Source: Tolypothrix sp. PCC 7910
GTDB lineage: Bacteria; Cyanobacteriota; Cyanobacteriia; Cyanobacteriales; Nostocaceae
Assembly: GCF_011769525.1 (NCBI RefSeq)
Contig: NZ_CP050440.1
Span: 3,659,501 to 3,723,500, forward strand
Direction of reading: 5' to 3'
Length of the DNA: 64,000 nt
Under the pieces are notes generated by a model. It was given only the letters and a program-made list of their open reading frames with translations. It was not told where the DNA came from and did no database searches. Shown here piece by piece: positions 1 to 64,000 of this stretch; position 1 is the first letter of the stretch; each line of letters opens with the position of its first letter. The translations under genes were made by a program, and so were the position numbers.

Positions 1-478
1 TGGCAGGTTCTATATTTAATAATTTAGTAGTATCTTTAGCAGTTACACTAGAAACAGAAAAGATGTGATCGGCATATTTCATGCCTTTGACAGCAAATAG
101 CCAGACATTTTTACTCACCAATGGCAATTGCACTGAACCTTGAAGATTGCCAGAGTAATAAAAGTTGATTAAGTCATGGCAAGTGACAACAACAGTTTTA
201 GCAGCTTTTTGTAACCAGTAAACAATATGAGCTTCTGCAGGTTCAATAATATGAAAAACATCTGCAGATTGTTGCTTTACCAAGCGTGGAAAACGCCAAA
301 AACGCTCATAATATTTGATGAATCGTAGCAAAAGAGAAGAACTTGTTCTATCATAATTACGCGGTGCTAAATCCACAATTTCCCAGTCAGGGCGGACAGT
401 TTTTAGCCCGGAAATAATACCATTGGCATAGACATCCATGCTGAACTCTTGCATGGTACGAACAATAACTACACGCAT
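1..478 (-). CDS. Glycosyltransferase, GT4-like, N-terminal part (cut by window edge)
   Basis: The open frame starts at an ATG (476-478) and runs off the left end of the window, so only about 159 N-terminal residues are visible. They read as the N-terminal half of a GT-B fold glycosyltransferase: an opening MRVVIVRTMQEFSMDVYANG, then a segment VFHIIEPAEAHIVYWLQKAA that matches the usual acceptor-domain strand and helix pattern. It is the first of a run of same-strand glycosyltransferases, so a role in assembling a cell-surface polysaccharide is inferred. The sugar-nucleotide binding domain lies outside the window and specificity cannot be read. Confidence 0.8.
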   Translation of the reverse strand, partial: MRVVIVRTMQEFSMDVYANGIISGLKTVRPDWEIVDLAPRNYDRTSSSLLLRFIKYYERFWRFPRLVKQQSADVFHIIEPAEAHIVYWLQKAAKTVVVTCHDLINFYYSGNLQGSVQLPLVSKNVWLFAVKGMKYADHIFSVSSVTAKDTTKLLNIEPA

Positions 479-520
479 AATTAATTCCTCTTGGCATCAC
501 ACTCCAACTTTCAATTAACC

Positions 521-1690
521 TCAACTTTTGTTCATAGCATAAGTATGAATACTAGTTTGTCGGATTAGAGGTTGCCAAAGGTTGATTAAACGTTCAGCAA
601 TTTTTTCATGGCTATAATTCTGATAAACTCTAGCTATACCATGTTGCTTTAACTCTTGCCGCCAATTTGGATTGCGAATCATTCGCTCTAAAATTGCTGC
701 TAATCCTTCTGATTCCCCCTCTGGAAATATCAGATCGGAACGACCAATAACATTGGCGATTTCACCACTACTAGAGCCTACTACAGGAACACCCATTGCC
801 ATTGCTTCAATTAAAACATGACCAAATTGCTCTTTCCATGTAGTAGCAGTTAAGGAAGGCAGGACTAAAACATCAAATTTACTAATTTCTTCGGGTGCTT
901 GCTCATGACGGACTGAACCGCGCCAAACTAATAAATCAGCTATTTGCTGTTTTTGAGCTTCTTGTTTGAGCGCTTCTTCATGGGAACCGGAACCACAAAT
1001 AATAATCCGGGTATTGAGTCCTTTTTCTTTCAGTAGTCGTGCAGCACCAAATATAGTATCGACACCCTTCTCAGGAACTAATCTGCCCAGAAATCCTATG
1101 TGGAATTCTTCATTTTTATTTTCAGGCGATCGCGGACTAAATAATTGAGTATCCACACCCATCTGTGGCATAACTTCCATGAGTCCGGTATAGCCCCATT
1201 GCCGTAATAAATTAGCTCCATCTTGATTACCTGGAAGCATCAATTTGGCTGTACTCATGACAAATTGACGTACCCAGCGACGCACAATAGGTAAGGTGCG
1301 ATCCATATTTTCCCAGCCAAATACAGCCATTGGCTTGCCTGTGATTCTGCTCCAAATTGCTAACTCAAAAGTACAAAGTGAGAAGACTTCTTCTTCAACC
1401 TGCACTATATCAGGTTGAAAATCTTGCAGAACTTGCCACAAATGCCAAGGTGTATAGACATGAGCACCTCCGCGCCCAGAAAAAAGTACAGGTGCTGTAT
1501 AAACTTTAATGTTGGGATATGGTTTTTCTACTTCAAATTGGCGATTCCACTCTAGTGCTTTCCAGTTGCTAGGAGCTAGTAAGCCAACTTCAAATTTACC
1601 GGTTTGGGCGATCGCATTTAGCTTACCTTGGTTTACACCAACTACATAAGCATGACTAATAAAAAGTACACGTAGCGATGAACTTGTCAT
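521..1690 (-). CDS. Glycosyltransferase family 4
   Basis: 389 residues. Family 4 retaining glycosyltransferase transferring a sugar from a nucleotide donor, presumably in extracellular polysaccharide synthesis at the cytoplasmic membrane face. The C-terminal Glycos_transf_1 domain is clear: GFLGRLVPEKGVDTIFGAARLL near residue 200, and the EX7E-type donor site in FGHVLIEAMAMGVPVVGSSS with GEIANVIG near residues 290-315. The ATG at 1690 is preceded by GGAG, supporting the start. It lies 42 bp upstream of the partial GT4 gene on the same strand. Donor and acceptor cannot be deduced. Confidence 0.92.
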   Translation of the reverse strand: MTSSSLRVLFISHAYVVGVNQGKLNAIAQTGKFEVGLLAPSNWKALEWNRQFEVEKPYPNIKVYTAPVLFSGRGGAHVYTPWHLWQVLQDFQPDIVQVEEEVFSLCTFELAIWSRITGKPMAVFGWENMDRTLPIVRRWVRQFVMSTAKLMLPGNQDGANLLRQWGYTGLMEVMPQMGVDTQLFSPRSPENKNEEFHIGFLGRLVPEKGVDTIFGAARLLKEKGLNTRIIICGSGSHEEALKQEAQKQQIADLLVWRGSVRHEQAPEEISKFDVLVLPSLTATTWKEQFGHVLIEAMAMGVPVVGSSSGEIANVIGRSDLIFPEGESEGLAAILERMIRNPNWRQELKQHGIARVYQNYSHEKIAERLINLWQPLIRQTSIHTYAMNKS

Positions 1691-1844
1691 TACGCTTTTT
1701 CTCCTCTATGCCAAAAGTCAATTACTGGCTGATTTAACTGGTGGACAAGAATATCAAATTAATAAATTATGAGTTGATTCTAGATGTCAAAATTTTTAGT
1801 CTATATATGGAGTTTTGGTTGTGGAAGTAAAACTTTTCTCAAAA

Positions 1845-2924
1845 TTATCCAACCATCTGCACTATAGTACGCAACTTGTTCATTAGGCCGTTTCTTTTTT
1901 CTGCATGTAGTAAATTATCTGCAAGATATTGCGCCATAGGCTTGGGGGCGAAAAACATCAGGATAAACCAAACACTCATAAGTAACTCTACATGCCAACG
2001 CTCTTGAGGATTAAATATGTTAAATACCGAGTAAATAAATCCCCGAAGACATAACAAAAATAGATTATCTTGAAATGGATGATTTGCTGGATCTAGTTTC
2101 AAAGATATTATTTTCCCCATAATCAATTTTAAATCTTTAGATTCTGTATCAATAACTTTATGAGGAGATAGCTTTTTCAAAATCTCTTTTCTTTTAGAAT
2201 GAACTGCATAAAATCTTTGGCTATCTTCTCGTAAAATATTTAAATTAACAGTTTTTAAATTCTTACTATCATTATCTCCATGCATCCTATAGTATGCGCC
2301 TACTTCATCTAAAGATATTAATAAACCGAACATGACGGCTAAGTCATTTAGATATATGTCAACTGCTACTCTGAATATTGATTCAGGCATTGGAAGTATT
2401 TGATGAAGCGCTACAGATGCAAAAGCATTTCCACTTGTAGGTGGCCAAACATAATTAGGAACTTTCAGTATATGTTCTCTCAAATCACCAGTTGGCATAT
2501 GCCAGTGTTTAGCTGGTACAATTTCTTCTGTAAGTTGACCTATAGCATTAATTTTTTGTAACCTGTATTGTACTTTTGCAACATTTGACTGGCTTTCAAA
2601 AGCTGTGACTACACTTTGAACAATCTCTGGCAGTAGAATATCATCGCTATCCAAAAAGATAACAATTTCTCCTTGAGATGCTGCAAATCCTTGATTAATT
2701 GCTGAAGCTTGTCCACCATTTTCTTTGAGTACTGAAATAATGGTTTCTCCATAGCTAGCAATGACTTCTCGGGAATTATCTATAGAGCCATCATCTACTA
2801 CAATCAGTTCAATATTCTGGTAAGTTTGGTTCAAGACGCTATTAATAGCTTCAGCTAGGAATCTTCCGTAGTTATAATTATTAATGATGACGCTTACTAG
2901 AGGATATGATTTTTTTTCTTCCAT
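1845..2924 (-). CDS. Glycosyltransferase family 2
   Basis: 359 residues. Inverting GT-A glycosyltransferase. The N-terminus VSVIINNYNYGRFLAEAINS is the family nucleotide-binding strand, followed by ELIVVDDGSIDNS (first Asp pair) and VIFLDSDDILLPE (the DXD-like metal site) within the first 105 residues. The C-terminal third is hydrophobic (LMSVWFILMFFAPKPMAQYL) and may touch the membrane. It follows the GT8 gene by 18 bp on the same strand, so the two are probably co-transcribed in the polysaccharide cluster. Confidence 0.92.
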   Translation of the reverse strand: MEEKKSYPLVSVIINNYNYGRFLAEAINSVLNQTYQNIELIVVDDGSIDNSREVIASYGETIISVLKENGGQASAINQGFAASQGEIVIFLDSDDILLPEIVQSVVTAFESQSNVAKVQYRLQKINAIGQLTEEIVPAKHWHMPTGDLREHILKVPNYVWPPTSGNAFASVALHQILPMPESIFRVAVDIYLNDLAVMFGLLISLDEVGAYYRMHGDNDSKNLKTVNLNILREDSQRFYAVHSKRKEILKKLSPHKVIDTESKDLKLIMGKIISLKLDPANHPFQDNLFLLCLRGFIYSVFNIFNPQERWHVELLMSVWFILMFFAPKPMAQYLADNLLHAEKRNGLMNKLRTIVQMVG

Positions 2925-2942
2925 GTTGCTACCTTCAATAAT

Positions 2943-3875
2943 CTATCTTTTTTCACTACGAGTAATTAACCGAATAAACTTGCGATAAATAGCATTCCAA
3001 AATGTATATCGCCATCCAGCCCAAGCAGTCATATCTAGATATTTATAAAATAATTCTTTATCTCGATATTTATATGCGTTCCAAGGTTTAAAACTAGATG
3101 CAAAGTGAATTATCCAAGGATTATTGAGAACATTATTAAAAGTAGATTCATTAAATGGGCTATTTTCCCAAGAAGAATATTCATAAATAAAGGGCGTTTG
3201 ATTCCAGCGAGGATCAAGTTCTCCCCATTGCCCTGCAAGCACTGCATTTAGTCCATCTTGATCATGGAAGCGAATATACTCTTTATTCTGCTCAACATAT
3301 TGAATTATCTTGGTACTAATATTATCTTTTCGCCACTTCTCAAGATTAATTAGTAGAACACCTGAATTAAAATATTTCCAATCTGGAGGTATGCCTAACT
3401 TATCATAATTTAACAAAGCAGCGGAAACGTAAGGAGTTTTGATTTCCTGTACAGCTAATAAATATTTATCCTCTATATCATTCTGCCAAAGCTGTTCTAA
3501 GTTTTGATTAAGTACTAGATCGCAGTCCAAATAAATTACTTTTTGAAATTCTGATGATAATAATTCAGGAATTAATATTCTATAGTAAGCTGCAAGCGAA
3601 ATATGCCCTGACAATTTCATCTTTTCTAGCAGAATATCAGATGGTTGTAACCACTTTATATGGCATCTGCTAGAATCAACAGAATTTAAAATTTTTTGTT
3701 TATTATTTTCTTTAATTCCACCATCAATGACAAATAAAAGTAATTTGCGATTACTTGGAAGATTTGCAACAGCAGAGCAAGCCATCACAGCCACTGGCAT
3801 TGAATATTTATCATCGGCAGCACAAACTACAGGTATATATTCACTTCTATTATTCAAGTCGTTCTCTATTACCAT
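2943..3875 (-). CDS. Glycosyltransferase family 8
   Basis: About 310 residues. Retaining GT8 enzyme of the lipopolysaccharide galactosyl/glucosyltransferase type. Visible motifs: PVVCAADDKYSMPVAVMACS at the N-terminus, the DXD metal site in VIYLDCDLVLNQNLEQLW, the YFNSGVLLINLEKWR block and HDQDGLNAVLAGQW, ending in IIHFASSFKPW, all in family order. The ATG at 3875 was chosen over an upstream TTG at 3893 because the extra residues add nothing to the family fold. It is embedded between two GT2 genes in the surface polysaccharide cluster. Confidence 0.92.
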   Translation of the reverse strand: MVIENDLNNRSEYIPVVCAADDKYSMPVAVMACSAVANLPSNRKLLLFVIDGGIKENNKQKILNSVDSSRCHIKWLQPSDILLEKMKLSGHISLAAYYRILIPELLSSEFQKVIYLDCDLVLNQNLEQLWQNDIEDKYLLAVQEIKTPYVSAALLNYDKLGIPPDWKYFNSGVLLINLEKWRKDNISTKIIQYVEQNKEYIRFHDQDGLNAVLAGQWGELDPRWNQTPFIYEYSSWENSPFNESTFNNVLNNPWIIHFASSFKPWNAYKYRDKELFYKYLDMTAWAGWRYTFWNAIYRKFIRLITRSEKR

Positions 3876-4009
3876 GTGTTCATCTTTAAGCAATTAAATT
3901 TATGCTATTAAAAGGGGATGTTTTCTTAGCAAATGCTATACAATGATTCTAAAATTCATCGGGTTACCTAAGAATATTTAAGCTTTACTTAAATAGGTTT
4001 ATTTCTGTA

Positions 4010-4861
4010 TCAAGTAGCTGAGATAGAACTAAATATTTTTGTAAACTTACCCTGTATTTTAGAAATAATCTTCTGAGGATTTTTAGAAAAATAACTAATT
4101 TTATCTTCTACTTCATCTAGAAAATCATATCTAATTGCTATTTGCCATTGTTGCAATAATGGTAATTTTTTGCGATACTTTCTCAGGATTCGTTTGGTTT
4201 CAGATTTTGTTTCGCCCGTAGCAATACTATTAAATGTTTTTGTTTCATTATGTAATCTAAAGTTTCCTAAAGTTTCATCGATATATTTAACATGTGCTGC
4301 TTGCACAACTCTTAATATAAAGTCTAAATCCATTCCATAATGTTCTTCAATATTATAAAGACCGATTTTTTTATGTATAGATGTATGATAAAAATAAGCA
4401 GATGGGTTAGCTGGTATAGGGTTGATTTTCCAACCTTTCAGCAAATCTTTTAACTTCATATTTTTGGGTTTATTAATTAATACAAGAGAGTTGTTCTCAT
4501 CCCATATATTACAGTTGCCTACAAGGAAACTTGGTTCTGGCAATGATTTGAATATTTCTGAGACTTTGTTTAAAACATTTGGCTCATAATAATCATCTAC
4601 ATTCAAAATAGATAAAATTTCTCCCTTTGCCATTGCAATGCCTTTGTTCATTGCATCTGACTGTCCCTTGTCTTTTTCAGATATCCAGCGAATGTGTGGA
4701 TATTTTTCTGCATACTGTTTAATGATGTTTACAGTATGATCTTTTGAACCACCATCGACGATAATATGTTCTACGTCAGTACAGTTTTGGTCAATTACGA
4801 CTTGGATACAGGTTTCAATGAACTTTTCGCCGTTGTAGACAGGGGTAATAATGCTAATCAT
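4010..4861 (-). CDS. Glycosyltransferase family 2
   Basis: About 283 residues. The N-terminus MISIITPVYNGEKFIETCIQ is a canonical GT2 start, followed by EHIIVDGGSKDHTVNII and a metal-site region ILSILNVDDYYEPNVL. The middle FYHTSIHKKIGLYN and GMDLDFILRV blocks match the GT2 subgroup that starts from a WcaA-like fold. The start was set at the ATG giving MISIITPVYNG (4861) rather than one eight codons upstream, because the domain begins there. Likely adds one sugar of the exported repeat unit; the sugar is unknown. Confidence 0.92.
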   Translation of the reverse strand: MISIITPVYNGEKFIETCIQVVIDQNCTDVEHIIVDGGSKDHTVNIIKQYAEKYPHIRWISEKDKGQSDAMNKGIAMAKGEILSILNVDDYYEPNVLNKVSEIFKSLPEPSFLVGNCNIWDENNSLVLINKPKNMKLKDLLKGWKINPIPANPSAYFYHTSIHKKIGLYNIEEHYGMDLDFILRVVQAAHVKYIDETLGNFRLHNETKTFNSIATGETKSETKRILRKYRKKLPLLQQWQIAIRYDFLDEVEDKISYFSKNPQKIISKIQGKFTKIFSSISAT

Positions 4862-4929
4862 GGTGTACCTAATAAAAGATTGCAAACAACAATATTTAGT
4901 ATTTCTATTCTGTTAAATAGAATAAATTT

Positions 4930-6129
4930 TTACTTATGCTCTTGAAGATTCGGTTTGTTTATAAGTGATACTAAAATTTCATAAATTTTCTTAGAGTATG
5001 TTTCTGTACTGTATTCTTCAATAACCTTATGCCATGAGTTAATTCCAAGCTGCTTAGCCCAGTCGGGATTTTCAATCAATCTGCTCATACATGCTGCCAG
5101 CATTTCATGATTGCCTCGGTATAATAGACCAGTTTTTTCATGTTGAATAATCTCTGATGTTCCAGCATTATCATAACCAATGACTGGACGACAAACAGAC
5201 ATAGCTTCTACAGTAACTCTGCCCATTCCTTCATTTTTAGAACACATTAAAATAGCATCTGAATCTAGATATGCTTTATAAGCATCTTCTAAATAACCCA
5301 AAAATTCAACTTGATTTGAAACACCCAAATTTTCAGCTAGTTTTTTCAGTTGGGAGAGATAATCAGAACTACCATCACCTACTATTAACAAGCGTACCTG
5401 AGGAAAATCAGGGGTTATTTTTGACAAAGCCTTAATCGCCACATCCTGTCCCTTATTAGGATGAATTAAACCAACTAATGCAAAGGTGAATGGTCTATCA
5501 AGACTTAATGAGGTAATTCCCATTTCATAGAGACGTTTTAATTCTACAGATGAAGCGATACCGTTATATACAATATGCAAATTTTCTGTTGTATGTTCCG
5601 AAAAAAAATGTGATGCGATTGCTCGAGAAATAGCAATTTTGGCATTTGATTTTTGAATAAATAAACTTGATAATGCTTTTCCCCAATCTAAGTATATATT
5701 GTAGTCTTTGTCTAGAAATTCTCTCAAATGCCAAACATGTGGAATTTTTAATTTTTCTGCCACTAGTGCGCCGACTGGAGTAGCAGAAGAATTTGTATAT
5801 ACTACATTAATATTCCATTCTCTCAATATTTTTTCAAGTTTAGGAATTAACTGGAAATTCCTATACAAACGTTTAAAAGCTTTGGGATAAAATGAAGCAA
5901 TTTGGTAAGCCCTATCTATTAAGGTGCCTTTAAATTCATCTGCCCACCATTGAATAGGCACTACTGCATATTCTATATTGAGAATATTTAATTTATCTGT
6001 CAATTGACCCTCAAAGGGCGCAATAATATAAGGTACTATGCCATACGGCTTTAACCCATCTATTAAATTCAAAAGGGAGCGATTTGCACCATATAAATTT
6101 GGGAAATGGGTGATAAAAGCGACTCTCAT
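4930..6129 (-). CDS. Glycosyltransferase family 4
   Basis: 399 residues. GT-B glycosyltransferase. The N-terminal MRVAFITHFPNLYGANRSLL is the acceptor-domain entry. The C-terminal half has FALVGLIHPNKGQDVAIKAL, the VRLLIVGDGSSDYLSQLKKL strand, and the donor-site block NEGMGRVTVEAMSVCRPVIG with NAGTSEIIQ. This follows the WcaL/RfaB style of GT4 enzymes. The flippase gene ends 32 bp upstream of its start on the same strand, so it is probably in the same operon. Confidence 0.93.
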   Translation of the reverse strand: MRVAFITHFPNLYGANRSLLNLIDGLKPYGIVPYIIAPFEGQLTDKLNILNIEYAVVPIQWWADEFKGTLIDRAYQIASFYPKAFKRLYRNFQLIPKLEKILREWNINVVYTNSSATPVGALVAEKLKIPHVWHLREFLDKDYNIYLDWGKALSSLFIQKSNAKIAISRAIASHFFSEHTTENLHIVYNGIASSVELKRLYEMGITSLSLDRPFTFALVGLIHPNKGQDVAIKALSKITPDFPQVRLLIVGDGSSDYLSQLKKLAENLGVSNQVEFLGYLEDAYKAYLDSDAILMCSKNEGMGRVTVEAMSVCRPVIGYDNAGTSEIIQHEKTGLLYRGNHEMLAACMSRLIENPDWAKQLGINSWHKVIEEYSTETYSKKIYEILVSLINKPNLQEHK

Positions 6130-6161
6130 AATAGTTCATTACAATATTTCATCAGCTAATC

Positions 6162-7661
6162 TCATTTTTTAAATTGAAGTAGAAGCCCCAGATAATAATC
6201 CTTCTTTTTAAATATGTAGAAGATGAGCAAGAGATAAACTAAGCCCATGACAATAGCATAGAGAATTATTGATACCCAAATTATAAGTATTGAACTCACA
6301 GAAAACTTGATACCAATAATTACTGCACCTGCTATCAGAGAAGATATAAATGGTTGCTTGAGTGCTTGAATTACATCAATTAAAGTGATTGATGTGCCTT
6401 TAATTGCGTAGTATATGCCAGGGAAAATTAGTAAAAGTATAGTTACGGCGTAAGATAAAGCCACACCAGATGCTTGATAAGGTAAACCAATCAAGAATGA
6501 TGCCACAATTATCGACGAAGAAAATACACCCCATTTCAACATCCGATCGGTTTGTCCTCTAGAAATATATAACCAACCAAATGTATTCCAAATAGGTTGG
6601 AATAGTGCAGAAACACTCAATAATCGAAACAGTACAATAGCACCACTCCATTGAGAACCAAGAATTAATCCAATGATTTCTTCCGATGCCACAATCATAA
6701 AAACGATTATGGGCATGGTTAAGAATGCAATTATTGATAAGGCTTTAAGATAATAGTTGCGAAACTGTTCTGGTTCTGATTGCAATCTGCTAAGAGATGG
6801 AATAACAACACCAGTGATGGGTTCACTAATTTGTCTTAGAGGCAGAAGGAGTAATTGATAAGCTTTAGCGTATAGCCCTAACTGTTGAGTGCCCCAATAT
6901 TTACCAATGAGAACGTTATCTAGATTTCGAGCAAAATAATTTATAGTACTGAATCCAGTAAGATTGCCTCCAAAAGCTAGCATTGAGCGAACACCCTGTA
7001 GACCTGTGGGCAACCCCGGACGCCAACTACAAGCAATCCAAAGCCCCACAGTACCAAGAAATCCGCCTATTATTGGCATAATAATTAATGCCCAATAACC
7101 TAATCCATAAAAAGCTGCAAAGATAGCAGCTACTAAGCTAATGAAAGTAGCGAAAATATCGTTGAACATCAGCACTTTATACTGCATTTGGCGATTTAAC
7201 AATGCATAGTGCTGAACACCTAATCCACTAATAATGAATCCACTTGCCAAAGCCAAAGTGATTAACATTAGGCGAGGTTCATTATAAAAACCAGCAAGGA
7301 TCGGTGCGATCGCAGCTGTTATCAAAGCAGTGACAACACTAACTGCTACATTTACCCAAAATAGAGTACTAACTTGCTCATGATTAATCTCTTCCTTTTG
7401 GACAGTCGCCATTGACAATCCCAAATCTTTAAACAAGGTAACGAACCCTGTAACCGCAGTTACCATACCGACCAAACCATAATCTTCTGGTGTCAGCAAT
7501 CTTCCTAAAACTACGTTAGATATCAAAGTCAAGCCAAACTTGGCAGTTTGACCAAGCATTGTGATTGCACCACCCCGCACAGAGCGACCTTTTAGATCGG
7601 CTTTGAGATGATCGGTATTAAAGTACTGTTGTCGCTTTTCATTAGAAGAAAGATTTTTCAT
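6162..7661 (-). CDS. Lipopolysaccharide/exopolysaccharide flippase (Wzx/PST family)
   Basis: 499 residues, very hydrophobic with about a dozen membrane spans. It matches the polysaccharide transporter family that flips undecaprenyl-linked repeat units across the cytoplasmic membrane. The N-terminal GGAITMLGQTAKFGLTLISN and LLTPEDYGLVGMVTAVTGFV segments are the most conserved part of the WzxC-type subgroup, and AKAYQLLLLPLRQISEPITG follows mid-protein. It lies between glycosyltransferases and the WecG-type transferase, as expected for a Wzx/Wzy-dependent export locus. No Wzy polymerase is visible here; it may lie left of the window. Confidence 0.93.
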   Translation of the reverse strand: MKNLSSNEKRQQYFNTDHLKADLKGRSVRGGAITMLGQTAKFGLTLISNVVLGRLLTPEDYGLVGMVTAVTGFVTLFKDLGLSMATVQKEEINHEQVSTLFWVNVAVSVVTALITAAIAPILAGFYNEPRLMLITLALASGFIISGLGVQHYALLNRQMQYKVLMFNDIFATFISLVAAIFAAFYGLGYWALIIMPIIGGFLGTVGLWIACSWRPGLPTGLQGVRSMLAFGGNLTGFSTINYFARNLDNVLIGKYWGTQQLGLYAKAYQLLLLPLRQISEPITGVVIPSLSRLQSEPEQFRNYYLKALSIIAFLTMPIIVFMIVASEEIIGLILGSQWSGAIVLFRLLSVSALFQPIWNTFGWLYISRGQTDRMLKWGVFSSSIIVASFLIGLPYQASGVALSYAVTILLLIFPGIYYAIKGTSITLIDVIQALKQPFISSLIAGAVIIGIKFSVSSILIIWVSIILYAIVMGLVYLLLIFYIFKKKDYYLGLLLQFKK

Positions 7662-7838
7662 GAATCTAGGTTAGGTTGAAGATGATTGTCACTTCCCTGA
7701 GTCCAAAAATTAGTATTTGTCTTTCAATATTCATACCAATTGAACATAGCTGTTACTGGTGTTTACCAATTGTGGAATACACCTCAGCTACAGTTTTCTA
7801 TTTTGATTACATCTGAAAATTTTCAAATTTTAGGTCGT

Positions 7839-8636
7839 TCAATCTCCGCTTCCTTGCAGGAAGACTTCTGCAAGACGGCTGGATGAGAGTAACTGTTTTG
7901 TGGCTAGCCACATAAATGGTGGAATTGTTGTCATATAACGGCTCCAGAGACGACGCGGTTCTTGAATCCAGCGATAAAGCCACTCAAAGCCTAATTCTCT
8001 AACCATACGCGGTGCTCGCTTATGGATACCTGCGTAAACTGGAAAAACTCCACCGACTCCAATCATTACAGCTTGGATTTTACCTTTGTGCTGAGCCATC
8101 CAGTTTTCTTGTTTTGGACATCCTAAAGATACAAATACTAGACCAGCACCACTTTTATTGATTTTTTTGATCAAATCTGCGTCTTCAGCTTCTGTCAGAG
8201 GACGGAAGGGTAAAGGTTCCATAGCTGCTATCTTCAAGTTGGGAAATTCTTGATCCAGCCTTTTCCGCATTCTTGCAAGGATTTCTGTTTGGGAACCCAA
8301 AAAGTAAACACTGACATTTTGTGCTTGAGCTAGCTGGCATAATCCTTGTAAGATATCCATTCCTGCTACGCGATCTTGGGAGCGCGCTCCCATCCGCCGC
8401 ATCATCCAGACTAAAGGCATCCCATCAGGAGTGACGACATCTGCATTTTTTAATACATTAGCAAACTCTGGATTCCAATGACCCTCCATGAGCATATGTA
8501 CATTGGCAACGCAGACTGTTCTACTTTCGTGGGCGATCGCCCACTTCATTATTGTTTGTATTTGATTTTCAAAAGTTAATGCAGTAATGGGAAAATCCAG
8601 AACTTTTTGAGTAGGTACTAATGTTACCTCTCCCAT
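7839..8636 (-). CDS. WecG/TagA/CpsF family glycosyltransferase (GT26)
   Basis: About 265 residues. Family GT26 enzymes transfer N-acetylmannosamine-type or related sugars onto a lipid-linked acceptor. Diagnostic pieces: TVCVANVHMLMEGHWNPEF, ADVVTPDGMPLVWMMRRMG, VYFLGSQTEILARM and VSLGCPKQENWMAQHKGKI, then a basic C-terminus ELGFEWLYRWIQEPRRLW. The start was moved to the ATG at 8636 because AGGAGG lies six bases upstream; a longer frame would translate that ribosome site. It is probably the first gene of the polysaccharide transcription unit. Confidence 0.93.
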   Translation of the reverse strand: MGEVTLVPTQKVLDFPITALTFENQIQTIMKWAIAHESRTVCVANVHMLMEGHWNPEFANVLKNADVVTPDGMPLVWMMRRMGARSQDRVAGMDILQGLCQLAQAQNVSVYFLGSQTEILARMRKRLDQEFPNLKIAAMEPLPFRPLTEAEDADLIKKINKSGAGLVFVSLGCPKQENWMAQHKGKIQAVMIGVGGVFPVYAGIHKRAPRMVRELGFEWLYRWIQEPRRLWSRYMTTIPPFMWLATKQLLSSSRLAEVFLQGSGD

Positions 8637-9599
8637 AAATTCCTCCTGTGTCAAAAATCCTAAACATCAATTAGTACATTGCCAACTGTGGAACAATCAG
8701 GTGATCCTATTGCTGACTTTCTTCTCAGTTCTTGGCATGGTCTGACTCATACACATGGAGATGCAATAGCTTTATCCGTAAGTTTCTGGTTACCCTGGTA
8801 TTTTTAAAACATGCGTTCCTCGTATCTTAGTTTACAAGCTGATCTGAGGCTTTTCCCAAAATCTACTATAAACTTTATGGTTACTTTATAATTTCTTTGT
8901 CAATTCTTTACACAAGTATTACATTTTATGTAAATATCATGAACTGAATAATATTGCACTGCTAGACAGCATCACGTAGAACATCTGAGAAATAATACTG
9001 TTCAGCTTCTACTGTAGAGAATGTAGAGATGTAAAATCTCAATGTATTTCTCAAAAGAGAGATTAACAGTTACTAAAGTAGTAGTGAATTAATATAGCTT
9101 TTGCTACAGTATATTTTTTTCTTGATATTCAGTTGGCATAATCATCTAGAGATTGCCACATAATCCCTAATTGCTTGTGGGTGCTTTGATAGTCAGAAAT
9201 TAGCTGAATTTGGTATCAAACTAAAGCCAAAAATCAAAACTTATGTACACTGAATAATTGTCTGTGTGCATGTATTACGTTTCAAATTATAAAGTATTAA
9301 TTTCCACACAAAGGCAAATTCGGTTTCCTAATTAGCTAACGACTACCTAACCCAGTAATAGTTCCTTTGGGTGTTGCAGATAGCTTTCCGTACATTACTA
9401 ACATAGACTAAGCGGATTGTAAACGCTTTTTAACCTGATATTTATTGCCTTTATGATGCAATTATAACTGGCATCTATCGTAATGTTGATTCCACTATTA
9501 AAATTTGATTTAAAATTCAATTTTAAACTTAATAAATTAATAATTTTTGTTTATATTTTAGGCAATTATTTTTAAAATTTAGATTTTTTGTAGTTGCAA
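8637..9599. other. AT-rich intergenic region upstream of the polysaccharide cluster
   Basis: Nearly 1 kb without a convincing gene. It must contain the promoter of the minus-strand polysaccharide operon next to 8636, but no clear -10/-35 pair stands out in the AT-rich background. No repeat or structured RNA was recognised. Confidence 0.5.
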
Positions 9600-9794
9600 C
9601 TAAACAAAAAAGGAGAAGATAAATTTATCTTCTCCCTTACTATTGTTATTTTTATTATCTGATTTTTGATTTTCTTTCAGCCTTTGCCGCAACATCTGCC
9701 TTTGCTTTTTAAGTTGTCGTTGTCTTGCTGAACCACCTTTACCTTTATCATTCCTTCCTTCTCGGCGAGGAGATTCCCATCTTTTTAATCTCAT
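9600..9794 (-). CDS. Small basic hypothetical protein
   Basis: 64 residues, not recognised. It is highly charged: Arg, Lys and Gln dominate residues 1-50 (for example RQRQLKKQRQMLRQRLKENQ), suggesting a helical nucleic-acid-binding peptide, while the last residues turn hydrophobic (FIFSFF). The final codons coincide with a perfect 24-bp palindrome followed by a T run, so the stop codon sits inside the predicted transcription terminator. That could mean a real tiny gene with its terminator overlapping the stop, or a small RNA with an accidental frame. The ATG has an AAAGAG-like site upstream. Confidence 0.4.
   Translation of the reverse strand: MRLKRWESPRREGRNDKGKGGSARQRQLKKQRQMLRQRLKENQKSDNKNNNSKGEDKFIFSFFV
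9605..9635 (-). terminator. Rho-independent terminator overlapping the small ORF end
   Basis: A perfect 24-base palindrome at 9612-9635 (arms GGAGAAGATAAA and its complement) is followed, on the minus strand, by six T residues. This is a textbook intrinsic terminator for a minus-strand transcript. It supports transcription of the 9600-9794 unit. Confidence 0.7.
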
Positions 9795-10436
9795 ATTCTT
9801 TAGTCTCTTTGGATCTGGAAAATTGTAAATACTGGTGAGTATGACTTAAATGTAGGCACAAAGTTAATTACTTAAATTGTGATTAAGTAAAAATTACTAC
9901 ATCTTATTATTGCCTAATAACTATATTAGCATTAAATTTTAATGATTAGTTAGCCATAAATCAATTACCGTATTAATCCTGATATTAATATATCCTAGAA
10001 TACTTGTATTTTAAGTTAAATTCCTTAAATAAACTGTAAAATTAGTTACTTATTGTGATATTCACGGTTTCGGAACTTAGATATTGAATACTATGATGTG
10101 TGGAATACAGATAGTATCATTTCAAAACCTAGACGCAGTTGTCTGTTGTATAGTTTCCTGCTGCCGAACAAATAGTTGACACTACCAGCATCAAGCCTTG
10201 TAAAGGACTTCTATCTCAAAAAATATTGCTTCATCTATGTAAACAGAGGAGCAGGGGAAGTAAAATTTCTTGTTAAGCTCAGAAATTGGAATAATTTATT
10301 TTTTGGAGTTTCTTAATACTATCCTTGGCAACACCTAACGCATTACCCTCAACCTAAAAGTCAATACAGTAATGTGATAACTTTTTCTAGAGAAAGCCAA
10401 TCAGGAAAACTGCTGATAACTCGATTATTTTTACAG
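9795..10436. other. AT-rich intergenic region
   Basis: About 640 bases between the small ORF and a tRNA gene. No coding frame or clear repeat was seen; it probably contains the promoter of the minus-strand small ORF. Confidence 0.45.
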
Positions 10437-10520
10437 TGGGCAGGAGGAGAATCGAACTCCTATGACCGCAAGGTCGCCACATTTTGAGTGTGGTGCGTCT
10501 ACCAGTTTCGCCACCCGCCC
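10437..10520 (-). tRNA. tRNA-Leu (anticodon CAA)
   Basis: The minus strand folds as a long-variable-arm class II tRNA: acceptor GGGCGGG pairs with CCTGCCC (one G-T pair), the D-arm has GAAACTGGTAGACGC, the anticodon stem CCACA/TGTGG holds loop CTCAAAA with anticodon CAA, and the T-arm contains GTTCGAT. The discriminator base is A and CCA is not encoded. It reads UUG codons. Confidence 0.96.
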
Positions 10521-10577
10521 TTAGATGCAACTTTACTAATATACACTATTTGAGAGTTTTTCAACAAGGATGGAAAA

Positions 10578-11672
10578 TTATTTTTGGCATGAATTTACTA
10601 AAGTATGATCAATATCCTCTAATTTGGCACAGCCACTCAGTGCCATAGCCAAACTTAACTCATCCTGTAGCAGCGAAAGGATATGGGATGCACCAGCTTT
10701 TCCGGCTACTGCTAGTCCCCATAAAATCGGTCGTCCGATAAGTACAGCTTTTGCACCTAATGCTAAGGCTTTGAGAATATCTGTACCACGACGGATACCA
10801 CCATCTATCAAGATTTCTGCTTTACCATCTACAGCGGCGACAATCTCAGCTAAAGCATCTAAAGATGCGATCGCACTATCCAATTGTCTGCCACCATGAT
10901 TGGAGACAACTAATGCTTGGACTCCGTACTCGACTGCACGTATGGCATCATCTCCTCGTAATATACCTTTTATTACCAAAGGTAGAGGGCAAATTGATTG
11001 CAACCATGCTATGTCATCCCAAGTTAGTGCTGGGTTTAGCTGTTGAGCAAAATAGGTAAATAAGCCGGATTCACCTTGTGTATGGGGAATATCCAAGCCT
11101 GAGATGGTTGCAAGATTGGCGGCGTGTAAACCTGGGGGTAAGGAAAATTCATTACGCTGATCTCGTTCGCGTCTTCCCAACATGGGAGCATCTACAGTTA
11201 AACAAAGTGCTTTGTAACCTGCGTTATAGGCTCTTTCGACTAAAGCGCGAGTTAAGCCTCTATCTTTATGGATGTAAAGTTGGAACCATTGCAAGGCATT
11301 AGGAAAATGTTGCTGCACTTGTGCAACTTCTTCAATACTTTTTGTCGCCAAAGTACTGAGAACCATACCCACACCTGCTGCAGCTGCAGCTGTGGCGGTA
11401 GCGATTTCTCCGTCTGGATGAGCTAGACATTGAAATGCCATTGGTGCAATGAGTAGGGGTAGGGCGAGAGGTTGCCCTAGGATGGAGGTAGATAAATTGC
11501 GATCGCTCACATCTACTAACATGCGCGGACGCAACTTTAAGCGCTCGAATGCAGCGCGGTTATCTCGTAATGTAATTTCATCTCCAGCACCGCTACTGTA
11601 ATAATCAAGCGCCATCTGCGATAGCTGCTGTTTCGCTAGCTGTTCGTATTCAAAAAGGTTGATCGGTTGCAA
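10578..11672 (-). CDS. FMN-dependent alpha-hydroxy acid oxidase (L-lactate/glycolate oxidase type)
   Basis: 364 residues, TIM-barrel flavoprotein that oxidises an L-2-hydroxy acid and reduces O2 to H2O2. The FMN and substrate site residues are in place: YYSSGAGDE near 24-32, Lys235 in VIKGILRGDDA, and the catalytic base His259 in SNHGGRQLD, with GGIRRGTDILKALALGAKAV binding phosphate. The homologous enzyme of Nostoc sp. PCC 7120 is known as an L-lactate oxidase proposed to remove O2 in nitrogen-fixing strains. Lactate versus glycolate preference cannot be settled from these motifs. Confidence 0.93.
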   Translation of the reverse strand: MQPINLFEYEQLAKQQLSQMALDYYSSGAGDEITLRDNRAAFERLKLRPRMLVDVSDRNLSTSILGQPLALPLLIAPMAFQCLAHPDGEIATATAAAAAGVGMVLSTLATKSIEEVAQVQQHFPNALQWFQLYIHKDRGLTRALVERAYNAGYKALCLTVDAPMLGRRERDQRNEFSLPPGLHAANLATISGLDIPHTQGESGLFTYFAQQLNPALTWDDIAWLQSICPLPLVIKGILRGDDAIRAVEYGVQALVVSNHGGRQLDSAIASLDALAEIVAAVDGKAEILIDGGIRRGTDILKALALGAKAVLIGRPILWGLAVAGKAGASHILSLLQDELSLAMALSGCAKLEDIDHTLVNSCQK

Positions 11673-11759
11673 GTGATTGTGGATGTTGGCTAGGCGTTCG
11701 GTATTTTAATATCTCACGCCTAGATACAGAGGTGCAAAGGAGAATACAAGATGCTTAAC

Positions 11760-12623
11760 TTACCAATTTCGCCATCCACCTTTGGATGTAAGTTCGGTTG
11801 GTTTATGGTTGTGCAATAAGTTTTGGTATTCTTTGCTACTTGCCCATCTATCAATTTCTCTGGCTCGCAGTACTGGTACTGGGTGAGTTAATTGGGCTGT
11901 GCGGGCGGCTTTGACCATTTCGCCGAGTTCGTTCTTGCTAATATCATCGTAGGCACGAGCTTGGGCAACAAAAGCATCAAGGTTGAGTTGTGGTGCTAAA
12001 GTTGGCGAACCACCAGCCAACTTCATCAATACTGACATCACAACTTTGGGATCTTGGGTGGCTAACAATGCGGCGCGATCGCAAGTAAACTCAGCACAAC
12101 GTACCCATTCTAAAAGTTGTGTTTGTATTGCTTGAGCAATAAAAGAGCCGACGTTAGGTAATATTGCGGCTGCTAAGATGAGTAAATTTACGGGGGTTAG
12201 GTAAACACTATGATCGCATTTAAGATGTCCTAACTCATGAGCAATTACAGCTTGAATTTCTTCTGGTGTAAGGATATCGATTAAAGAGGTATGCACGACA
12301 ATGAAAGGTTGTTGACCTCGCATTGCAAAGGTATAGGCATTAGGCGCTGGATGTTGCCTAATGTATAACTGGGGAGGTTCTATATCTAAGATTTTGCAAG
12401 CTTCTAACAGCAATTTGTATAAATCTGGCAGTTGTTTTTCACCTACCAGAACACTAGAGGCAATATTTTCTACATAAAAAACCTGCTCTGCCATTGGCCC
12501 TAGCAGATTCCGCACCATCATATCTAAACCTGGGATCTGTTTGAGAGTTTTTGTAGCTTCCAAGTCTAAGGGATGACGAAATGAATCAGCTTTTAAACCA
12601 ATCAGCGGTGTTTTGAATGACAT
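11760..12623 (-). CDS. M48 family zinc metallopeptidase
   Basis: About 287 residues. Zinc protease of the HtpX/Ste24-like M48 family with the HEXXH site in VIAHELGHLKCDH and a downstream glutamate in RCAEFTCDRAALL. A hydrophobic segment (VNLLILAAAILPNVGSFIAQ) lies between them, so membrane association is likely. The start was set at the ATG of MSFKTPLIGLKAD (12623); an upstream in-frame ATG would translate a low-complexity GGGGCATTGGGC-type repeat and is rejected. The specific substrate is unknown. Confidence 0.92.
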   Translation of the reverse strand: MSFKTPLIGLKADSFRHPLDLEATKTLKQIPGLDMMVRNLLGPMAEQVFYVENIASSVLVGEKQLPDLYKLLLEACKILDIEPPQLYIRQHPAPNAYTFAMRGQQPFIVVHTSLIDILTPEEIQAVIAHELGHLKCDHSVYLTPVNLLILAAAILPNVGSFIAQAIQTQLLEWVRCAEFTCDRAALLATQDPKVVMSVLMKLAGGSPTLAPQLNLDAFVAQARAYDDISKNELGEMVKAARTAQLTHPVPVLRAREIDRWASSKEYQNLLHNHKPTELTSKGGWRNW

Positions 12624-12639
12624 GGTGTGAGAAGCATAA

Positions 12640-12680
12640 AAGGGAATGGGGCATCGGGCATTGGGCATGGGGCATTGGAG
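12640..12680. repeat. Short tandem degenerate repeat (GGGGCAT/GGGCATT type)
   Basis: Repeated seven-to-eight-base units of the GGGCATNGG type between the protease and murA. Similar runs occur near 23440-23490, 31060-31085 and 41600-41640. They resemble the short tandemly repeated sequences of heterocystous cyanobacteria. Confidence 0.7.
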
Positions 12681-12778
12681 TAAAAATTTCTTCCTCTGCT
12701 CCTGTGCTCCCTCTGCTTTTTCCTAGCCCCTAGTCCCCAGTATAACGATTTAACAGGGTGGGAATTACCACCTACTGA

Positions 12779-14155
12779 TTAGGACTGAATTGAGGCGGGG
12801 GAATTACTAGTGGTAGAAGCTGAGCCATCTGTGGATGGTTCGCCTATTCGCATAATTTTCGCACCCAGCTGTTGCAACTTGAGATCGAGTTGATCGTAGC
12901 CGCGATCAAGGTGATGTAAACCCTGAATTGTAGTTGTGCCCTCTGCTGCCAACCCTGCTAAGACTAACGCCGCTGATGCCCGTAAATCTGTGCCTAATAC
13001 TGGTGCGCCTGATAATACTGGTACTCCCCGAACGAAGGCAGTATTACCTTTGACACGAATATCAGCCCCTAAGCGATTTAATTCGGAAGCATGACGTAAG
13101 CGATTTTCAAACACAGATTCATTAATCAGGCTGTCACCTTCTGCCAAAGTCAGCAAAGCCATAAACGGCGCTTGCATATCTGTGGGAAAGCCTGGATGAG
13201 GTAGAGTTTCAATATCGGTGGCTTTGAGGGTGGTTGCTGGGAGAATACGTAAGCAATCGGGCGCTTCTTCAATGATGGTTACGCCAATATCGCGTAACTT
13301 GGCAATGACTGGGGTTAAATGCTCGGCACAGACTCGTGAGAGAACCAGTTCTGAGCGAGTAATCGCGCCTGCGACTAAAAATGTTCCAGCTTCAATGCGA
13401 TCGGGAATAATGCTGTATTCCGTCGAATGTAACTTGGACACGCCAACGATGGTAATTGTACTGGAGCCGGCACCTTGAATTTTGGCTCCCATCGCGTTAC
13501 AGAAATTTGCCAGATCCACTACTTCTGGTTCCCGTGCGGCGTTTTCGATGATGGTTTCACCATCTGCAAGAGTAGCAGCCATCATCAAGGTTTCTGTTGC
13601 GCCAACACTGGGGGTATCCAGATAAATTTTGGCTCCTTTTAACCTGCCATTACTCCCAGGAACATAAGCATTACAAATACCATGCTCAATCTGAACTTCG
13701 GCTCCCATCGCTTGCAGTCCTCGGACATGCAAATCAACTGGTCTAGCTCCAATTGCACAACCTCCTGGTAATGGCATCTGAGCTACTCCTAGCCTTGCCA
13801 AAATCGGCCCAATGGCAAAAAAACTTGCCCGTAGTTGGGTGACTAATTCGTAGGGAGCCTTGGAAGTGGTAATTTCACTGGCATTGATATCTAAAATGTC
13901 GCCGTTGCGTGTGAGGCGAATGCCCAAAGCAGATAAAACCTCACCCATCCGTTCCACGTCCGCTAATAAAGGGACATTATGGATACGGCAATCTCCTGAA
14001 CATAGCAAGGTTCCAGCCATGATCACCAGTGCTGAATTTTTTGCCCCGCTAATTTTTACATGACCCCGCAAAGGATGCCCGCCCCAAATTTGCAAGACTG
14101 AGGAGTCTGCTTCCAGAGTGGATTTGGCATCTGGTAAGCTGCTAGAAGGATTAAT
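12779..14155 (-). CDS. murA: UDP-N-acetylglucosamine 1-carboxyvinyltransferase
   Basis: MurA transfers enolpyruvate from PEP to UDP-GlcNAc, the first committed step of peptidoglycan synthesis in the cytosol. Visible: [20 protein letters not shown] (substrate Lys and Asn), the catalytic Cys loop in [16 protein letters not shown], and [19 protein letters not shown]. The ORF from the first standard start (TTG, 14095) has no ribosome site and begins right at the domain. Twenty codons further up, an in-frame ATT at 14155 sits seven bases after a perfect GGAGG and gives an extension [20 protein letters not shown], resembling the N-terminal extension I recall from other cyanobacterial MurA proteins. 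I therefore prefer the ATT start (458 residues). Confidence 0.93.
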
Positions 14156-14459
14156 AAGCCTACCTCCAAGATAAATATGTCAATTTTATAAGGTTTGAAG
14201 TTGGTTCTGATTCTACAGTAAAGATTTGATTTGTCTACATTCTGTGCCTATTTCTTGCATCAATAAATAGTGGTTTTGGGTTGAGGCTAATGGCTGAAAA
14301 CTAGTAATGGCATAGTTTATAAGAATTTAAAATTTTTGGTTACTAGAAAAAATAGAAATTCTTGGCTGGGTACCATCCGATACTCCTGAAAAACCAAACA
14401 CAGGAATTGACAAATTTAGGTAAATGCGTAATAATCAAAAATCGTCATGTTAAATGCCA

Positions 14460-14541
14460 GCGGAACTGGCGGAATTGGCAGACGCGCTAGATTCAGGTTC
14501 TAGTGCCGCAAGGCTTCCGGGTTCAAGTCCCGGGTTCCGCA
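14460..14541 (+). tRNA. tRNA-Leu (anticodon CAG)
   Basis: Class II tRNA with acceptor GCGGAAC pairing with GTTCCGC, D-arm GGCGGAATTGGCAGACGC, anticodon stem CTAGA/TCTAG enclosing TTCAGGT (anticodon CAG), a long variable arm, and T-loop GTTCAAGTC. Discriminator A; CCA not encoded. It reads CUG codons. Confidence 0.97.
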
Positions 14542-14619
14542 TTTGAGTAATGAGTGCTGAGTTTTGAGTCCTGACTGGGAACAAGACTCAGCACTCATAA
14601 CTTTTAACTCAATACTGTC

Positions 14620-15405
14620 ATGTTGACCAGTTTACAAAATCCCCTAGTCAAGCAAATTCGCAAACTGCACGCTGCGAAGGAGCGACATAAGCAAGAATTA
14701 TTTTTATTAGAAGGGACGCACTTGTTAGAAGAGGCTTGTGCATTAAATTATCCTTTAGTGGTGGTTTGTTGCACTCCACAATGGCAAGCTTCTCATCCTG
14801 AACTTTGGGAAGAAGCTTGTAGTCGCTGCGATCGCGCTGAAATTGTCAGTGAAGAAGTGTTAAATGCGATCGCAACCACAGTCCAACCAGATGGGGTAGT
14901 CGCCACTGCTAAAAGGCGCGATCGCCAAACACAATTACCTGTGACTGGTATAGTTCTGGCGGTCGAAACTTTGCAAGATCCCGGGAATTTAGGCACAATT
15001 ATTCGCACAGCCGCAGCCGCAGGTGCATCAGGATTATGGCTGAGTGGCAATAGCGTAGATTTAGATAACCCCAAAGTTTTACGTGCCTCTGCTGGACAAT
15101 GGTTTCGTTTAGCAACAGCAGTGACAGAAGATTTAAAAGCAACAATCCAGCAAAGTCAGCAAGCGGGAATGCAAGTCGTCGCCACTTTACCCAGCGCTAC
15201 GTTAACTTACTGGGAAGTAGATTGGCGCAAACCCAGTTTAATTTTATTGGGTAACGAAGGTGCTGGTTTGTCACCAGAGATCGCAGCAATGGCAGACAAG
15301 CAAGTACAAATTCCCCTCAGTCCAGGTGTAGAATCCTTGAATGTGGCGATCGCAGCTGCGTTGATGTTATACGAAGCCCAGCGGCAAATGATTTACCGTC
15401 AGTAA
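14620..15405 (+). CDS. TrmH/SpoU family RNA 2'-O-methyltransferase
   Basis: 261 residues. SPOUT-class RNA methyltransferase using S-adenosylmethionine. The N-terminal substrate-binding domain starts LTSLQNPLVKQIRKL with FLLEGTHLLEEA. The C-terminal knotted domain has the three SpoU motifs: LQDPGNLGTIIRTAAAAGAS, LILLGNEGAGLSPEI and IPLSPGVESLNVAIAAALML. It is the RlmB/TrmH-like type acting on rRNA or tRNA; the exact nucleotide is not predictable. The gene starts 78 bp after tRNA-Leu on the same strand. Confidence 0.93.
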   Translation: MLTSLQNPLVKQIRKLHAAKERHKQELFLLEGTHLLEEACALNYPLVVVCCTPQWQASHPELWEEACSRCDRAEIVSEEVLNAIATTVQPDGVVATAKRRDRQTQLPVTGIVLAVETLQDPGNLGTIIRTAAAAGASGLWLSGNSVDLDNPKVLRASAGQWFRLATAVTEDLKATIQQSQQAGMQVVATLPSATLTYWEVDWRKPSLILLGNEGAGLSPEIAAMADKQVQIPLSPGVESLNVAIAAALMLYEAQRQMIYRQ

Positions 15406-15414
15406 TATTTTATT

Positions 15415-15521
15415 TAAGTAAGTTGGTGCATATAGGCTTTAAGCCCTTACCAATGACAAATGACTAAGGGCAAATGACAGCCTTCGCCACTTCATCTTTA
15501 ATTGCGCCAGCCTACTTATTT
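15415..15521. repeat. MITE-like repeat, copy 1
   Basis: A roughly 105-bp element with inverted ends (AAGTAAGTTGG at the left; CCAGCCTACTTATT at the right) and an inner run of ACCAATGAC/CAAATGAC units. A close relative lies at 17985-18120. Its right end supplies the stop codon of the minus-strand gene 15516-15761. Confidence 0.7.
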
Positions 15522-15761
15522 GATGCGTTCCGCCAAATATTTCTCAATATCAGCCACCGCATCTTCAAAAGCTTCCAAATCAATAGAAGCTAAATCTTCT
15601 TCTTCAGCCTTGAGTTGAGCATCGCTGAGACTACCATTAGAAAATCCTGATGTAGTTTTATCTGGATTGGGATTTCCTTGTAGCATAGTCTCTAATTCAT
15701 CTAAGGCTGCTTGAAACTCTTGGGCCGCAGTTTCCCGTTCTTCTTGCTGACGTTGCTCCAT
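15516..15761 (-). CDS. Small acidic conserved-type hypothetical protein
   Basis: 81 residues, not recognised by name. The composition is acidic and helical: QEFQAALDELETMLQ in the N-terminal half and LEAFEDAVADIEKYLAERIK at the end, with a Ser/Gly linker between. No signal or membrane segment. The start was placed at the ATG of MEQRQQEE (15761), preceded by AGG, instead of a GTG eleven codons upstream. The stop codon TAA lies within the end of a MITE-like repeat, so the C-terminus may have been changed by the insertion. Confidence 0.7.
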   Translation of the reverse strand: MEQRQQEERETAAQEFQAALDELETMLQGNPNPDKTTSGFSNGSLSDAQLKAEEEDLASIDLEAFEDAVADIEKYLAERIK

Positions 15762-15959
15762 AAGATTGACCTGAGAATGTGAATTGATTGGCACGATTTT
15801 GAATGCGGTGACTAAATTTGTATCTTTTTGGGATTACACATCATAGTCTTGATTTTCCGGAATCATCGCGTCATATTGTATCAAATTTACATATTGAGAG
15901 TTGAAACTGGAACCGTGATCATTACTAGAAGCTTTTCATCAGAATTTTATTCATAACTA

Positions 15960-16388
15960 CTAGTTAGTGGCGACGCTAGAGTTTATTGTTGCTGAGAATT
16001 TATCTAACATCATAGTGGGAATGGGTCGGGGACGCATAGTTTTAGCATCTACCCATACCCACATGGCTTCGGCTGTTACTAATAACTCATCTTGGTTTTG
16101 TTTACGAATTTCATAAAGTCGGAAGCAGCGAGTCCCCCGTATTTCCCTCACCCAAGTAGTCACTTCTAAAGTATCACCTGCTACGGCTGGGCGGAGATAG
16201 TCAATTTCTACCCGTCGCATCACAAAGACACCACCCGATTGTTTGTAGACATCTAAACTTAAACCTAGGTGTTCAGAGTGTTCAATAGCTGCTTGTTCAA
16301 GATAGTTTTGGTAGACAGCATTGTTAACGTGTCCGAGAGCATCCATTTCGTAATGTCGAACACGGAGTAGAGTTTTGAAGAATTGCAT
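15960..16388 (-). CDS. Acyl-CoA/acyl-ACP thioesterase, 4HBT hotdog family
   Basis: 142 residues. Hotdog-fold thioesterase of the 4-hydroxybenzoyl-CoA thioesterase group, hydrolysing acyl thioesters. The signature RVRHYEMDALGHVNNAVYQNYLEQAA holds the catalytic Asp and the HVNN motif near residues 9-35, followed by EIDYLRPAVAGDTLEVTTWV. Length is normal for the family. It lies 73 bp downstream of the tyrosine phenol-lyase-like gene on the same strand, but no functional link is evident. In other cyanobacteria a similar hotdog enzyme acts in menaquinone/phylloquinone synthesis; that assignment is only a possibility here. Confidence 0.9.
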   Translation of the reverse strand: MQFFKTLLRVRHYEMDALGHVNNAVYQNYLEQAAIEHSEHLGLSLDVYKQSGGVFVMRRVEIDYLRPAVAGDTLEVTTWVREIRGTRCFRLYEIRKQNQDELLVTAEAMWVWVDAKTMRPRPIPTMMLDKFSATINSSVATN

Positions 16389-16461
16389 GGAGAGTTTTTA
16401 ATTGCTCACTGCTTGAGAATGTCTCTATATTAGTTTTTTTAGGTCAGCGAGATTTATACCT

Positions 16462-17883
<1,422 letters not shown>

Positions 17884-17984
17884 CTAGGGTTGCTGAATAT
17901 TTGCATACCATTTTGGTGTGTGCAACCAGGATTGCCAAAATTGTCAAAGTAATTCGTAATTTGTGGGGACTGAGTCAGCACTTT

Positions 17985-18120
17985 AGTAAGTAAGTCGGTA
18001 AAAATAAACCCAACTATGTTAATAAACGTAAATAGCTTTAAAATTCTTACCAATGACCAATGACAAATAACAAATGACAGCCTCAGCCAGTTATCTTTAA
18101 TTTCGCCAACCTACTTATTT
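17985..18120. repeat. MITE-like repeat, copy 2
   Basis: Related to 15415-15521: left end AGTAAGTAAGTCGG, right end CGCCAACCTACTTATT, inner ACCAATGAC/CAAATGAC units and a shared CATCTTTAATT/TATCTTTAATT block. It ends 10 bp before the stop of the minus-strand gene 18130-18387. Confidence 0.7.
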
Positions 18121-18129
18121 GATATCTAA

Positions 18130-18387
18130 TTACAGATTTTCTGAGATTGGTGAACTACTTGGGGTACACCATTGAGCAATTTGTTCAATTCTGGACTGCT
18201 GTATTAATTCTGCAATTTGCAAGAGATTGCAACCATAGGTAGATGCTAAAAATTCCTCGGCTTGTCTTTTAGCTTCATCAACAGAGACACCAAAAGCTAT
18301 CATCTCTTCTTCTTGATTACCTGTAATGCTTGCAACTGGAATAATGCAAATATATTGTGGTTGATTGGATCTAATTTGTTGCACCAT
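18130..18387 (-). CDS. Hypothetical protein
   Basis: 85 residues, not recognised. The N-terminal half reads as a small alpha/beta unit (YICIIPVASI, then EEEMIAFGVSVDEAKRQAEE), and Cys54 lies in STYGCNLLQI. No signal peptide or membrane span. The start ATG is at 18387. A MITE-like repeat follows immediately downstream. Confidence 0.6.
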   Translation of the reverse strand: MVQQIRSNQPQYICIIPVASITGNQEEEMIAFGVSVDEAKRQAEEFLASTYGCNLLQIAELIQQSRIEQIAQWCTPSSSPISENL

Positions 18388-18538
18388 TGTTTATCTACCA
18401 GACTTATCGATAACATTTAAGTAATATCAATATATTTATCATGGCAGTTCTCAATGGCTTGGTACGGGTTTATTACACAAGTTGTTAGATAAAAGAAGAC
18501 TATCGTTAAGATTTTTATCTAAAATAAGAAACTTGCTA

Positions 18539-18667
18539 ATGTCAACAGTTACCCGTGACAAAATAAATGTAGATGAAAAATATCTTTTAGGAAATTCGGT
18601 TAGTGATCGTCGCAGAGAAGAGCAATTAAATTCTCTGCAGGAGACAGCAGATTACATAACAACATAA
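18539..18667 (+). CDS. Possible very small protein
   Basis: A 42-codon frame from an ATG at 18539, mostly charged (VTRDKINVDEKYLLGNS, then RREEQLNSLQETAD). A TTG start at 18482 would extend it. Not recognised, and there is no strong ribosome site; it may be spurious. Confidence 0.25.
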   Translation: MSTVTRDKINVDEKYLLGNSVSDRRREEQLNSLQETADYITT

Positions 18668-18832
18668 ATCTTGTAGTGTGAGCATATTGCCCGTTACAGG
18701 GGAATTCATTTGCATGAAATCACTTGTAAAATATCCAGGCAAATATCTCTCTTGACATAAACTTCTGTGGAACTAATGCAGGCTTAAATAATTAAGTCTG
18801 TCTTATCATGCATAGTCATTGGAGGTTATAAA

Positions 18833-18976
18833 ATGGCTTTTCGCAATAACATTTTTACTAATTTATGGACAAAAGTACAAAACGATTCAGTTAGTTGGGG
18901 GTCTTTAGCACTTTGGACTAGTGGAATACTTGTACTTTTCATAACATTATCAATGTTTACTTCCCTTTTAGATTAG
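18833..18976 (+). CDS. Small single-span membrane protein (47 aa)
   Basis: An ATG with a perfect GGAGG seven bases upstream opens a 47-residue frame. The N-terminal half is polar (RNNIFTNLWTKVQNDS), followed by one membrane span (LALWTSGILVLFITLSMF) and a short tail. Size and topology resemble small thylakoid or cytoplasmic-membrane subunits, but the chlorophyll-binding ExxNxR motif of high-light-inducible proteins is absent and I do not recognise the family. It lies about 1.7 kb from psbA, which may be coincidence. Confidence 0.6.
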   Translation: MAFRNNIFTNLWTKVQNDSVSWGSLALWTSGILVLFITLSMFTSLLD

Positions 18977-19127
18977 GAAATAGCAAAAAATTAAGGATCA
19001 AATATTTTGTAGGAGTGTGTTAATAAAGGAAACGAGCCCCTACAAATTTCTAGTCGCTAACTCGGCAATTATTAAGCCCTTTTTCTTACAATAGAATGAA
19101 ATCTGAAATCAATAAATCTAAAATTTG

Positions 19128-19442
19128 ATGAATAGCAAAATCCTAGGAGCAGTCTTATTACTAGCAACTATGAGTTTAGTGAATCCTGTTCAAGCTCAAG
19201 AGCCTAGCAATAATGAGGCAACTAAATCTAACCCTGTTGCGGATGCTTGCATTCAGAACCGAGCCGAAAATTTACCAAATCCTTTTAGCGATGTTCCATC
19301 AGATCACTGGGCTTTCAAAGCAGTGATGACTATGCACTACTGCGGAGCTTTCCGTCAAGCTACACCACCCGCTTTATTTCAGCAGTTAAAACCTACAGAA
19401 AATATACAGCAACCCCAGAGAGAACAGTATTTACAAAAGTAA
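19128..19442 (+). CDS. Secreted protein with partial SLH-like motif
   Basis: 104 residues. A signal peptide (KILGAVLLLATMSLVNPVQA) is followed by a mature domain carrying NPFSDVPSDHWAFKAVMTM, the opening of an S-layer homology-type motif (FxDVPxxHWAxxAV), and two Cys (ADACIQNR and MHYCGAF) that could form a disulfide. Only one SLH half-repeat is present, so this is a short periplasmic or envelope protein and not a porin. The ATG at 19128 is preferred over the adjacent TTG. Its transcript probably ends at the 19524-19555 hairpin. Confidence 0.75.
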   Translation: MNSKILGAVLLLATMSLVNPVQAQEPSNNEATKSNPVADACIQNRAENLPNPFSDVPSDHWAFKAVMTMHYCGAFRQATPPALFQQLKPTENIQQPQREQYLQK

Positions 19443-19523
19443 AGATTGAGAGGTACTTGCAATCTACTCTATATCTTTGCGATCGCAATACGCGAAAGCT
19501 TCTAACAGACATTAAATATATGA

Positions 19524-19555
19524 AAAAGCGCCCTCCCGATTGGGAGGGCGCTTTT
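19524..19555. terminator. Bidirectional terminator between psbA and the SLH-like gene
   Basis: GC-rich hairpin (stem AGCGCCCTCCC with loop GATT) flanked by A and T runs, so it can terminate the plus-strand gene 19128-19442 and the minus-strand psbA. Confidence 0.9.
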
Positions 19556-19591
19556 GATTCACTCAGAAGCTATAACTTTTGTCTCAAAAGA

Positions 19592-20674
19592 TTAGCCGTT
19601 GATTGCAGGAGCGCTCATTGCAACAGGAGCAACTTCACCAGCAGCCAAGTCTAGAGGGAAGTTGTGAGCGTTACGCTCGTGCATGACTTCCATACCCAAG
19701 TTAGCGCGGTTGATGATGTCAGCCCATGTGTTGACTACACGACCAGTGGAATCAATCACAGACTGGTTGAAGTTGAAACCGTTCAAGTTGAACGCCATTG
19801 TGCTGACACCCAAAGCGGTAAACCAGATACCGATTACAGGCCATGCAGCCAAGAAGAAGTGTAGAGAACGGCTGTTGTTGAAAGAAGCGTATTGGAAGAT
19901 TAGACGACCAAAGTAACCGTGAGCAGCTACGATGTTGTATGTTTCTTCCTCTTGACCGAACTTGTAACCGTAGTTTTGAGATTCGTTCTCGGTGGTTTCA
20001 CGAACCAAGGAGGAGGTTACAAGAGAACCGTGCATTGCACTGAACAAAGAACCGCCGAATACACCAGCCACACCTAACATGTGGAAGGGGTGCATGAGGA
20101 TGTTGTGCTCAGCTTGGAACACGATCATGAAGTTGAAGGTACCAGAGATACCCAAAGGCATACCATCAGAGAAGGAACCTTGACCAATGGGGTAGATCAA
20201 GAATACTGCGGTTGCTGCTGCAACAGGTGCAGAGAATGCTAGGCAGATCCAAGGACGCATACCCAAGCGGTAAGACAATTCCCACTCACGACCGAGGTAG
20301 CAGAATACCCCGATTAAGAAGTGGAAAATTACCAATTGGTAAGGGCCGCCGTTGTACAACCACTCATCTAAGGAAGCTGCTTCCCAAATTGGGTAGAAGT
20401 GCAAACCGATAGCGTTAGAAGAAGGAACAACTGCACCAGAGATGATGTTGTTTCCGTAGATTAAAGAACCTGCAACAGGTTCACGGATACCATCGATGTC
20501 TACTGGAGGAGCAGCGATGAAGGCGATTACGAAGCAAGCTGTAGCAGCTAGTAGGGTTGGGATCATGAGGACACCGAACCAACCGATGTATAGACGGTTA
20601 TTGGTGCTGGTGATCCATTCGCAGAAGCGATCCCATACGTTAGCGCTTTGGCGCTGTTGTAAGGTTGCTGTCAT
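19592..20674 (-). CDS. psbA: Photosystem II D1 protein, high-light (Glu130) form
   Basis: 360 residues. D1 binds P680 chlorophyll, pheophytin, QB and the Mn4CaO5 cluster in the thylakoid membrane. All ligand residues are in register: Tyr161, Asp170, Glu189, His190 and His198, the QB pocket around Ser264, and the C-terminal [12 protein letters not shown], after which a 16-residue extension is cleaved. Residue 130 is Glu ([12 protein letters not shown]), characteristic of the high-light D1 isoform; the low-light form has Gln. Heterocystous strains carry several psbA copies, so this is probably one paralogue of a family. A promoter and a terminator flank it. Confidence 0.99.
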
Positions 20675-20706
20675 TGTTTTATGAATGCGATTAGTGATTT
20701 ATGAAT

Positions 20707-20728
20707 CAGACAAGTTTGTTTTTGTCTG
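20707..20728 (-). promoter_or_regulatory. Inverted repeat in psbA 5' leader
   Basis: CAGACAA and TTGTCTG flank an eight-base AT-rich loop, 32 bp before the psbA start. It would form a leader hairpin in the mRNA; psbA leaders are known sites of RNA-level control. Function here is inferred. Confidence 0.5.
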
Positions 20729-20735
20729 TAAACTT

Positions 20736-20765
20736 ACTTTACACTCATTTACAAAAGTTAATCAA
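20736..20765 (-). promoter_or_regulatory. Probable psbA promoter
   Basis: On the minus strand TTGATT (20765-20760) and TAAAGT (20741-20736) are separated by 18 bases, the -10 being preceded by TG. The spacing suits sigma-70-type transcription and gives a leader of roughly 55 bases. Read by eye, not by mapping. Confidence 0.5.
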
Positions 20766-20966
20766 GTACTAATTGTTTTGGAAAACTAATACATTTAATG
20801 AGTTTTACTTATATTAAAGTTCTAATTATCACTAATTAGTTAATTAGTGATTAAAGGCGCAAGTCTAAACCATAACCTTTAAAGTTTTGATTCAAATTAA
20901 TATTAGCCATGAGCCAGAAAATTGATGTTACTGTTGGTCAATTAATTGAGGGGTATAACCCCCCAC

Positions 20967-21029
20967 AAAAAAACCTTCGCTTTGCATTGTTCTCTCGCCC
21001 TGCAATCAATTGCGGGCTAATAGCGAAAG
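20967..21029 (-). terminator. Branched terminator / structured RNA downstream of trpE
   Basis: On the minus strand an outer stem CTTTCGCT/AGCGAAGG (21029-21022 with 20981-20974) encloses a hairpin GCCCGCAAT/ATTGCAGGGC (21017-20997) and is followed by seven T residues. This is a strong intrinsic terminator for trpE transcripts. A palindrome AGTGCGTT-AA-AACGCACT (21028-21045) abuts it, so the whole 80 bases could be a stable 3' RNA. Confidence 0.75.
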
Positions 21030-21230
21030 TGCGTTAAAACGCACTGAAAATATTGGAGATATATATTAAGTATGGATGGGCAAACCTCCTACCTGATTCG
21101 CCAATAATCTTCATAAACTGCGTATACCAACCAGCAGGCATAAAAATCTCTCTTTCCAGTCAACAGTCATCTGTCAACCGTCAACACTATTTACAAGTCA
21201 TAGAATTTTTGCATATTGCTGTTAATTGAT

Positions 21231-22748
21231 TCACCTTAAACAACGAATCGCCTCTAACAAGCCTCTGGCTTTATTGAGTGTCTCTTCATATTCTTTTTCC
21301 GGTTCAGAATCAGCTACTAAACCTGCACCAGCTTGCACAGTAACTTGATGATTATTAAATACCATTGTGCGAATTGCGATCGCACTATTCAATTGTCCTT
21401 CAAAATCGTAATAACCATAAACACCAGAGTAAACACCGCGACGGCTGGGTTCTAATTCGTGAATAATTTCCATTGCGCGAATTTTGGGTGCGCCGCTAAC
21501 TGTACCTGCTGGGAAGCAAGCTTTAAGTAGATCCCATGCGGTTTTATCGTCTGCTAACTTACCCACAACATTACTAACAATGTGCATGACATGGGAGTAG
21601 CGTTCCACCACCATTAATTCATCAACTCTTACACTACCACTTTGGCAAACGCGTCCTAAATCATTTCGCCCTAAATCTACCAGCATCACGTGTTCGGCAA
21701 TTTCTTTAGGGTCTTGCAGCAAATCTTCGGCATAGGCTGCATCTTCTTTGGTGGTTTTACCCCTAGGGCGTGTTCCTGCAATCGGACGGACTGTAGCAAT
21801 AATATCACCATCGCGATCGCGTTCTGCCTTCACCATCACTTCGGGGCTGGAACCGATAATTTGCCAATCTTGAAAGTTAAAATACGCCATGTAAGGCGAG
21901 GGATTAATTTGCCGCAGCGAACGATAAAGGGCAAAAGGATCGCCTGTGTATTCTGTTGATAATCGCTGAGAAATAACTACTTGAAAAATATCTCCAGCTC
22001 TGATGTATTGTTTAGCCTTTTCCACACTGGCGCAGAAGTCTTTACGTGTAAAGTTGCTCGTGTATTCTTCTATGGAGGAAACTTTACCTTTACTAGCTGG
22101 AGGTGTCCATTCAAAGATAGTTTTCTCTGGTGACAACGGCAAAGACAACTTACTGACCATTTGGGAGACGCGATCGCCAGCTTGTTGATAAGCTGCCTGT
22201 AAATCCACATTTGGATCGCGTAAATCAGCATAAGCGATCGCCCAAATTTTCCGCTTGACTTGGTCAAAAATTAACAGGTGATCTACCTGCATCCACAATC
22301 CATCAGGAATATTTCTCTCATCCTGCGGATAAATTGGCACCCGGGGTTCTATCCAGTTAATTAATTCATAACCCCAAAAGCCAAATAATCCACCTATTCC
22401 TGGTGGCAGTTGTGGTAACTTAACTGGTTTATAAGGTTCTAAACAATTGGCTAAAGCCGTAAAAGGGTCACCAGCAAACGCTACTTGCGAACCATCTCGA
22501 TGTGTTTGGGTTGTATTATTACCCCTTGCTTCCAATATCCAAAGCGGATCGCAACCCAACAAACTATAACGTCCTAATTTTTCCCCACCTTCCACAGATT
22601 CCAACAAAAAGCTATAGGGTTGACCAGCACAGACCTTGTACCAAGCTGATACTGGTGTGTCAAGATCTGCCACCCATTCCTGATACACCGGAACGAAGTT
22701 ACCTTGTAAAGCTAATTGAGAAAAGTCAGAAAAATCGGGAAAAATCAT
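21231..22748 (-). CDS. trpE: Anthranilate synthase component I
   Basis: About 505 residues. TrpE converts chorismate to anthranilate using ammonia from the TrpG subunit, the first step of tryptophan synthesis. The N-terminal half has the LLES and RYSLLGCDPLWI feedback-binding type segment. The C-terminal chorismate-binding domain has IFQVVISQRLSTEYTGDPFA, TVRPIAGTRPRGKT, DLGRNDLGRVC, TVSGAPKIRAMEIIHELEP and GVYGYYDFEGQLNSAIAIRT in order, with VQAGAGLVADSEPEKEYEET at the end. ATG 22748 was preferred over GTG 22754. PabB or salicylate-type functions are less likely given the LLES-type N-terminus. Confidence 0.93.
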   Translation of the reverse strand: MIFPDFSDFSQLALQGNFVPVYQEWVADLDTPVSAWYKVCAGQPYSFLLESVEGGEKLGRYSLLGCDPLWILEARGNNTTQTHRDGSQVAFAGDPFTALANCLEPYKPVKLPQLPPGIGGLFGFWGYELINWIEPRVPIYPQDERNIPDGLWMQVDHLLIFDQVKRKIWAIAYADLRDPNVDLQAAYQQAGDRVSQMVSKLSLPLSPEKTIFEWTPPASKGKVSSIEEYTSNFTRKDFCASVEKAKQYIRAGDIFQVVISQRLSTEYTGDPFALYRSLRQINPSPYMAYFNFQDWQIIGSSPEVMVKAERDRDGDIIATVRPIAGTRPRGKTTKEDAAYAEDLLQDPKEIAEHVMLVDLGRNDLGRVCQSGSVRVDELMVVERYSHVMHIVSNVVGKLADDKTAWDLLKACFPAGTVSGAPKIRAMEIIHELEPSRRGVYSGVYGYYDFEGQLNSAIAIRTMVFNNHQVTVQAGAGLVADSEPEKEYEETLNKARGLLEAIRCLR

Positions 22749-22759
22749 AAACACAGTAA

Positions 22760-22920
22760 GGGATTGGGGATTTGGTATCGGGGATTGGGGATTGGGCTAT
22801 AGAGCATAGGGCATAGGGTATCAGGTATTGAGATTGGAGCAAAGTTTTTCTTATCTCCAGTCCCTAGTCCCTAGTCCCTAATCCCTAGTCCCTAGTCCCA
22901 GTCCCCAGCCCCCAGTACCT
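22760..22920. repeat. Heptamer repeat tract (STRR type)
   Basis: Runs of GGGGATT and GGGCATA-like units, then at least six CTAGTCC-type heptamers (22860-22915), fill the 177 bp between psaD and trpE. They fit the short tandemly repeated repetitive sequences described from heterocystous cyanobacteria. Confidence 0.85.
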
Positions 22921-22925
22921 AGTAC

Positions 22926-23345
22926 CTATGCATCATAGGTATATTTGCCACTAAATTTGAGTGCTGATGGATTGGGGTTTTCACCAATTCTGCGTGGTAC
23001 AAAACGTACTTTCTCACGGCCAGCATTCACCTTTTCAGGGAATACGCCATCAGCTGGGTGAATCAAAGAAGTTTCTCCGCTGGGCAAAATCCGGTAAATT
23101 TTGTAGTCTGTGATTTTAAATTTCCGGAGTTGACCACCCAAAGCGATGCCATATTCTTTCCGAGCCAAGTACAGCAGGTTTTGACCTTGCTGCATTGTGG
23201 CTGCACCACCTGTAGGCAGTTCAAAAACTTGCTGCTTGGGGCTAGTCCAGGTGATAGCGTACTTTTCTTCCACTTCTGCTTTTTTGAGTAGGCCGCCAGT
23301 GTTGCCAGCAAAGAGTGGAGTTTTTCCAGAAAGTGTTTCTGCCAT
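22926..23345 (-). CDS. psaD: Photosystem I subunit II
   Basis: 139 residues, the usual cyanobacterial length. PsaD is the stromal-side extrinsic subunit that docks ferredoxin and stabilises PsaC. Recognised from [20 protein letters not shown], the basic docking loop [39 protein letters not shown] and the terminal [18 protein letters not shown]. The start at MAET (23345) is preferred over one five codons upstream. It lies upstream of trpE on the same strand, separated by a repeat tract. Confidence 0.99.
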
Positions 23346-23506
23346 AAAGTAGTCTCTCAACGTTTTTAGGGCATCCTAACACCGCCGACCGGATCATATT
23401 GCGATCACGTTATAGACTGTAACAGTTTTTAGTCATTTTTGGATTGGGAATGGGGCATGGGGCATTGGGCATAGGGCATTGGGCATGGAGAATTGTTATT
23501 GCTCCC

Positions 23507-25513
23507 TCATCTCCCCTTCCTCGTCCGCTTTTCCTCCTGGCTAGACTGAACGATGGGGATGGTAAAGCGAAATTGACTGCCTTGGTCTTTACCCGTTGAC
23601 TCTGCCCAAATTTCACCGCCCCAGCCATTGACAATTAGACGACAAATTGCTAATCCAAGACCAGTACCACCGGCGCTGCGTCGTAGTGCGCCCTCTTCTT
23701 GATAAAATCTGTCAAAAACTATTTCTAGGCGGTTTGGTTCGATGCCTCTGCCTGTATCAGCCACGGTGACCTCAACCATCTTTTGGTCGTTGCAAGTAGC
23801 ACTAATGCTGATTTCTCCTTGTGAGGGAGTAAATTTATAAGCGTTATCTACCAGTTTCGCCATTACCTCCACTAGCCAATCACCATCAGCTTTCACTAAA
23901 GGTAGGTTTTGGGGTATATCAGTGGAGATTGAAGGGAATTTTTCGGTGGTTGAGCGTATTCTCATGCGACTGAGGGCTAAATCAACACACTCTTGTACAG
24001 TTAATGATTCTGGGTGCCATTCTATACGACCACTTTCTAGATTAGAAAGTGTTAAGAAATCTTGCACTAACTTCCGCATCCGTTCGGAATCAGACAGCGC
24101 AGTACTCAGCATTACCTGCTGCAAATCTTGGGGCATATCTGGTTCGCTGGCAAGGCTTTCTAGGCAAACTTGAATTGTAGATAGGGGCGTGCGGAGTTCG
24201 TGCCCAGTAATGGCTATCAGGTTGCTGCGGGTGCGGTCGAGAGCTTCTAACTGCTGATTTAGGACTTCGAGGTTAGCGTAGGCTTCAGCTTGAATTAGTG
24301 CTGCTCCTACTTGGGTAGCGATCGCTTTTACTAAATCCAATTCTGCTGGTTGGCATTCATGAACTGGCATAGTGCAATAGTGTAACTCTACGATGCCTAG
24401 TAATCGCCCTTGATAAAATACTGGTTCCATCAACCAAGAACGAATAGCAAACTTTCTGGCGATCGCAGACAACATGGTTGAGCTGTTCACCCAAGGCTCA
24501 GTTAAGGTATCGCTAACACACACACCCTCACCCCGTTGAATAATTTCCCGAAATAGGGGATTTTTATCTAACTCCCAGGTTTGTCCCTTCACAGATGTCA
24601 CCCCAGGGGTTAAAAATTCATGTTCAATGATGGCTTTGGCTTCTGTAGCTTGCACGCGGTAAATCAAACAGCGACCAGCCCCCATGTGCTGCCCTAATTC
24701 TTGTGCAGCTATTTGCAGGACTTCATGGGGATCGAGCGATCGCCGAATTGCAGTACTAATTGAGTTAATTAAGCGTTCTTTGCGTGCTTGGGCTGTAATC
24801 GAACGATAGGCTTTGTGTAATTTATACTGACTAGCTTGCAAATAAGTTACTAAGCGTTGCACAAAAGGGTCAGTATCTATATCACAAGCATATTCGCTGG
24901 TTTGTACTACTCCTGAGTTAATTCTCGGTTTTCCTATACCAAACCGCTGGCGTGCTTCCTCTACTTTCTCAAGCAAATCTGGTCTGTAAATTAAAATCCT
25001 GTCTAATAGCAGTTGGGCTGCTTTCAAGCTGACTCCCCTTTCTGATGTCCAAACGCCTTCAAACCTACGTGCTGTATCCATATCCAGATTAGGTACTAGA
25101 TCGGGAAGCTGCTTATGTTTGGCAATGGAGCCTAAGCTTTCTCGGCACACTAGGCAGGTAGCATAATTATCTGCAATTACTACTAAATGCCATTCTTGGC
25201 TTAAAGCATCATCTGGTTCAAAAGCTATTTTTTCATAGTATTCCGAGCTATTAGTAAAATCAGTTTCTGGTGCAGATAGCACGTATACATGACTACTTCG
25301 CTCGGAGAGCCGTTGGTATCGATGAGCTTCTTGGCGGTAGAACCGCTCACGTTGGAAGCTAGCAATTACCAAAGGCTCGACTAAAGTCGCCGCCAAAACC
25401 TGGTCTTCCATCGCATGGGAGAGCGCCGTTAGTGAAGCCTTGAAATATAGCTGGGGCCGCAGGTAGGGGAGGAACTGTAGCAGATCACTCAGCACGGAAG
25501 TCGAAATGCTCAT
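23507..25513 (-). CDS. DICT-GAF sensor histidine kinase
   Basis: 668 residues, soluble. An N-terminal DICT-type sensory domain covers roughly residues 1-135 (QVLAATLVEPLVIASFQRER, then WHLVVIADNYATCLVCRES, with CLVC a possible metal or redox pair). A helical linker and a GAF domain follow at about 255-408. HisKA holds His438 in AITGHELRTPLSTI, and the ATPase has complete N (ELMAKLVDNAYKFT-like), DTGRGIEPN and GGTGLGLAICRLIV boxes. It should autophosphorylate and pass phosphate to an unlinked response regulator, since none is adjacent. The input signal is unknown. Transcription factors and kinases with DICT domains are common in cyanobacteria. Confidence 0.92.
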   Translation of the reverse strand: MSISTSVLSDLLQFLPYLRPQLYFKASLTALSHAMEDQVLAATLVEPLVIASFQRERFYRQEAHRYQRLSERSSHVYVLSAPETDFTNSSEYYEKIAFEPDDALSQEWHLVVIADNYATCLVCRESLGSIAKHKQLPDLVPNLDMDTARRFEGVWTSERGVSLKAAQLLLDRILIYRPDLLEKVEEARQRFGIGKPRINSGVVQTSEYACDIDTDPFVQRLVTYLQASQYKLHKAYRSITAQARKERLINSISTAIRRSLDPHEVLQIAAQELGQHMGAGRCLIYRVQATEAKAIIEHEFLTPGVTSVKGQTWELDKNPLFREIIQRGEGVCVSDTLTEPWVNSSTMLSAIARKFAIRSWLMEPVFYQGRLLGIVELHYCTMPVHECQPAELDLVKAIATQVGAALIQAEAYANLEVLNQQLEALDRTRSNLIAITGHELRTPLSTIQVCLESLASEPDMPQDLQQVMLSTALSDSERMRKLVQDFLTLSNLESGRIEWHPESLTVQECVDLALSRMRIRSTTEKFPSISTDIPQNLPLVKADGDWLVEVMAKLVDNAYKFTPSQGEISISATCNDQKMVEVTVADTGRGIEPNRLEIVFDRFYQEEGALRRSAGGTGLGLAICRLIVNGWGGEIWAESTGKDQGSQFRFTIPIVQSSQEEKRTRKGR

Positions 25514-26370
25514 GAATATCGTTAAGGAAGCCCAATCTGGAAAAGATCCACGTCACAGCTGCATTGTACAAATTACAATGAACTCTAAAATCGAGTTGAC
25601 AGTTGCAATATGTAAAGAATCGTAAAAAATGAAGTTTAGCAGCAGATGCAGTACTTTGCTGCTAGTTAAGAGGAAAAATTATAGCTTAATTGACAAATAG
25701 CCCCCAAAATGCTAAGCAGTCTTTTTTCGCACCATAGCGTGTGGTCTGCATAGCAGTTATCTAGCCGTTCGTCACAATTGCTTTGTTCGTCGCTTACGTC
25801 TTCTTTATCCATTTGCTGGCGTTGTCATGTTTAAAAATAATAGGCTATTAAGCCCAATATACATTCTCGACCAGATCCACTATCAGTCAGCAACTAAGTT
25901 TTAGAGAAAAAGTTACGCTTAGATACAAAATTAGACTATGACAATCTCTGCAATGCCAGGATACTGGTGATGAATTTAGAAATTCACCTATCAGATTACC
26001 AATTTCAGTAACAGATGTTCCTATTTGATTTGTACACAAAACTCAGTACGCTGTTATTTCTTATTTGGTGTTATACCGTTTCTTTATGAGGCTACGCCAA
26101 ATTTATTGAGTTCCTTCTTTGTGTCCTTATCTGCTAGAGTCTTCGCCAACGCCCCTTTGCGGTTCATTATATAATTCAGTGCATATTCATGCAGAATTGG
26201 TATTACCTCTTTCCCCTCGGGTATTGTGGGAGTTCTTCTTGGGAGTACAGCAGTTGTTCGTAGAGTTTACCTAACGTACTTCTTCGGCTGTTCTCTGTTT
26301 TCTAACTTTGATACATAAAAAATTGGAAGCTATTCAAGTTTGAAGCTTCCAAAATTCTCTGTATAAATTG
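25514..26370. other. AT-rich non-coding region
   Basis: Start of a 2-kb stretch without an intact gene. Around 26090-26165 there is a degraded copy of the common cyanobacterial AACCGCAAAG...ACACAAAG type intergenic repeat (read on the minus strand). No other structure was recognised. Confidence 0.5.
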
Positions 26371-26492
26371 CTAATTTCTAAAACAGCCATAATCCTGTTT
26401 GGGAGGACAAGGATTACGATAGTCGTTTATAGAAGCGTAAGAGTTATGAGTTCCACCAGCCTTGACTATAATTTAACTGTCGCTTTTTCCAT
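26371..26492 (-). pseudogene. Frameshifted small peptide gene (GG-motif)
   Basis: An ATG at 26492 with AGGAG five bases upstream encodes MEKATVKL and then a stop. Restoring one base would join it to the open frame 26472-26371, which continues VKAGGTHNSYASIND and ends in a Cys/Pro-rich tail with NPCPPK and DYGCFRN. That gives a peptide of about 41 residues with a Gly-Gly followed by a Cys-containing core. Not recognised. It could be a decayed precursor peptide or the end of a decayed larger gene. Confidence 0.35.
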
Positions 26493-26606
26493 TTCTACTC
26501 CTGTTAATAGTATTAGATGTGAGCTTTTTGGGCTAAAGTCACATTTACCACAGTCAAGGAAGTTTTCTCTATCGCCTCCACCATCTCTAAACTAGATGGA
26601 AACAAT

Positions 26607-26765
26607 TTAAATTTGGCATGGAAATAATTCACCATTACCAATTTTATTAGTTCCAACTTCCTGAGAAAAAGAACCACCAGCAGCAACAGTTGAACTGTCT
26701 ATTTTGGTCTTGGATTGATCTACTCTATAAGATGTTGACTGTTTCACCAATCGAGTTGATGCATT
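26607..26765 (-). pseudogene. Second remnant frame with a GG motif, no start codon
   Basis: A 52-codon open frame bounded upstream by a stop, without a credible start. It ends DSSTVAAGGSFSQEVG... and NGELFPCQI before TAA. The arrangement V-x-A-G-G followed by a 20-25-residue Cys-containing tail resembles the neighbouring remnant 26371-26492, suggesting duplicated short genes that have decayed. Function unknown. Confidence 0.3.
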
Positions 26766-27579
26766 TCATGTTTGGAACTGATAGTTAATTTAGCTCCTAC
26801 CCATGAAATTGGCTAGTCAATCACTTCTGTTTTAGTTGGCATCTATAATTTATAAAATTTTCTTTTGTAATATTTGCCAATTTGGCAGATTGTATCAATA
26901 ATGTTGTGATTCTTTTTAAAAAACTTAACTATAAATATACTTTTGCGAAGTACCTCCTCAGCAATTAATGCAAATATGTTGCATTTTATATTGCTTTTTC
27001 AAGGCTCTATACGGTTTGATTATATTTTTCTATCGGTTAAGATTGTGAGTCACACTACTAACACAATTAAACACATAAGATTCATATTTAATTTTTGAAA
27101 AAAACTCATTATACCTTTATTAATTCTTCCTTGTTCTCTATTTCCTACATCCTATTCTGTTTCTAGACAAACGATTTCAGCAATCAAACTAGGTTGCTAA
27201 ATATATCGCAAGTTTCGCCGGAAACAACAGTCACTTCAAAAATAAAGGGTAGTCCCCCTAAAGGAGGAGGACTATATAAAGTAGGAGTTTTAGAGGTCGC
27301 AATCACAAAGCGAATCTGTTGGCTGGATTTTTACAAGCAGTCTATTTAAAGACAAACACCATTACAAAGCTGCCGTGCTAGAGATGATTAATCTGCATGG
27401 CAATCAGATAGCTACTCAATTACTGGGAATCTGTAGTTAATTTATAGATATATTAATTAATCAACAGAATTTTCCAGAAGTATCTTGAGTACTTTCTGGC
27501 TTGAATTGATATTTGATTGACGTTATCGAACTTACTTTGTCAGCCACCTATCCTAACTAGCACCACAAATTTCTACTTT

Positions 27580-27918
27580 CTACTTCCCAACAACCTCAAG
27601 ATAAGGAAATTCCTTAATTTTGCTTAAGCTAGTGGGTGAAGCATGAGTATCAGACCTTTTTCCGGCAGATTGTTTGACAATGTTAATATTGGGATTTTGC
27701 TGGTTGTTAGACCGGCTCATGAGGGAGTTTTCTTTGAGCAATCGATTGTAAGTCCGATAAGGGATGTAATGTAAAGGATTGTAACCAGCAAAACGTAACA
27801 TTAATACACAGGCCCAGGAATACTTTCCAGAAAGAATCGCTTCCACGACCTGATCAAATTGCTCAGGAGGAATAGAGTTCTTTAACTTGCTACTAATGTC
27901 AGAAATATCGTGGTTCAT
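27580..27918 (-). CDS. HetP-family heterocyst commitment protein
   Basis: 112 residues. HetP and its paralogues control commitment to heterocyst differentiation downstream of HetR. The conserved core is plain: [20 protein letters not shown] followed by [20 protein letters not shown] (residues 21-60). Cys37 corresponds to a cysteine I recall as important in HetP. The C-terminal 50 residues ([14 protein letters not shown] and onward) are variable, as in other members. I cannot tell hetP from its paralogues, and no hetC is adjacent, so no symbol is given. It lies in a gene-poor AT-rich region 210 bp downstream of another small minus-strand gene. Confidence 0.9.
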
Positions 27919-28128
27919 AGTGTTAGTTGTCTTAATTTAAGTAAACCAGTCTGGTTCTGCGGTTGTTGGGATTTAAATTGAAGTTAACAAACTGCTCTAG
28001 CCTATTTACATTTGCTGAATTAGCTTCAAGAACAGAAATCAGCAATACGGTATTAGCGGCTATTGAGGGAGAACACTACCCTCTTAACAGATACAAACAG
28101 AAATAACAAAAGTTCTGAGTAAATTTTG

Positions 28129-28368
28129 CTATTCCTGAAGACCGAAGCTACTTACTTGAGACCGCTGGCTCCATTCTTGATATTTAATGTAGCGATCGCT
28201 GGTAGATGTTTCTGGTACAGTCGCTCTAGCTATAGTAAGCGCACTGTCATAAATTGATATTTTCTCAGGAGCTGGATCGTAGTAAGGATGTAAATAATCA
28301 ACTTTCATCCGATAACTACTCCTTTGATTTGAGGTTTCCACTGCATTTAACTTGATGATTCTTTCCAT
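28129..28368 (-). CDS. Small hypothetical protein upstream of the hetP homologue
   Basis: 79 residues, not recognised. Begins MERIIKLNAVETSNQ, with a Tyr/Pro-rich middle (YLHPYYDPAPEKISIYD) and a polar C-terminus. No membrane span. It is on the same strand as the hetP homologue and 210 bp upstream of it, so it may share regulation. Codon choice looks normal for the genome. Confidence 0.55.
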   Translation of the reverse strand: MERIIKLNAVETSNQRSSYRMKVDYLHPYYDPAPEKISIYDSALTIARATVPETSTSDRYIKYQEWSQRSQVSSFGLQE

Positions 28369-29493
28369 GAGCTGACCTGTTTCGGCAATTTGACGGATTT
28401 GTCGTAATTATTCACATCCTCTGCCAACTTCTACAGCCTTTACCTGCTGGTAATAGGTACTGAAGAACTGAACTCTGCCGTTGGTTATTTTTCGGCTATA
28501 GCTCTTGCTGAGTAGTTAACGTCTGGTAAAAATTTACCTTTTGTTATGTTCAGACGAATGGCAGAAAAAAGTCTCGGTTTGGCTCTTGGTAGATGCAGTT
28601 TCGTCCTCTTGAAATTTCCTAACTCCTAATTCAATTACTTGTCCCTGATAATATTTATGTATTATATATTGCTACAAAATTAGGAGCTACTCAGTAAAAC
28701 TGCATAAGTTTTAGGGTGGAAACTCAAAGTTCTATTTTCTTGAACTTCAAGAACAACATTTCTATTTATACTATTTTTTTGCCTTAATGTCATCTCCTAA
28801 ATTGACGGCTTTATAAGTTAAATTTAGTGATTTTTATATGATATTTACTTATGTATTATGTAACTTAGCATTTTGTCACCTTTTTTCTAAATACTGAGGG
28901 GTGACACCCCTCATTTAATATACAACCAAGAATTTTATCTGCTTAAAATTACTAAGAATTTTTACTATTAACTGTGTTGTTTAACAGCCAAGTAACAAAG
29001 ATTGTAGACATGATTAAAAAAAGATAAAAAAGTCATAATTATTGAAAAACTTTTTTAGAATTGTTCTGGCTTATATCCTTATTGATATTTTCGTAAATAC
29101 TTACTATATAAGCTTTACAAGCGTTTTATATCTAAGTAATTAAAGTATGTTTCTTAGTAATATTGCTTCAAAATAAACTATAGGTTTAAGAAGACAATAT
29201 ACAATTTTTCTTTTAATATGCTATGATATATAAACTTTGTCTACCAGCATTAAATAACTCTGGCAAATTTACTACCAAGTTATATATAGACCAATAATAA
29301 TGTATCAGAATTAGCCTATACTTCGCCATCAAAAATAGCAGTGTAGAGGAATATTATCTACAGCAGATGATAGCGATTGTTATAAATAGACTGGCTGTAG
29401 AATCAATATCTAACTTATGCATTTAAGTATGGTTAGATGAGGAAATGTAATTATTGCTAGTAGTGATAAATACCGTTGATTACTATTAGGTAT
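28369..29493. other. AT-rich intergenic region
   Basis: About 1.1 kb with no credible gene. It probably includes the promoter of the minus-strand gene starting at 28368. No palindrome or repeat family was recognised. Confidence 0.45.
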
Positions 29494-30060
29494 TCATGAG
29501 TTCAGTTTTTCACAAGGATACCTCGGTCTAATACCAAAATACAGGTAGATGCGGCGAACCTGAGAAAGCCAAAGAGATATGATGAGGTTGGTAAGCATCT
29601 GGCTGATATGAGCGATGTAGTCATAGCAATCAATGCAATCAATTAAGTGAGAGCCTTTGTTAATGAAGGCTTTTACAAATTTCGCGATTAAGCTTTTACT
29701 TGCGAGTGCTGAGTCAGGTAAGTTCAGATGCTTTTTTGTCTTCATCGGATACGCTAGCGCGTGGCTTAGTTTCTGGCGAGTGTCCGAGAGGATTGCTTGC
29801 TTTTTTGTGAGCGAAACCTTCAGAATCAAGGTAGAAGCAACAGCTTCAACTTCTTGCTGAGTACTATTAGTGGTATCGGGTTGTTGAGTTCTGACTGAGT
29901 AAAAAGACCAGTTATTAGTCTCCAGTCTCTTACCCCCAGTCTCTAATTCTTTGACAACTAACCTGAAAAAATTGAGGCTAAACGCTTGTGGAGTGGGAGA
30001 AAGCTGGTTACTTTCAAATTGCTGATCTCCCTGAACTCTAAACGATAAATAGGAGCTCAT
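29494..30060 (-). CDS. Doubtful hypothetical protein
   Basis: 188 codons from an ATG at 30060, not recognised. Part of the N-terminal half (ELETGGKRLETNN) translates a sequence resembling the GGGACTGG-type intergenic repeats. The C-terminal part has Cys (LIDCIDCYDY) and a hydrophobic stretch (MLTNLIISLWLSQV). The overlapping divergent plus frame beginning at 30059 is not convincing either. This may be a real orphan gene or a fossil. Confidence 0.35.
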   Translation of the reverse strand: MSSYLSFRVQGDQQFESNQLSPTPQAFSLNFFRLVVKELETGGKRLETNNWSFYSVRTQQPDTTNSTQQEVEAVASTLILKVSLTKKQAILSDTRQKLSHALAYPMKTKKHLNLPDSALASKSLIAKFVKAFINKGSHLIDCIDCYDYIAHISQMLTNLIISLWLSQVRRIYLYFGIRPRYPCEKLNS

Positions 30061-30960
30061 GGCTAAATTTGGGCTTTTTAACGTAAAATTTATAACTTTA
30101 AATAGACAAGTACTTTCAGTACAAAAAAGACATGAATTTTTTCACTGTATGGATTGTGTCATTCCAACAGCCTCTGGAAAACGCAATTATTTGTGTTATG
30201 AATCACCAATTGCAGAGCTATCATTTTTCAGCGGCTTTTCCTTAGTGAAAGTTTCAAAAAATACCTTGTATAGTAATCCCTGTAAGAGTTGTGAAATTAC
30301 TCATTAAAATTTGGAACAGGGAATAGGACAGATTTACAAATGATTTATAGCTACTAGATATTTTTCAGCAAGTCTAAATCAATGGCTAATGTTCTCTTAA
30401 ATTAGACTTTGGCTATGATCACCAATATATAGTTCCTACTTTATCAAAATTTTACTTACTTTTTAATCAAAACCATTGATTTAGCTGCCCTTTTATTGTA
30501 TATAAGACTACGTAGCAAGAATGTAAAAAATTTATTGTACTTTATATGTAGAGATTTTTTACAACAAGCAGTTTAATTCATGGTAGTTTTTGCTACAAAA
30601 AATATTTAATAATAGATTTATCTTTAGGTAAAAAATGTTAACCGTGAACATAATTTTTTTGAGATTAGTATCCTGAATAACTTAGGCTGACAAGCTAGGA
30701 TCTTGTTAAGGCAAGATTTCTGAGTTCTAAAAAGGTTACATCCTTGTTAGTATTACTTACTCTTTTCTACTGCTTTAAGAAACACCCGGAAAATAAAACA
30801 ACAGATAAAAATACTTACGAAATCAGCTACAAGTAAAGTAGATTTCAAAACGCAAATAATAAAACGTATATTTTTTTCTGTATGTATATTTGATTGCAAA
30901 ATTTAAATTAGTTAATCAAAAATTAATACTGGTGGTATGGAAGATTGGGGAGATCGGAAC
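30061..30960. other. AT-rich intergenic region
   Basis: No convincing gene. A plus frame at 30059-30307 exists but has no family features. The remainder is AT-rich sequence without recognised motifs. Confidence 0.4.
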
Positions 30961-30989
30961 CCCCACGACCGCAGGGAGTGGGGATTAGG
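30961..30989 (-). repeat. 29-bp dispersed repeat, copy 1
   Basis: The reverse complement of this 29-bp stretch is identical to 44581-44609. The unit contains a CCCCAC/GTGGGG stem and is embedded in GGGGATT-type short repeats. Confidence 0.85.
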
Positions 30990-31084
30990 GAGAAATTACT
31001 CTGATAACTCAAAACTTAGCACGGGCTAAACGCCCCGCTACCGCTAACAGCACTCTCTATGCCCAATGCCCCATGCCCAATGCC

Positions 31085-33505
31085 CTAATAAACTAAGTAA
31101 ATTGCCCAGATAGCCATTGCGCGTAGGTAGGTGCTGGCGCGGAAGGTACCAGATGCGGTGATCGCTTCGGGTGTGCGGAATTGTAGTCCGTTGTCGTAAA
31201 TTTGCTGGACTACGGCTTGTGTTAAGCGCAATGCTTCGTCTTTCATTCCCATCTGTACGAGGAAAGCTGCTAGTCCAAAGTTGATACCTGTCCAGACTTC
31301 TAGGGGGTGGGTGGCTTTGGGGTTTTCTGGGGAACCATCAATGAGAACACCGTTTGCAGCACCGAATTGACCATTTTGGAACTTGAGGAAGCAAGCATCA
31401 TACACAGTTTTAAGTGCAGATAAGGCGCGATCGCTCGCTACAATATCCGGTAATCTCAACAACCTGGCATAAAATTGTCCGCATAGCTGATCCGCCATCA
31501 CTACTTCTGAACCACTCTCGCTATCCAGGCGGTAATATTGACCATTCCAGAGTTTTTCTTCGTAGATGGGACGAGATTGGTTTAACCAAGTTTCATATAT
31601 GGATTTTTGCGCTGCTAACTCTTCTGTGTTCTCTGCGCCTCTGCGGTTAGTTAATAAGATATCACTAATGGCGATCGCAGCTTCTAACGCCGCTAACCAC
31701 AAACCCCCGCAATATGCACTCACTCCTTGCAGTCGCCAATCATCAAAAGTCTGATCCGGCGCACCAGAGTTCTCGGGAATTCCATCCCCATCTAAATCAA
31801 AAGTCTTCAGGTAGTCGAGAGTTTGGACAATTGCATCCCAACAATCTGCAAGGAACTGCACATCATCAGCGCCCGTGAGCAGAAAATCTCGGTATACTTG
31901 CAACACGAAATCGCTGCCTAAATCTTTCCATAAATTGCAGTCTTGGTAACAGGTGTAGTTGGTTTTCTCCCAAACGTGCTCATTAGGTGCGCCTAAATCA
32001 TGGGGTGTTGCACCTGCAATTTTGCGAGATGCGGTTGTCGTGTCTGCGCCAATTGTATAGTAATAGCCAATTACACGTTGGCGATCGTCACTGTGGGGAA
32101 TCGCCCTGGCGAAAGCGCGCATTACTGACTTTTCCAGTTCGGGAAATAATATTAATAGAGCGAAAGAACCATATAATCGCACATCTAAACTTTCATACCA
32201 GCGATAATCTAAGCATTCCAGCACCGCAAATTGACCGATGGGATCGCGTTCTGAGGCTGAACTCCAGAGAGTACCACCACTAGTCAGGTCATAAAGCTCA
32301 TTAAATAGAGCCATTTTAAACCAAGCTGGTAAATCTTCTCGGTCGAGGATGGGTTGTTGCCAACTTTGAATCTGCGATCGCCAATTCTGATATTCTCTTA
32401 AAGCAACAGATGCGATCGCCCAAGCATTTTGACCATCTCTACCAAAAAAATCTGTATATCTGCGGTAATAGTTAATTCCTGCAGCAAATTCTGTTACCGG
32501 AAAATCCCAAGTTAAGACAAAGGGGAGTTCCAGTGATTCTCCTGGTTGCAGAGTAAAACGCAGTGCGATCGCTGCCCCGATTTGTGTATTATCTATTGCT
32601 GGCGTATCATCAACATGATTGGGCAAAGAACCATCTACTGCAAAGCTTTGCCACAACTCATCACCTGTACCGCTTGGATTCCAGCGCGTATGATAAAACA
32701 CTTCCACCTGGGGATGCTTCAAGGTTGCAATACACCAGCTACCATCACCTTCTTGCACAGGTGCGTTACCAGCAACCCGGGATAAAAAACAACCAAAGTG
32801 CTGCTCATTTTCCACTAATTGATTGTAATTACCTTGACTCTCGCCCAGGCGCGGCTGATATTCATAAACTGGGCTACCATCATCCCGAATTTTCACTTCC
32901 GGCGACTTCAAAGCATTAGTAAACCAGCCCACCATATTTTGCCAGGTGAGCATAATGCTGAGAGTAATAGGTGCATTCGTGGGATTATGGGCTTTCCAAA
33001 GGAATATCGCCACTGGGTAACTAGTTTCTTTGTAGTTATTTGCCCAAATCGGGGAAAACTGCTCACAACTTAGCTGTGCTTGGAAGACATTTTCGTAAAC
33101 AAACCAACTACGAGGATAGAGCGCATGATAATTCCCCGTATGAAAATTCTCCCCTGCTCCCCTACTTTCTGGATACCAGCGCCAAGCAGCTAAACTATTA
33201 TCCTCTGGTGCTTGGGTAGATAAAGCATAAGCTTGAGAAGATGAGCCATCAGACTCAAACACACTGAATTGACAGGCGGGGATATTCTCAAAAGTATGCT
33301 CTCCCCCGTCAATATGCCATAAATTAAAGTCTCCCCGAGAAGAACGACCAATACAACCAGCACCAAAGCCACCTAAAGGCATACCATGCCAAGGGCCATC
33401 ATCAATATTGCTAGCGTAGCGGACAGTATAGGGCTTATCCCAACCAAGACCAATGGGACGATTCCAAGTGTAAGAGGAAATTACGGAAGAGAGCAGGTTT
33501 GTCAT
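31085..33505 (-). CDS. GH116 family glycosidase (GBA2-like beta-glucosidase)
   Basis: 806 residues. Related to bile-acid beta-glucosidase/non-lysosomal glucosylceramidase GBA2: an N-terminal beta-sandwich domain (PLGGFGAGCIGRSSRGDFNL near residues 44-62; PVAIFLWKAHNPTNAPITLS) and a C-terminal alpha/alpha barrel. The catalytic pair by family analogy is nucleophile Glu403 in ALFNELYDLTSGGTLW and the acid/base Asp near 588 in APDQTFDDW. No signal peptide, so probably cytoplasmic. Such enzymes cleave beta-glucosides or glucosylated lipids; the cyanobacterial substrate is unknown. Stand-alone gene flanked by repeats. Confidence 0.92.
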   Translation of the reverse strand: MTNLLSSVISSYTWNRPIGLGWDKPYTVRYASNIDDGPWHGMPLGGFGAGCIGRSSRGDFNLWHIDGGEHTFENIPACQFSVFESDGSSSQAYALSTQAPEDNSLAAWRWYPESRGAGENFHTGNYHALYPRSWFVYENVFQAQLSCEQFSPIWANNYKETSYPVAIFLWKAHNPTNAPITLSIMLTWQNMVGWFTNALKSPEVKIRDDGSPVYEYQPRLGESQGNYNQLVENEQHFGCFLSRVAGNAPVQEGDGSWCIATLKHPQVEVFYHTRWNPSGTGDELWQSFAVDGSLPNHVDDTPAIDNTQIGAAIALRFTLQPGESLELPFVLTWDFPVTEFAAGINYYRRYTDFFGRDGQNAWAIASVALREYQNWRSQIQSWQQPILDREDLPAWFKMALFNELYDLTSGGTLWSSASERDPIGQFAVLECLDYRWYESLDVRLYGSFALLILFPELEKSVMRAFARAIPHSDDRQRVIGYYYTIGADTTTASRKIAGATPHDLGAPNEHVWEKTNYTCYQDCNLWKDLGSDFVLQVYRDFLLTGADDVQFLADCWDAIVQTLDYLKTFDLDGDGIPENSGAPDQTFDDWRLQGVSAYCGGLWLAALEAAIAISDILLTNRRGAENTEELAAQKSIYETWLNQSRPIYEEKLWNGQYYRLDSESGSEVVMADQLCGQFYARLLRLPDIVASDRALSALKTVYDACFLKFQNGQFGAANGVLIDGSPENPKATHPLEVWTGINFGLAAFLVQMGMKDEALRLTQAVVQQIYDNGLQFRTPEAITASGTFRASTYLRAMAIWAIYLVY

Positions 33506-33606
33506 CGCCTGATTATACAGCGTGCGGTTACGCTAATGAAGACTAGCGCGATGTACAATTTTTCTCAAGTCGTTTGTCGGAGTCTCAGACATAAATTATC
33601 CACCAG

Positions 33607-33669
33607 GTAGGGGCACGGCACCGATCAAATCTCTGCTTGAGCGAAAGTCTGTGGCAGCCGTGCCCTTAC
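33607..33669. repeat. REP-type element with GTAGGGGCACGGC inverted ends
   Basis: GTAGGGGCACGGC at the left and GCCGTGCCCTTAC at the right flank about 37 bp. It is the same end sequence as the REP palindromes near 34.6, 34.8, 35.2, 50.3 and 50.4 kb. Confidence 0.8.
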
Positions 33670-33863
33670 GATAAGGATATTGTTTATTTAAAAGACTTGA
33701 AATGCGATTGAAATTCTGATTGTATCTGTGGGCAACCTAAAATTACAGCTATTTTCTGGGAAATAGACCAAATTTGCCTGCAGCGCACAGCAATAATGTG
33801 CCGTGACAGCGTGGTTCAAAGAGGTGAAAACTGCTGTACGAAACATACCGGAGACTAATTTCT

Positions 33864-34337
33864 ATGTCCACAAGCCCAATTAGTGCCACACTCAAGCAAT
33901 CAGATAGAGATGATGTGTTGCAAGCGATCGCTACCATTAAAGACAAGCTACCATTTTTAATTGATTTAACTAACGAGGAGCGCAAAGCTTTACCCAAGAT
34001 GGGAGATAAAAGCCGCGCCTTTGTCAGTAAAGCATTAGAGGTGGCGACGCAGAATCCAGATTTCTTACCGCGATCGTTTGACCTGGATGAAATGCGGAAA
34101 GACGTACAATTGTTTGAGGCGTTATATCCTTTATTGCTATCGCTGTCGCAATTACATGAATTGGTAGATGATACATCTCTAGCGGTGGGTAGCGAAGCCT
34201 ATGCAGCCGCCTTACAAGTGTATAACTACGCCAAAGCTAGTGGACAAGGCGGTGGATTAGAGACAGTAGTTGACGAAATGGGACAAAGATTTGCCCGCAA
34301 ATCTCGGAAACCCAAGCCGGAAACAGCAGCATTGTAG
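33864..34337 (+). CDS. Conserved-type hypothetical protein
   Basis: 157 residues, all-helical by composition, not named. Begins MSTSPISATLKQSDRDDVLQ; the middle has PFLIDLTNEERKALPKMGD and FVSKALEVATQNPDFLPRSF, then FEALYPLLLSLSQLHELVDD, and a basic tail RKSRKPKPE. No signal or span. Codon use looks like the surrounding genes and the start ATG is clear, so this should be a real gene. It stands alone between repeat elements. Confidence 0.8.
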   Translation: MSTSPISATLKQSDRDDVLQAIATIKDKLPFLIDLTNEERKALPKMGDKSRAFVSKALEVATQNPDFLPRSFDLDEMRKDVQLFEALYPLLLSLSQLHELVDDTSLAVGSEAYAAALQVYNYAKASGQGGGLETVVDEMGQRFARKSRKPKPETAAL

Positions 34338-34600
34338 AAAATAACTCGGAAGTTGCACTTCAAAGGTGCAACGTTGCACATCAGAACTCGGAAGTTCGAG
34401 TAAATTACTCGGCGTTCCGAGTTCAGAACACGAAACTTCGAGATTGGAACAGCAACTTCCAAGATTCAAGGGTGAATGATGGTGAAAAAAAGGCGAATGT
34501 TTTCCCTTTGAACTCGAAATTTCATGCATTGAACAGCAACTTCCGAGTTTCAAAGGTGAATGATTGTGTAAAAAAGGTGAGTATTCCCCTTCAAATCATC
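34338..34600. repeat. Degenerate GAACTCGGAA-type repeats
   Basis: Scattered units such as CAGAACTCGGAAGTT, TCCGAGTTC and AACAGCAACTTCC follow the stop of 33864-34337. They are diverged relatives of the tandem array at 39245-39433 and of copies near 39520 and 40020. Confidence 0.75.
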
Positions 34601-34642
34601 TCTTGCTCAACAAGAAACATAAAACCCACACAAATATATTAC

Positions 34643-34819
34643 GTAGGGGCAAGGCGATGCCTTGCCCTCCAATAAATACGCATCAAAACCAATAATTTAT
34701 ATGTAATCATCCCGATATAAATCATCCTTTTAAATATTTAAAATATATATTGTAAAACAAAATAGTTATGCGTTGAGATGCCAAATGGGTTGGAGGGCAT
34801 GGCATTGCCATGCCCCTAC
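34643..34819. repeat. Inverted pair of REP palindromes upstream of the Y1 transposase
   Basis: Two 28-bp palindromic units, GTAGGGGCAAGGC...GCCCTCC (34643-34670) and the inverted GGAGGGCATGGC...CCCCTAC (34792-34819), flank about 120 bp of AT-rich DNA with further short inverted matches. The whole is a BIME/MITE-like unit directly upstream of the REP-associated transposase gene. Confidence 0.85.
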
Positions 34820-34894
34820 ATTATTGATATGGGTGAAGGTTAAAATTAGAAATTAAAATAAACAAATATTGCTAATAAACAAATATATAAATTA

Positions 34895-35491
34895 ATGCCT
34901 TATGATCCACAAAAACACCATCGCCGTTCTATTCGCTTGAAAGGGTACAATTACACCCAACCTGGTGCATACTTCATCACCATTTGCACCAAAGCACGGC
35001 AATGTTTATTTGGTAATGTGGTTAATGGCGAAATGCAATTAAATTCTTTAGGATATATTGCCTTTAACTACTGGCAAACAATACCCAAACATTTTCCCCA
35101 CATTGAATTAGATGCCTTTGTAGTCATGCCTAACCATCTTCACGGTATCTTAATTATCACCGAAAACACTGTAGGGGCAAGGCACTGCCTTGCCCTCAAT
35201 CAACATCTCGACCACAACCAAAAAAACTTCGGTCAACCTGTAAGAAGTTCTATATCTACAGTTATTGGTAGTTATAAAAGCGTTGTTAGCAAAAGCATAA
35301 ATATAATTTGGCAAACCCAAGGACAATCAATCTGGCAACGCAATTTTTACGAACACATTGGTAGAGAAGAAAAATCGGTAGATAACATTCGAGAATACAT
35401 TGCCAATAATCCCCAGCGTTGGGATGATGACCCAGAAAACACACGAAATAATTCTGATGTTCAAGATTACCTTTTCGATATACCTTTTTAA
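34895..35491 (+). CDS. REP-associated tyrosine transposase (Y1/HUH, RAYT)
   Basis: 198 residues. Single-strand-specific transposase related to IS200/IS605 TnpA and thought to mobilise REP palindromes. Present: the N-terminal RRSIRLKGYNYTQPGAYFIT, the metal-binding HUH motif His81-Leu-His83 in VVMPNHLHGILII, and the catalytic Tyr152 in WQRNFYEHIGREE with REYIANNPQRW after it. Residues 93-101 (VGARHCLAL) are encoded by a complete 27-bp REP-like palindrome, so a repeat has inserted in frame into a linker. All catalytic residues survive, so it may be active. REP units surround the gene. Confidence 0.93.
   Translation: MPYDPQKHHRRSIRLKGYNYTQPGAYFITICTKARQCLFGNVVNGEMQLNSLGYIAFNYWQTIPKHFPHIELDAFVVMPNHLHGILIITENTVGARHCLALNQHLDHNQKNFGQPVRSSISTVIGSYKSVVSKSINIIWQTQGQSIWQRNFYEHIGREEKSVDNIREYIANNPQRWDDDPENTRNNSDVQDYLFDIPF
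35171..35197. repeat. REP palindrome inside the transposase CDS
   Basis: 27 bp, exactly nine codons: GTAGGGGCAAGGC, CACT, then GCCTTGCCCTC. It matches the external copies at 34643 and 34792 and keeps the frame. Confidence 0.85.
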
Positions 35492-35552
35492 TTAAAAATT
35501 CTGTGTGATGTCATCAATATCAATAAAATTGGCTCTTCATTACCGCTTTGAT

Positions 35553-35798
35553 TCACCAATCCAAATCCTCATTGCATTCTTCGATTGGGGTTGCTAGTCC
35601 TTCTTTGATAGATTCTCGCATTCCAGGTATAGATAATAAGTAAAGAGTCTCCTGAATTGCAGACCAGTCTTTTTCAGCCAGCAAAATTGCATTACCACGT
35701 TCACCCTGAATGATTACGGGTTTACCCTGCTCTGCAACTTGGTCAATCAACTGTTGTAAATTGTTCTGAGCATCATTAACGGGAAGCGAAGACATCAT
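35553..35798 (-). CDS. Phd/YefM-type antitoxin, orphan
   Basis: 81 residues. Antitoxin of the Phd/YefM family: MSSLPVNDAQNNLQQLIDQV at the N-terminus and KPVIIQGERGNAILLAEKDW, the standard beta-strand block, then SAIQETLYLLSIPGMRESI, whose tail normally wraps a YoeB or RelE toxin. No toxin gene follows: the 60 bp downstream lead to the end of the convergent transposase gene. It is therefore a solitary antitoxin, or one whose partner was lost. Confidence 0.88.
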   Translation of the reverse strand: MMSSLPVNDAQNNLQQLIDQVAEQGKPVIIQGERGNAILLAEKDWSAIQETLYLLSIPGMRESIKEGLATPIEECNEDLDW

Positions 35799-35978
35799 AT
35801 TTTTTTAGCTCACGATTACTTTACTTTAGTTTATCTACGAACTTTATGAGCTTGCCTGATGGAAGTCATGGCTATACAAATAAAGCCCACAAAAGTGGAC
35901 TTCATTAAACCTGCAAAAGCAGTGTTTGTTCATATAGCTGCACTATTTATAGTGTCAGCAAGCAGGGAATTTTTAGAA

Positions 35979-36314
35979 TTATGGCTTCTTCTGCGCCAAA
36001 TTATACTTAACTTCGATTTCAAAATTACTTTCCGCCGAACCCTCAGTTAAAAACGGAATTCCCGTTTTCCCACCCAACTTGATACCAAATTTAACAGTGA
36101 CCTCTTCTGCGTCAGGTATATTCTTAAAAGCCCCGACAGCTAACTTGGCATAATTACGAATCTTGCTTTGAAATTCTTGAATTTTTACTGTAGGTAAAAT
36201 ATCACGGTATCCTGGTTCTTCATCTTCTGGAACCTCAGCAGTTTCCTTAGATTCCACATAAATTTCGTACTCTTGATCGTCATCTTTGACAATCAGCCTT
36301 TGCACTTCTGACAT
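35979..36314 (-). CDS. Trypco1-like (CU044_2847-type) small protein
   Basis: 111 residues. Reads as the trypsin-co-occurring domain 1 family: N-terminal RLIVKDDDQEYEIYVESKE strand pair, acidic linker VPEDEE, VKIQEFQSKIRNYAKLAVGA helix, and the FKNIPDAEEVTVKFGIKLGG and GIPFLTEGSAESNFEIEVKY strands. These small domains are known from predicted conflict and cell-death systems next to trypsin- or caspase-like proteases. Here it is divergently transcribed from the caspase-nSTAND-kinase fusion with about 70 bp between starts, which supports a joint role. Assigned from memory of the family, without a search. Confidence 0.75.
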   Translation of the reverse strand: MSEVQRLIVKDDDQEYEIYVESKETAEVPEDEEPGYRDILPTVKIQEFQSKIRNYAKLAVGAFKNIPDAEEVTVKFGIKLGGKTGIPFLTEGSAESNFEIEVKYNLAQKKP

Positions 36315-36383
36315 TTGGTAGCCTCAGTTAGTTTTTTGGTTGTTATTCTAGTACTATTACGTAAAAATGAACGCCACAGCGAT

Positions 36384-39185
36384 ATGGCTCGATATGCCCT
36401 GATAATTGGCATTGCCAAGTATGACAACTTCACTAACCTACCAAAAGCTGTTGATGATGCAGAAAAAATCGCACAGCTATTAAAAGAACACGGTCGCTTT
36501 GATGTGCAGCCGTTACCTGGTAAATTAATCGAGAGTGAAAATTGCTGGCAAGTCACTGCTGAGAAAAAATTAATTGGTAAAGAACTCGGACAAGCGCTGA
36601 GGCTGTTTTTACTGGAGAAAGCCAAAGGTAGCGAAGCGCTGATTTATTTTGCAGGACATGGATTTGAAGCACCCAGCCTCACAGGTGAACCGAAGGGGTA
36701 TTTGGCTACTTCAGATTGTCATAAAGATGGGCAAAATGCGATCGCCTTTGATGACTTCAACACCTTAATTGCGAAATCTCAACTCAGCAGCCTGGTAGTA
36801 CTGTTAGATTGCTGTTACGCTGGCTCATTACTAGAAAGAAGCTTCATCAGATCTAGTTTTCCAATCTTCAACAGCAAACAAGACTACTGCTTAATTACAG
36901 CCTCCCGTGCGTTTGAAAGAGCTAGGGAAGATGCGGAAGGTGGAATTTTCACCAAAGCAGTCATCAAAGGATTATCTCGCGATAAAGCGGATGAGACTAC
37001 AGGTGAAGTCAACGCCAACGACTTGATGAGCTTCGTATCGCGGGAACTCAAGGGAAGCGGACAAGAAGCAATTTACATGGGTGGTGGTAGGTCGATTCCC
37101 TTAGTTTTTTATCCGCCACAGAATCCGGTAGCATCTGGGGTGGTAAGTGAAGAATGTCCTTACCGAGGATTAGAAGCGTTTGACAAAGAACACGCCAAAT
37201 TCTTTTTTGGTCGCCAAAAAGTAGTTAACTTAATTCAACAGAAACTAGAACAAGCTAACTTTATTCCCATCATTGGCGCATCGGGAAGTGGTAAATCTTC
37301 GGTGGTTAAGGCTGGTTTAATTCCAGTGTTAGAAAATAATGGCTGGCAAGTATTAGAGATGACACCAGATGTCGAGCCGTTAGCTGAGTTGAGAGGAGTA
37401 TTTAAAACATTTTTCTCTAACACCAGAGAACTTTACGATTTGATTCGCAAGCACCCAGAAGGTTTACGTCAGTTAGTGTTACGCCTTCCTGATTCTGAGC
37501 GTTTCTTATTGCTGGTAGATCAATTTGAAGAAGTTTTTACACTTTGTCCCAAAGAAGAGGAAAGACACAGGTTTATTGAGCTATTAACACAATGTCACAA
37601 AGGGCGGTTGGCAATTATCACGACGATGCGAGCAGATTTTCTCGAACCTTGTTTGAATTATGAATCGCTGACGCAATTAATTCAAGAACAGACAGTTTAT
37701 ATGCCGCCATTGCTAGGAGGAGAATTAGAAGAAGCGATCGCATCCCCAGCTAACTTGCAAGGTTATCAGTTAGAGAGAGGTTTACTCGGAACTATTCAGC
37801 AAGATGTTATCGGGCAAGAAAAAGGCTGCTTACCTCTGTTACAGTTTGCGCTGACTGAACTTTGGCAACAGCGCGATCAACAAGCACATCAGTTGACAGT
37901 TGCTAAGTATAAAGAACTGGGTGGAGTAACTGGAGCGCTAAATCGCCATGCAGAAAATCTATATCAAGGTTTCACTCCACAGCAGCAAGATTGGGTGAAG
38001 CGGATTTTTTTAAAGTTGGTGCGTACTGGGTCACAAACTAAAGATACTCGACAATGGCAAGCTAAAACAAAATTGTTGAGCATTGCTGGTGAAAATCCAG
38101 ATGAGCAGCAAGTCATCAGTGATGTTTTAGAAAGGCTAATTCAGGGACGTTTGCTAGTACTTGACTGCGAAGCCACAGGAGAAATTTGGGTAGATTTAGC
38201 TCACGAAGCCTTGATGGAAGCTTGGGAAAGGTTTGCTAAGTGGCGTAAAACAGGGAGGGAATTTAGACGATTAATTAATAGGTTAGAAGATGCCTTTCGC
38301 GAGTGGCAAGAGCAACCAGATGATGGAAATTTAATGATGGGTAGATTGCTGACTCAAGTGCAACATAAATGGCAAGAATTAGAACCAGAAATGGACACCA
38401 CAGTTAAAGACTTTTATCACCGCAGTGTTGTATTTGAACAACAAAAACTTCAGCTATATGAAGCTGCTAATCAAGCAAAAAGATTATTTTTAGCAAATAT
38501 GAGTTATGAACTCCGTACACCAATGAATGCTCTTCTTGGTTTCACCCAGGTAATGAGTAATGACAATTCTTTATCTGCTGAGAATAAAGAGAATTTGGCA
38601 ATTATCAATCGTGCTGGCGAGCATCTCCTGAATTTAATTAACGACATCCTCGACCTGTCAAAAATTGAAGCAGGGAAAATGACTTTCTACCCACGGATAT
38701 TTGATATCGAAACCCTGATCAATAACATTGTCCTCTTCATTAAGCCAGCAATAGAAAAAAATGGCAATATTTTAGAAGTAGATTGTAATCAGCATCTTGG
38801 CACAATGTATGCAGATGAAACTAGAATGCGGCAAGTGCTGTTAAATCTGTTGAGTAATGCAGCTAAGTTTACGAAAAATGGAAAGGTAAGGCTGATTGTT
38901 AACAGTGAAGAACAATCACTACAAGATACGTTGAAACCTACTGTAGTTGACATGATAACTTTCACAGTTATAGATACAGGCATTGGTATATCTGATAATC
39001 TACAGGAAAATTTATTTGAACCATTTACAACAGGAGATACATCCAAAAAATATGGTGGGGTTGGATTAGGTTTGGCTATTAGCCATCATTTTTGCAAAAT
39101 GATGGGTGGTGATATTTTTGTCAAAAGTAAGCTGGGAGAAGGTTCTACTTTTACTGTGCGTCTACCGCGCAATATAAATCTATAA
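36384..39185 (+). CDS. Caspase (C14)-nSTAND ATPase-histidine kinase fusion, H-box His replaced by Tyr
   Basis: 933 residues from ATG 36384 (an upstream start would add 23 residues before MARYALIIGIAKYD). Order: caspase-like peptidase (residues 1-245) with dyad His92 (YFAGHGFEA) and Cys144 (LLDCCYAGS); linker SEECPYRGLEAFDKEHAKFF leading into an nSTAND ATPase with Walker A GASGSGKS (298-305) and Walker B LLLVDQFEE (375-383) and a helical C-part to about 690; then a HisKA-like domain and a full HATPase (N-box NLLSNAAKFT, DTGIGISDN, GGVGLGLAI). The H-box reads MSYELRTPMNALLGF: Tyr708 (codon TAT, 38505-38507) replaces His. Probable NTP-regulated cell-death or defence effector. Confidence 0.92.
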   Translation: MARYALIIGIAKYDNFTNLPKAVDDAEKIAQLLKEHGRFDVQPLPGKLIESENCWQVTAEKKLIGKELGQALRLFLLEKAKGSEALIYFAGHGFEAPSLTGEPKGYLATSDCHKDGQNAIAFDDFNTLIAKSQLSSLVVLLDCCYAGSLLERSFIRSSFPIFNSKQDYCLITASRAFERAREDAEGGIFTKAVIKGLSRDKADETTGEVNANDLMSFVSRELKGSGQEAIYMGGGRSIPLVFYPPQNPVASGVVSEECPYRGLEAFDKEHAKFFFGRQKVVNLIQQKLEQANFIPIIGASGSGKSSVVKAGLIPVLENNGWQVLEMTPDVEPLAELRGVFKTFFSNTRELYDLIRKHPEGLRQLVLRLPDSERFLLLVDQFEEVFTLCPKEEERHRFIELLTQCHKGRLAIITTMRADFLEPCLNYESLTQLIQEQTVYMPPLLGGELEEAIASPANLQGYQLERGLLGTIQQDVIGQEKGCLPLLQFALTELWQQRDQQAHQLTVAKYKELGGVTGALNRHAENLYQGFTPQQQDWVKRIFLKLVRTGSQTKDTRQWQAKTKLLSIAGENPDEQQVISDVLERLIQGRLLVLDCEATGEIWVDLAHEALMEAWERFAKWRKTGREFRRLINRLEDAFREWQEQPDDGNLMMGRLLTQVQHKWQELEPEMDTTVKDFYHRSVVFEQQKLQLYEAANQAKRLFLANMSYELRTPMNALLGFTQVMSNDNSLSAENKENLAIINRAGEHLLNLINDILDLSKIEAGKMTFYPRIFDIETLINNIVLFIKPAIEKNGNILEVDCNQHLGTMYADETRMRQVLLNLLSNAAKFTKNGKVRLIVNSEEQSLQDTLKPTVVDMITFTVIDTGIGISDNLQENLFEPFTTGDTSKKYGGVGLGLAISHHFCKMMGGDIFVKSKLGEGSTFTVRLPRNINL

Positions 39186-39244
39186 GCTAATGTAAAGTGC
39201 GATCGCCACTCTATAGAAGCTTTTAACTTCAGTTTCTGCCATCA

Positions 39245-39433
39245 GAACTTGGAACTTCATGTTCCGAACTCGGAATTTCATGCTCAGAACTTGAAACTTC
39301 ATGTCCCGAACCCGAAACTTCATGTTCCGAACTCGAAATTTCATGCTCAGAACTCGAAACTTGGTGTTCCGAACTCAAAACTTCACCCTCAGAACTCGGA
39401 ACTTGGTGTTCCGAACTCGAAACTTCATGCTCA
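39245..39433. repeat. 21-bp tandem repeat array (nine units)
   Basis: Nine head-to-tail 21-bp units of consensus GAACTCGAAACTTCATG plus four bases; units ending GTTCC and GCTCA largely alternate, giving a 42-bp superperiod. As 21 is a multiple of three, both strands stay open and yield spurious peptides. Diverged single units continue to about 39460 and recur at 39515-39545 and 40015-40075. Confidence 0.95.
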
Positions 39434-39452
39434 GAACTGCAACATCCGAGAT

Positions 39453-39638
39453 TCAAAGCCGAATAATGGTGAGTAAAGTGCGTAGATGTAACCCTTGGGT
39501 TACATCGCTGATCCTTTGAACACGGAACTTTGGGTTCAGAATTAAAGCAGGTCGTCTTTTAGTGGCAAATGCATCAGAAAATGGGAAAGGCACGGAGATA
39601 ACATCGCCTTTGACCAAGTTTTCTACAGATCCTTCCAA
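39453..39638 (-). pseudogene. PemK/MazF-type toxin fragment
   Basis: Only the first 35 residues look like the family: GSVENLVKGDVISVPFPFSD with KRRPALILN, the conserved opening of PemK/MazF-like endoribonucleases. After residue 35 the frame enters GAACTCGGAA-type repeat sequence (HLRTLLTIIRL and so on) and stops. The catalytic C-terminal two thirds are missing. Its start overlaps the end of the upstream antitoxin-like gene by 16 bp, the usual toxin-antitoxin arrangement. Non-functional as a toxin. Confidence 0.75.
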
Positions 39639-39901
39639 GCTTCGTCTTCCTCTGGATCAAGCCAAATTGTACTCAGTGATGACTCACTCAGTTCGAGAAA
39701 ATCTTTTATGAGTATTTGCGAATCATCTACCTCGCTAACCGACAAATTCTGAACTATTTCAATTGGTAGCCCAGTAAGTTTTGCTACTAGAGATAAATCA
39801 ATTCCCTCCCGCAGCATATTCTGTGCAACTTGGGTTAACGCCTGTTGCCAACCTTGCTCCCATGCTTCCCTTAAACTTTGAGATCTAATTGCTTTCGTCA
39901 T
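39623..39901 (-). CDS. Antitoxin-like protein with Rpn-type N-terminal part
   Basis: 92 residues. The C-terminal third (DFLELSESSLSTIWLDPEED, then EAWKDL) looks like a short antitoxin paired with PemK/MazF-type toxins. The N-terminal half (REAWEQGWQQALTQVAQNML and EGIDLSLVAKLTGLPIEIVQ) looks like the C-terminal tail of Rpn/YhgA-type transposase-related nucleases. It may be a chimera formed by deletion. It overlaps the toxin remnant downstream and, by ATGA, a gene remnant upstream. Confidence 0.6.
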   Translation of the reverse strand: MTKAIRSQSLREAWEQGWQQALTQVAQNMLREGIDLSLVAKLTGLPIEIVQNLSVSEVDDSQILIKDFLELSESSLSTIWLDPEEDEAWKDL

Positions 39902-39993
39902 GCATCATTATCTGTTGCAGGCGCTTCAATAATACCTTGAATATAGCGCTTCCATTTACGCTGATGAATGATGGCGAATAAATCCTGTAGGCT
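39898..39993 (-). pseudogene. C-terminal remnant of an unidentified gene
   Basis: A 31-codon frame preceded by a stop: LQDLFAIIHQRKWKRYIQGI with IEAPATDNDA, ending in TGA that overlaps the ATG of the downstream antitoxin-like gene. It lacks a start codon. The translational-coupling overlap suggests it was the upstream partner in a former operon. Confidence 0.45.
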
Positions 39994-40083
39994 TCACCCA
40001 TCAGAGAAAACGCTTATCCTTTGAACACGGAACTTCAACTTCAGAACTGCAACATCCGAAATCCAAAGGAAACTGCACCCCTA

Positions 40084-41253
40084 TTAATTCCCTAGAATTG
40101 TTTGCAAACCTTGCACCAATCTCTCCATTCCTGTTTTTACCGTCTCTTGTTGCAGCGCACCGTAAGCAACACGCAGATAACATCCGTCTTCCATGCCAAA
40201 GGTTGTACCAGGAATCACTGCTACTTGATGTTCCTGTATAAGTTTTTTGACTAACTCAAAAGCATTCATTTGGGTATGAACTTTTAAGAAGAAATAAAAA
40301 GCACCATCCGCAGGGGTAATGGTACACAAGCCTTGTAGATGATTGAGCGATTCAATAACAACTTCTCTGACTTGGGAAATTGCACCAATATTTTCCTTTA
40401 AATACTCTTCTTTAGCTTGCAATGCTCCTAACGCTGCATACTGAGAAATGACTGGCGCACAAATCAAAATAGTATCTTGGACTTTTTTCACAGGAACTAG
40501 CAGATGTTGGGGAATCACCATATAACCGATGCGCCAACTAGCAAAACCGTAGGCTTTGGAAAGGCTATACAAGGAAATGGTGTAATCGCTACTATTGGCA
40601 AAGGCAGCCGGAGAAATATGTTTTACACCGTTATAGGTAAAGTATTCGTATGCCTCATCGCTAATGTGATAAATCCCGCGATCGCCACATAATTGATTAA
40701 CTTGCCGCAATGCTGCTTCTGAATACACTACCCCTGTAGGATTATTGGGGGAAATAGTAACAACTGCCCTAGTTTTAGGTGTAATTGCTTGGGCGATCGC
40801 ATCTGGACGCAATTGGTAATTTTCATCGGTATCTACTAACACCGGACGACAACCCGCCATTGCGATCGCCATTTCATGGTTGAAATAGTAGGGTTTATTG
40901 AGAATAATCTCATCACCAGGGCTAGTAATCGCTAGAATGGCGTTCATAAACCCCATGTTGCTGCCTGCGGTGACAACTATGCAGTTATTTTGATTAATTT
41001 CAATGCCATTAAAGGCTTGTAATTTTGCTGCTAAGGCTGCTATTAATGGTGGAATTCCCTCAACTGCTTTGTATAAATTATTCGTTGGTTCAGCCAGGAA
41101 CTTGGCTAAAAACTCTTGTGCTTGTGGTGGTGGATTGTAGGAAACCACACCTTGTCCTAAAGAAATAGTTCCTGGCGAATTTGTAATTAATTCCCCAACA
41201 ACAGGAATGATTGGCGTTTGCACCGCCTGCATACGAGATGTTAGGGATTCCAT
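40084..41253 (-). CDS. Class I/II PLP-dependent aminotransferase
   Basis: 389 residues. Fold type I aminotransferase of the aspartate aminotransferase superfamily. Visible: ISLGQGVVSYNPP, TAGSNMGFMNAILAITSPGD, the SPNNPTGVVYS block, Asp199 in HISDEAYEYF, and the PLP lysine Lys233 in YSLSKAYGFASWRIGYMV. The terminal Arg that binds the carboxylate is probably in CYLRVAYGAL. It lies only 6 bp downstream of the CcmK-like gene on the same strand, so the two are probably co-transcribed. Substrate not deducible. Confidence 0.93.
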   Translation of the reverse strand: MESLTSRMQAVQTPIIPVVGELITNSPGTISLGQGVVSYNPPPQAQEFLAKFLAEPTNNLYKAVEGIPPLIAALAAKLQAFNGIEINQNNCIVVTAGSNMGFMNAILAITSPGDEIILNKPYYFNHEMAIAMAGCRPVLVDTDENYQLRPDAIAQAITPKTRAVVTISPNNPTGVVYSEAALRQVNQLCGDRGIYHISDEAYEYFTYNGVKHISPAAFANSSDYTISLYSLSKAYGFASWRIGYMVIPQHLLVPVKKVQDTILICAPVISQYAALGALQAKEEYLKENIGAISQVREVVIESLNHLQGLCTITPADGAFYFFLKVHTQMNAFELVKKLIQEHQVAVIPGTTFGMEDGCYLRVAYGALQQETVKTGMERLVQGLQTILGN

Positions 41254-41259
41254 ATCAAA

Positions 41260-41598
41260 TTAAGCTGAAAGGGGCGGAGGAAAGCGGATATCGGCATTAA
41301 ATTGCTCAACATTGGCGCTGCGATGAATCGGTAACACATATTCTAAATTTTCATGGGGACGGGGAATGATGTGATGCGAAAGCACTTCACCACCATTCAC
41401 TCGTCCTACTGCTTCTAATCCTGCACCTACTGCAACAGTTACCTCGCCCACTTCCCCCCGAATCAACACCGTAATTCGCCCCAAATCAGTATTTTCATAC
41501 CCTACAAGGGTGATCCGCGCTGCTTTACACATCGCATCCCCAACTTCCACAGCTGCGGGTATGCCATAAACTTCAATCATGCCGAGTGCTAGTGTCAT
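41260..41598 (-). CDS. CcmK-like carboxysome shell protein (BMC domain)
   Basis: 112 residues, one Pfam00936-type BMC domain forming hexamers of the carboxysome facet. Starts [20 protein letters not shown], like CcmK1/K2. The central pore loop differs: CcmK1/K2 have Lys36-Ile-Gly-Ser before Gly-Arg, while this protein has Asn36-Thr37-Asp38-Leu39 (YENTDLGR). A loss of the pore lysine and gain of an Asp implies different permeability. It has a C-terminal extension after [18 protein letters not shown]. It is not in the main ccm operon and sits with an aminotransferase. Possibly one of the minor CcmK classes (K5/K6). Confidence 0.9.
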
Positions 41599-41698
41599 AG
41601 GTTAGGGAATGGGCATGGGGGATGGGGCATGGGGCATTGGTTATTTCTCCTCTGCTTCCTCTGCTTCCTCATCTCCCTCATCCCCTTCATCTCCTCTA

Positions 41699-43081
41699 TC
41701 AAGTACTTGCCATACTCAGCTGCGACTCTTGACGCGCACGCTTACCTGTAATCACCATTTTGACACCATTCGCAGGCGCAAGGGTAAGACCTCGGCGTTT
41801 GGGTTGTTCGGGTTGATTATCAACTAGCGCCAGTTCATAATTTGCGAGGATTTTCGCTAGTACTAACTTCATTTCAAATTGAGCCAAAGCTTCGCCAATA
41901 CAGCGACGGGAACCGCCACCAAAGGGCATGAATTCATAAGGTGAAAATTGCCGTTCTAGAAAGCGTTCTGGCCTAAACTGCTTTGGATTTGGATATAAAT
42001 CTTCACGCTGATGCACTAAATACATACAGCCAACTACTGTTGTTCCTGGTTCTAGCTGATATTCCAATAATTCCACAGGTTCCTGCACTACCCTAGCAAA
42101 GGTCAACATTGCCACTGGATAAATCCGCAAAGTTTCATTACAAACTGCTGTGAGATAAGGTAGCCGGAAGATACTCATAGGATCAGGATTCTCTCCCAAA
42201 GTCTCGAGTTCTTGGAGTAATTTTTCGCGGACTTGGGGATGGTAATGAGTCCAATATAATGCCCAAGCCATTGCTGTGGCTGTGGTTTCATGTCCAGCAA
42301 ATAGCAGAGTCATTAATTCATCCCGTAACTCTTGATCTGTCATTGGCTGACCTTCTTCATCGTGAGCCGACATCAGCAATGAGAGAATATCGGTACGATT
42401 TGGATCGGGTTGCGATCGCCTTTCTGCAATTTCTGTGTAAAGCAATTGATCTATTTTCTCGCGATCGCGTACAAATTTACCCCAAGGACTCCAATCGCCT
42501 AAATTTTTTTGGAGGAAGGGAAAAAATAGGAAGCTTGAAGATAAAGGTGAGCGAAATAAATCTGACATCAATGCTGTCAAATGCTTGAGTTGTTGGCAGC
42601 GTTCTCCCTCATGCACTCCAAATACAGCTTCTAAAATGACTTGCAAGGATATCTCCTGCATCGCCTGACGAGCCAAGAAAGTTTGGTTTTTGGGTAACTG
42701 ACTCAACACTTTTTCGGTGATGTTAGAGATGATTTCACCGTAGGAACGCATTCTATCACCATGAAAGGAGGGCATGACTATCTGTCGCCGCCGCCTGTGG
42801 CGATCGCTATCCAGCATAATCATGGAATAGTCACCAATTAAAGGTTGTAGTATCTTATTTTTATCGCTAGGTGCAACAAACTTCTTGCGGTCATTGATTA
42901 AAATTTCTTGAATAGCTTGGGGATGGTTTACAAATACCCAAGGGTCTTGAGAACCTAGCAGGATAGTCGTAAAAATATCAGGATATTGCTGAGATGCTGT
43001 TTCCATATATCCAACAGGATCAGCAATCCACTTTAGTTTCTGAAGGAATGGGGGCGTTTTCAGAAGATTGGGTAGTTGCAT
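41699..43081 (-). CDS. Cytochrome P450 (CYP110-like)
   Basis: 460 residues, soluble heme monooxygenase. Heme-ligand Cys394 in FGGGSRRCIGEALAQFE; I-helix oxygen-binding LLFAGHETTATAM (260-271); K-helix ExxR in CNETLRIYPVA (316-319); PERF in FRPERFLE. The N-terminus lacks a membrane anchor. Sequence style (LFAGHETTA, SYGEIISNIT) recalls the CYP110 family of Nostoc, some members of which hydroxylate fatty acids or terpenes. It starts 265 bp from the exonuclease gene and ends 100 bp before the ccmK-like start; a CTTCCTCTGC-type repeat lies between them. Confidence 0.93.
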   Translation of the reverse strand: MQLPNLLKTPPFLQKLKWIADPVGYMETASQQYPDIFTTILLGSQDPWVFVNHPQAIQEILINDRKKFVAPSDKNKILQPLIGDYSMIMLDSDRHRRRRQIVMPSFHGDRMRSYGEIISNITEKVLSQLPKNQTFLARQAMQEISLQVILEAVFGVHEGERCQQLKHLTALMSDLFRSPLSSSFLFFPFLQKNLGDWSPWGKFVRDREKIDQLLYTEIAERRSQPDPNRTDILSLLMSAHDEEGQPMTDQELRDELMTLLFAGHETTATAMAWALYWTHYHPQVREKLLQELETLGENPDPMSIFRLPYLTAVCNETLRIYPVAMLTFARVVQEPVELLEYQLEPGTTVVGCMYLVHQREDLYPNPKQFRPERFLERQFSPYEFMPFGGGSRRCIGEALAQFEMKLVLAKILANYELALVDNQPEQPKRRGLTLAPANGVKMVITGKRARQESQLSMAST

Positions 43082-43346
43082 ATAAAAACACTTGAATTCA
43101 TGCCTGTGCTAAATATGCAGTGTACCCTTTTCTTCGTACTTGTGATGAAACAATTACTAATACCTAATTTTTTCTTGGTAATTTATGATTAAATTCCAAT
43201 AATTATTAATAAGCTAAAACATATCTATAGCCATCCTATTTCAGTTGTGAAAAATATCGTTTTTAGCTGTTGACTATTTACTGACAACGGTTAAGATCCC
43301 ACAACTCTAGATGTAATACTAATGCTGATTAGATTGTTACTAGAAA

Positions 43347-43910
43347 TCAACTAAGCTTTTGAGTCAGAATATATCTATATATAGTTGCGATATTGCGCGC
43401 ATCATCAATACCACGGTGGTGCGTACCTTTCAGTTCCATTCCTAAATGTTCGAGAGCCTGCGCCATACCAAATCTTTTAGATACGCCTAAATATTTGGAA
43501 AATTCCTCTTTAATATTTATATGTTCTGCACCAAAAGGATAAGGAACATGATGATATTTACAGTCTTGAATAAACTGACTTTTATCGTAATACCCCCAAG
43601 AACAAAAAATATTATTAGGAAATGAACTCATCCATTCTTTTAAATTGGCGATCGCCTCGGTAAATTTAGGCGCTGTTTCAATATCTTGTTGCTGAATACT
43701 AGTTAAACCTGTGCAGAATGGTGTTAATTGCGGATTTCTCACAGGTTGGATAAACTGTTGAAACTCTGAATCAATCTCCCAAGTATTACGATTGAGCATC
43801 ACTGCACCAATTTCGATGATCTCCATTTCTTGACGCGGAACAGTCCCGCGATCGCAACAGGTAGCTTCCAAATCTATGATGAGATAATAACAGTTATGTT
43901 GATTGTTCAT
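43347..43910 (-). CDS. DEDDh 3'-5' exonuclease (ERI1/KapD-like)
   Basis: 187 residues. DnaQ-fold exonuclease domain with YLIIDLEATCCDRG (first Asp-x-Glu), an ITEIG-like EIIEIGAVML segment, SWGYYDKSQFIQDC (third acidic residue) and HHRGIDDARNIATIYRYIL (His plus final Asp), all in family order. The spacing and the insert PRQEM resemble the ERI1/KapD group acting on structured RNA ends rather than polymerase proofreading subunits. Stand-alone, soluble. Confidence 0.9.
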   Translation of the reverse strand: MNNQHNCYYLIIDLEATCCDRGTVPRQEMEIIEIGAVMLNRNTWEIDSEFQQFIQPVRNPQLTPFCTGLTSIQQQDIETAPKFTEAIANLKEWMSSFPNNIFCSWGYYDKSQFIQDCKYHHVPYPFGAEHINIKEEFSKYLGVSKRFGMAQALEHLGMELKGTHHRGIDDARNIATIYRYILTQKLS

Positions 43911-44038
43911 GTTAATAAGTAAAAATATTTGCTCTGATTGTTTTATAAATTGCCAAAATAATCATATTTAGTAATTATATATTACAATAATACATAATGT
44001 AATACTCAAATAAAAACTCTGCAAACAACACTGAGGAA

Positions 44039-44503
44039 TTAAGTTGACGGAAAAGGTTTCAGCCAGCCAAGTTGTATAGCAGTATCGAGTGCGATCGCTG
44101 CGATCGCAAACCACAATATACTCTCAAGAGCTAGGACAAGATGAGGTAAAAGAGAAACTGTAATATTCCCACCGACTTCTATTTGAGTTAATCCTCTGAC
44201 TAAACCAAAGGCAAACACACCACCAGTTTTTAAGTGAGGATTATTATCTTTACGGATGATATAGCGGTAAGTAACACCAAATAGCAAGCCAGAGAAGGAA
44301 GCGATCGCACCACTCAGCAAAAAATGTAAAGTTAGCGGCTCAATTAAGAGCGTTGCGAATAGGGAAAAATACTTTGCCAGCACTAAAGTATTTATAAGAC
44401 TAGTGAAAATAAAAGCGAAACCCAGGGATAAACCGCCAATCATCCCAGCTTTCAAAGATTCTAGGCGTTCCGCCATCAGTTGAGCATCTAAAATTCTATT
44501 CAC
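44039..44503 (-). CDS. Hypothetical membrane protein
   Basis: 154 residues, four predicted spans (GMIGGLSLGFAFIFTSLINT; FATLLIEPLTLHFLLSGAIA; SFSGLLFGVTYRYII; LVLALESILWFAIAAIALDT). A basic cytoplasmic loop YRYIIRKDNNPHLKTGG lies between spans three and four. No named family recognised, but the regular layout suggests a conserved cyanobacterial protein. A HIP1-rich 3' end. Confidence 0.75.
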   Translation of the reverse strand: MNRILDAQLMAERLESLKAGMIGGLSLGFAFIFTSLINTLVLAKYFSLFATLLIEPLTLHFLLSGAIASFSGLLFGVTYRYIIRKDNNPHLKTGGVFAFGLVRGLTQIEVGGNITVSLLPHLVLALESILWFAIAAIALDTAIQLGWLKPFPST

Positions 44504-44580
44504 AATTTTGCAACGCTTCCTTGCAAGTCAACCAATATAGAGTGTAAGCTTTCTTCCCCCATTACCCAATCCCCATTACC

Positions 44581-44609
44581 CCTAATCCCCACTCCCTGCG
44601 GTCGTGGGG
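44581..44609 (+). repeat. 29-bp dispersed repeat, copy 2
   Basis: Identical to the reverse complement of 30961-30989. It lies in a tract of CCCCATTACC and CCCCTAATCC short repeats upstream of petN. Confidence 0.85.
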
Positions 44610-44686
44610 GCCCCGAGTTCCCTAATGCCCCTTTCCCAGTATGATTAATAAAAGAACCGTTTTGTAATTATTTTAAAAGTGGGACT

Positions 44687-44776
44687 ATGGCGATTTTGAC
44701 ATTGGGATGGGTATCACTGTTGGTCGTATTCACTTGGTCAATTGCAATGGTAGTTTGGGGCCGTAACGGACTATAG
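44687..44776 (+). CDS. petN: Cytochrome b6-f complex subunit VIII
   Basis: 29 residues with one membrane span, beginning [20 protein letters not shown] and ending in WGRNGL; length and sequence match PetN. It is a small structural subunit of the thylakoid cytochrome b6f complex, which passes electrons from plastoquinol to plastocyanin or cytochrome c6. A second small membrane protein gene starts eight bases after its stop, suggesting one transcript. Confidence 0.96.
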
Positions 44777-44783
44777 AAGCATC

Positions 44784-44945
44784 GTGGAAAGTCCATTCCT
44801 GAGTATTTTGGCATTAGTTGCTGTAGTGCTGCTAGTCGCAGTCACAGGAGGCGTTGGTTATTTAACTCTGGCAGATTGGCGCGATCGCCGTCTTCGAGAA
44901 AATGAAAAACGCGAAACCAAACGCAGTACTCCCAAGCGGAAGTGA
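44784..44945 (+). CDS. Small single-span membrane protein downstream of petN
   Basis: 53 residues from a GTG at 44784. One span (LSILALVAVVLLVAVTGGVG) followed by a strongly basic cytoplasmic tail (DWRDRRLRENEKRETKRSTP and KRK). It starts 7 bp after the petN stop, so it is probably co-transcribed. Not recognised; a b6f- or thylakoid-associated role is only a guess from position. Confidence 0.7.
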   Translation: MESPFLSILALVAVVLLVAVTGGVGYLTLADWRDRRLRENEKRETKRSTPKRK

Positions 44946-44996
44946 TTTCTCCTTGGCATAGTACAGACCAATTTTCTAGAGTCAAAAATTGTTTCT

Positions 44997-45020
44997 GAGG
45001 GGTAGCGATCGCTACCCCTC
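44997..45020. terminator. Palindrome downstream of the petN unit
   Basis: A perfect 24-bp palindrome centred on a HIP1 site GCGATCGC (arms GAGGGGTAGCGA). It could terminate the petN transcript, although no T run follows. Confidence 0.5.
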
Positions 45021-45220
45021 ACTTGTATGAATATATACATTATCCATACTAACTTAAACGAATTTTAGTAATTATACCTATGTCTAAAGATAGATATGTA
45101 TAAGTTGTATGTTATTTCACGTATGTCTTTAGATACAAAACTTAAAATACCTGTTAACTTTACGGTATTTATGGGCATCTTAAATATAGAAGACTCTAAG
45201 TATTTAAAGCCCTATTTGGC

Positions 45221-48200
45221 ATGGAAAACTCCTTTTCGCTACAATCTCTAAACCCAAATACTGAGCCACAGACATATCAGCCAGATCAGAGATTTTCTCT
45301 TTATCAAGGCGATCAACATAGAGCCTTATCTAAAGTTATTGCCCGCATTCGCGAATCTTTAGATATAGAAACCATATTTAAAATTACAGTCAAGGAAGTG
45401 CGCCAACTTCTCAATAGCGACAGGGTGGGAGTTTTCCGTTTTTACCCTGATTTGGGATGGGAAGGAGAGTTTATCTATGAAGATGTCGCAGCAGAATGGA
45501 GTTCAGCGCTAAAAGCTAAACTGCGCGATCAATGTTTTGCTACAGAATTTGCTGGATTGTATCAGCAAGGGCGAATTAATGTCTTACATGATATTTATCA
45601 AGCTAATATTAGCGATTGTCATATCAAGCTCTTAGAGAGATTCCAAGTTCGCGCTAATATTGCTGTCCCCCTGATGAAAGGTAAAGAGTTATGGGGATTA
45701 TTATGTATTCATCAATGTAGTGAACCTCGGCAATGGCAAGCATCAGAAGTTGAATTTGCCCAACTCATTGCTGAACATTTAGGAGTTGCATTACTACAGG
45801 CAGATTATATTGAACAAGTAAAAATACAATCAACACAATTAGCACAAGCAACAGCCAGAGCCAAAGTAGCGGAATGGCAAAAAACCATAGCCATAACTGT
45901 AGAAAAAATTCGTCAGTTTCTCGATTTAAAAAGCATTTTCCACGCTAGTACTGATGAACTCAGAAAATTGCTGAATGCCGATCGAGTTGCTATTTACCGT
46001 TTCAATCCAGATTGGACTGGTGAATTTGTATTTGAATCAGTAGCAGAAGGTTGGACTTCTTTAATTGATGAACAATCGCAGCGTCCGGAATTAGGTGACA
46101 ACGTCAGTGAATGTAGTGTTAAAGATTTAGCGGAAGTTCCTTTAGTAGATACTTACTTACAAGATACAGAAGGTGGACGTTTTACTAGAGGCGAAGTCTA
46201 CCGCATTTGTAATGATATCTATAAAGCAGATTTTAGTGAATGCTACATTAGAGTCTTAGAAAGCTATCAAGCCAAAGCTTATGTAATTATTGCCATTTAC
46301 CACGGAAAAAAACTTTGGGGTTTGCTAGCTGTTTATCAAAACGATAGCAGTCGTGATTGGCAAGAAGATGAAGTTTATTTACTGACTCAAGTTGGTACTC
46401 AACTAGGTGTTGCTTTACAGCAAGCAGAATTTTTACAACAATCACAAAATCAAGCAGCTGAACTCACCAAAGCTGCGGAAAGACAAAGGGCGCTGGCCAA
46501 TACCGTCGAGAAAATTCGGCAATCATTGGATATTGACACCATATTTAAAACTACAACTCAAGAAGTACGAGGATTATTACAAGTAGAACGAGTATCAATT
46601 TATCGCTTTAATCCTGACTGGAGTGGTGAATTTGTGGCAGATTCTATTGTTGATGGCTGGACAATCATGATACAGCCACAATCTGTAACAGAACAGGTGC
46701 TTTTGCCAGGAACACCAGCAGGTAAATATGCGCGTCACGAAATATTTGTACCTATTTCTCAAGGTGAAAAACTTTGGGGTTTATTAGTAGCTTATCAAAA
46801 CTCCCAAGCACGTTATTGGCAAAATGAAGAAATCAATTTGTTAGCACAAGTGGGCGTGCAATTAGGAGTAGCAATACAGCAAGCAGAAACCTTGAAGCAG
46901 GTACAGCTACAAGCGCAGCAATTGGCTCAAGCAGCTGAAAGAGAACGGAAAGCTACCGAAAGAGAGAAAGCTTTAGCTGCAACGGTTAAGAAAATGCGCC
47001 AATCTCTCAATCTTGATACCATCTTTGCCACCACTACTCAAGAAGTGCAAAGACTATTAGAACTTGACAGAGCAACAATTTATCGCTTTAAAGAAGACAG
47101 TAATGTTGAGTTTGTAGCTGAGTCATTAGCAAATAATGGAACAGTTAATCGGCAAGTTGTACCTTTAATTATTAAAGATTACTTCCAACAAATTCAAGGC
47201 AGAGATTACCATAACAGTAAAATTCTGGCTATTAAAGATATTTATAATACGGAAAATTACACCAATCATATTTCTTTGCTACATCCTATAGTAGCTAGAG
47301 CATATATGATTGTGCCAATTTTCCAAGGCGAAGGAATTTGGGGATTGTTGGCAGTATATCAAAATAGTAAATCTCGAGATTGGCAAGAAGATGAAATTGA
47401 TTTACTAGTGCATATCGCTAATCAATTAGGTGTAGGAATTCAGCAAGCAGAATTACTAGAACAAACGCAGCGCCAAAAAGAAGAACTGACACAAACACTT
47501 ACAGAGTTGCAGCGAACTCAAACTCAGTTAATTCAAAGTGAAAAAATGGCTGGATTAGGACAAGTAGTTGCTGGCGTAGCCCACGAAATTAATAACCCAA
47601 TTAATTTTATTTATGGCAATATTTCCCATGTCACTGAATACACGGAAAATTTGCTAAAACTGCTGCGAATTTATCAGAAAAATTATCCTAATCCGAAAGC
47701 AGAAGTTAAACAGCAAACTGCAGAACTAGACGTAGAATTTATTGCTAAAGACTTACCTAAGATTCTTAAATCCATGAATGTTGGTGCAGAACGCATCAGC
47801 GAATTAGTACTCTCATTACGTACTTTTTCACGCCTGGATGAAGCAGATATGAAACCTGTGAATATCCATGAAGGTATTGACAGTACATTAATGATTTTAC
47901 AACATCGCCTGAAACCGCAGGCTGATGAGAGTGCTATTGAAGTAGTTAAGAAATACTCTTCATTACCTCCAATTGAGTGCTATGCAGCCGAGATGAATCA
48001 AGTATTTATGAATATTCTTAGCAATGCAATTGATGCACTAGAAAATGCGGTAAAAGTGAAAAAAACCATTGAGCATCCTCAAATTTACATTTATACAGAA
48101 CTGGTAGATGAAAATTCCATCCAGATTCGGATTGTGGACAATGGCTGTGGCGTTCCAGAAAATATGCGATCGCGAATTTTTGATCCATTCTTTACCACCA

Positions 48201-48349
48201 AGGAACCAGGTAAGGGTACAGGCGTAGGATTATACATTAGTTATCAAATTGTTGTGGAAAAACACGGTGGACAAATTCAGTGCTTTTCCCAACCCGATAA
48301 GGGTTCTGAGTTCTTAATCCAAATTCCGATTAAACGAGCAGTCAGCTAA
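45221..48349 (+). CDS. Four-GAF histidine kinase with a DXCF-type cyanobacteriochrome domain
   Basis: 1042 residues, soluble. Four GAF domains (about 35-195, 228-405, 428-560, 588-745) joined by helices, then HisKA with His788 in [17 protein letters not shown] and a complete HATPase ([38 protein letters not shown]). GAF1 carries both cyanobacteriochrome cysteines: Asp103-Gln-Cys105-Phe (DXCF) and Cys133-His134 in [18 protein letters not shown], 28 residues apart. GAF2 has Cys341-Tyr342 at the canonical place; GAF3 is about 40 residues short there and GAF4 has Asn. So GAF1 probably binds a bilin and the kinase senses light. No response regulator is adjacent. Confidence 0.92.
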
Positions 48350-48418
48350 AATAAAGCTTGTCTGTAATGCGATGCTACTTCCAAATAGTGACTGCTTTAT
48401 TTTTTGGACTAGCCTGCA

Positions 48419-48910
48419 ATGTATATGCCAGAAGCAAATAACAAGTTAATTGTCTTGCAAATGTACAAGTCCTTCGATCAAGGTGATTTTGAGACATTGC
48501 AGGATTTGCTAGCATCAGATTTTGTGGCTCATATACCAGGTGTTACCGAACCGCTAGATCGTGAAGCATTTATGCATTCTGTACTGATGAATTTTCGGTC
48601 TGCCTTTCCCGACGGCATTCATAAATTTGAAGATGTCATTTGTGAAGCGGATAAAGTGGTCACACGCGGCACTTTTAGCGGGACTCATCGGGGAGAATTA
48701 CAAGGCATTCCGCCTACAGGCAAGCAAATCACCATTCCATTCTTTCATATCGATCGCCTGGTAGATGCTAAACTCGTAGAACACTGGGGTCAAAGTGACT
48801 TGCTAGGCTTGATGCAACAAGTGGGAATCATCCCAATACCAGGGCCAGGTTTAATTCTGCGAAAATTGTATTTGGCGATCGCTTCAATTACTCGTACATT
48901 CAAGCTCTAA
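48419..48910 (+). CDS. SnoaL-like / ester cyclase family protein
   Basis: 163 residues, NTF2-like alpha+beta barrel of the SnoaL polyketide-cyclase-like family: KLIVLQMYKSFDQGDFETLQ, FVAHIPGVTEPLDREAFMH, VVTRGTFSGTHRGELQGIPP and TGKQITIPFFHIDRLVD. Members are found widely and usually have no proven enzyme activity. It follows the GAF kinase by 69 bp on the same strand. Soluble, no signal peptide. Confidence 0.88.
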   Translation: MYMPEANNKLIVLQMYKSFDQGDFETLQDLLASDFVAHIPGVTEPLDREAFMHSVLMNFRSAFPDGIHKFEDVICEADKVVTRGTFSGTHRGELQGIPPTGKQITIPFFHIDRLVDAKLVEHWGQSDLLGLMQQVGIIPIPGPGLILRKLYLAIASITRTFKL

Positions 48911-48958
48911 TTATCTTAATGAAAAAGTATCATTAATATTGCATTTTGAATTATTTGT

Positions 48959-50017
48959 ATGCTTACTCTATCTCCTAGCCTCAAAGCTAGACTCTCTCAA
49001 CCCCTAAAAATCGGTGCTTTGGCAGTTAACAGCCGGGTTTTACAGTCCCCTTTATCTGGGGTGACAGATATGGTATTTCGTCGTCTGGTACGTCGCTATG
49101 CACCAGATTCGATGATGTACACCGAAATGGTTAATGCTACGGGGTTGCACTATGTGAAAGAGTTGCCAAAAATCATGGAGGTAGACCCCAATGAACGACC
49201 AATTAGTATCCAGCTATTTGATTGTCGCCCAGATTTTTTAGCAGAAGCAGCAGTCAAAGCGGTAGAAGAAGGCGCTGATACTGTTGATATTAATATGGGT
49301 TGCCCTGTAAATAAAATTACTAAAAATGGCGGTGGATCTTCGCTATTAAGACAGCCAGAAGTAGCAGAGGCAATAGTTAGAGAGGTAGTAAAGGCTATTG
49401 GTGTACCTGTAACAGTCAAAACCCGTATTGGCTGGAATGACAAGGAAATTACCATTCTCGATTTTGCCAAGCGCATGGAAGACGCAGGCGCACAAATGAT
49501 CACCGTGCATGGACGTACCCGCGCCCAAGGCTACAATGGCAATGCGCGCTGGGAATGGATTGCGCGTGTGAAGGAAATCCTTTCTATCCCAGTGATTGGT
49601 AATGGCGATATCTTCTCAGTGGAAGCGGCGGTGAAATGCCTAGAGCAAACTGGCGCTGATGGGGTGATGTGTTCCCGTGGGACTTTAGGTTATCCGTTTT
49701 TGGTGGGAGAAGTTGATTACTTCTTAAAAACTGGAGAACTATTACCGCCACCCACACCAATTCAGCGTTTGGAATGTGCTAGAGAACATTTACAAGCTTT
49801 ATGGGAATATAAAGGCGATCGCGGTGTGCGTCAAGCCCGTAAACACATGACTTGGTACGCTAAAGGCTTTGTCGGTGCTGCTGATTTGCGTGGACAGCTA
49901 AGTGCGGTAGAAACTGTCAATCAAGGTTTAGATTTGATTGATCGCGCCATTGAACAATTGACTAAGGGTTATGAACCGGAATTAGATGCAGAATCTAATT
50001 TTGCTTTTGTTTCATAA
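48959..50017 (+). CDS. tRNA-dihydrouridine synthase (DusB-like)
   Basis: 352 residues. FMN-dependent enzyme reducing uridines in tRNA D-loops. Has LQSPLSGVTDMVFRRLVRRY, the catalytic Cys in DINMGCPVNKITKNGGGSSL, FMN-phosphate binding IPVIGNGDIFSVEAAVKCLE and GADGVMCSRGTLGYPFL, and substrate TVKTRIGWND, followed by a C-terminal helical tRNA-binding domain (RQARKHMTWYAKGFVGAADL). Of the Dus groups the sequence is closest to DusB. Confidence 0.93.
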   Translation: MLTLSPSLKARLSQPLKIGALAVNSRVLQSPLSGVTDMVFRRLVRRYAPDSMMYTEMVNATGLHYVKELPKIMEVDPNERPISIQLFDCRPDFLAEAAVKAVEEGADTVDINMGCPVNKITKNGGGSSLLRQPEVAEAIVREVVKAIGVPVTVKTRIGWNDKEITILDFAKRMEDAGAQMITVHGRTRAQGYNGNARWEWIARVKEILSIPVIGNGDIFSVEAAVKCLEQTGADGVMCSRGTLGYPFLVGEVDYFLKTGELLPPPTPIQRLECAREHLQALWEYKGDRGVRQARKHMTWYAKGFVGAADLRGQLSAVETVNQGLDLIDRAIEQLTKGYEPELDAESNFAFVS

Positions 50018-50113
50018 GTTGTGACGCATTTGTAATGAATTGGAGATTGCGTGTTTAGGTTGTCAAGATTCTATTGCCGAAACAACGCACAAATTTAGCC
50101 AGGAGAAACAAGA

Positions 50114-50305
50114 TTGCAATCTTCTACGCTTGAGTTTAAACCGATCAACTTAGAGCGGGATCAAGATTTATGCGTTCAGTTCAGAGCAGACTCTTTCATT
50201 TGCAGCTTTGGTTCAGCCGCTCGGTTTTATAAAGAGGATGGAAGCGGATCTGAGCAATATTTGCGGTGGCTGAGACAACGAATGACACAAATCCCAATAT
50301 TCTAG
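50114..50305 (+). pseudogene. N-terminal fragment of a GNAT-type acetyltransferase
   Basis: 63 codons from a TTG. FKPINLERDQDLCVQFRADS, ICSFGSAARFYKEDGSGSEQ and YLRWLRQRM resemble the first 55 residues of a GNAT-family protein, but the acetyl-CoA-binding half is missing. The stop falls exactly at the edge of a REP palindrome (50304-50330), so the gene was probably broken by a repeat-associated deletion. Confidence 0.6.
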
Positions 50306-50432
50306 AGGGCACGGCGTGCCGTGCCCCTACAATCTGTCGCATTCTTTTTTCAAATTGGTATTAGATTTGATTCCAAGACGAATTTTAAATTGGTATGACA
50401 AATAGGTAGGGGCACAGCAATGCTGTACCCTC
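50304..50432. repeat. Inverted pair of REP palindromes
   Basis: GGGCACGGCGTGCCGTGCCC-CTAC (50304-50330) and the inverted GTAGGGGCACAGC...ACCCTCT (50406-50432) flank 75 bp containing two CAAATTGGTA/AAATTGGTA copies. Same family and layout as the pair at 34643-34819. Confidence 0.85.
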
Positions 50433-50466
50433 TGAATGATTGATATGTCGCAAATATTGTATAAAT

Positions 50467-51426
50467 TTAAATTGACTTAACTTGATGGCGTTTACTCAAA
50501 GACAAACCTAACAGCGTAGCAATTAGCCCTAATCCAGCCAAAGGCGTTGGTTCAGGAACGCGTTTTGGTTGAGATGAAGTAGTTGGGGGTGTATATAAAT
50601 TGCCATTAAATAAGTAATTATGAGATTCTCCATTCCCCGTTAAGGAACCTACAACTACGTTACCGTTAACTTGACCGTTATTGAAATTGAAATTAGCTAA
50701 AGGTGCCAGGATACTACCTTGAATGCCAATTCCACTAGCAGTTAAGTTGGTGGCTTCATAGAAGTTGTAAATCACTTTTTGCTTATCTGTACCAATGATA
50801 TTAAATCCAAAGTTTTGCATTGACACATTTGTACCACTGATATTTATAACGACAGTGGCATTTGCATCAGCTCTAATTTCAAAATAGTTGGTTTTAGAAA
50901 CATCTGCACCTGAAAGATTAAACACATTAAAAGCACTACCACTAGCAGCGAGATTAATCGCACCCCAAGATTGAACTGTAGTTTTACCAGTGGGAGTCAA
51001 GCTTGCCAAAGATTTCGAGAGCGATCGCAGTTCTGTTGCTGCGGCATTAAAATCAATGGGATTACCTTTGCTGAGGGTACCATTGGGGAAGCCAACATTA
51101 TTAGCAACCTTAGCAACGCCTCCATAAACAGCATTACCGTGGTTTACTTGACCATTACTTAAAGTCAAGTTCTGCCCAGCTACTACTACATTTCCGCTAT
51201 TATTAGCCAGTTTACTTCCCAATCCACCCACAAAATTAATATTACCGCCAGCAGCTAGCTTACCTTCAATATCTGTATATTGCTGAGTTACATTTCCTAA
51301 AGAAAATACGTTGTAACTAGAGGCGATTCCTAATCCGGCTGCATTTGCTTTTTGTGAGATACCCACAGATAAAGTTATAACCATCGGTGCTGCTATCCCA
51401 GCACATAAATAGCTTTTGAATTTCAT
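50467..51426 (-). CDS. Choice-of-anchor A family PEP-CTERM protein
   Basis: 319 residues, secreted. Signal peptide LCAGIAAPMVITLSVG...ANA, then a beta-rich domain of the choice-of-anchor A type (YNVFSLGNVTQQYTDIEGKL, AAGGNINFVGGLGSKLANNS, and QGSILAPLANFNFNNGQVNG with NVVVGSLTG). The C-terminus VPEPTPLAGLGLIATLLGLS followed by LSKRHQ is a PEP-CTERM sorting signal, processed by exosortase. Likely an extracellular or matrix protein. Confidence 0.92.
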   Translation of the reverse strand: MKFKSYLCAGIAAPMVITLSVGISQKANAAGLGIASSYNVFSLGNVTQQYTDIEGKLAAGGNINFVGGLGSKLANNSGNVVVAGQNLTLSNGQVNHGNAVYGGVAKVANNVGFPNGTLSKGNPIDFNAAATELRSLSKSLASLTPTGKTTVQSWGAINLAASGSAFNVFNLSGADVSKTNYFEIRADANATVVINISGTNVSMQNFGFNIIGTDKQKVIYNFYEATNLTASGIGIQGSILAPLANFNFNNGQVNGNVVVGSLTGNGESHNYLFNGNLYTPPTTSSQPKRVPEPTPLAGLGLIATLLGLSLSKRHQVKSI

Positions 51427-51684
51427 AATATTATTGTCTAGCCGATTTATTGATGTTCATAATCATCCTATGAGATAAACAATATCCGACATTCTTTGTT
51501 AGGAGAAATTTATTGCATCTTTTATGTGTGTTGGATTTAGATGTTATTCTTTTGAAGTTTTTAATTCGCCAGTAAGCTTACTGTTGACTTAATTAATTAA
51601 GTTTTTAAAATAAAATTTTCCGTAATTACCGATTGATTGAGTCACGCAATATTTTTCTTGTTTACTAAAAAATACTGTAATTTT

Positions 51685-53178
51685 CTATTTGATAACTTTG
51701 AGCTTGGATAAGCTTAAATCTTCACAACCAGTAATAAAGCCGCCTGTTGCTTGGATTTGTTGCAGGTATTCAAGGGCAGATTTAGTAATTAATTCTCCCG
51801 GCATTAATACGGGTATGCCTGGGGGATAGGGACAGATAATTTCGGCACAGATGCGATCGCAGGTTTGTTGCAGAGGTAAAGTTTCTGTAGGGGCAAAAAA
51901 AGCTTCTCGGGGAGAAATTTGCACAGAATTGCCCAGCTTAAAAATATCATCCCATAAAATTAACGTCTTTTTTTCTGGCTGTGCTGGGTGCATTTGAGAC
52001 AGGGTAGTAAAACCCTGAATCAATTTTTCAATATCAGCTTGGGTGTTGCCGTGGCTAATAATAAAGGTGAGATGTTGTAATGAAGCGAATTCCGGCGTTA
52101 CGCCGAGTTTTTCGTCTAAAATTTCCTCAGCTTCAAAGCCAGTGAAACCTAAACCGGAAACGGTGACGGTAAGGCGGGTTTTATCTAAAGCTGCAAAGCC
52201 TGGTGACCTCACCCCCAACCCCTCTCCGCCACCAGAGAGGGGAGTAGGTGCTGATAAAATCGATAAACCTGGAATTTGGCTAATGCTTGTTCTAGCTGTA
52301 TCTGCAAGCTGCAAAGTCTGAGACAGCAGTTGTTTACCAGATAATGCCATTTGCTGACGTGCGGCATCGAGGGAGGCTAAAAGTACATAGCTAGGGCTGG
52401 TAGATTGAACTAATTGCAAAGCTTTACTGATGCGTTCGCTATCTATGCGATTTCCTTGAATGTGTAGCATGGAAGCTTGGGTCATCGCTCCCAGGGTTTT
52501 GTGGATGGATTGTACAGTTAAATCTGCACCTGCGGCTAAAGCTGGGGTAGGTAATTGGGGATGAAAGGTAAAATGTGCGCCGTGGGCTTCATCAACGAGT
52601 AAAGGGATATTGTATTGATGGGTAATTTGGGCGATCGCTTTTATATCCCCACAAACGCCATAATATGTAGGGTAAACTATCATTACGGCTTGAGCATCAG
52701 GATGCTGTTGCAGCGCAGATTCCACAGCATTAGGTGTAATACTGTGGGCAATATCTAAAATTGGGTCATATTCCGGATTGAGGAAAATGGGAATTGCACC
52801 CGAGAGAATTAAACCCGCGATCGCAGAGGAATGTACATTGCGCGGCAAAATAATTTTATCGCCAGGACTACAGGTAGCCAGAATTGCTGCTGCAATCCCA
52901 CAGGTGGAACCGTTGACAAGAAACCATGTTTGGGATGCACCAAAGGCTTGCGCCGCTAGTTGTTGCGCCTGTTGAATTACCCCTTGAGGTGCAAACAGAT
53001 TATCTAAATCTGCCAATTCTGTTAAATCTGCACGAAATACAGCTTTACCCAGCAAATCCGCTAAGGGTGCTGCTATTCCCTCTCCTTGTTTATGTCCTGG
53101 TGTGTAAAAAGGAGCATGAGGACGTGATGCCCAGATTTTGACAGCATCTAATAATGGTGTTTGGTTTTGATTAAGCAT
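51685..53178 (-). CDS. Orn/Lys/Arg decarboxylase-type PLP enzyme with in-frame repeat insertion
   Basis: 497 residues. Fold type I decarboxylase of the Orn/Lys/Arg major domain: HAPFYTPGHKQGEG, FLVNGSTCGIAAAILATCSP, LLVDEAHGAHFTFHPQLP and the PLP lysine in VQSIHKTLGAMTQASMLH, then a C-terminal domain PYPPGIPVLMPGELI. Near residue 310, TPLSGGGEGLGVRSPG is encoded by a palindromic intergenic-type repeat (52205-52246) between sequences that otherwise read through, so it adds about 14 residues without breaking the frame. The start at ATG 53178 is preferred over an earlier TTG. Lysine, arginine or ornithine as substrate cannot be told apart. Confidence 0.9.
   Translation of the reverse strand: MLNQNQTPLLDAVKIWASRPHAPFYTPGHKQGEGIAAPLADLLGKAVFRADLTELADLDNLFAPQGVIQQAQQLAAQAFGASQTWFLVNGSTCGIAAAILATCSPGDKIILPRNVHSSAIAGLILSGAIPIFLNPEYDPILDIAHSITPNAVESALQQHPDAQAVMIVYPTYYGVCGDIKAIAQITHQYNIPLLVDEAHGAHFTFHPQLPTPALAAGADLTVQSIHKTLGAMTQASMLHIQGNRIDSERISKALQLVQSTSPSYVLLASLDAARQQMALSGKQLLSQTLQLADTARTSISQIPGLSILSAPTPLSGGGEGLGVRSPGFAALDKTRLTVTVSGLGFTGFEAEEILDEKLGVTPEFASLQHLTFIISHGNTQADIEKLIQGFTTLSQMHPAQPEKKTLILWDDIFKLGNSVQISPREAFFAPTETLPLQQTCDRICAEIICPYPPGIPVLMPGELITKSALEYLQQIQATGGFITGCEDLSLSKLKVIK
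52205..52246. repeat. Palindromic repeat inside the decarboxylase CDS
   Basis: ACCCCTCTCCGCC and the partly complementary AGAGAGGGGAG form a hairpin. The unit CTCACCCCCAACCCCTCTCC is a frequent cyanobacterial intergenic repeat. Here it is 42 bp, 14 codons in frame. Confidence 0.8.
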
Positions 53179-53298
53179 AAAAATTACAGAGGAGTCAAGG
53201 AGCAAATTAATTCAGAATTTCCAGTAAAACTGCAAAATCTGAATTTTCTGCCTCTCATCTCCTCTGCTATGAGCCAAGAGTATAATTACGTGCAACTA

Positions 53299-54519
53299 TT
53301 ATGGAGCTAAGGCATTACCACGCAACAGACTACCAAGGGTTTTGGCAGTAATTTTCAGTTGAGTGATTGGATTTGCAGGAACAACAGTCTTATACAGATA
53401 GCTGTCGAATGTGAGCTTTTGCACATCTAAGTCAGCACACATTTCTACAAACGCCTCGCGGGTAGCATCGGAACGATAAAATACGGTTTGCAGAATGTCT
53501 AACACCTTGTAGGTGAGTCCGTATTTTTTATCCCAACGCTTCAGGTAGAGCTTGAGGTCTTTTTCTGTAGGGATGGTTTGTCCGTTGTTGGATACTTCCA
53601 CAATTGTTTCCGCACACATCCGTCCAGACTTAGCAGCAAAGTAAATACCTTCACCAGAAGATTTGGTAACGTAACCAGCCGCATCTCCTACCAGAGCTAT
53701 TCTACCCACCACACGACGAGGGCGGGGGTGTTCTGGGATGGGGTGTGCTTCCACCTTGATGATTTTACCGCCTGCTAATTTCTCAATAGCACGAGCGCGA
53801 ATACCTGCTTGTAACTGTTTAATGCTGGCTTTATGTACCTGCATTGTGCCAGTACCAACAGCTACGTGGTCATATTTGGGGAAAACCCAAGCATAGAAGT
53901 CAGTAGAAACGTCATTGCCGACATACATTTCAGCAAGGTCGTTATAGTAAGCCATTTTGTCTTCGGGGAGACGAATGCGCTCTTGGAAAGCGATCGCATA
54001 ATTATAATCCCCTGCATCCATTTCTTTGGCAATGCGAGAATTAGCCCCATCTGCCCCAATGACTAAATCCACTTTCAAGGTTTTGGCTATACCTTGTGCG
54101 CCGCCTTCTGTATGGTCAACGTAATGGATGGTATAAGGGTCAGTATTGTTGGTGGGTATATCAAGTTTATGAACGGTGGCATTTATTAAAATTGCACCGA
54201 GTTTAGCTGCACGATTTCTTAAGAAACTGTCCAGCACTTCCCGGCGGCACATTCCTATATATTCATCTTCATTTACCAGATTGATATCAACCTCACGATT
54301 TGAGGGCGATATCATTTTCATCTTCCGCACTCGGCGATCAATAATCTCTGGTGGTAGGTCAAATTCACCCACCATACACAGGGGAATAGCACCCCCGCAT
54401 GGCTTAGCATTGTCTAGCTTTCGCTCAATGAGGTAGGTTTCAATTCCAGCTTTTGCCAGTGTTTCAGCGGCAGATGAACCAGCTGGGCCTGAACCAACAA
54501 CAGCAACCCGTAGTGTCAA
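53299..54519 (-). CDS. chlP: Geranylgeranyl diphosphate/geranylgeranyl-chlorophyll reductase
   Basis: 406 residues. ChlP reduces the geranylgeranyl chain to phytyl for chlorophyll and tocopherol using NADPH. FAD-binding GxGxxG in RVAVVGSGPAGSSAAETLAK, KPCGGAIPLCMV, GADGANSRIAKEMDAG, and VGDAAGYVTKSSGEGIYFAA are present in order. A TTG start at 54519, with GGGAG seven bases upstream, matches the usual length of about 407; a longer frame starting upstream adds residues unlike homologues. Confidence 0.96.
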   Translation of the reverse strand: MTLRVAVVGSGPAGSSAAETLAKAGIETYLIERKLDNAKPCGGAIPLCMVGEFDLPPEIIDRRVRKMKMISPSNREVDINLVNEDEYIGMCRREVLDSFLRNRAAKLGAILINATVHKLDIPTNNTDPYTIHYVDHTEGGAQGIAKTLKVDLVIGADGANSRIAKEMDAGDYNYAIAFQERIRLPEDKMAYYNDLAEMYVGNDVSTDFYAWVFPKYDHVAVGTGTMQVHKASIKQLQAGIRARAIEKLAGGKIIKVEAHPIPEHPRPRRVVGRIALVGDAAGYVTKSSGEGIYFAAKSGRMCAETIVEVSNNGQTIPTEKDLKLYLKRWDKKYGLTYKVLDILQTVFYRSDATREAFVEMCADLDVQKLTFDSYLYKTVVPANPITQLKITAKTLGSLLRGNALAP

Positions 54520-54664
54520 AGGTTTTCTCCCAATCTTGACATTTACCGAAAGCATCCTACCACGGACGTTTGGCTCATTTCTCGCTCTGGCTTCTGGTTT
54601 TGAAGTAAATGCAATATTCCTTAATATTTCGATACGAAGCTACCAGTAAGCATGAAGGATGAAG

Positions 54665-54698
54665 TATGAAGTATGAAATTAATCTTTTATACTTCATA
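54665..54698. repeat. Inverted repeat upstream of the YidD-like gene
   Basis: TATGAAGTAT and ATACTTCATA flank 14 bp; direct repeats GAAGTATGAAGTATGAA precede it. It ends nine bases before the start at 54707 and would sequester the ribosome site if transcribed. Confidence 0.5.
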
Positions 54699-54706
54699 TT
54701 TAAGTT

Positions 54707-55258
54707 ATGGAAATCTCTCCGTTAGATTTGCTGGGCAGAAAACTCAGTGTGGTAGCAATTACTGGATATCAAAAGCACATTTCTCCCCGGAAAGGATTTG
54801 TTTGTGCTCATCGAGTATTATATGGTGGTGAATCTTGCTCGCAATACATTAAGCGGGTAATTGCCGAAGATGGATTTGCGGCATTACCTGCCAAGTCACA
54901 TCAGCGATTTCAAGCTTGTAAGGAGGCAAATCGCATTTTAAGATCACAAGCTGAGGAATCAGAACCAATCCCAGAAGGGGACGAACAAGAGGAGAAATCA
55001 CCAAAAGCATTACCAGGTAGGAAAGCTCAACAATCTTCCTCAACTAACAATACCTGTGGAGACACTAGTGATTGTGGTAACATCACCGATGCTAGTTGTG
55101 ACTGTGCTGAACTGCTGAATATGACTCCTGATTGTAGTCCCCCAGATTGCAGCACCCCAGATTGCAGTGCCGCTGATTGTAATTCCTTAGATTGTGGTTC
55201 TCTAGATTGCAGCGCGGCTGATTGCGGTTCCCTAGATTGTGGTAGCTGCGGTAGTTAA
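54707..55258 (+). CDS. YidD-like protein with Cys-rich pentapeptide tail
   Basis: 183 residues. The N-terminal 75 resemble the YidD membrane-insertion efficiency factor: VVAITGYQKHISPRKGFVCA, with YGGESCSQYIKRVI in place of the usual PTCSEYALEAI. After an acidic linker (EESEPIPEGDEQEEKSP) comes a Cys/Asp tail with eight five-residue units of type DCxxx: DCSPP, DCSTP, DCSAA, DCNSL, DCGSL, DCSAA, DCGSL, DCGSC (15-bp repeats, 55130-55249). That many cysteines suggests metal binding or disulfides. YidD helps membrane-protein insertion in other bacteria; whether this one does is unknown. Confidence 0.8.
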   Translation: MEISPLDLLGRKLSVVAITGYQKHISPRKGFVCAHRVLYGGESCSQYIKRVIAEDGFAALPAKSHQRFQACKEANRILRSQAEESEPIPEGDEQEEKSPKALPGRKAQQSSSTNNTCGDTSDCGNITDASCDCAELLNMTPDCSPPDCSTPDCSAADCNSLDCGSLDCSAADCGSLDCGSCGS

Positions 55259-55362
55259 AATGTTTGCCATGCAATCTAGCCCACAACCCCTGCTCTATGG
55301 TATATATAAAGCACGGTAATCCTAGCAATTAGCCGTAGATCAGTTGCAGAGGTAAAGCAGCA

Positions 55363-56379
55363 GTGGGCATATTAGTTGAGAATGTATCCAAAAACTTTGG
55401 AAGTTTCAAAGCTATCGAGCAAGTAAATTTAGAGGTAAAAACGGGTTCTCTGGTTGCCTTGCTGGGGCCATCAGGTTCTGGTAAATCTACGCTGCTCAGG
55501 CTAATTGCCGGTTTGGAACTACCAGATACTGGCAAAGTCTTTCTGACTGGGAAAGATGCCACTTACCAAAGTGTACAAGACCGGAATATTGGATTTGTAT
55601 TTCAGCACTATGCCTTATTTAAGCATAGGACTGTAAGGGAAAATATTTCTTTTGGTTTAGAAATTCGCAAAGTCCCACCCAAGAAAATACAAGGGCGGGT
55701 AGAACAATTATTAGAACTAGTGCAACTGACTGGGTTAGGCGATCGCTATCCATCACAACTTTCTGGTGGTCAAAGACAAAGGGTAGCATTAGCGAGAGCC
55801 TTAGCTGTAGAACCAGAGGTATTACTGCTAGATGAACCCTTTGGCGCACTTGATGCGAAAGTTCGTAAAGATTTACGGGCATGGTTACGCCGCCTCCATG
55901 ATGAAGTACATGTTACCACTGTTTTCGTTACCCATGACCAAGAAGAGGCAATGGAAGTCTCAGACGAAATCGTGGTCATGAATAAAGGGCGTGTGGAACA
56001 AGTAGGCACCCCCGCAGAAATTTACGATCATCCGGCTAGTGCCTTTGTCATGAGTTTTATTGGCCCAGTTAATGTCTTGCCTAGCTCTTCGAGTATTTTT
56101 CAACAACAAAGGTTTGAAGCACCAAACCCTGAAGTCTTTTTGCGCCCGCAAGATGTGATTGTTGAGAGAGTAGCTAACGGCACTACTACACCTGCCACAG
56201 TCAGCCGAGTCATCCATTTGGGTTGGGAAATTCAAGTTGAATTGAATTTAGATGAAGGGCAAGTAGTGATGGCCCATTTAACACGCGATCGCTTTAAAGA
56301 ATTAGAGTTAGAACCAGAACAAAGGGTATATGTGAAGCCAAAAGATGCCAAATCATTCCCCTTGTATTATTCAATTTGA
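55363..56379 (+). CDS. cysA: Sulfate/thiosulfate ABC transporter ATP-binding subunit
   Basis: 338 residues. ATPase of the sulfate permease at the inner face of the membrane. Walker [11 protein letters not shown]-loop [10 protein letters not shown], signature [15 protein letters not shown], Walker [12 protein letters not shown] and switch [11 protein letters not shown] are complete, followed by a TOBE domain ([18 protein letters not shown]). The start is a GTG at 55363. The sequence strongly resembles CysA, though the membrane partners are not adjacent here, which is unusual but seen in cyanobacteria. Confidence 0.92.
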
Positions 56380-56948
56380 AGCAATTCACTTAATTTAATA
56401 TAGTTCGCTGGGGAAAGGGAAAGGGGAAAGTTGAAATTAACCCCTTATCCCTTTCCCCACAATATTTTGAGGGCATAGTCAGGGTAAGATTTCCAACTAG
56501 AATTTGATTTAGACAAACATCTCAAGATTATTGCTTATTCTGTGCATGGACTTCCAGAAATTAAATTATCCAATTTCCAGAGCAAAGACATCATCGTATT
56601 TTCCTCCTCTGCTTCCTCTGCTCCCTCTGCTTAGACAACGATAGGATATTTTTTATTTGGAAGTCCCTAAGAGTTGCTCATTCGCTGTGTTTTTTTGCCA
56701 TTCTATCCCTTTACCCTTTCCCCTTGACCCCCTCACCCGTATTTCTTATTGCCTGAGAAACATTGTGGATATTAATACGCTGTATATTAGTTTTTGATGA
56801 CTGCTGTGTGTTGATGGGAGCAAACAGCTATCAGCTGCCAGTTAATGGTTAATAGTTCTAACTATTGGCTGTTAAGTATGGACTGTTGGGCGCTGAATGC
56901 TCTTGGCTTAAATTTTTATTTCAGTTTGATGGAAAGAGGTAGAAAATC
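56380..56948. other. Intergenic region with a large hairpin
   Basis: GGGGAAAGGGA (56410-56420) and its complement TCCCTTTCCCC (56448-56458) form an 11-bp stem after cysA. CCTCTGCTTCC-type short repeats lie at 56603-56632. No gene seen. The psbU promoter should lie near the right end. Confidence 0.6.
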
Positions 56949-57374
56949 GTGAAAGGATTGGTGCGTTTATTAACAGTGTTTAGTTTGTTGCTTGGTTGCT
57001 GGGGATGGCTAGGAACAACTCAAGTTGCCCAAGCTGCCACTTTTAACAGTCTGACTATTCCCCAAGTCCCAGTTCTAGCAGTTGGGCAGAATAAGGCAGA
57101 CGCTAAGCTAGGAACGGAATTTGGTAAAAAAATTGATTTGAACAATACCAACGTCCGCGCTTTTCAACAATATCCAGGGCTGTATCCTACTTTAGCTAAG
57201 AAAATCATCAAAAACGCACCTTACCAAAAGGTAGAGGATGTGTTGGATCTACCAGGATTGAGCGATCGCCAAAAACAAACTTTGCAAGCAAATTTAGATA
57301 AATTTACAGTCACAGACCTAGAACCTGCCTTCAACGAAGGTGATGATCGCTTTAACAACGGCATCTATAGATAA
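56949..57374 (+). CDS. psbU: Photosystem II 12 kDa extrinsic protein
   Basis: 141 residues from a GTG. A thylakoid-lumen signal ([20 protein letters not shown] with VAQA) is followed by a mature domain with a helix-hairpin-helix fold: [40 protein letters not shown] and [20 protein letters not shown]. PsbU stabilises the oxygen-evolving complex from the lumen side. Length is typical. Confidence 0.97.
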
Positions 57375-57610
57375 CTGTATTTGCAGTTAACCTTAGAGAA
57401 TCACAGCCTACCCCTGCTCTCAGGGTATGGCATTTACACTCGGAGATGGGCAGAGACAAGCAGACTTTGTCTTGGTGTCTCTGCCTCTCCACTTCTCACC
57501 CTTTCCACCCTAAAATCTCGACTTAAAAAATAAGGATACAAACCCCCTGATTTATCCGTGGGGTGTTCAATTTTGAATTTTGAATTTTGAATTCCCCGAA
57601 GGGGTTAACC

Positions 57611-59311
57611 TTGCCTCCAACAGATATTCCTAGCCAATTTGATGTTTTAGTAGTTGGTGCGGGTGCCGCAGGGCTCTATACGGCACTTTGTCTCCCACAA
57701 TCTTTGCGAGTCGGATTAATTACTAAAGAAACAGTTTCGCTATCAGCCAGTGATTGGGCCCAAGGTGGCATTGCAGCTGCGATCGCCTCGGAAGATTCTC
57801 CGACTTTACATATTGAAGATACAATCCGGGCTGGGGCTGGCTTATGTGACAAAGCTGCCGTAGAATTTTTAGCCGAACACGCCCCTAGCTGTATTCAATC
57901 TCTCGTAGATTTGGGCGTAGCTTTTGACCGTCAAGGTAATGCTTTAGCTTTAACTTTAGAAGCTGCCCATTCTCGTAACCGTGTGCTTCATGCTGCAGAT
58001 ACTACAGGTAGAGAAGTTACTACTACACTCACAGCCCAAGTACTGCGACGGCCCAATATTTTAGTCATCCAGCAAGCTTTAGCTTTAAGTTTGTGGATGA
58101 CACCAGCAGGCGATGTCTCCGACGGGCTACGCCAACGCACTCAAGGCATTAGCTTGTTTTATCAAGGCAAAATTCAATGGATTCAGGCACGTGCAGTCGT
58201 ACTGGCAACAGGTGGTGGTGGGCAGGTATTTGCCCAAACTACTAACCCAGCTGTCAGTACAGGTGATGGAGTTGCGATCGCCTACCGTGCTGGGGCAATT
58301 CTCCGCGACTTGGAATTTATCCAATTTCACCCCACAGCCTTAACAAAACCAGGTGCAGATCGTTTTCTCATTAGCGAAGCTGTACGTGGTGAAGGGGCAC
58401 ACCTCGTCGATAATGAAGGGCGACGTTTTGCCTTTGACTATCACCCCGCGGGTGAACTAGCACCACGAGATGTTGTTAGCAGAGCAATTTTCAGTCATTT
58501 ACAACGTACCGCGGCCGATCCCGCCACAGCTAATGTCTGGTTAGATATGCGCCCTATTCCCCCAGACAAAATTCGTCATCGCTTCCCTAACATCATCAAA
58601 GTCTGTCAACATTGGGGCATAGATGTCTTTACAGAACCCATACCTGTTGCCCCTGCAGCTCATTATTGGATGGGTGGAATTGTCACAGATTTGATGAATC
58701 GCACCAATATTTCGGGTTTGTATGCTGTAGGCGAAACCGCCAGCACTGGAGTACATGGGGCAAACCGCTTGGCAAGTAATTCTTTACTAGAATGTATAGT
58801 TTTTGGCGCACAGATGGCTAATCTTGATTTGGCAGATGTAGAGTTGCAATCAGAGATACCCATGCTGCCATTGCGAGAATTTCAGCCTGATGAAGGCGAA
58901 TGGCACAGACAGCAAGCCCATATAGCAGCACTGCGACAGAAGTTACCACGTCTAGTTTGGCAAAGCGCTGGTATATGTCGTTCACAATCAGCATTAGAAG
59001 CGGCAATCACCACAATTGAATCTTGGCAACAAGAATTTGCTAGTTTGCCTTTAAGTCAATTTCTGCTATCTTTAACAGCTAGAGAACCAGCCCATTTGCA
59101 ACTAGCAGATGTAGAAAGGCAGCTACGGCTGTGGGCAGAAACTCGTAATTTATTAGATGTAGCTGACTTAATTCTTAAAAGTGCAGTGTTTAGAACCGAA
59201 AGCCGGGGTGGACACTACCGCTTAGATTATCCAGAACCAGACTTTGATTGGCAAGCTCACACACTTGTCCAAAAAAACCATTGGTGGAAATATCCGGTTT
59301 TAAACTCGTAG
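57611..59311 (+). CDS. nadB: L-aspartate oxidase
   Basis: 566 residues. FAD enzyme that oxidises L-aspartate to iminoaspartate for quinolinate and NAD synthesis. GAGAAGLYTALCLP, SASDWAQGGIAAAI, DLEFIQFHPTALTKPGADRF, ISEAVRGEGAHLVDNEGRRF, LAPRDVVSRAI and HYWMGGI with VHGANRLASNSLLEC are present. The TTG at 57611 has GGGG seven bases ahead (AAGGGGTTAACC) and is preferred to a TTG eight codons upstream that lies in TTTTGAA repeats. The N-terminal boundary is therefore less certain than the gene. Confidence 0.94.
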   Translation: MPPTDIPSQFDVLVVGAGAAGLYTALCLPQSLRVGLITKETVSLSASDWAQGGIAAAIASEDSPTLHIEDTIRAGAGLCDKAAVEFLAEHAPSCIQSLVDLGVAFDRQGNALALTLEAAHSRNRVLHAADTTGREVTTTLTAQVLRRPNILVIQQALALSLWMTPAGDVSDGLRQRTQGISLFYQGKIQWIQARAVVLATGGGGQVFAQTTNPAVSTGDGVAIAYRAGAILRDLEFIQFHPTALTKPGADRFLISEAVRGEGAHLVDNEGRRFAFDYHPAGELAPRDVVSRAIFSHLQRTAADPATANVWLDMRPIPPDKIRHRFPNIIKVCQHWGIDVFTEPIPVAPAAHYWMGGIVTDLMNRTNISGLYAVGETASTGVHGANRLASNSLLECIVFGAQMANLDLADVELQSEIPMLPLREFQPDEGEWHRQQAHIAALRQKLPRLVWQSAGICRSQSALEAAITTIESWQQEFASLPLSQFLLSLTAREPAHLQLADVERQLRLWAETRNLLDVADLILKSAVFRTESRGGHYRLDYPEPDFDWQAHTLVQKNHWWKYPVLNS

Positions 59312-59354
59312 CAACAATACTTTATTAATCTAATGAGCCATAAATTTGAGTTTA

Positions 59355-59624
59355 TTAGCGAGTACCGCTACCATGCTCACTGTCGGGCCCACCATAGTTA
59401 GGAGGAATATAAATCTCTTTAATTTCCTGGGAATTAATCTTATTGCTAGTTAACCCTTCACTACCATTCGTGTGGAAGTGATTGACATTTAAACTATTTA
59501 AGGCTGTAGTAGTATCAATATTCTTAAAAATTACCAAGTAACCACTGATTAACAAGATGGCAATGCTTGTAATTCTTAGATGAAGGCTAATAAGTCTCGG
59601 TAAACTTTCGGTGTAAGATTTCAT
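59355..59624 (-). CDS. Small secreted or membrane-anchored hypothetical protein
   Basis: 89 residues with an N-terminal hydrophobic segment (SIAILLISGYLVIF) and a C-terminus ending IYIPPNYGGPDSEHGSGTR. The ending PPNxGGPDxxxGSGTR is one I have seen at the C-terminus of several small cyanobacterial exported proteins; its purpose is unknown to me. The polar middle region is low complexity. Convergent with nadB. Confidence 0.75.
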   Translation of the reverse strand: MKSYTESLPRLISLHLRITSIAILLISGYLVIFKNIDTTTALNSLNVNHFHTNGSEGLTSNKINSQEIKEIYIPPNYGGPDSEHGSGTR

Positions 59625-60470
59625 AAATTTTATTAATCTTATTTTCAGTAGATATACGCATTAGGGTAAGTAATATTAAATTTTGATTAAACTTTTTTAA
59701 AAGGTAATGACTTGTTGTTAAAGAGTAAATTCTAGTACAAAGATGCAGTGGTTATTAGGAAGTAGAAACAAGGGCATAAAGCTTGTAAATTCAAAATTTT
59801 AAACTTTTTTACCTGGATCTTGATTTTGGATTTGCTGTACTACTAGCTAGTAAGCTGCTCTAGGGATTTTCTGCATAAAATAACCTTGACATTCAATAAA
59901 TACTAATTAGTTGTGTTTATAACATCGGTCTAAAGTAAGAGATTGCCAGGGGCAACTTAAGCACGTACTTTTACTAAATCTTAAATACTTAATACAATCT
60001 TAATATTGAAGTATGTAATTACTATGTTAACTGGAACACAAATCAGAAAAATAATGTGAATAATCTCCAAGCTCTGTAATGTTAAGAAATGTATATGTCA
60101 GTGTTAATCACTAAGCTTAAAGCACAAAATACTTATTTTCTACTCATGGCTTCAATTGGCAAGCTATAATCATAGTCAAAATACTAGTTAATATTTATAC
60201 TCATTTAAATATAAATACTGAGATATCAAGGGAGATATAATTAACCTACTTTAATCACTCTCGCTAGATAAAAATCTAAAACCCTTATTTTTTCAGACTT
60301 TTATGAATTCAGGCGTGGGTTGGGTTGAGGATCACGGGCAAACGCTTGTTTGTATTAAGTATTTAGAATAACTGTAAAAAATTGCTGCAAATTCAGCTTG
60401 TTTTCTTGAATTTTGTGGGCAAATATTCAGATCATATTTCAATAATCAACAAGTTTCAGGAGCGAATCAG
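59625..60470. other. AT-rich intergenic region upstream of psaK
   Basis: About 850 bp with no gene or repeat recognised. Promoters for the divergent genes 59355-59624 and psaK must lie at its two ends. Confidence 0.5.
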
Positions 60471-60737
60471 TTGCTTACTTCGACCTTACTTGCCGCTACC
60501 ACTGTGCCCACCACTCTACAATGGAGTCCTACCATTGGGATTATCATGATTCTGGCGAATATTTTTGCCATTGCCTTTGGTAAATCAAGCATCAAATATC
60601 AGAATGCAGGGCCAGCTCTACCTTCACCTAATTTATTTGGTGGCTTTGGTTTACCTGCACTATTAGCAACTACTGCCTTTGGTCATATTTTAGGCACTGG
60701 TATTATTTTAGGCCTACATAATCTGGGAAGATTTTAG
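60471..60737 (+). CDS. psaK: Photosystem I subunit X (PsaK)
   Basis: 88 residues from a TTG with CAGGAG nine bases upstream. Two membrane spans around TIGIIMILANIFAIAFGKSS and LPALLATTAFGHILGTGIIL joined by a loop with NAGPALPSPNLFGGFG. PsaK is a peripheral PSI membrane subunit implicated in state transitions and antenna docking. Size and segment order match. A strong terminator follows. Confidence 0.95.
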   Translation: MLTSTLLAATTVPTTLQWSPTIGIIMILANIFAIAFGKSSIKYQNAGPALPSPNLFGGFGLPALLATTAFGHILGTGIILGLHNLGRF

Positions 60738-60776
60738 GCTGGGATATATCTGATAACTCTTTTGTCTCCAATCATG

Positions 60777-60807
60777 AGCCAGAGAAATAAATCTCTGGCT
60801 TTTCTTT
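60777..60807 (+). terminator. psaK terminator
   Basis: AGCCAGAGA and TCTCTGGCT form a perfect nine-base stem with a six-base loop, followed by TTTCTTTG on the plus strand, 40 bp after the psaK stop. Confidence 0.85.
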
Positions 60808-60909
60808 GTTCATTACCAAGTTGCAAAAAATTGTCACAACTACCTTGATTTAAGTAGGTTTTTAGTATTAATAAATACTCAGCTTTTTGGGTTCTAACTT
60901 ATCAAGTTG

Positions 60910-61275
60910 CTAGACAGGCATTGGAGCCAAACCATGCAACTGACGTACAGCATTAATACAGATTGGACAATCACAGCCAAACAATTTTATGGCTTCATCA
61001 CTTTCTGCATCCGTGAATTCTAATTCCGCAGCCTGATTTGCTGATTGTACTTGCGCTACTTTCACTTCTGAGTTAGCAGGAGCAGCAGAAGTATTGCTTA
61101 GCTGGATGCATACCTGTTTTGCTGTTGCTGAGTGCGGGGAACGTACACAAGATAGATGAGTACCCACTGGAGTAACTGTTTGTCCATGAGCTGGCTTAGT
61201 CATCATAACCATAGACAGCATAGACATAAACAGCGCTGGGGTGGAAAGTAAAGATAGGACAAATTTTTTGTTCAT
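60910..61275 (-). CDS. Exported hypothetical protein with paired cysteines
   Basis: 121 residues. Signal peptide FVLSLLSTPALFMSMLSMVM with MTKPAHG cleavage region, then a mature domain with Cys pairs (LSCVRSPHSATAKQVC, and GCDCPICINAVRQLHG). CDCPIC could form disulfides or bind metal. Not recognised. Probably periplasmic. Stand-alone minus-strand gene. Confidence 0.75.
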   Translation of the reverse strand: MNKKFVLSLLSTPALFMSMLSMVMMTKPAHGQTVTPVGTHLSCVRSPHSATAKQVCIQLSNTSAAPANSEVKVAQVQSANQAAELEFTDAESDEAIKLFGCDCPICINAVRQLHGLAPMPV

Positions 61276-61586
61276 TGGTTCTCCAACATTGGTAATGAAA
61301 GATGTACTTTATCTTTTCACACAGGTGGTGAGCGATCAGTCTATCTTATACAGATTCTTGCGAAATGGCTCGATAGTTATTCTAAAAATAGAGTAAGACG
61401 TAAATAGGTTTTCGTTAAGGATAATCTGATAGCTAGGCAGACACTTGCATCGATGACATTCCACTACCTAGCTTGTTTTTTTGTTCGAGTAAATTGACGC
61501 TGATCAAGCAAACTTAGGTAGTTACCAGTTTTTGCTTTTTGATGAAGGGTAATTGGCTCAAGTATTTATTTTTGCAAAACTAGAAA

Positions 61587-61901
61587 TTATCTATTTTTAT
61601 AAACTTCATTAATAACAATATCTTTAACGCTGAAATAAATAACTAGCGAAGTTAATAAAAATTGGGCAAATTGTAAAATTGGATCTAATCGCCAGCCTTG
61701 AAACACAAAAATAAACCCACAAAGCAACATGATGCTAGGAATTAGTAATGCTTGCAGAAGATAAATAACAAAAGCGATGCTTCCTAGTCTGCTAGCACGT
61801 TTAAATAACAAAAACACCATAAATGCCATATAAGATATACCAAAAATTATATAGATGTATCCTAGTAAGCTAGCTATATTTAAACCAAAAGAAATCTGCA
61901 T
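61587..61901 (-). CDS. Ycf66-family membrane protein
   Basis: About 104 residues from the ATG of MQISFGLNIASLLGYIYIIF (61901), preferred over one six codons upstream. Three membrane spans; the C-terminal GWRLDPILQFAQFLLTSLVI after LLCGFIFVFQ is the hallmark of the Ycf66 family found in cyanobacteria and some plastids. Function of Ycf66 is unknown to me. Confidence 0.88.
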   Translation of the reverse strand: MQISFGLNIASLLGYIYIIFGISYMAFMVFLLFKRASRLGSIAFVIYLLQALLIPSIMLLCGFIFVFQGWRLDPILQFAQFLLTSLVIYFSVKDIVINEVYKNR

Positions 61902-62663
61902 AACAAATTCCCAATTCATTAGAGCTTCATTCTCAGTATAAATCCACAGCTATCAAGGTAAGCTTATTAGCGATTGATTTGTCACTGATTAAATAAAGCC
62001 AGCTCAATTGGGGGATTTTCCCCCAAACCCCCTCCAAAATTATTGTTCTGTTTTTTTGTTGAGTAACTAGTACAGCACGGCATAAATAAACAATAAAGGT
62101 ATAGCTAGCTTAAAAATTAAACGCAGCAGATTGCAAGCTTGGTAGTTACAGATTATTGTAGGGTCACCTGTATACTGAATTTTAATAAGTCACAAGATAG
62201 TTAAGAAATATTGGTTCATTAAAGGTGCAACAAATAATAAGTAATATATGCATAAATAATGGGTATTCACTAAAGGGTAGGTAATCAAAATAGGTGTATT
62301 AATAAAAGAACGGGGAAAGGATAAAACTTTCAGAATTTACCGTTTACCCTACAAGAATTTATATAGTTCAATTTAATCAAGCTGGCTTAATTAGATATTT
62401 GAATCTATAATTCATTCCTTACCCGTTCTGTTTTTATTTGTTACCTAATCGCCAAATTATGCTCTCAATTTTTTTTTGCCTGAAACTGTCTATTTTTAAA
62501 ATTAGTAACCAAATTAGATATCACAGTGATTTTAAGTTGCTACTTAGTAGTAAAAAAAATTACTGTGAATAGTGAGTTAATGTGGAATTTTGAATTTTTG
62601 ATTGCTAAGTAAATCTTCTGTATTTTCCTCATAATTTTATATAGTTAAAATACCTCAGCCAGC
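61902..62663. other. Intergenic region with one hairpin
   Basis: TTGGGGGA and TCCCCCAA (62008-62026) form an eight-base stem with a TTT loop. The rest is AT-rich with no gene recognised. Confidence 0.5.
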
Positions 62664-63332
62664 TTATCTCTTCTTAGATTGTGAAGAATTTCGGTGCGGA
62701 GGCATATCTGCTTGTAATTCTTGTCTACCATTGGTGACAATTCGCAACATATCTTTAAGATCCTGCTCAATGCCTTCTAGGACACTATCAGCATATTGAT
62801 CGGCTCCATTTTCAATTTCTTGAGCTTGGGCGATCGCAGTTTGTCGCATTTCCTCTAACTCTTGCATACAAGCACGCTGTTTTTGCTCAATTTCAGCCAA
62901 AGTTTCTTGCATTAGAGCATCACACTCTTGCTGTACTTGCCGTCTTAGCTGTTCAGCTTCTCGCTCTGCCTGCCTGATAATATCGCTTTCAGCTAAGATT
63001 TGCGCCCGTTTAGCTTGGGCGGCTTCAACAACCTGCTGTCCGTACTCTTCTGCTTCTAGCAGAATTTCCTCTTTTTGGTCGAGGATCGTGGCTGCTTCTT
63101 GAAACACAGCGGGTAAAGAAACTCTGATAAAATCTAGCTGTTCTAGCAGCTTTTCTTCATCTACTAGGGTGCGTCCAGTTAGGGGAATTCGCAAGCTAGA
63201 AAGAATAATTTCTTCTAGTCGATTCAGTTCCTGGAGAATATCTATATTTCCCGCTCCTTCGGTATATTCTTGAGGGGCGTGATTGTTTCCGTTGTGATTG
63301 GGTTCAACATTTGAGAGTTGTGGTTGTAGCAT
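62664..63332 (-). CDS. DivIVA-like coiled-coil protein
   Basis: 222 residues, soluble, mostly alpha-helical coiled coil: [20 protein letters not shown], then a long stretch [40 protein letters not shown] and [20 protein letters not shown]. This resembles cyanobacterial DivIVA-related or ATP-synthase b-like coiled-coil proteins seen next to coaD. Its first 91 bases overlap the 3' end of coaD in a different frame. Function is unknown, possibly structural. Confidence 0.8.
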
Positions 63333-63793
63333 TGGTATATTTCTAGGGCAATGTGTGGGGGAACGAGATGATCGACAGAGCCACCAAACCTTGCAATCTC
63401 TTTTACCACACTACTACTTAAAAAACTATACTCATTTGAGGTTGCTAGAAAAACAGTCTCTATCTGAGTTGATAGTGTTTTATTAGTATGAGCCATCTGA
63501 AGTTCAATTTCAAAGTCTGAAACGGCCCGCAAACCCCGTAATAACACTTGTGCTTGGCGCATTTGGACGTAATTGACAGTTAAACCATCAAAGCTGTCTA
63601 CATCTACATTAGGTAAATGTTGTGTAGATAGCCGAATTTGTTCTAGCCGTTGCTGCACACTAAACAATGGTGTTTTATTAGGGTTACGCAAAACAGCTAC
63701 AATTACTCGATCAAACAGCCGACTACCGCGCTGAATGATATCCAGATGTCCCAATGTTATGGGATCGAAGCTACCAGGGTAAATAGCAATCAC
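63242..63793 (-). CDS. coaD: Phosphopantetheine adenylyltransferase
   Basis: 183 residues. CoaD joins ATP and 4'-phosphopantetheine to dephospho-CoA, the penultimate coenzyme A step. The nucleotidyltransferase motif [20 protein letters not shown] (with the conserved TLGH), [20 protein letters not shown], and [20 protein letters not shown] are complete. The catalytic part ends near residue 158; the last 25 residues ([19 protein letters not shown]) exceed the usual length and overlap the next gene. ATG start has no strong ribosome site visible. Confidence 0.97.
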
Positions 63794-64000
63794 AATCGTA
63801 GATACATCAAAGTTATGTAGGTGATTATATCGGAACCTGCCTCCAAACCTTTGAGTATGAGGAAACTACTAATTTTTAATAGCAAAATTGCTACTCAGTG
63901 TTTATTGTAAACTGCCTATATCAGCATATTAGTAAACTTTTATTTTATTTATAGAAATCCACTGTGATTGCAGAAATTAATCGCGTAGTGAGGAAATCAG
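63794..64000. other. Region upstream of coaD; possible start of a divergent gene
   Basis: AT-rich. A plus-strand GTG at 63964 opens a frame (IAEINRVVRKS) that runs past the window end. Too short to identify. Confidence 0.3.

Follow-up and report, generated by a model that had tools for sequence, protein, structure and literature searches.

The stretch of DNA analyzed here (the window) comprises 64,000 nucleotides of Tolypothrix sp. PCC 7910 (contig NZ_CP050440.1) and contains a gene for a sensor histidine kinase with four GAF domains. Going by its sequence, the best description of the protein is an NpR1597-type kinase with two photosensors, in which the third (red) sensor has been lost. The evidence taken jointly is best explained by a sensor histidine kinase that has tandem N-terminal bilin photosensors, GAF1 and GAF2, and is an ortholog of Nostoc punctiforme NpR1597; we put the probability of this reading at about 0.82. 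Near-ultraviolet, blue, and teal light are very probably perceived by this kinase via two different pigment-binding domains and not one; where an earlier reading had a single dual-Cys photosensor, the number is thereby corrected to two (near-UV, blue, and teal) within one kinase. The gene is mostly ordinary because its product corresponds to a kinase of Nostoc with domains that were studied before; what is new is that the third sensor, GAF4, seems to have been lost repeatedly across orthologs, and that many genomes, though not that of the window, have the kinase gene divergent to one for an ETR1-type hybrid kinase.

Conservation was assessed in 63 distinct full-length sequences, that of the window and 62 others, drawn from those 68 of 103 loci that reached 60% identity and nearly the full length. 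Only plus-strand frames were used, which left out the minus-strand loci L011, L015, L016, L019, and L021; duplicates of L011 and L015 (L025 and L030) did enter the set. Six truncated orthologs were treated separately, by pattern only. Alignments took 33 of the 40 diverse rows picked, and the relatives search used the best 80 of 90 relatives, among which the nearest named ortholog was from Nostoc linckia FACHB-104 (98% across the entire protein). The light kinase was matched at E ≤ 1e-250 in 112 of the 217 genomes of the family.

The open reading frame begins with ATG. HATPase_c scored above its Pfam cut-off and HisKA below; the H-box at H788 is present together with the N, G1, F, and G2 boxes, and by sequence the kinase boxes are intact. 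Pfam detected no ethylene-binding domain in the protein, and inspection by eye revealed no evident membrane segment.

Table 1. Features of the light kinase gene and its upstream flank, in window coordinates; counts refer to the 63-sequence set unless loci are named
Feature	Coordinates	Strand	Basis
Four-GAF sensor histidine kinase, 1042 aa, probable NpR1597 ortholog	45221..48349	+	ORF and translation; Pfam GAF x4, HATPase_c
GAF1, residues 28–200, DXCF cyanobacteriochrome, probably blue/teal	45302..45820	+	Cyanobacteriochromes, including TePixJ, head the PDB matches by sequence and by fold; β2 Phe84 61/63, α4 Phe141 61/63
DXCF motif D103-Q-C105-F106 (second Cys)	45527..45538	+	D103 62/63, C105 62/63, F106 63/63
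Canonical bilin Cys133-His134 of GAF1	45617..45622	+	C133 61/63; residue 134 H in 36, Y in 25 of 63
GAF2, residues 216–402, insert-Cys cyanobacteriochrome, probably near-UV/blue	45866..46426	+	NpR6012g4 identity 47% (182 alignment columns); 6bhn matched by profile search at 4.3e-57
GAF2 loop with insertion, residues 283–309	46067..46147	+	W278 to D310: 31 residues vs 13 in NpR6012g4, i.e., 18 extra
Insert-Cys motif C298-S-V-K301 (CXXK)	46112..46123	+	C298 63/63, K301 61/63
D310-T-Y-L313, insert-Cys counterpart of the DXCF motif	46148..46159	+	All four positions 63/63; letters as in UG1 (PMC5240096)
Canonical bilin Cys341-Tyr342 of GAF2	46241..46246	+	Both positions 63/63
GAF3, residues 416–558, putative structural/relay domain	46466..46894	+	Without bilin segment: alignment gap across the Cys region
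GAF4, residues 575–748, red/green-type, Cys lost (N682) and conserved Trp lost (G640)	46943..47464	+	C682 18/63, W640 55/63
H-box H788-EINNP, phospho-acceptor	47582..47599	+	All six positions 63/63
HATPase_c, residues 925–1038	47993..48334	+	Pfam PF02518; N, G1, F, and G2 box core residues kept
154-aa protein, no Pfam match, membrane-like by eye	44039-44503	-	Relative in flank of 56/70 loci (L024–L093)

Candidate bilin-binding domains GAF1 and GAF2

The first-pass annotation had assigned GAF1 to the DXCF-type cyanobacteriochromes, from a D103-X-C105-F106 motif and a C133-H134 pair whose Cys residues are separated by the same gap of 28 as in TePixJ. Motifs and positions proved exact, and the gap from the DPCF Cys to the ECH Cys in the TePixJ chain (3vv4) is likewise 28. 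GAF1 is 41% identical to TePixJ across 136 alignment columns, and its profile (hmmsearch) matched 6oap at 2.2e-50 and TePixJ 3vv4 at 7.9e-34. A structure model of GAF1 gave a fold match to cyanobacteriochromes at 6.9e-11, with a mean pLDDT of only 62 that was weakest at the bilin segment; the first 25 Foldseek rows for this pLDDT 62 model are what we take, in part from their names, to be cyanobacteriochromes or proteins derived from them. The conserved pocket residues of cyanobacteriochromes, the absence of which had been named as a possible objection, are present in the GAF1 alignment. The DXCF and CH motifs are not there by chance, judging from the near-invariance of D103, C105, F106, and C133 (Table 1). 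Motif, spacing, pocket residues, and conservation thus support the assignment of GAF1 as a two-Cys DXCF-type cyanobacteriochrome. The chromophore supply is also encoded: the genome has three heme oxygenase genes and one Fe_bilin_red gene, which scores as a phycocyanobilin:ferredoxin oxidoreductase (354.7 bits vs a cut-off of 206).

The β2 and α4 Phe sites are tied to red/green and teal-DXCF photocycles (PMC5240096). GAF1 carries Phe at both (F84 and F141), as in the teal-DXCF subgroup, and TePixJ has neither; therefore, a blue/teal photocycle is likelier for GAF1 than a blue/green one, and TePixJ is probably not its best analog. In the proposed mechanism, Cys133 would hold phycocyanobilin, probably isomerized to phycoviolobilin, as is typical of DXCF domains (PMC11284453; PMC5578081). 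In the dark state, C10 would be bonded by Cys105 to give a blue-absorbing form, and light would convert this to a teal-absorbing state. GAF1 is nevertheless not indispensable, to judge by the sequence set, because its marks were lost in 2 of the 63 sequences (L045 and L089), and among the six truncated orthologs, the GAF1 signature was found in only three and the GAF2 signature in five.

Two further proteins of the same genome carry motifs of this kind. A paralog (L104:1297-4899) has five GAF domains, the fourth with D-H-C-F and C-Y, making it a second DXCF kinase, and the first with G-N-C-F, lacking the Asp. A methyl-accepting chemotaxis protein (L107:233-3214, minus strand) has three GAF domains, two of which bear DPCF and ECH marks much like those of TePixJ; it is likely to be a PixJ-type phototaxis receptor.

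GAF1 had been proposed as the only light-sensing domain of the protein, the other three GAF domains being regarded as partly degraded. The underlying observations were accurate: GAF2 has Cys-Tyr (C341-Y342), GAF3 lacks the Cys segment, and GAF4 has Asn (N682). GAF3 and GAF4 have no bilin sites in the window protein. GAF2 is not degraded, and the claim of a single sensor falls. What had been missed is that an inserted loop of GAF2 carries another Cys, C298, with a DTYL motif after it. In insert-Cys cyanobacteriochromes, the second Cys lies in a CXXR/K motif of the insertion loop, and in one of them, UG1, DTYL is the counterpart of DXCF (PMC5240096). GAF2 has these marks of an insert-Cys domain in its sequence: the CXXK motif, DTYL, and the canonical Cys341. 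Its β2/α4 residues (F269/Y349) are the same letters as in UG1 (F684/Y777; PMC5240096). The sole departure is the Tyr that follows Cys341, in place of His, in all 63 sequences; the same paper mentions a CH motif for NpF2164g3 (PMC5240096).

The Tyr and the lack of a DXCF Cys are what could be said for GAF2 being a degraded cyanobacteriochrome, with only GAF1 sensing light. We consider this very improbable: C298, D310-T-Y-L313, and C341-Y342 are invariant, and the marks of GAF2 vary less across the set than those in GAF1, while several residues beside C298-S-V-K301 in the loop vary freely. By comparison, position 682 of GAF4, which is truly decayed, shows eight residue types, Cys included. Tyr after the Cys is also seen in the alignment in miRFP670nano, which binds bilin, and in the GAF1 of 25 of the 63 orthologs. 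GAF2 was accordingly rejected as a decayed domain. Its structure model (pLDDT 44) was unusable and was set aside as evidence.

Both GAF1 and GAF2 could instead bind bilin with one of them serving as a fixed, non-switching domain or as a redox or thiol sensor, its paired Cys residues answering thiols or oxidants. NpR1597g2, in which the second thioether is present in both states (PMC5578081), lends this some color, as its photocycle is already unusual. The same source nonetheless reports a UV/blue photocycle for NpR1597g2, and the residues that line the pocket in switching domains are retained; we regard the alternative as quite unlikely and favor two light-sensing domains.

GAF3, GAF4, and the third sensor

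GAF4 of the window lacks both the canonical Cys and the conserved Trp of the red/green (XRG) type, having N682-H683 and G640 at these sites; the idea that it binds bilin covalently and functions in this strain was rejected. For GAF3, we know of no report of a photoactive counterpart in NpR1597. In the window strain, GAF3 and GAF4 would be free of bilin and would relay the signal through linkers to the H788 kinase. The missing bilin sites of these two domains would also suit a kinase with small-ligand GAF domains that is cyanobacteriochrome-like in ancestry only, a reading made hardly credible by the selective retention, across the family, of the Asp residues and the two Cys pairs in GAF1 and GAF2. 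Two tandem photosensors followed by relay domains remain the preferred arrangement.

The GAF4 Cys site is highly variable across the 63 sequences (C 18, S 12, P 11, N 5, R 5, K 5, Y 4, Q 3). In the five-row clade that includes the window, position 640 has lost its Trp as well, with G in four rows and E in one. A quick tree of the 63 rows was built without the GAF4 columns, with a root that we placed on L081, L084, and L089. On this tree, the minimum number of changes was nine for presence of the GAF4 Cys, three for His/Tyr at position 134, and three for the Trp at position 640. With the Cys in 18 of 63 sequences and at least nine changes of state, the third sensor therefore seems to have been lost repeatedly. 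The change count itself fits repeated gain equally, but loss appears likelier because, with this root, the Cys occurs not only in Nostoc rows but also in early-branching rows of Mojavia and Mastigocoleus. The median ratio of GAF4 divergence to that of residues 1–560 was 1.21 where both sequences keep the Cys (78 pairs), 1.54 where both lack it (824 pairs), and 1.58 for mixed pairs (617), none of these being sets of independent pairs. Change of the GAF4 Cys, with GAF1 and GAF2 near-intact, provides a natural series in which to study the integration of two as against three colors by one kinase.

Gene neighborhood and the ETR1-type kinase

No response regulator was found by Pfam scan among the 17 neighboring ORFs longer than about 110 aa between 33864 and 59311. 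The relative of the 154-aa membrane-like protein that recurs in the flanks (Table 1) sits some kilobases further upstream in several loci. Three other neighbors are recorded here as observations. About 6 kb upstream (36315-39185, plus strand), a 956-aa protein joins a Peptidase_C14 caspase domain, an nSTAND1 STAND NTPase domain, HisKA, and HATPase_c, an unusual combination; a small ORF at 44687-44776 (plus strand) encodes a 29-residue product that, by eye, resembles PetN of the cytochrome b6f complex; and 50467-51426 (minus strand) encodes a protein with an ice-binding-like adhesive domain (Pfam pAdhesive_15).

In many Nostoc relatives, two genes, divergently oriented, precede the light kinase (e.g., at L037:1009-4313): by Pfam, one encodes an ETR1_N hybrid kinase that includes a receiver, and the other a receiver-kinase. 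The ETR1_N part keeps a C-G-T-G-H stretch that resembles the copper site of plant ETR1. The hybrid kinase gene lies upstream in 27 of 70 loci (L024–L093). Across the 217 genomes, 75 have an ETR1-type kinase and 63 of these also have the light kinase. Adjacent, divergent copies of the two genes occur in 39 of these 63 genomes, the matches being 670 to 1195 bases apart; 37 of the 39 genomes belong to a single genus (g6) and one each to two others (g56 and g80). In the other 24, the genes are far apart on one contig (8 genomes) or on different contigs (16 genomes, where a contig break could hide some adjacency). These 24 include every one of the eight genomes from the genus of the window. In the window genome itself, roughly 1 Mb separates the light kinase from the ETR1-type hybrid kinase gene (L115:5506-7410), which is split into two open frames by an internal stop.

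The ETR1-type neighbor is thus clade-bound and a weak pointer to function, because 37 of the 39 adjacent cases fall in one genus. SynEtr1/UirS of Synechocystis is a receptor that combines a cyanobacteriochrome with an ethylene-binding domain (PMC6682694; PMC3546692), and for that reason the neighborhood is suggestive by analogy, no more. A speculative extension, to which we give a low probability, is that light and ethylene are sensed by a split system in which this kinase makes up the light half. The task that one fused receptor (ethylene domain, cyanobacteriochrome, and kinase) has in Synechocystis would in many Nostoc species fall to two divergent genes, for the near-UV/blue/teal kinase and for an ETR1-type hybrid kinase; the third (red) sensor in GAF4 would be kept or dropped per lineage, and the pair would have become uncoupled in the lineage of the window. 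The frequency of the ETR1-type neighbor makes light-ethylene crosstalk in Nostoc worth testing.

Comparison with known photoreceptors

TePixJ (3vv4, 4fof, and 2m7u), a blue/green DXCF protein, resembles GAF1 in its DXCF and CH motifs, their spacing, and overall identity, and differs in its output, a methyl-accepting chemotaxis protein, and in lacking the β2 and α4 Phe residues. UG1 (Mbr3854g4 of Microcoleus B353), a near-UV/green insert-Cys domain, shares with GAF2 the insertion Cys in CXXR/K, the DTYL motif, and the β2 Phe with α4 Tyr; it belongs to a separate protein with a near-UV/green photocycle. In GAF2, the canonical Cys is followed by Tyr. SynEtr1/UirS (Slr1212) is, as predicted for the window protein, a near-UV-sensing two-Cys cyanobacteriochrome kinase (PMC3546692; PMC6682694), but it carries the ethylene-binding domain in its own chain, whereas in the 39 genomes with adjacent genes the ETR1-type kinase is a separate gene.

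The closest system is NpR1597. Its first GAF domain (NpR1597g1) is described as teal-DXCF and its second (NpR1597g2) as near-UV/blue insert-Cys with C298 as the second Cys (PMC5240096); a red/orange photocycle is also reported, NpR1597g4 having a dark-reversion half-life of 3.5 h (PMC6121604). The excerpts of the literature that we searched give no cellular role for NpR1597. The order of domains in the window protein (DXCF, insert-Cys, silent GAF, red/green-type GAF, and kinase) and C298 agree with NpR1597 as published, a comparison at the level of description (PMC5240096; PMC6121604). The insert-Cys is numbered 298 in 39 of the 57 rows in which a Met aligns to M1, the window included. Because the order of domain types and the number of the insert-Cys are the same, we infer that the window protein is very probably an ortholog of NpR1597. 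The two differ in GAF4, where Asn and Gly occupy the Cys and Trp sites of the window protein, respectively, and the red/orange sensor has presumably been lost.
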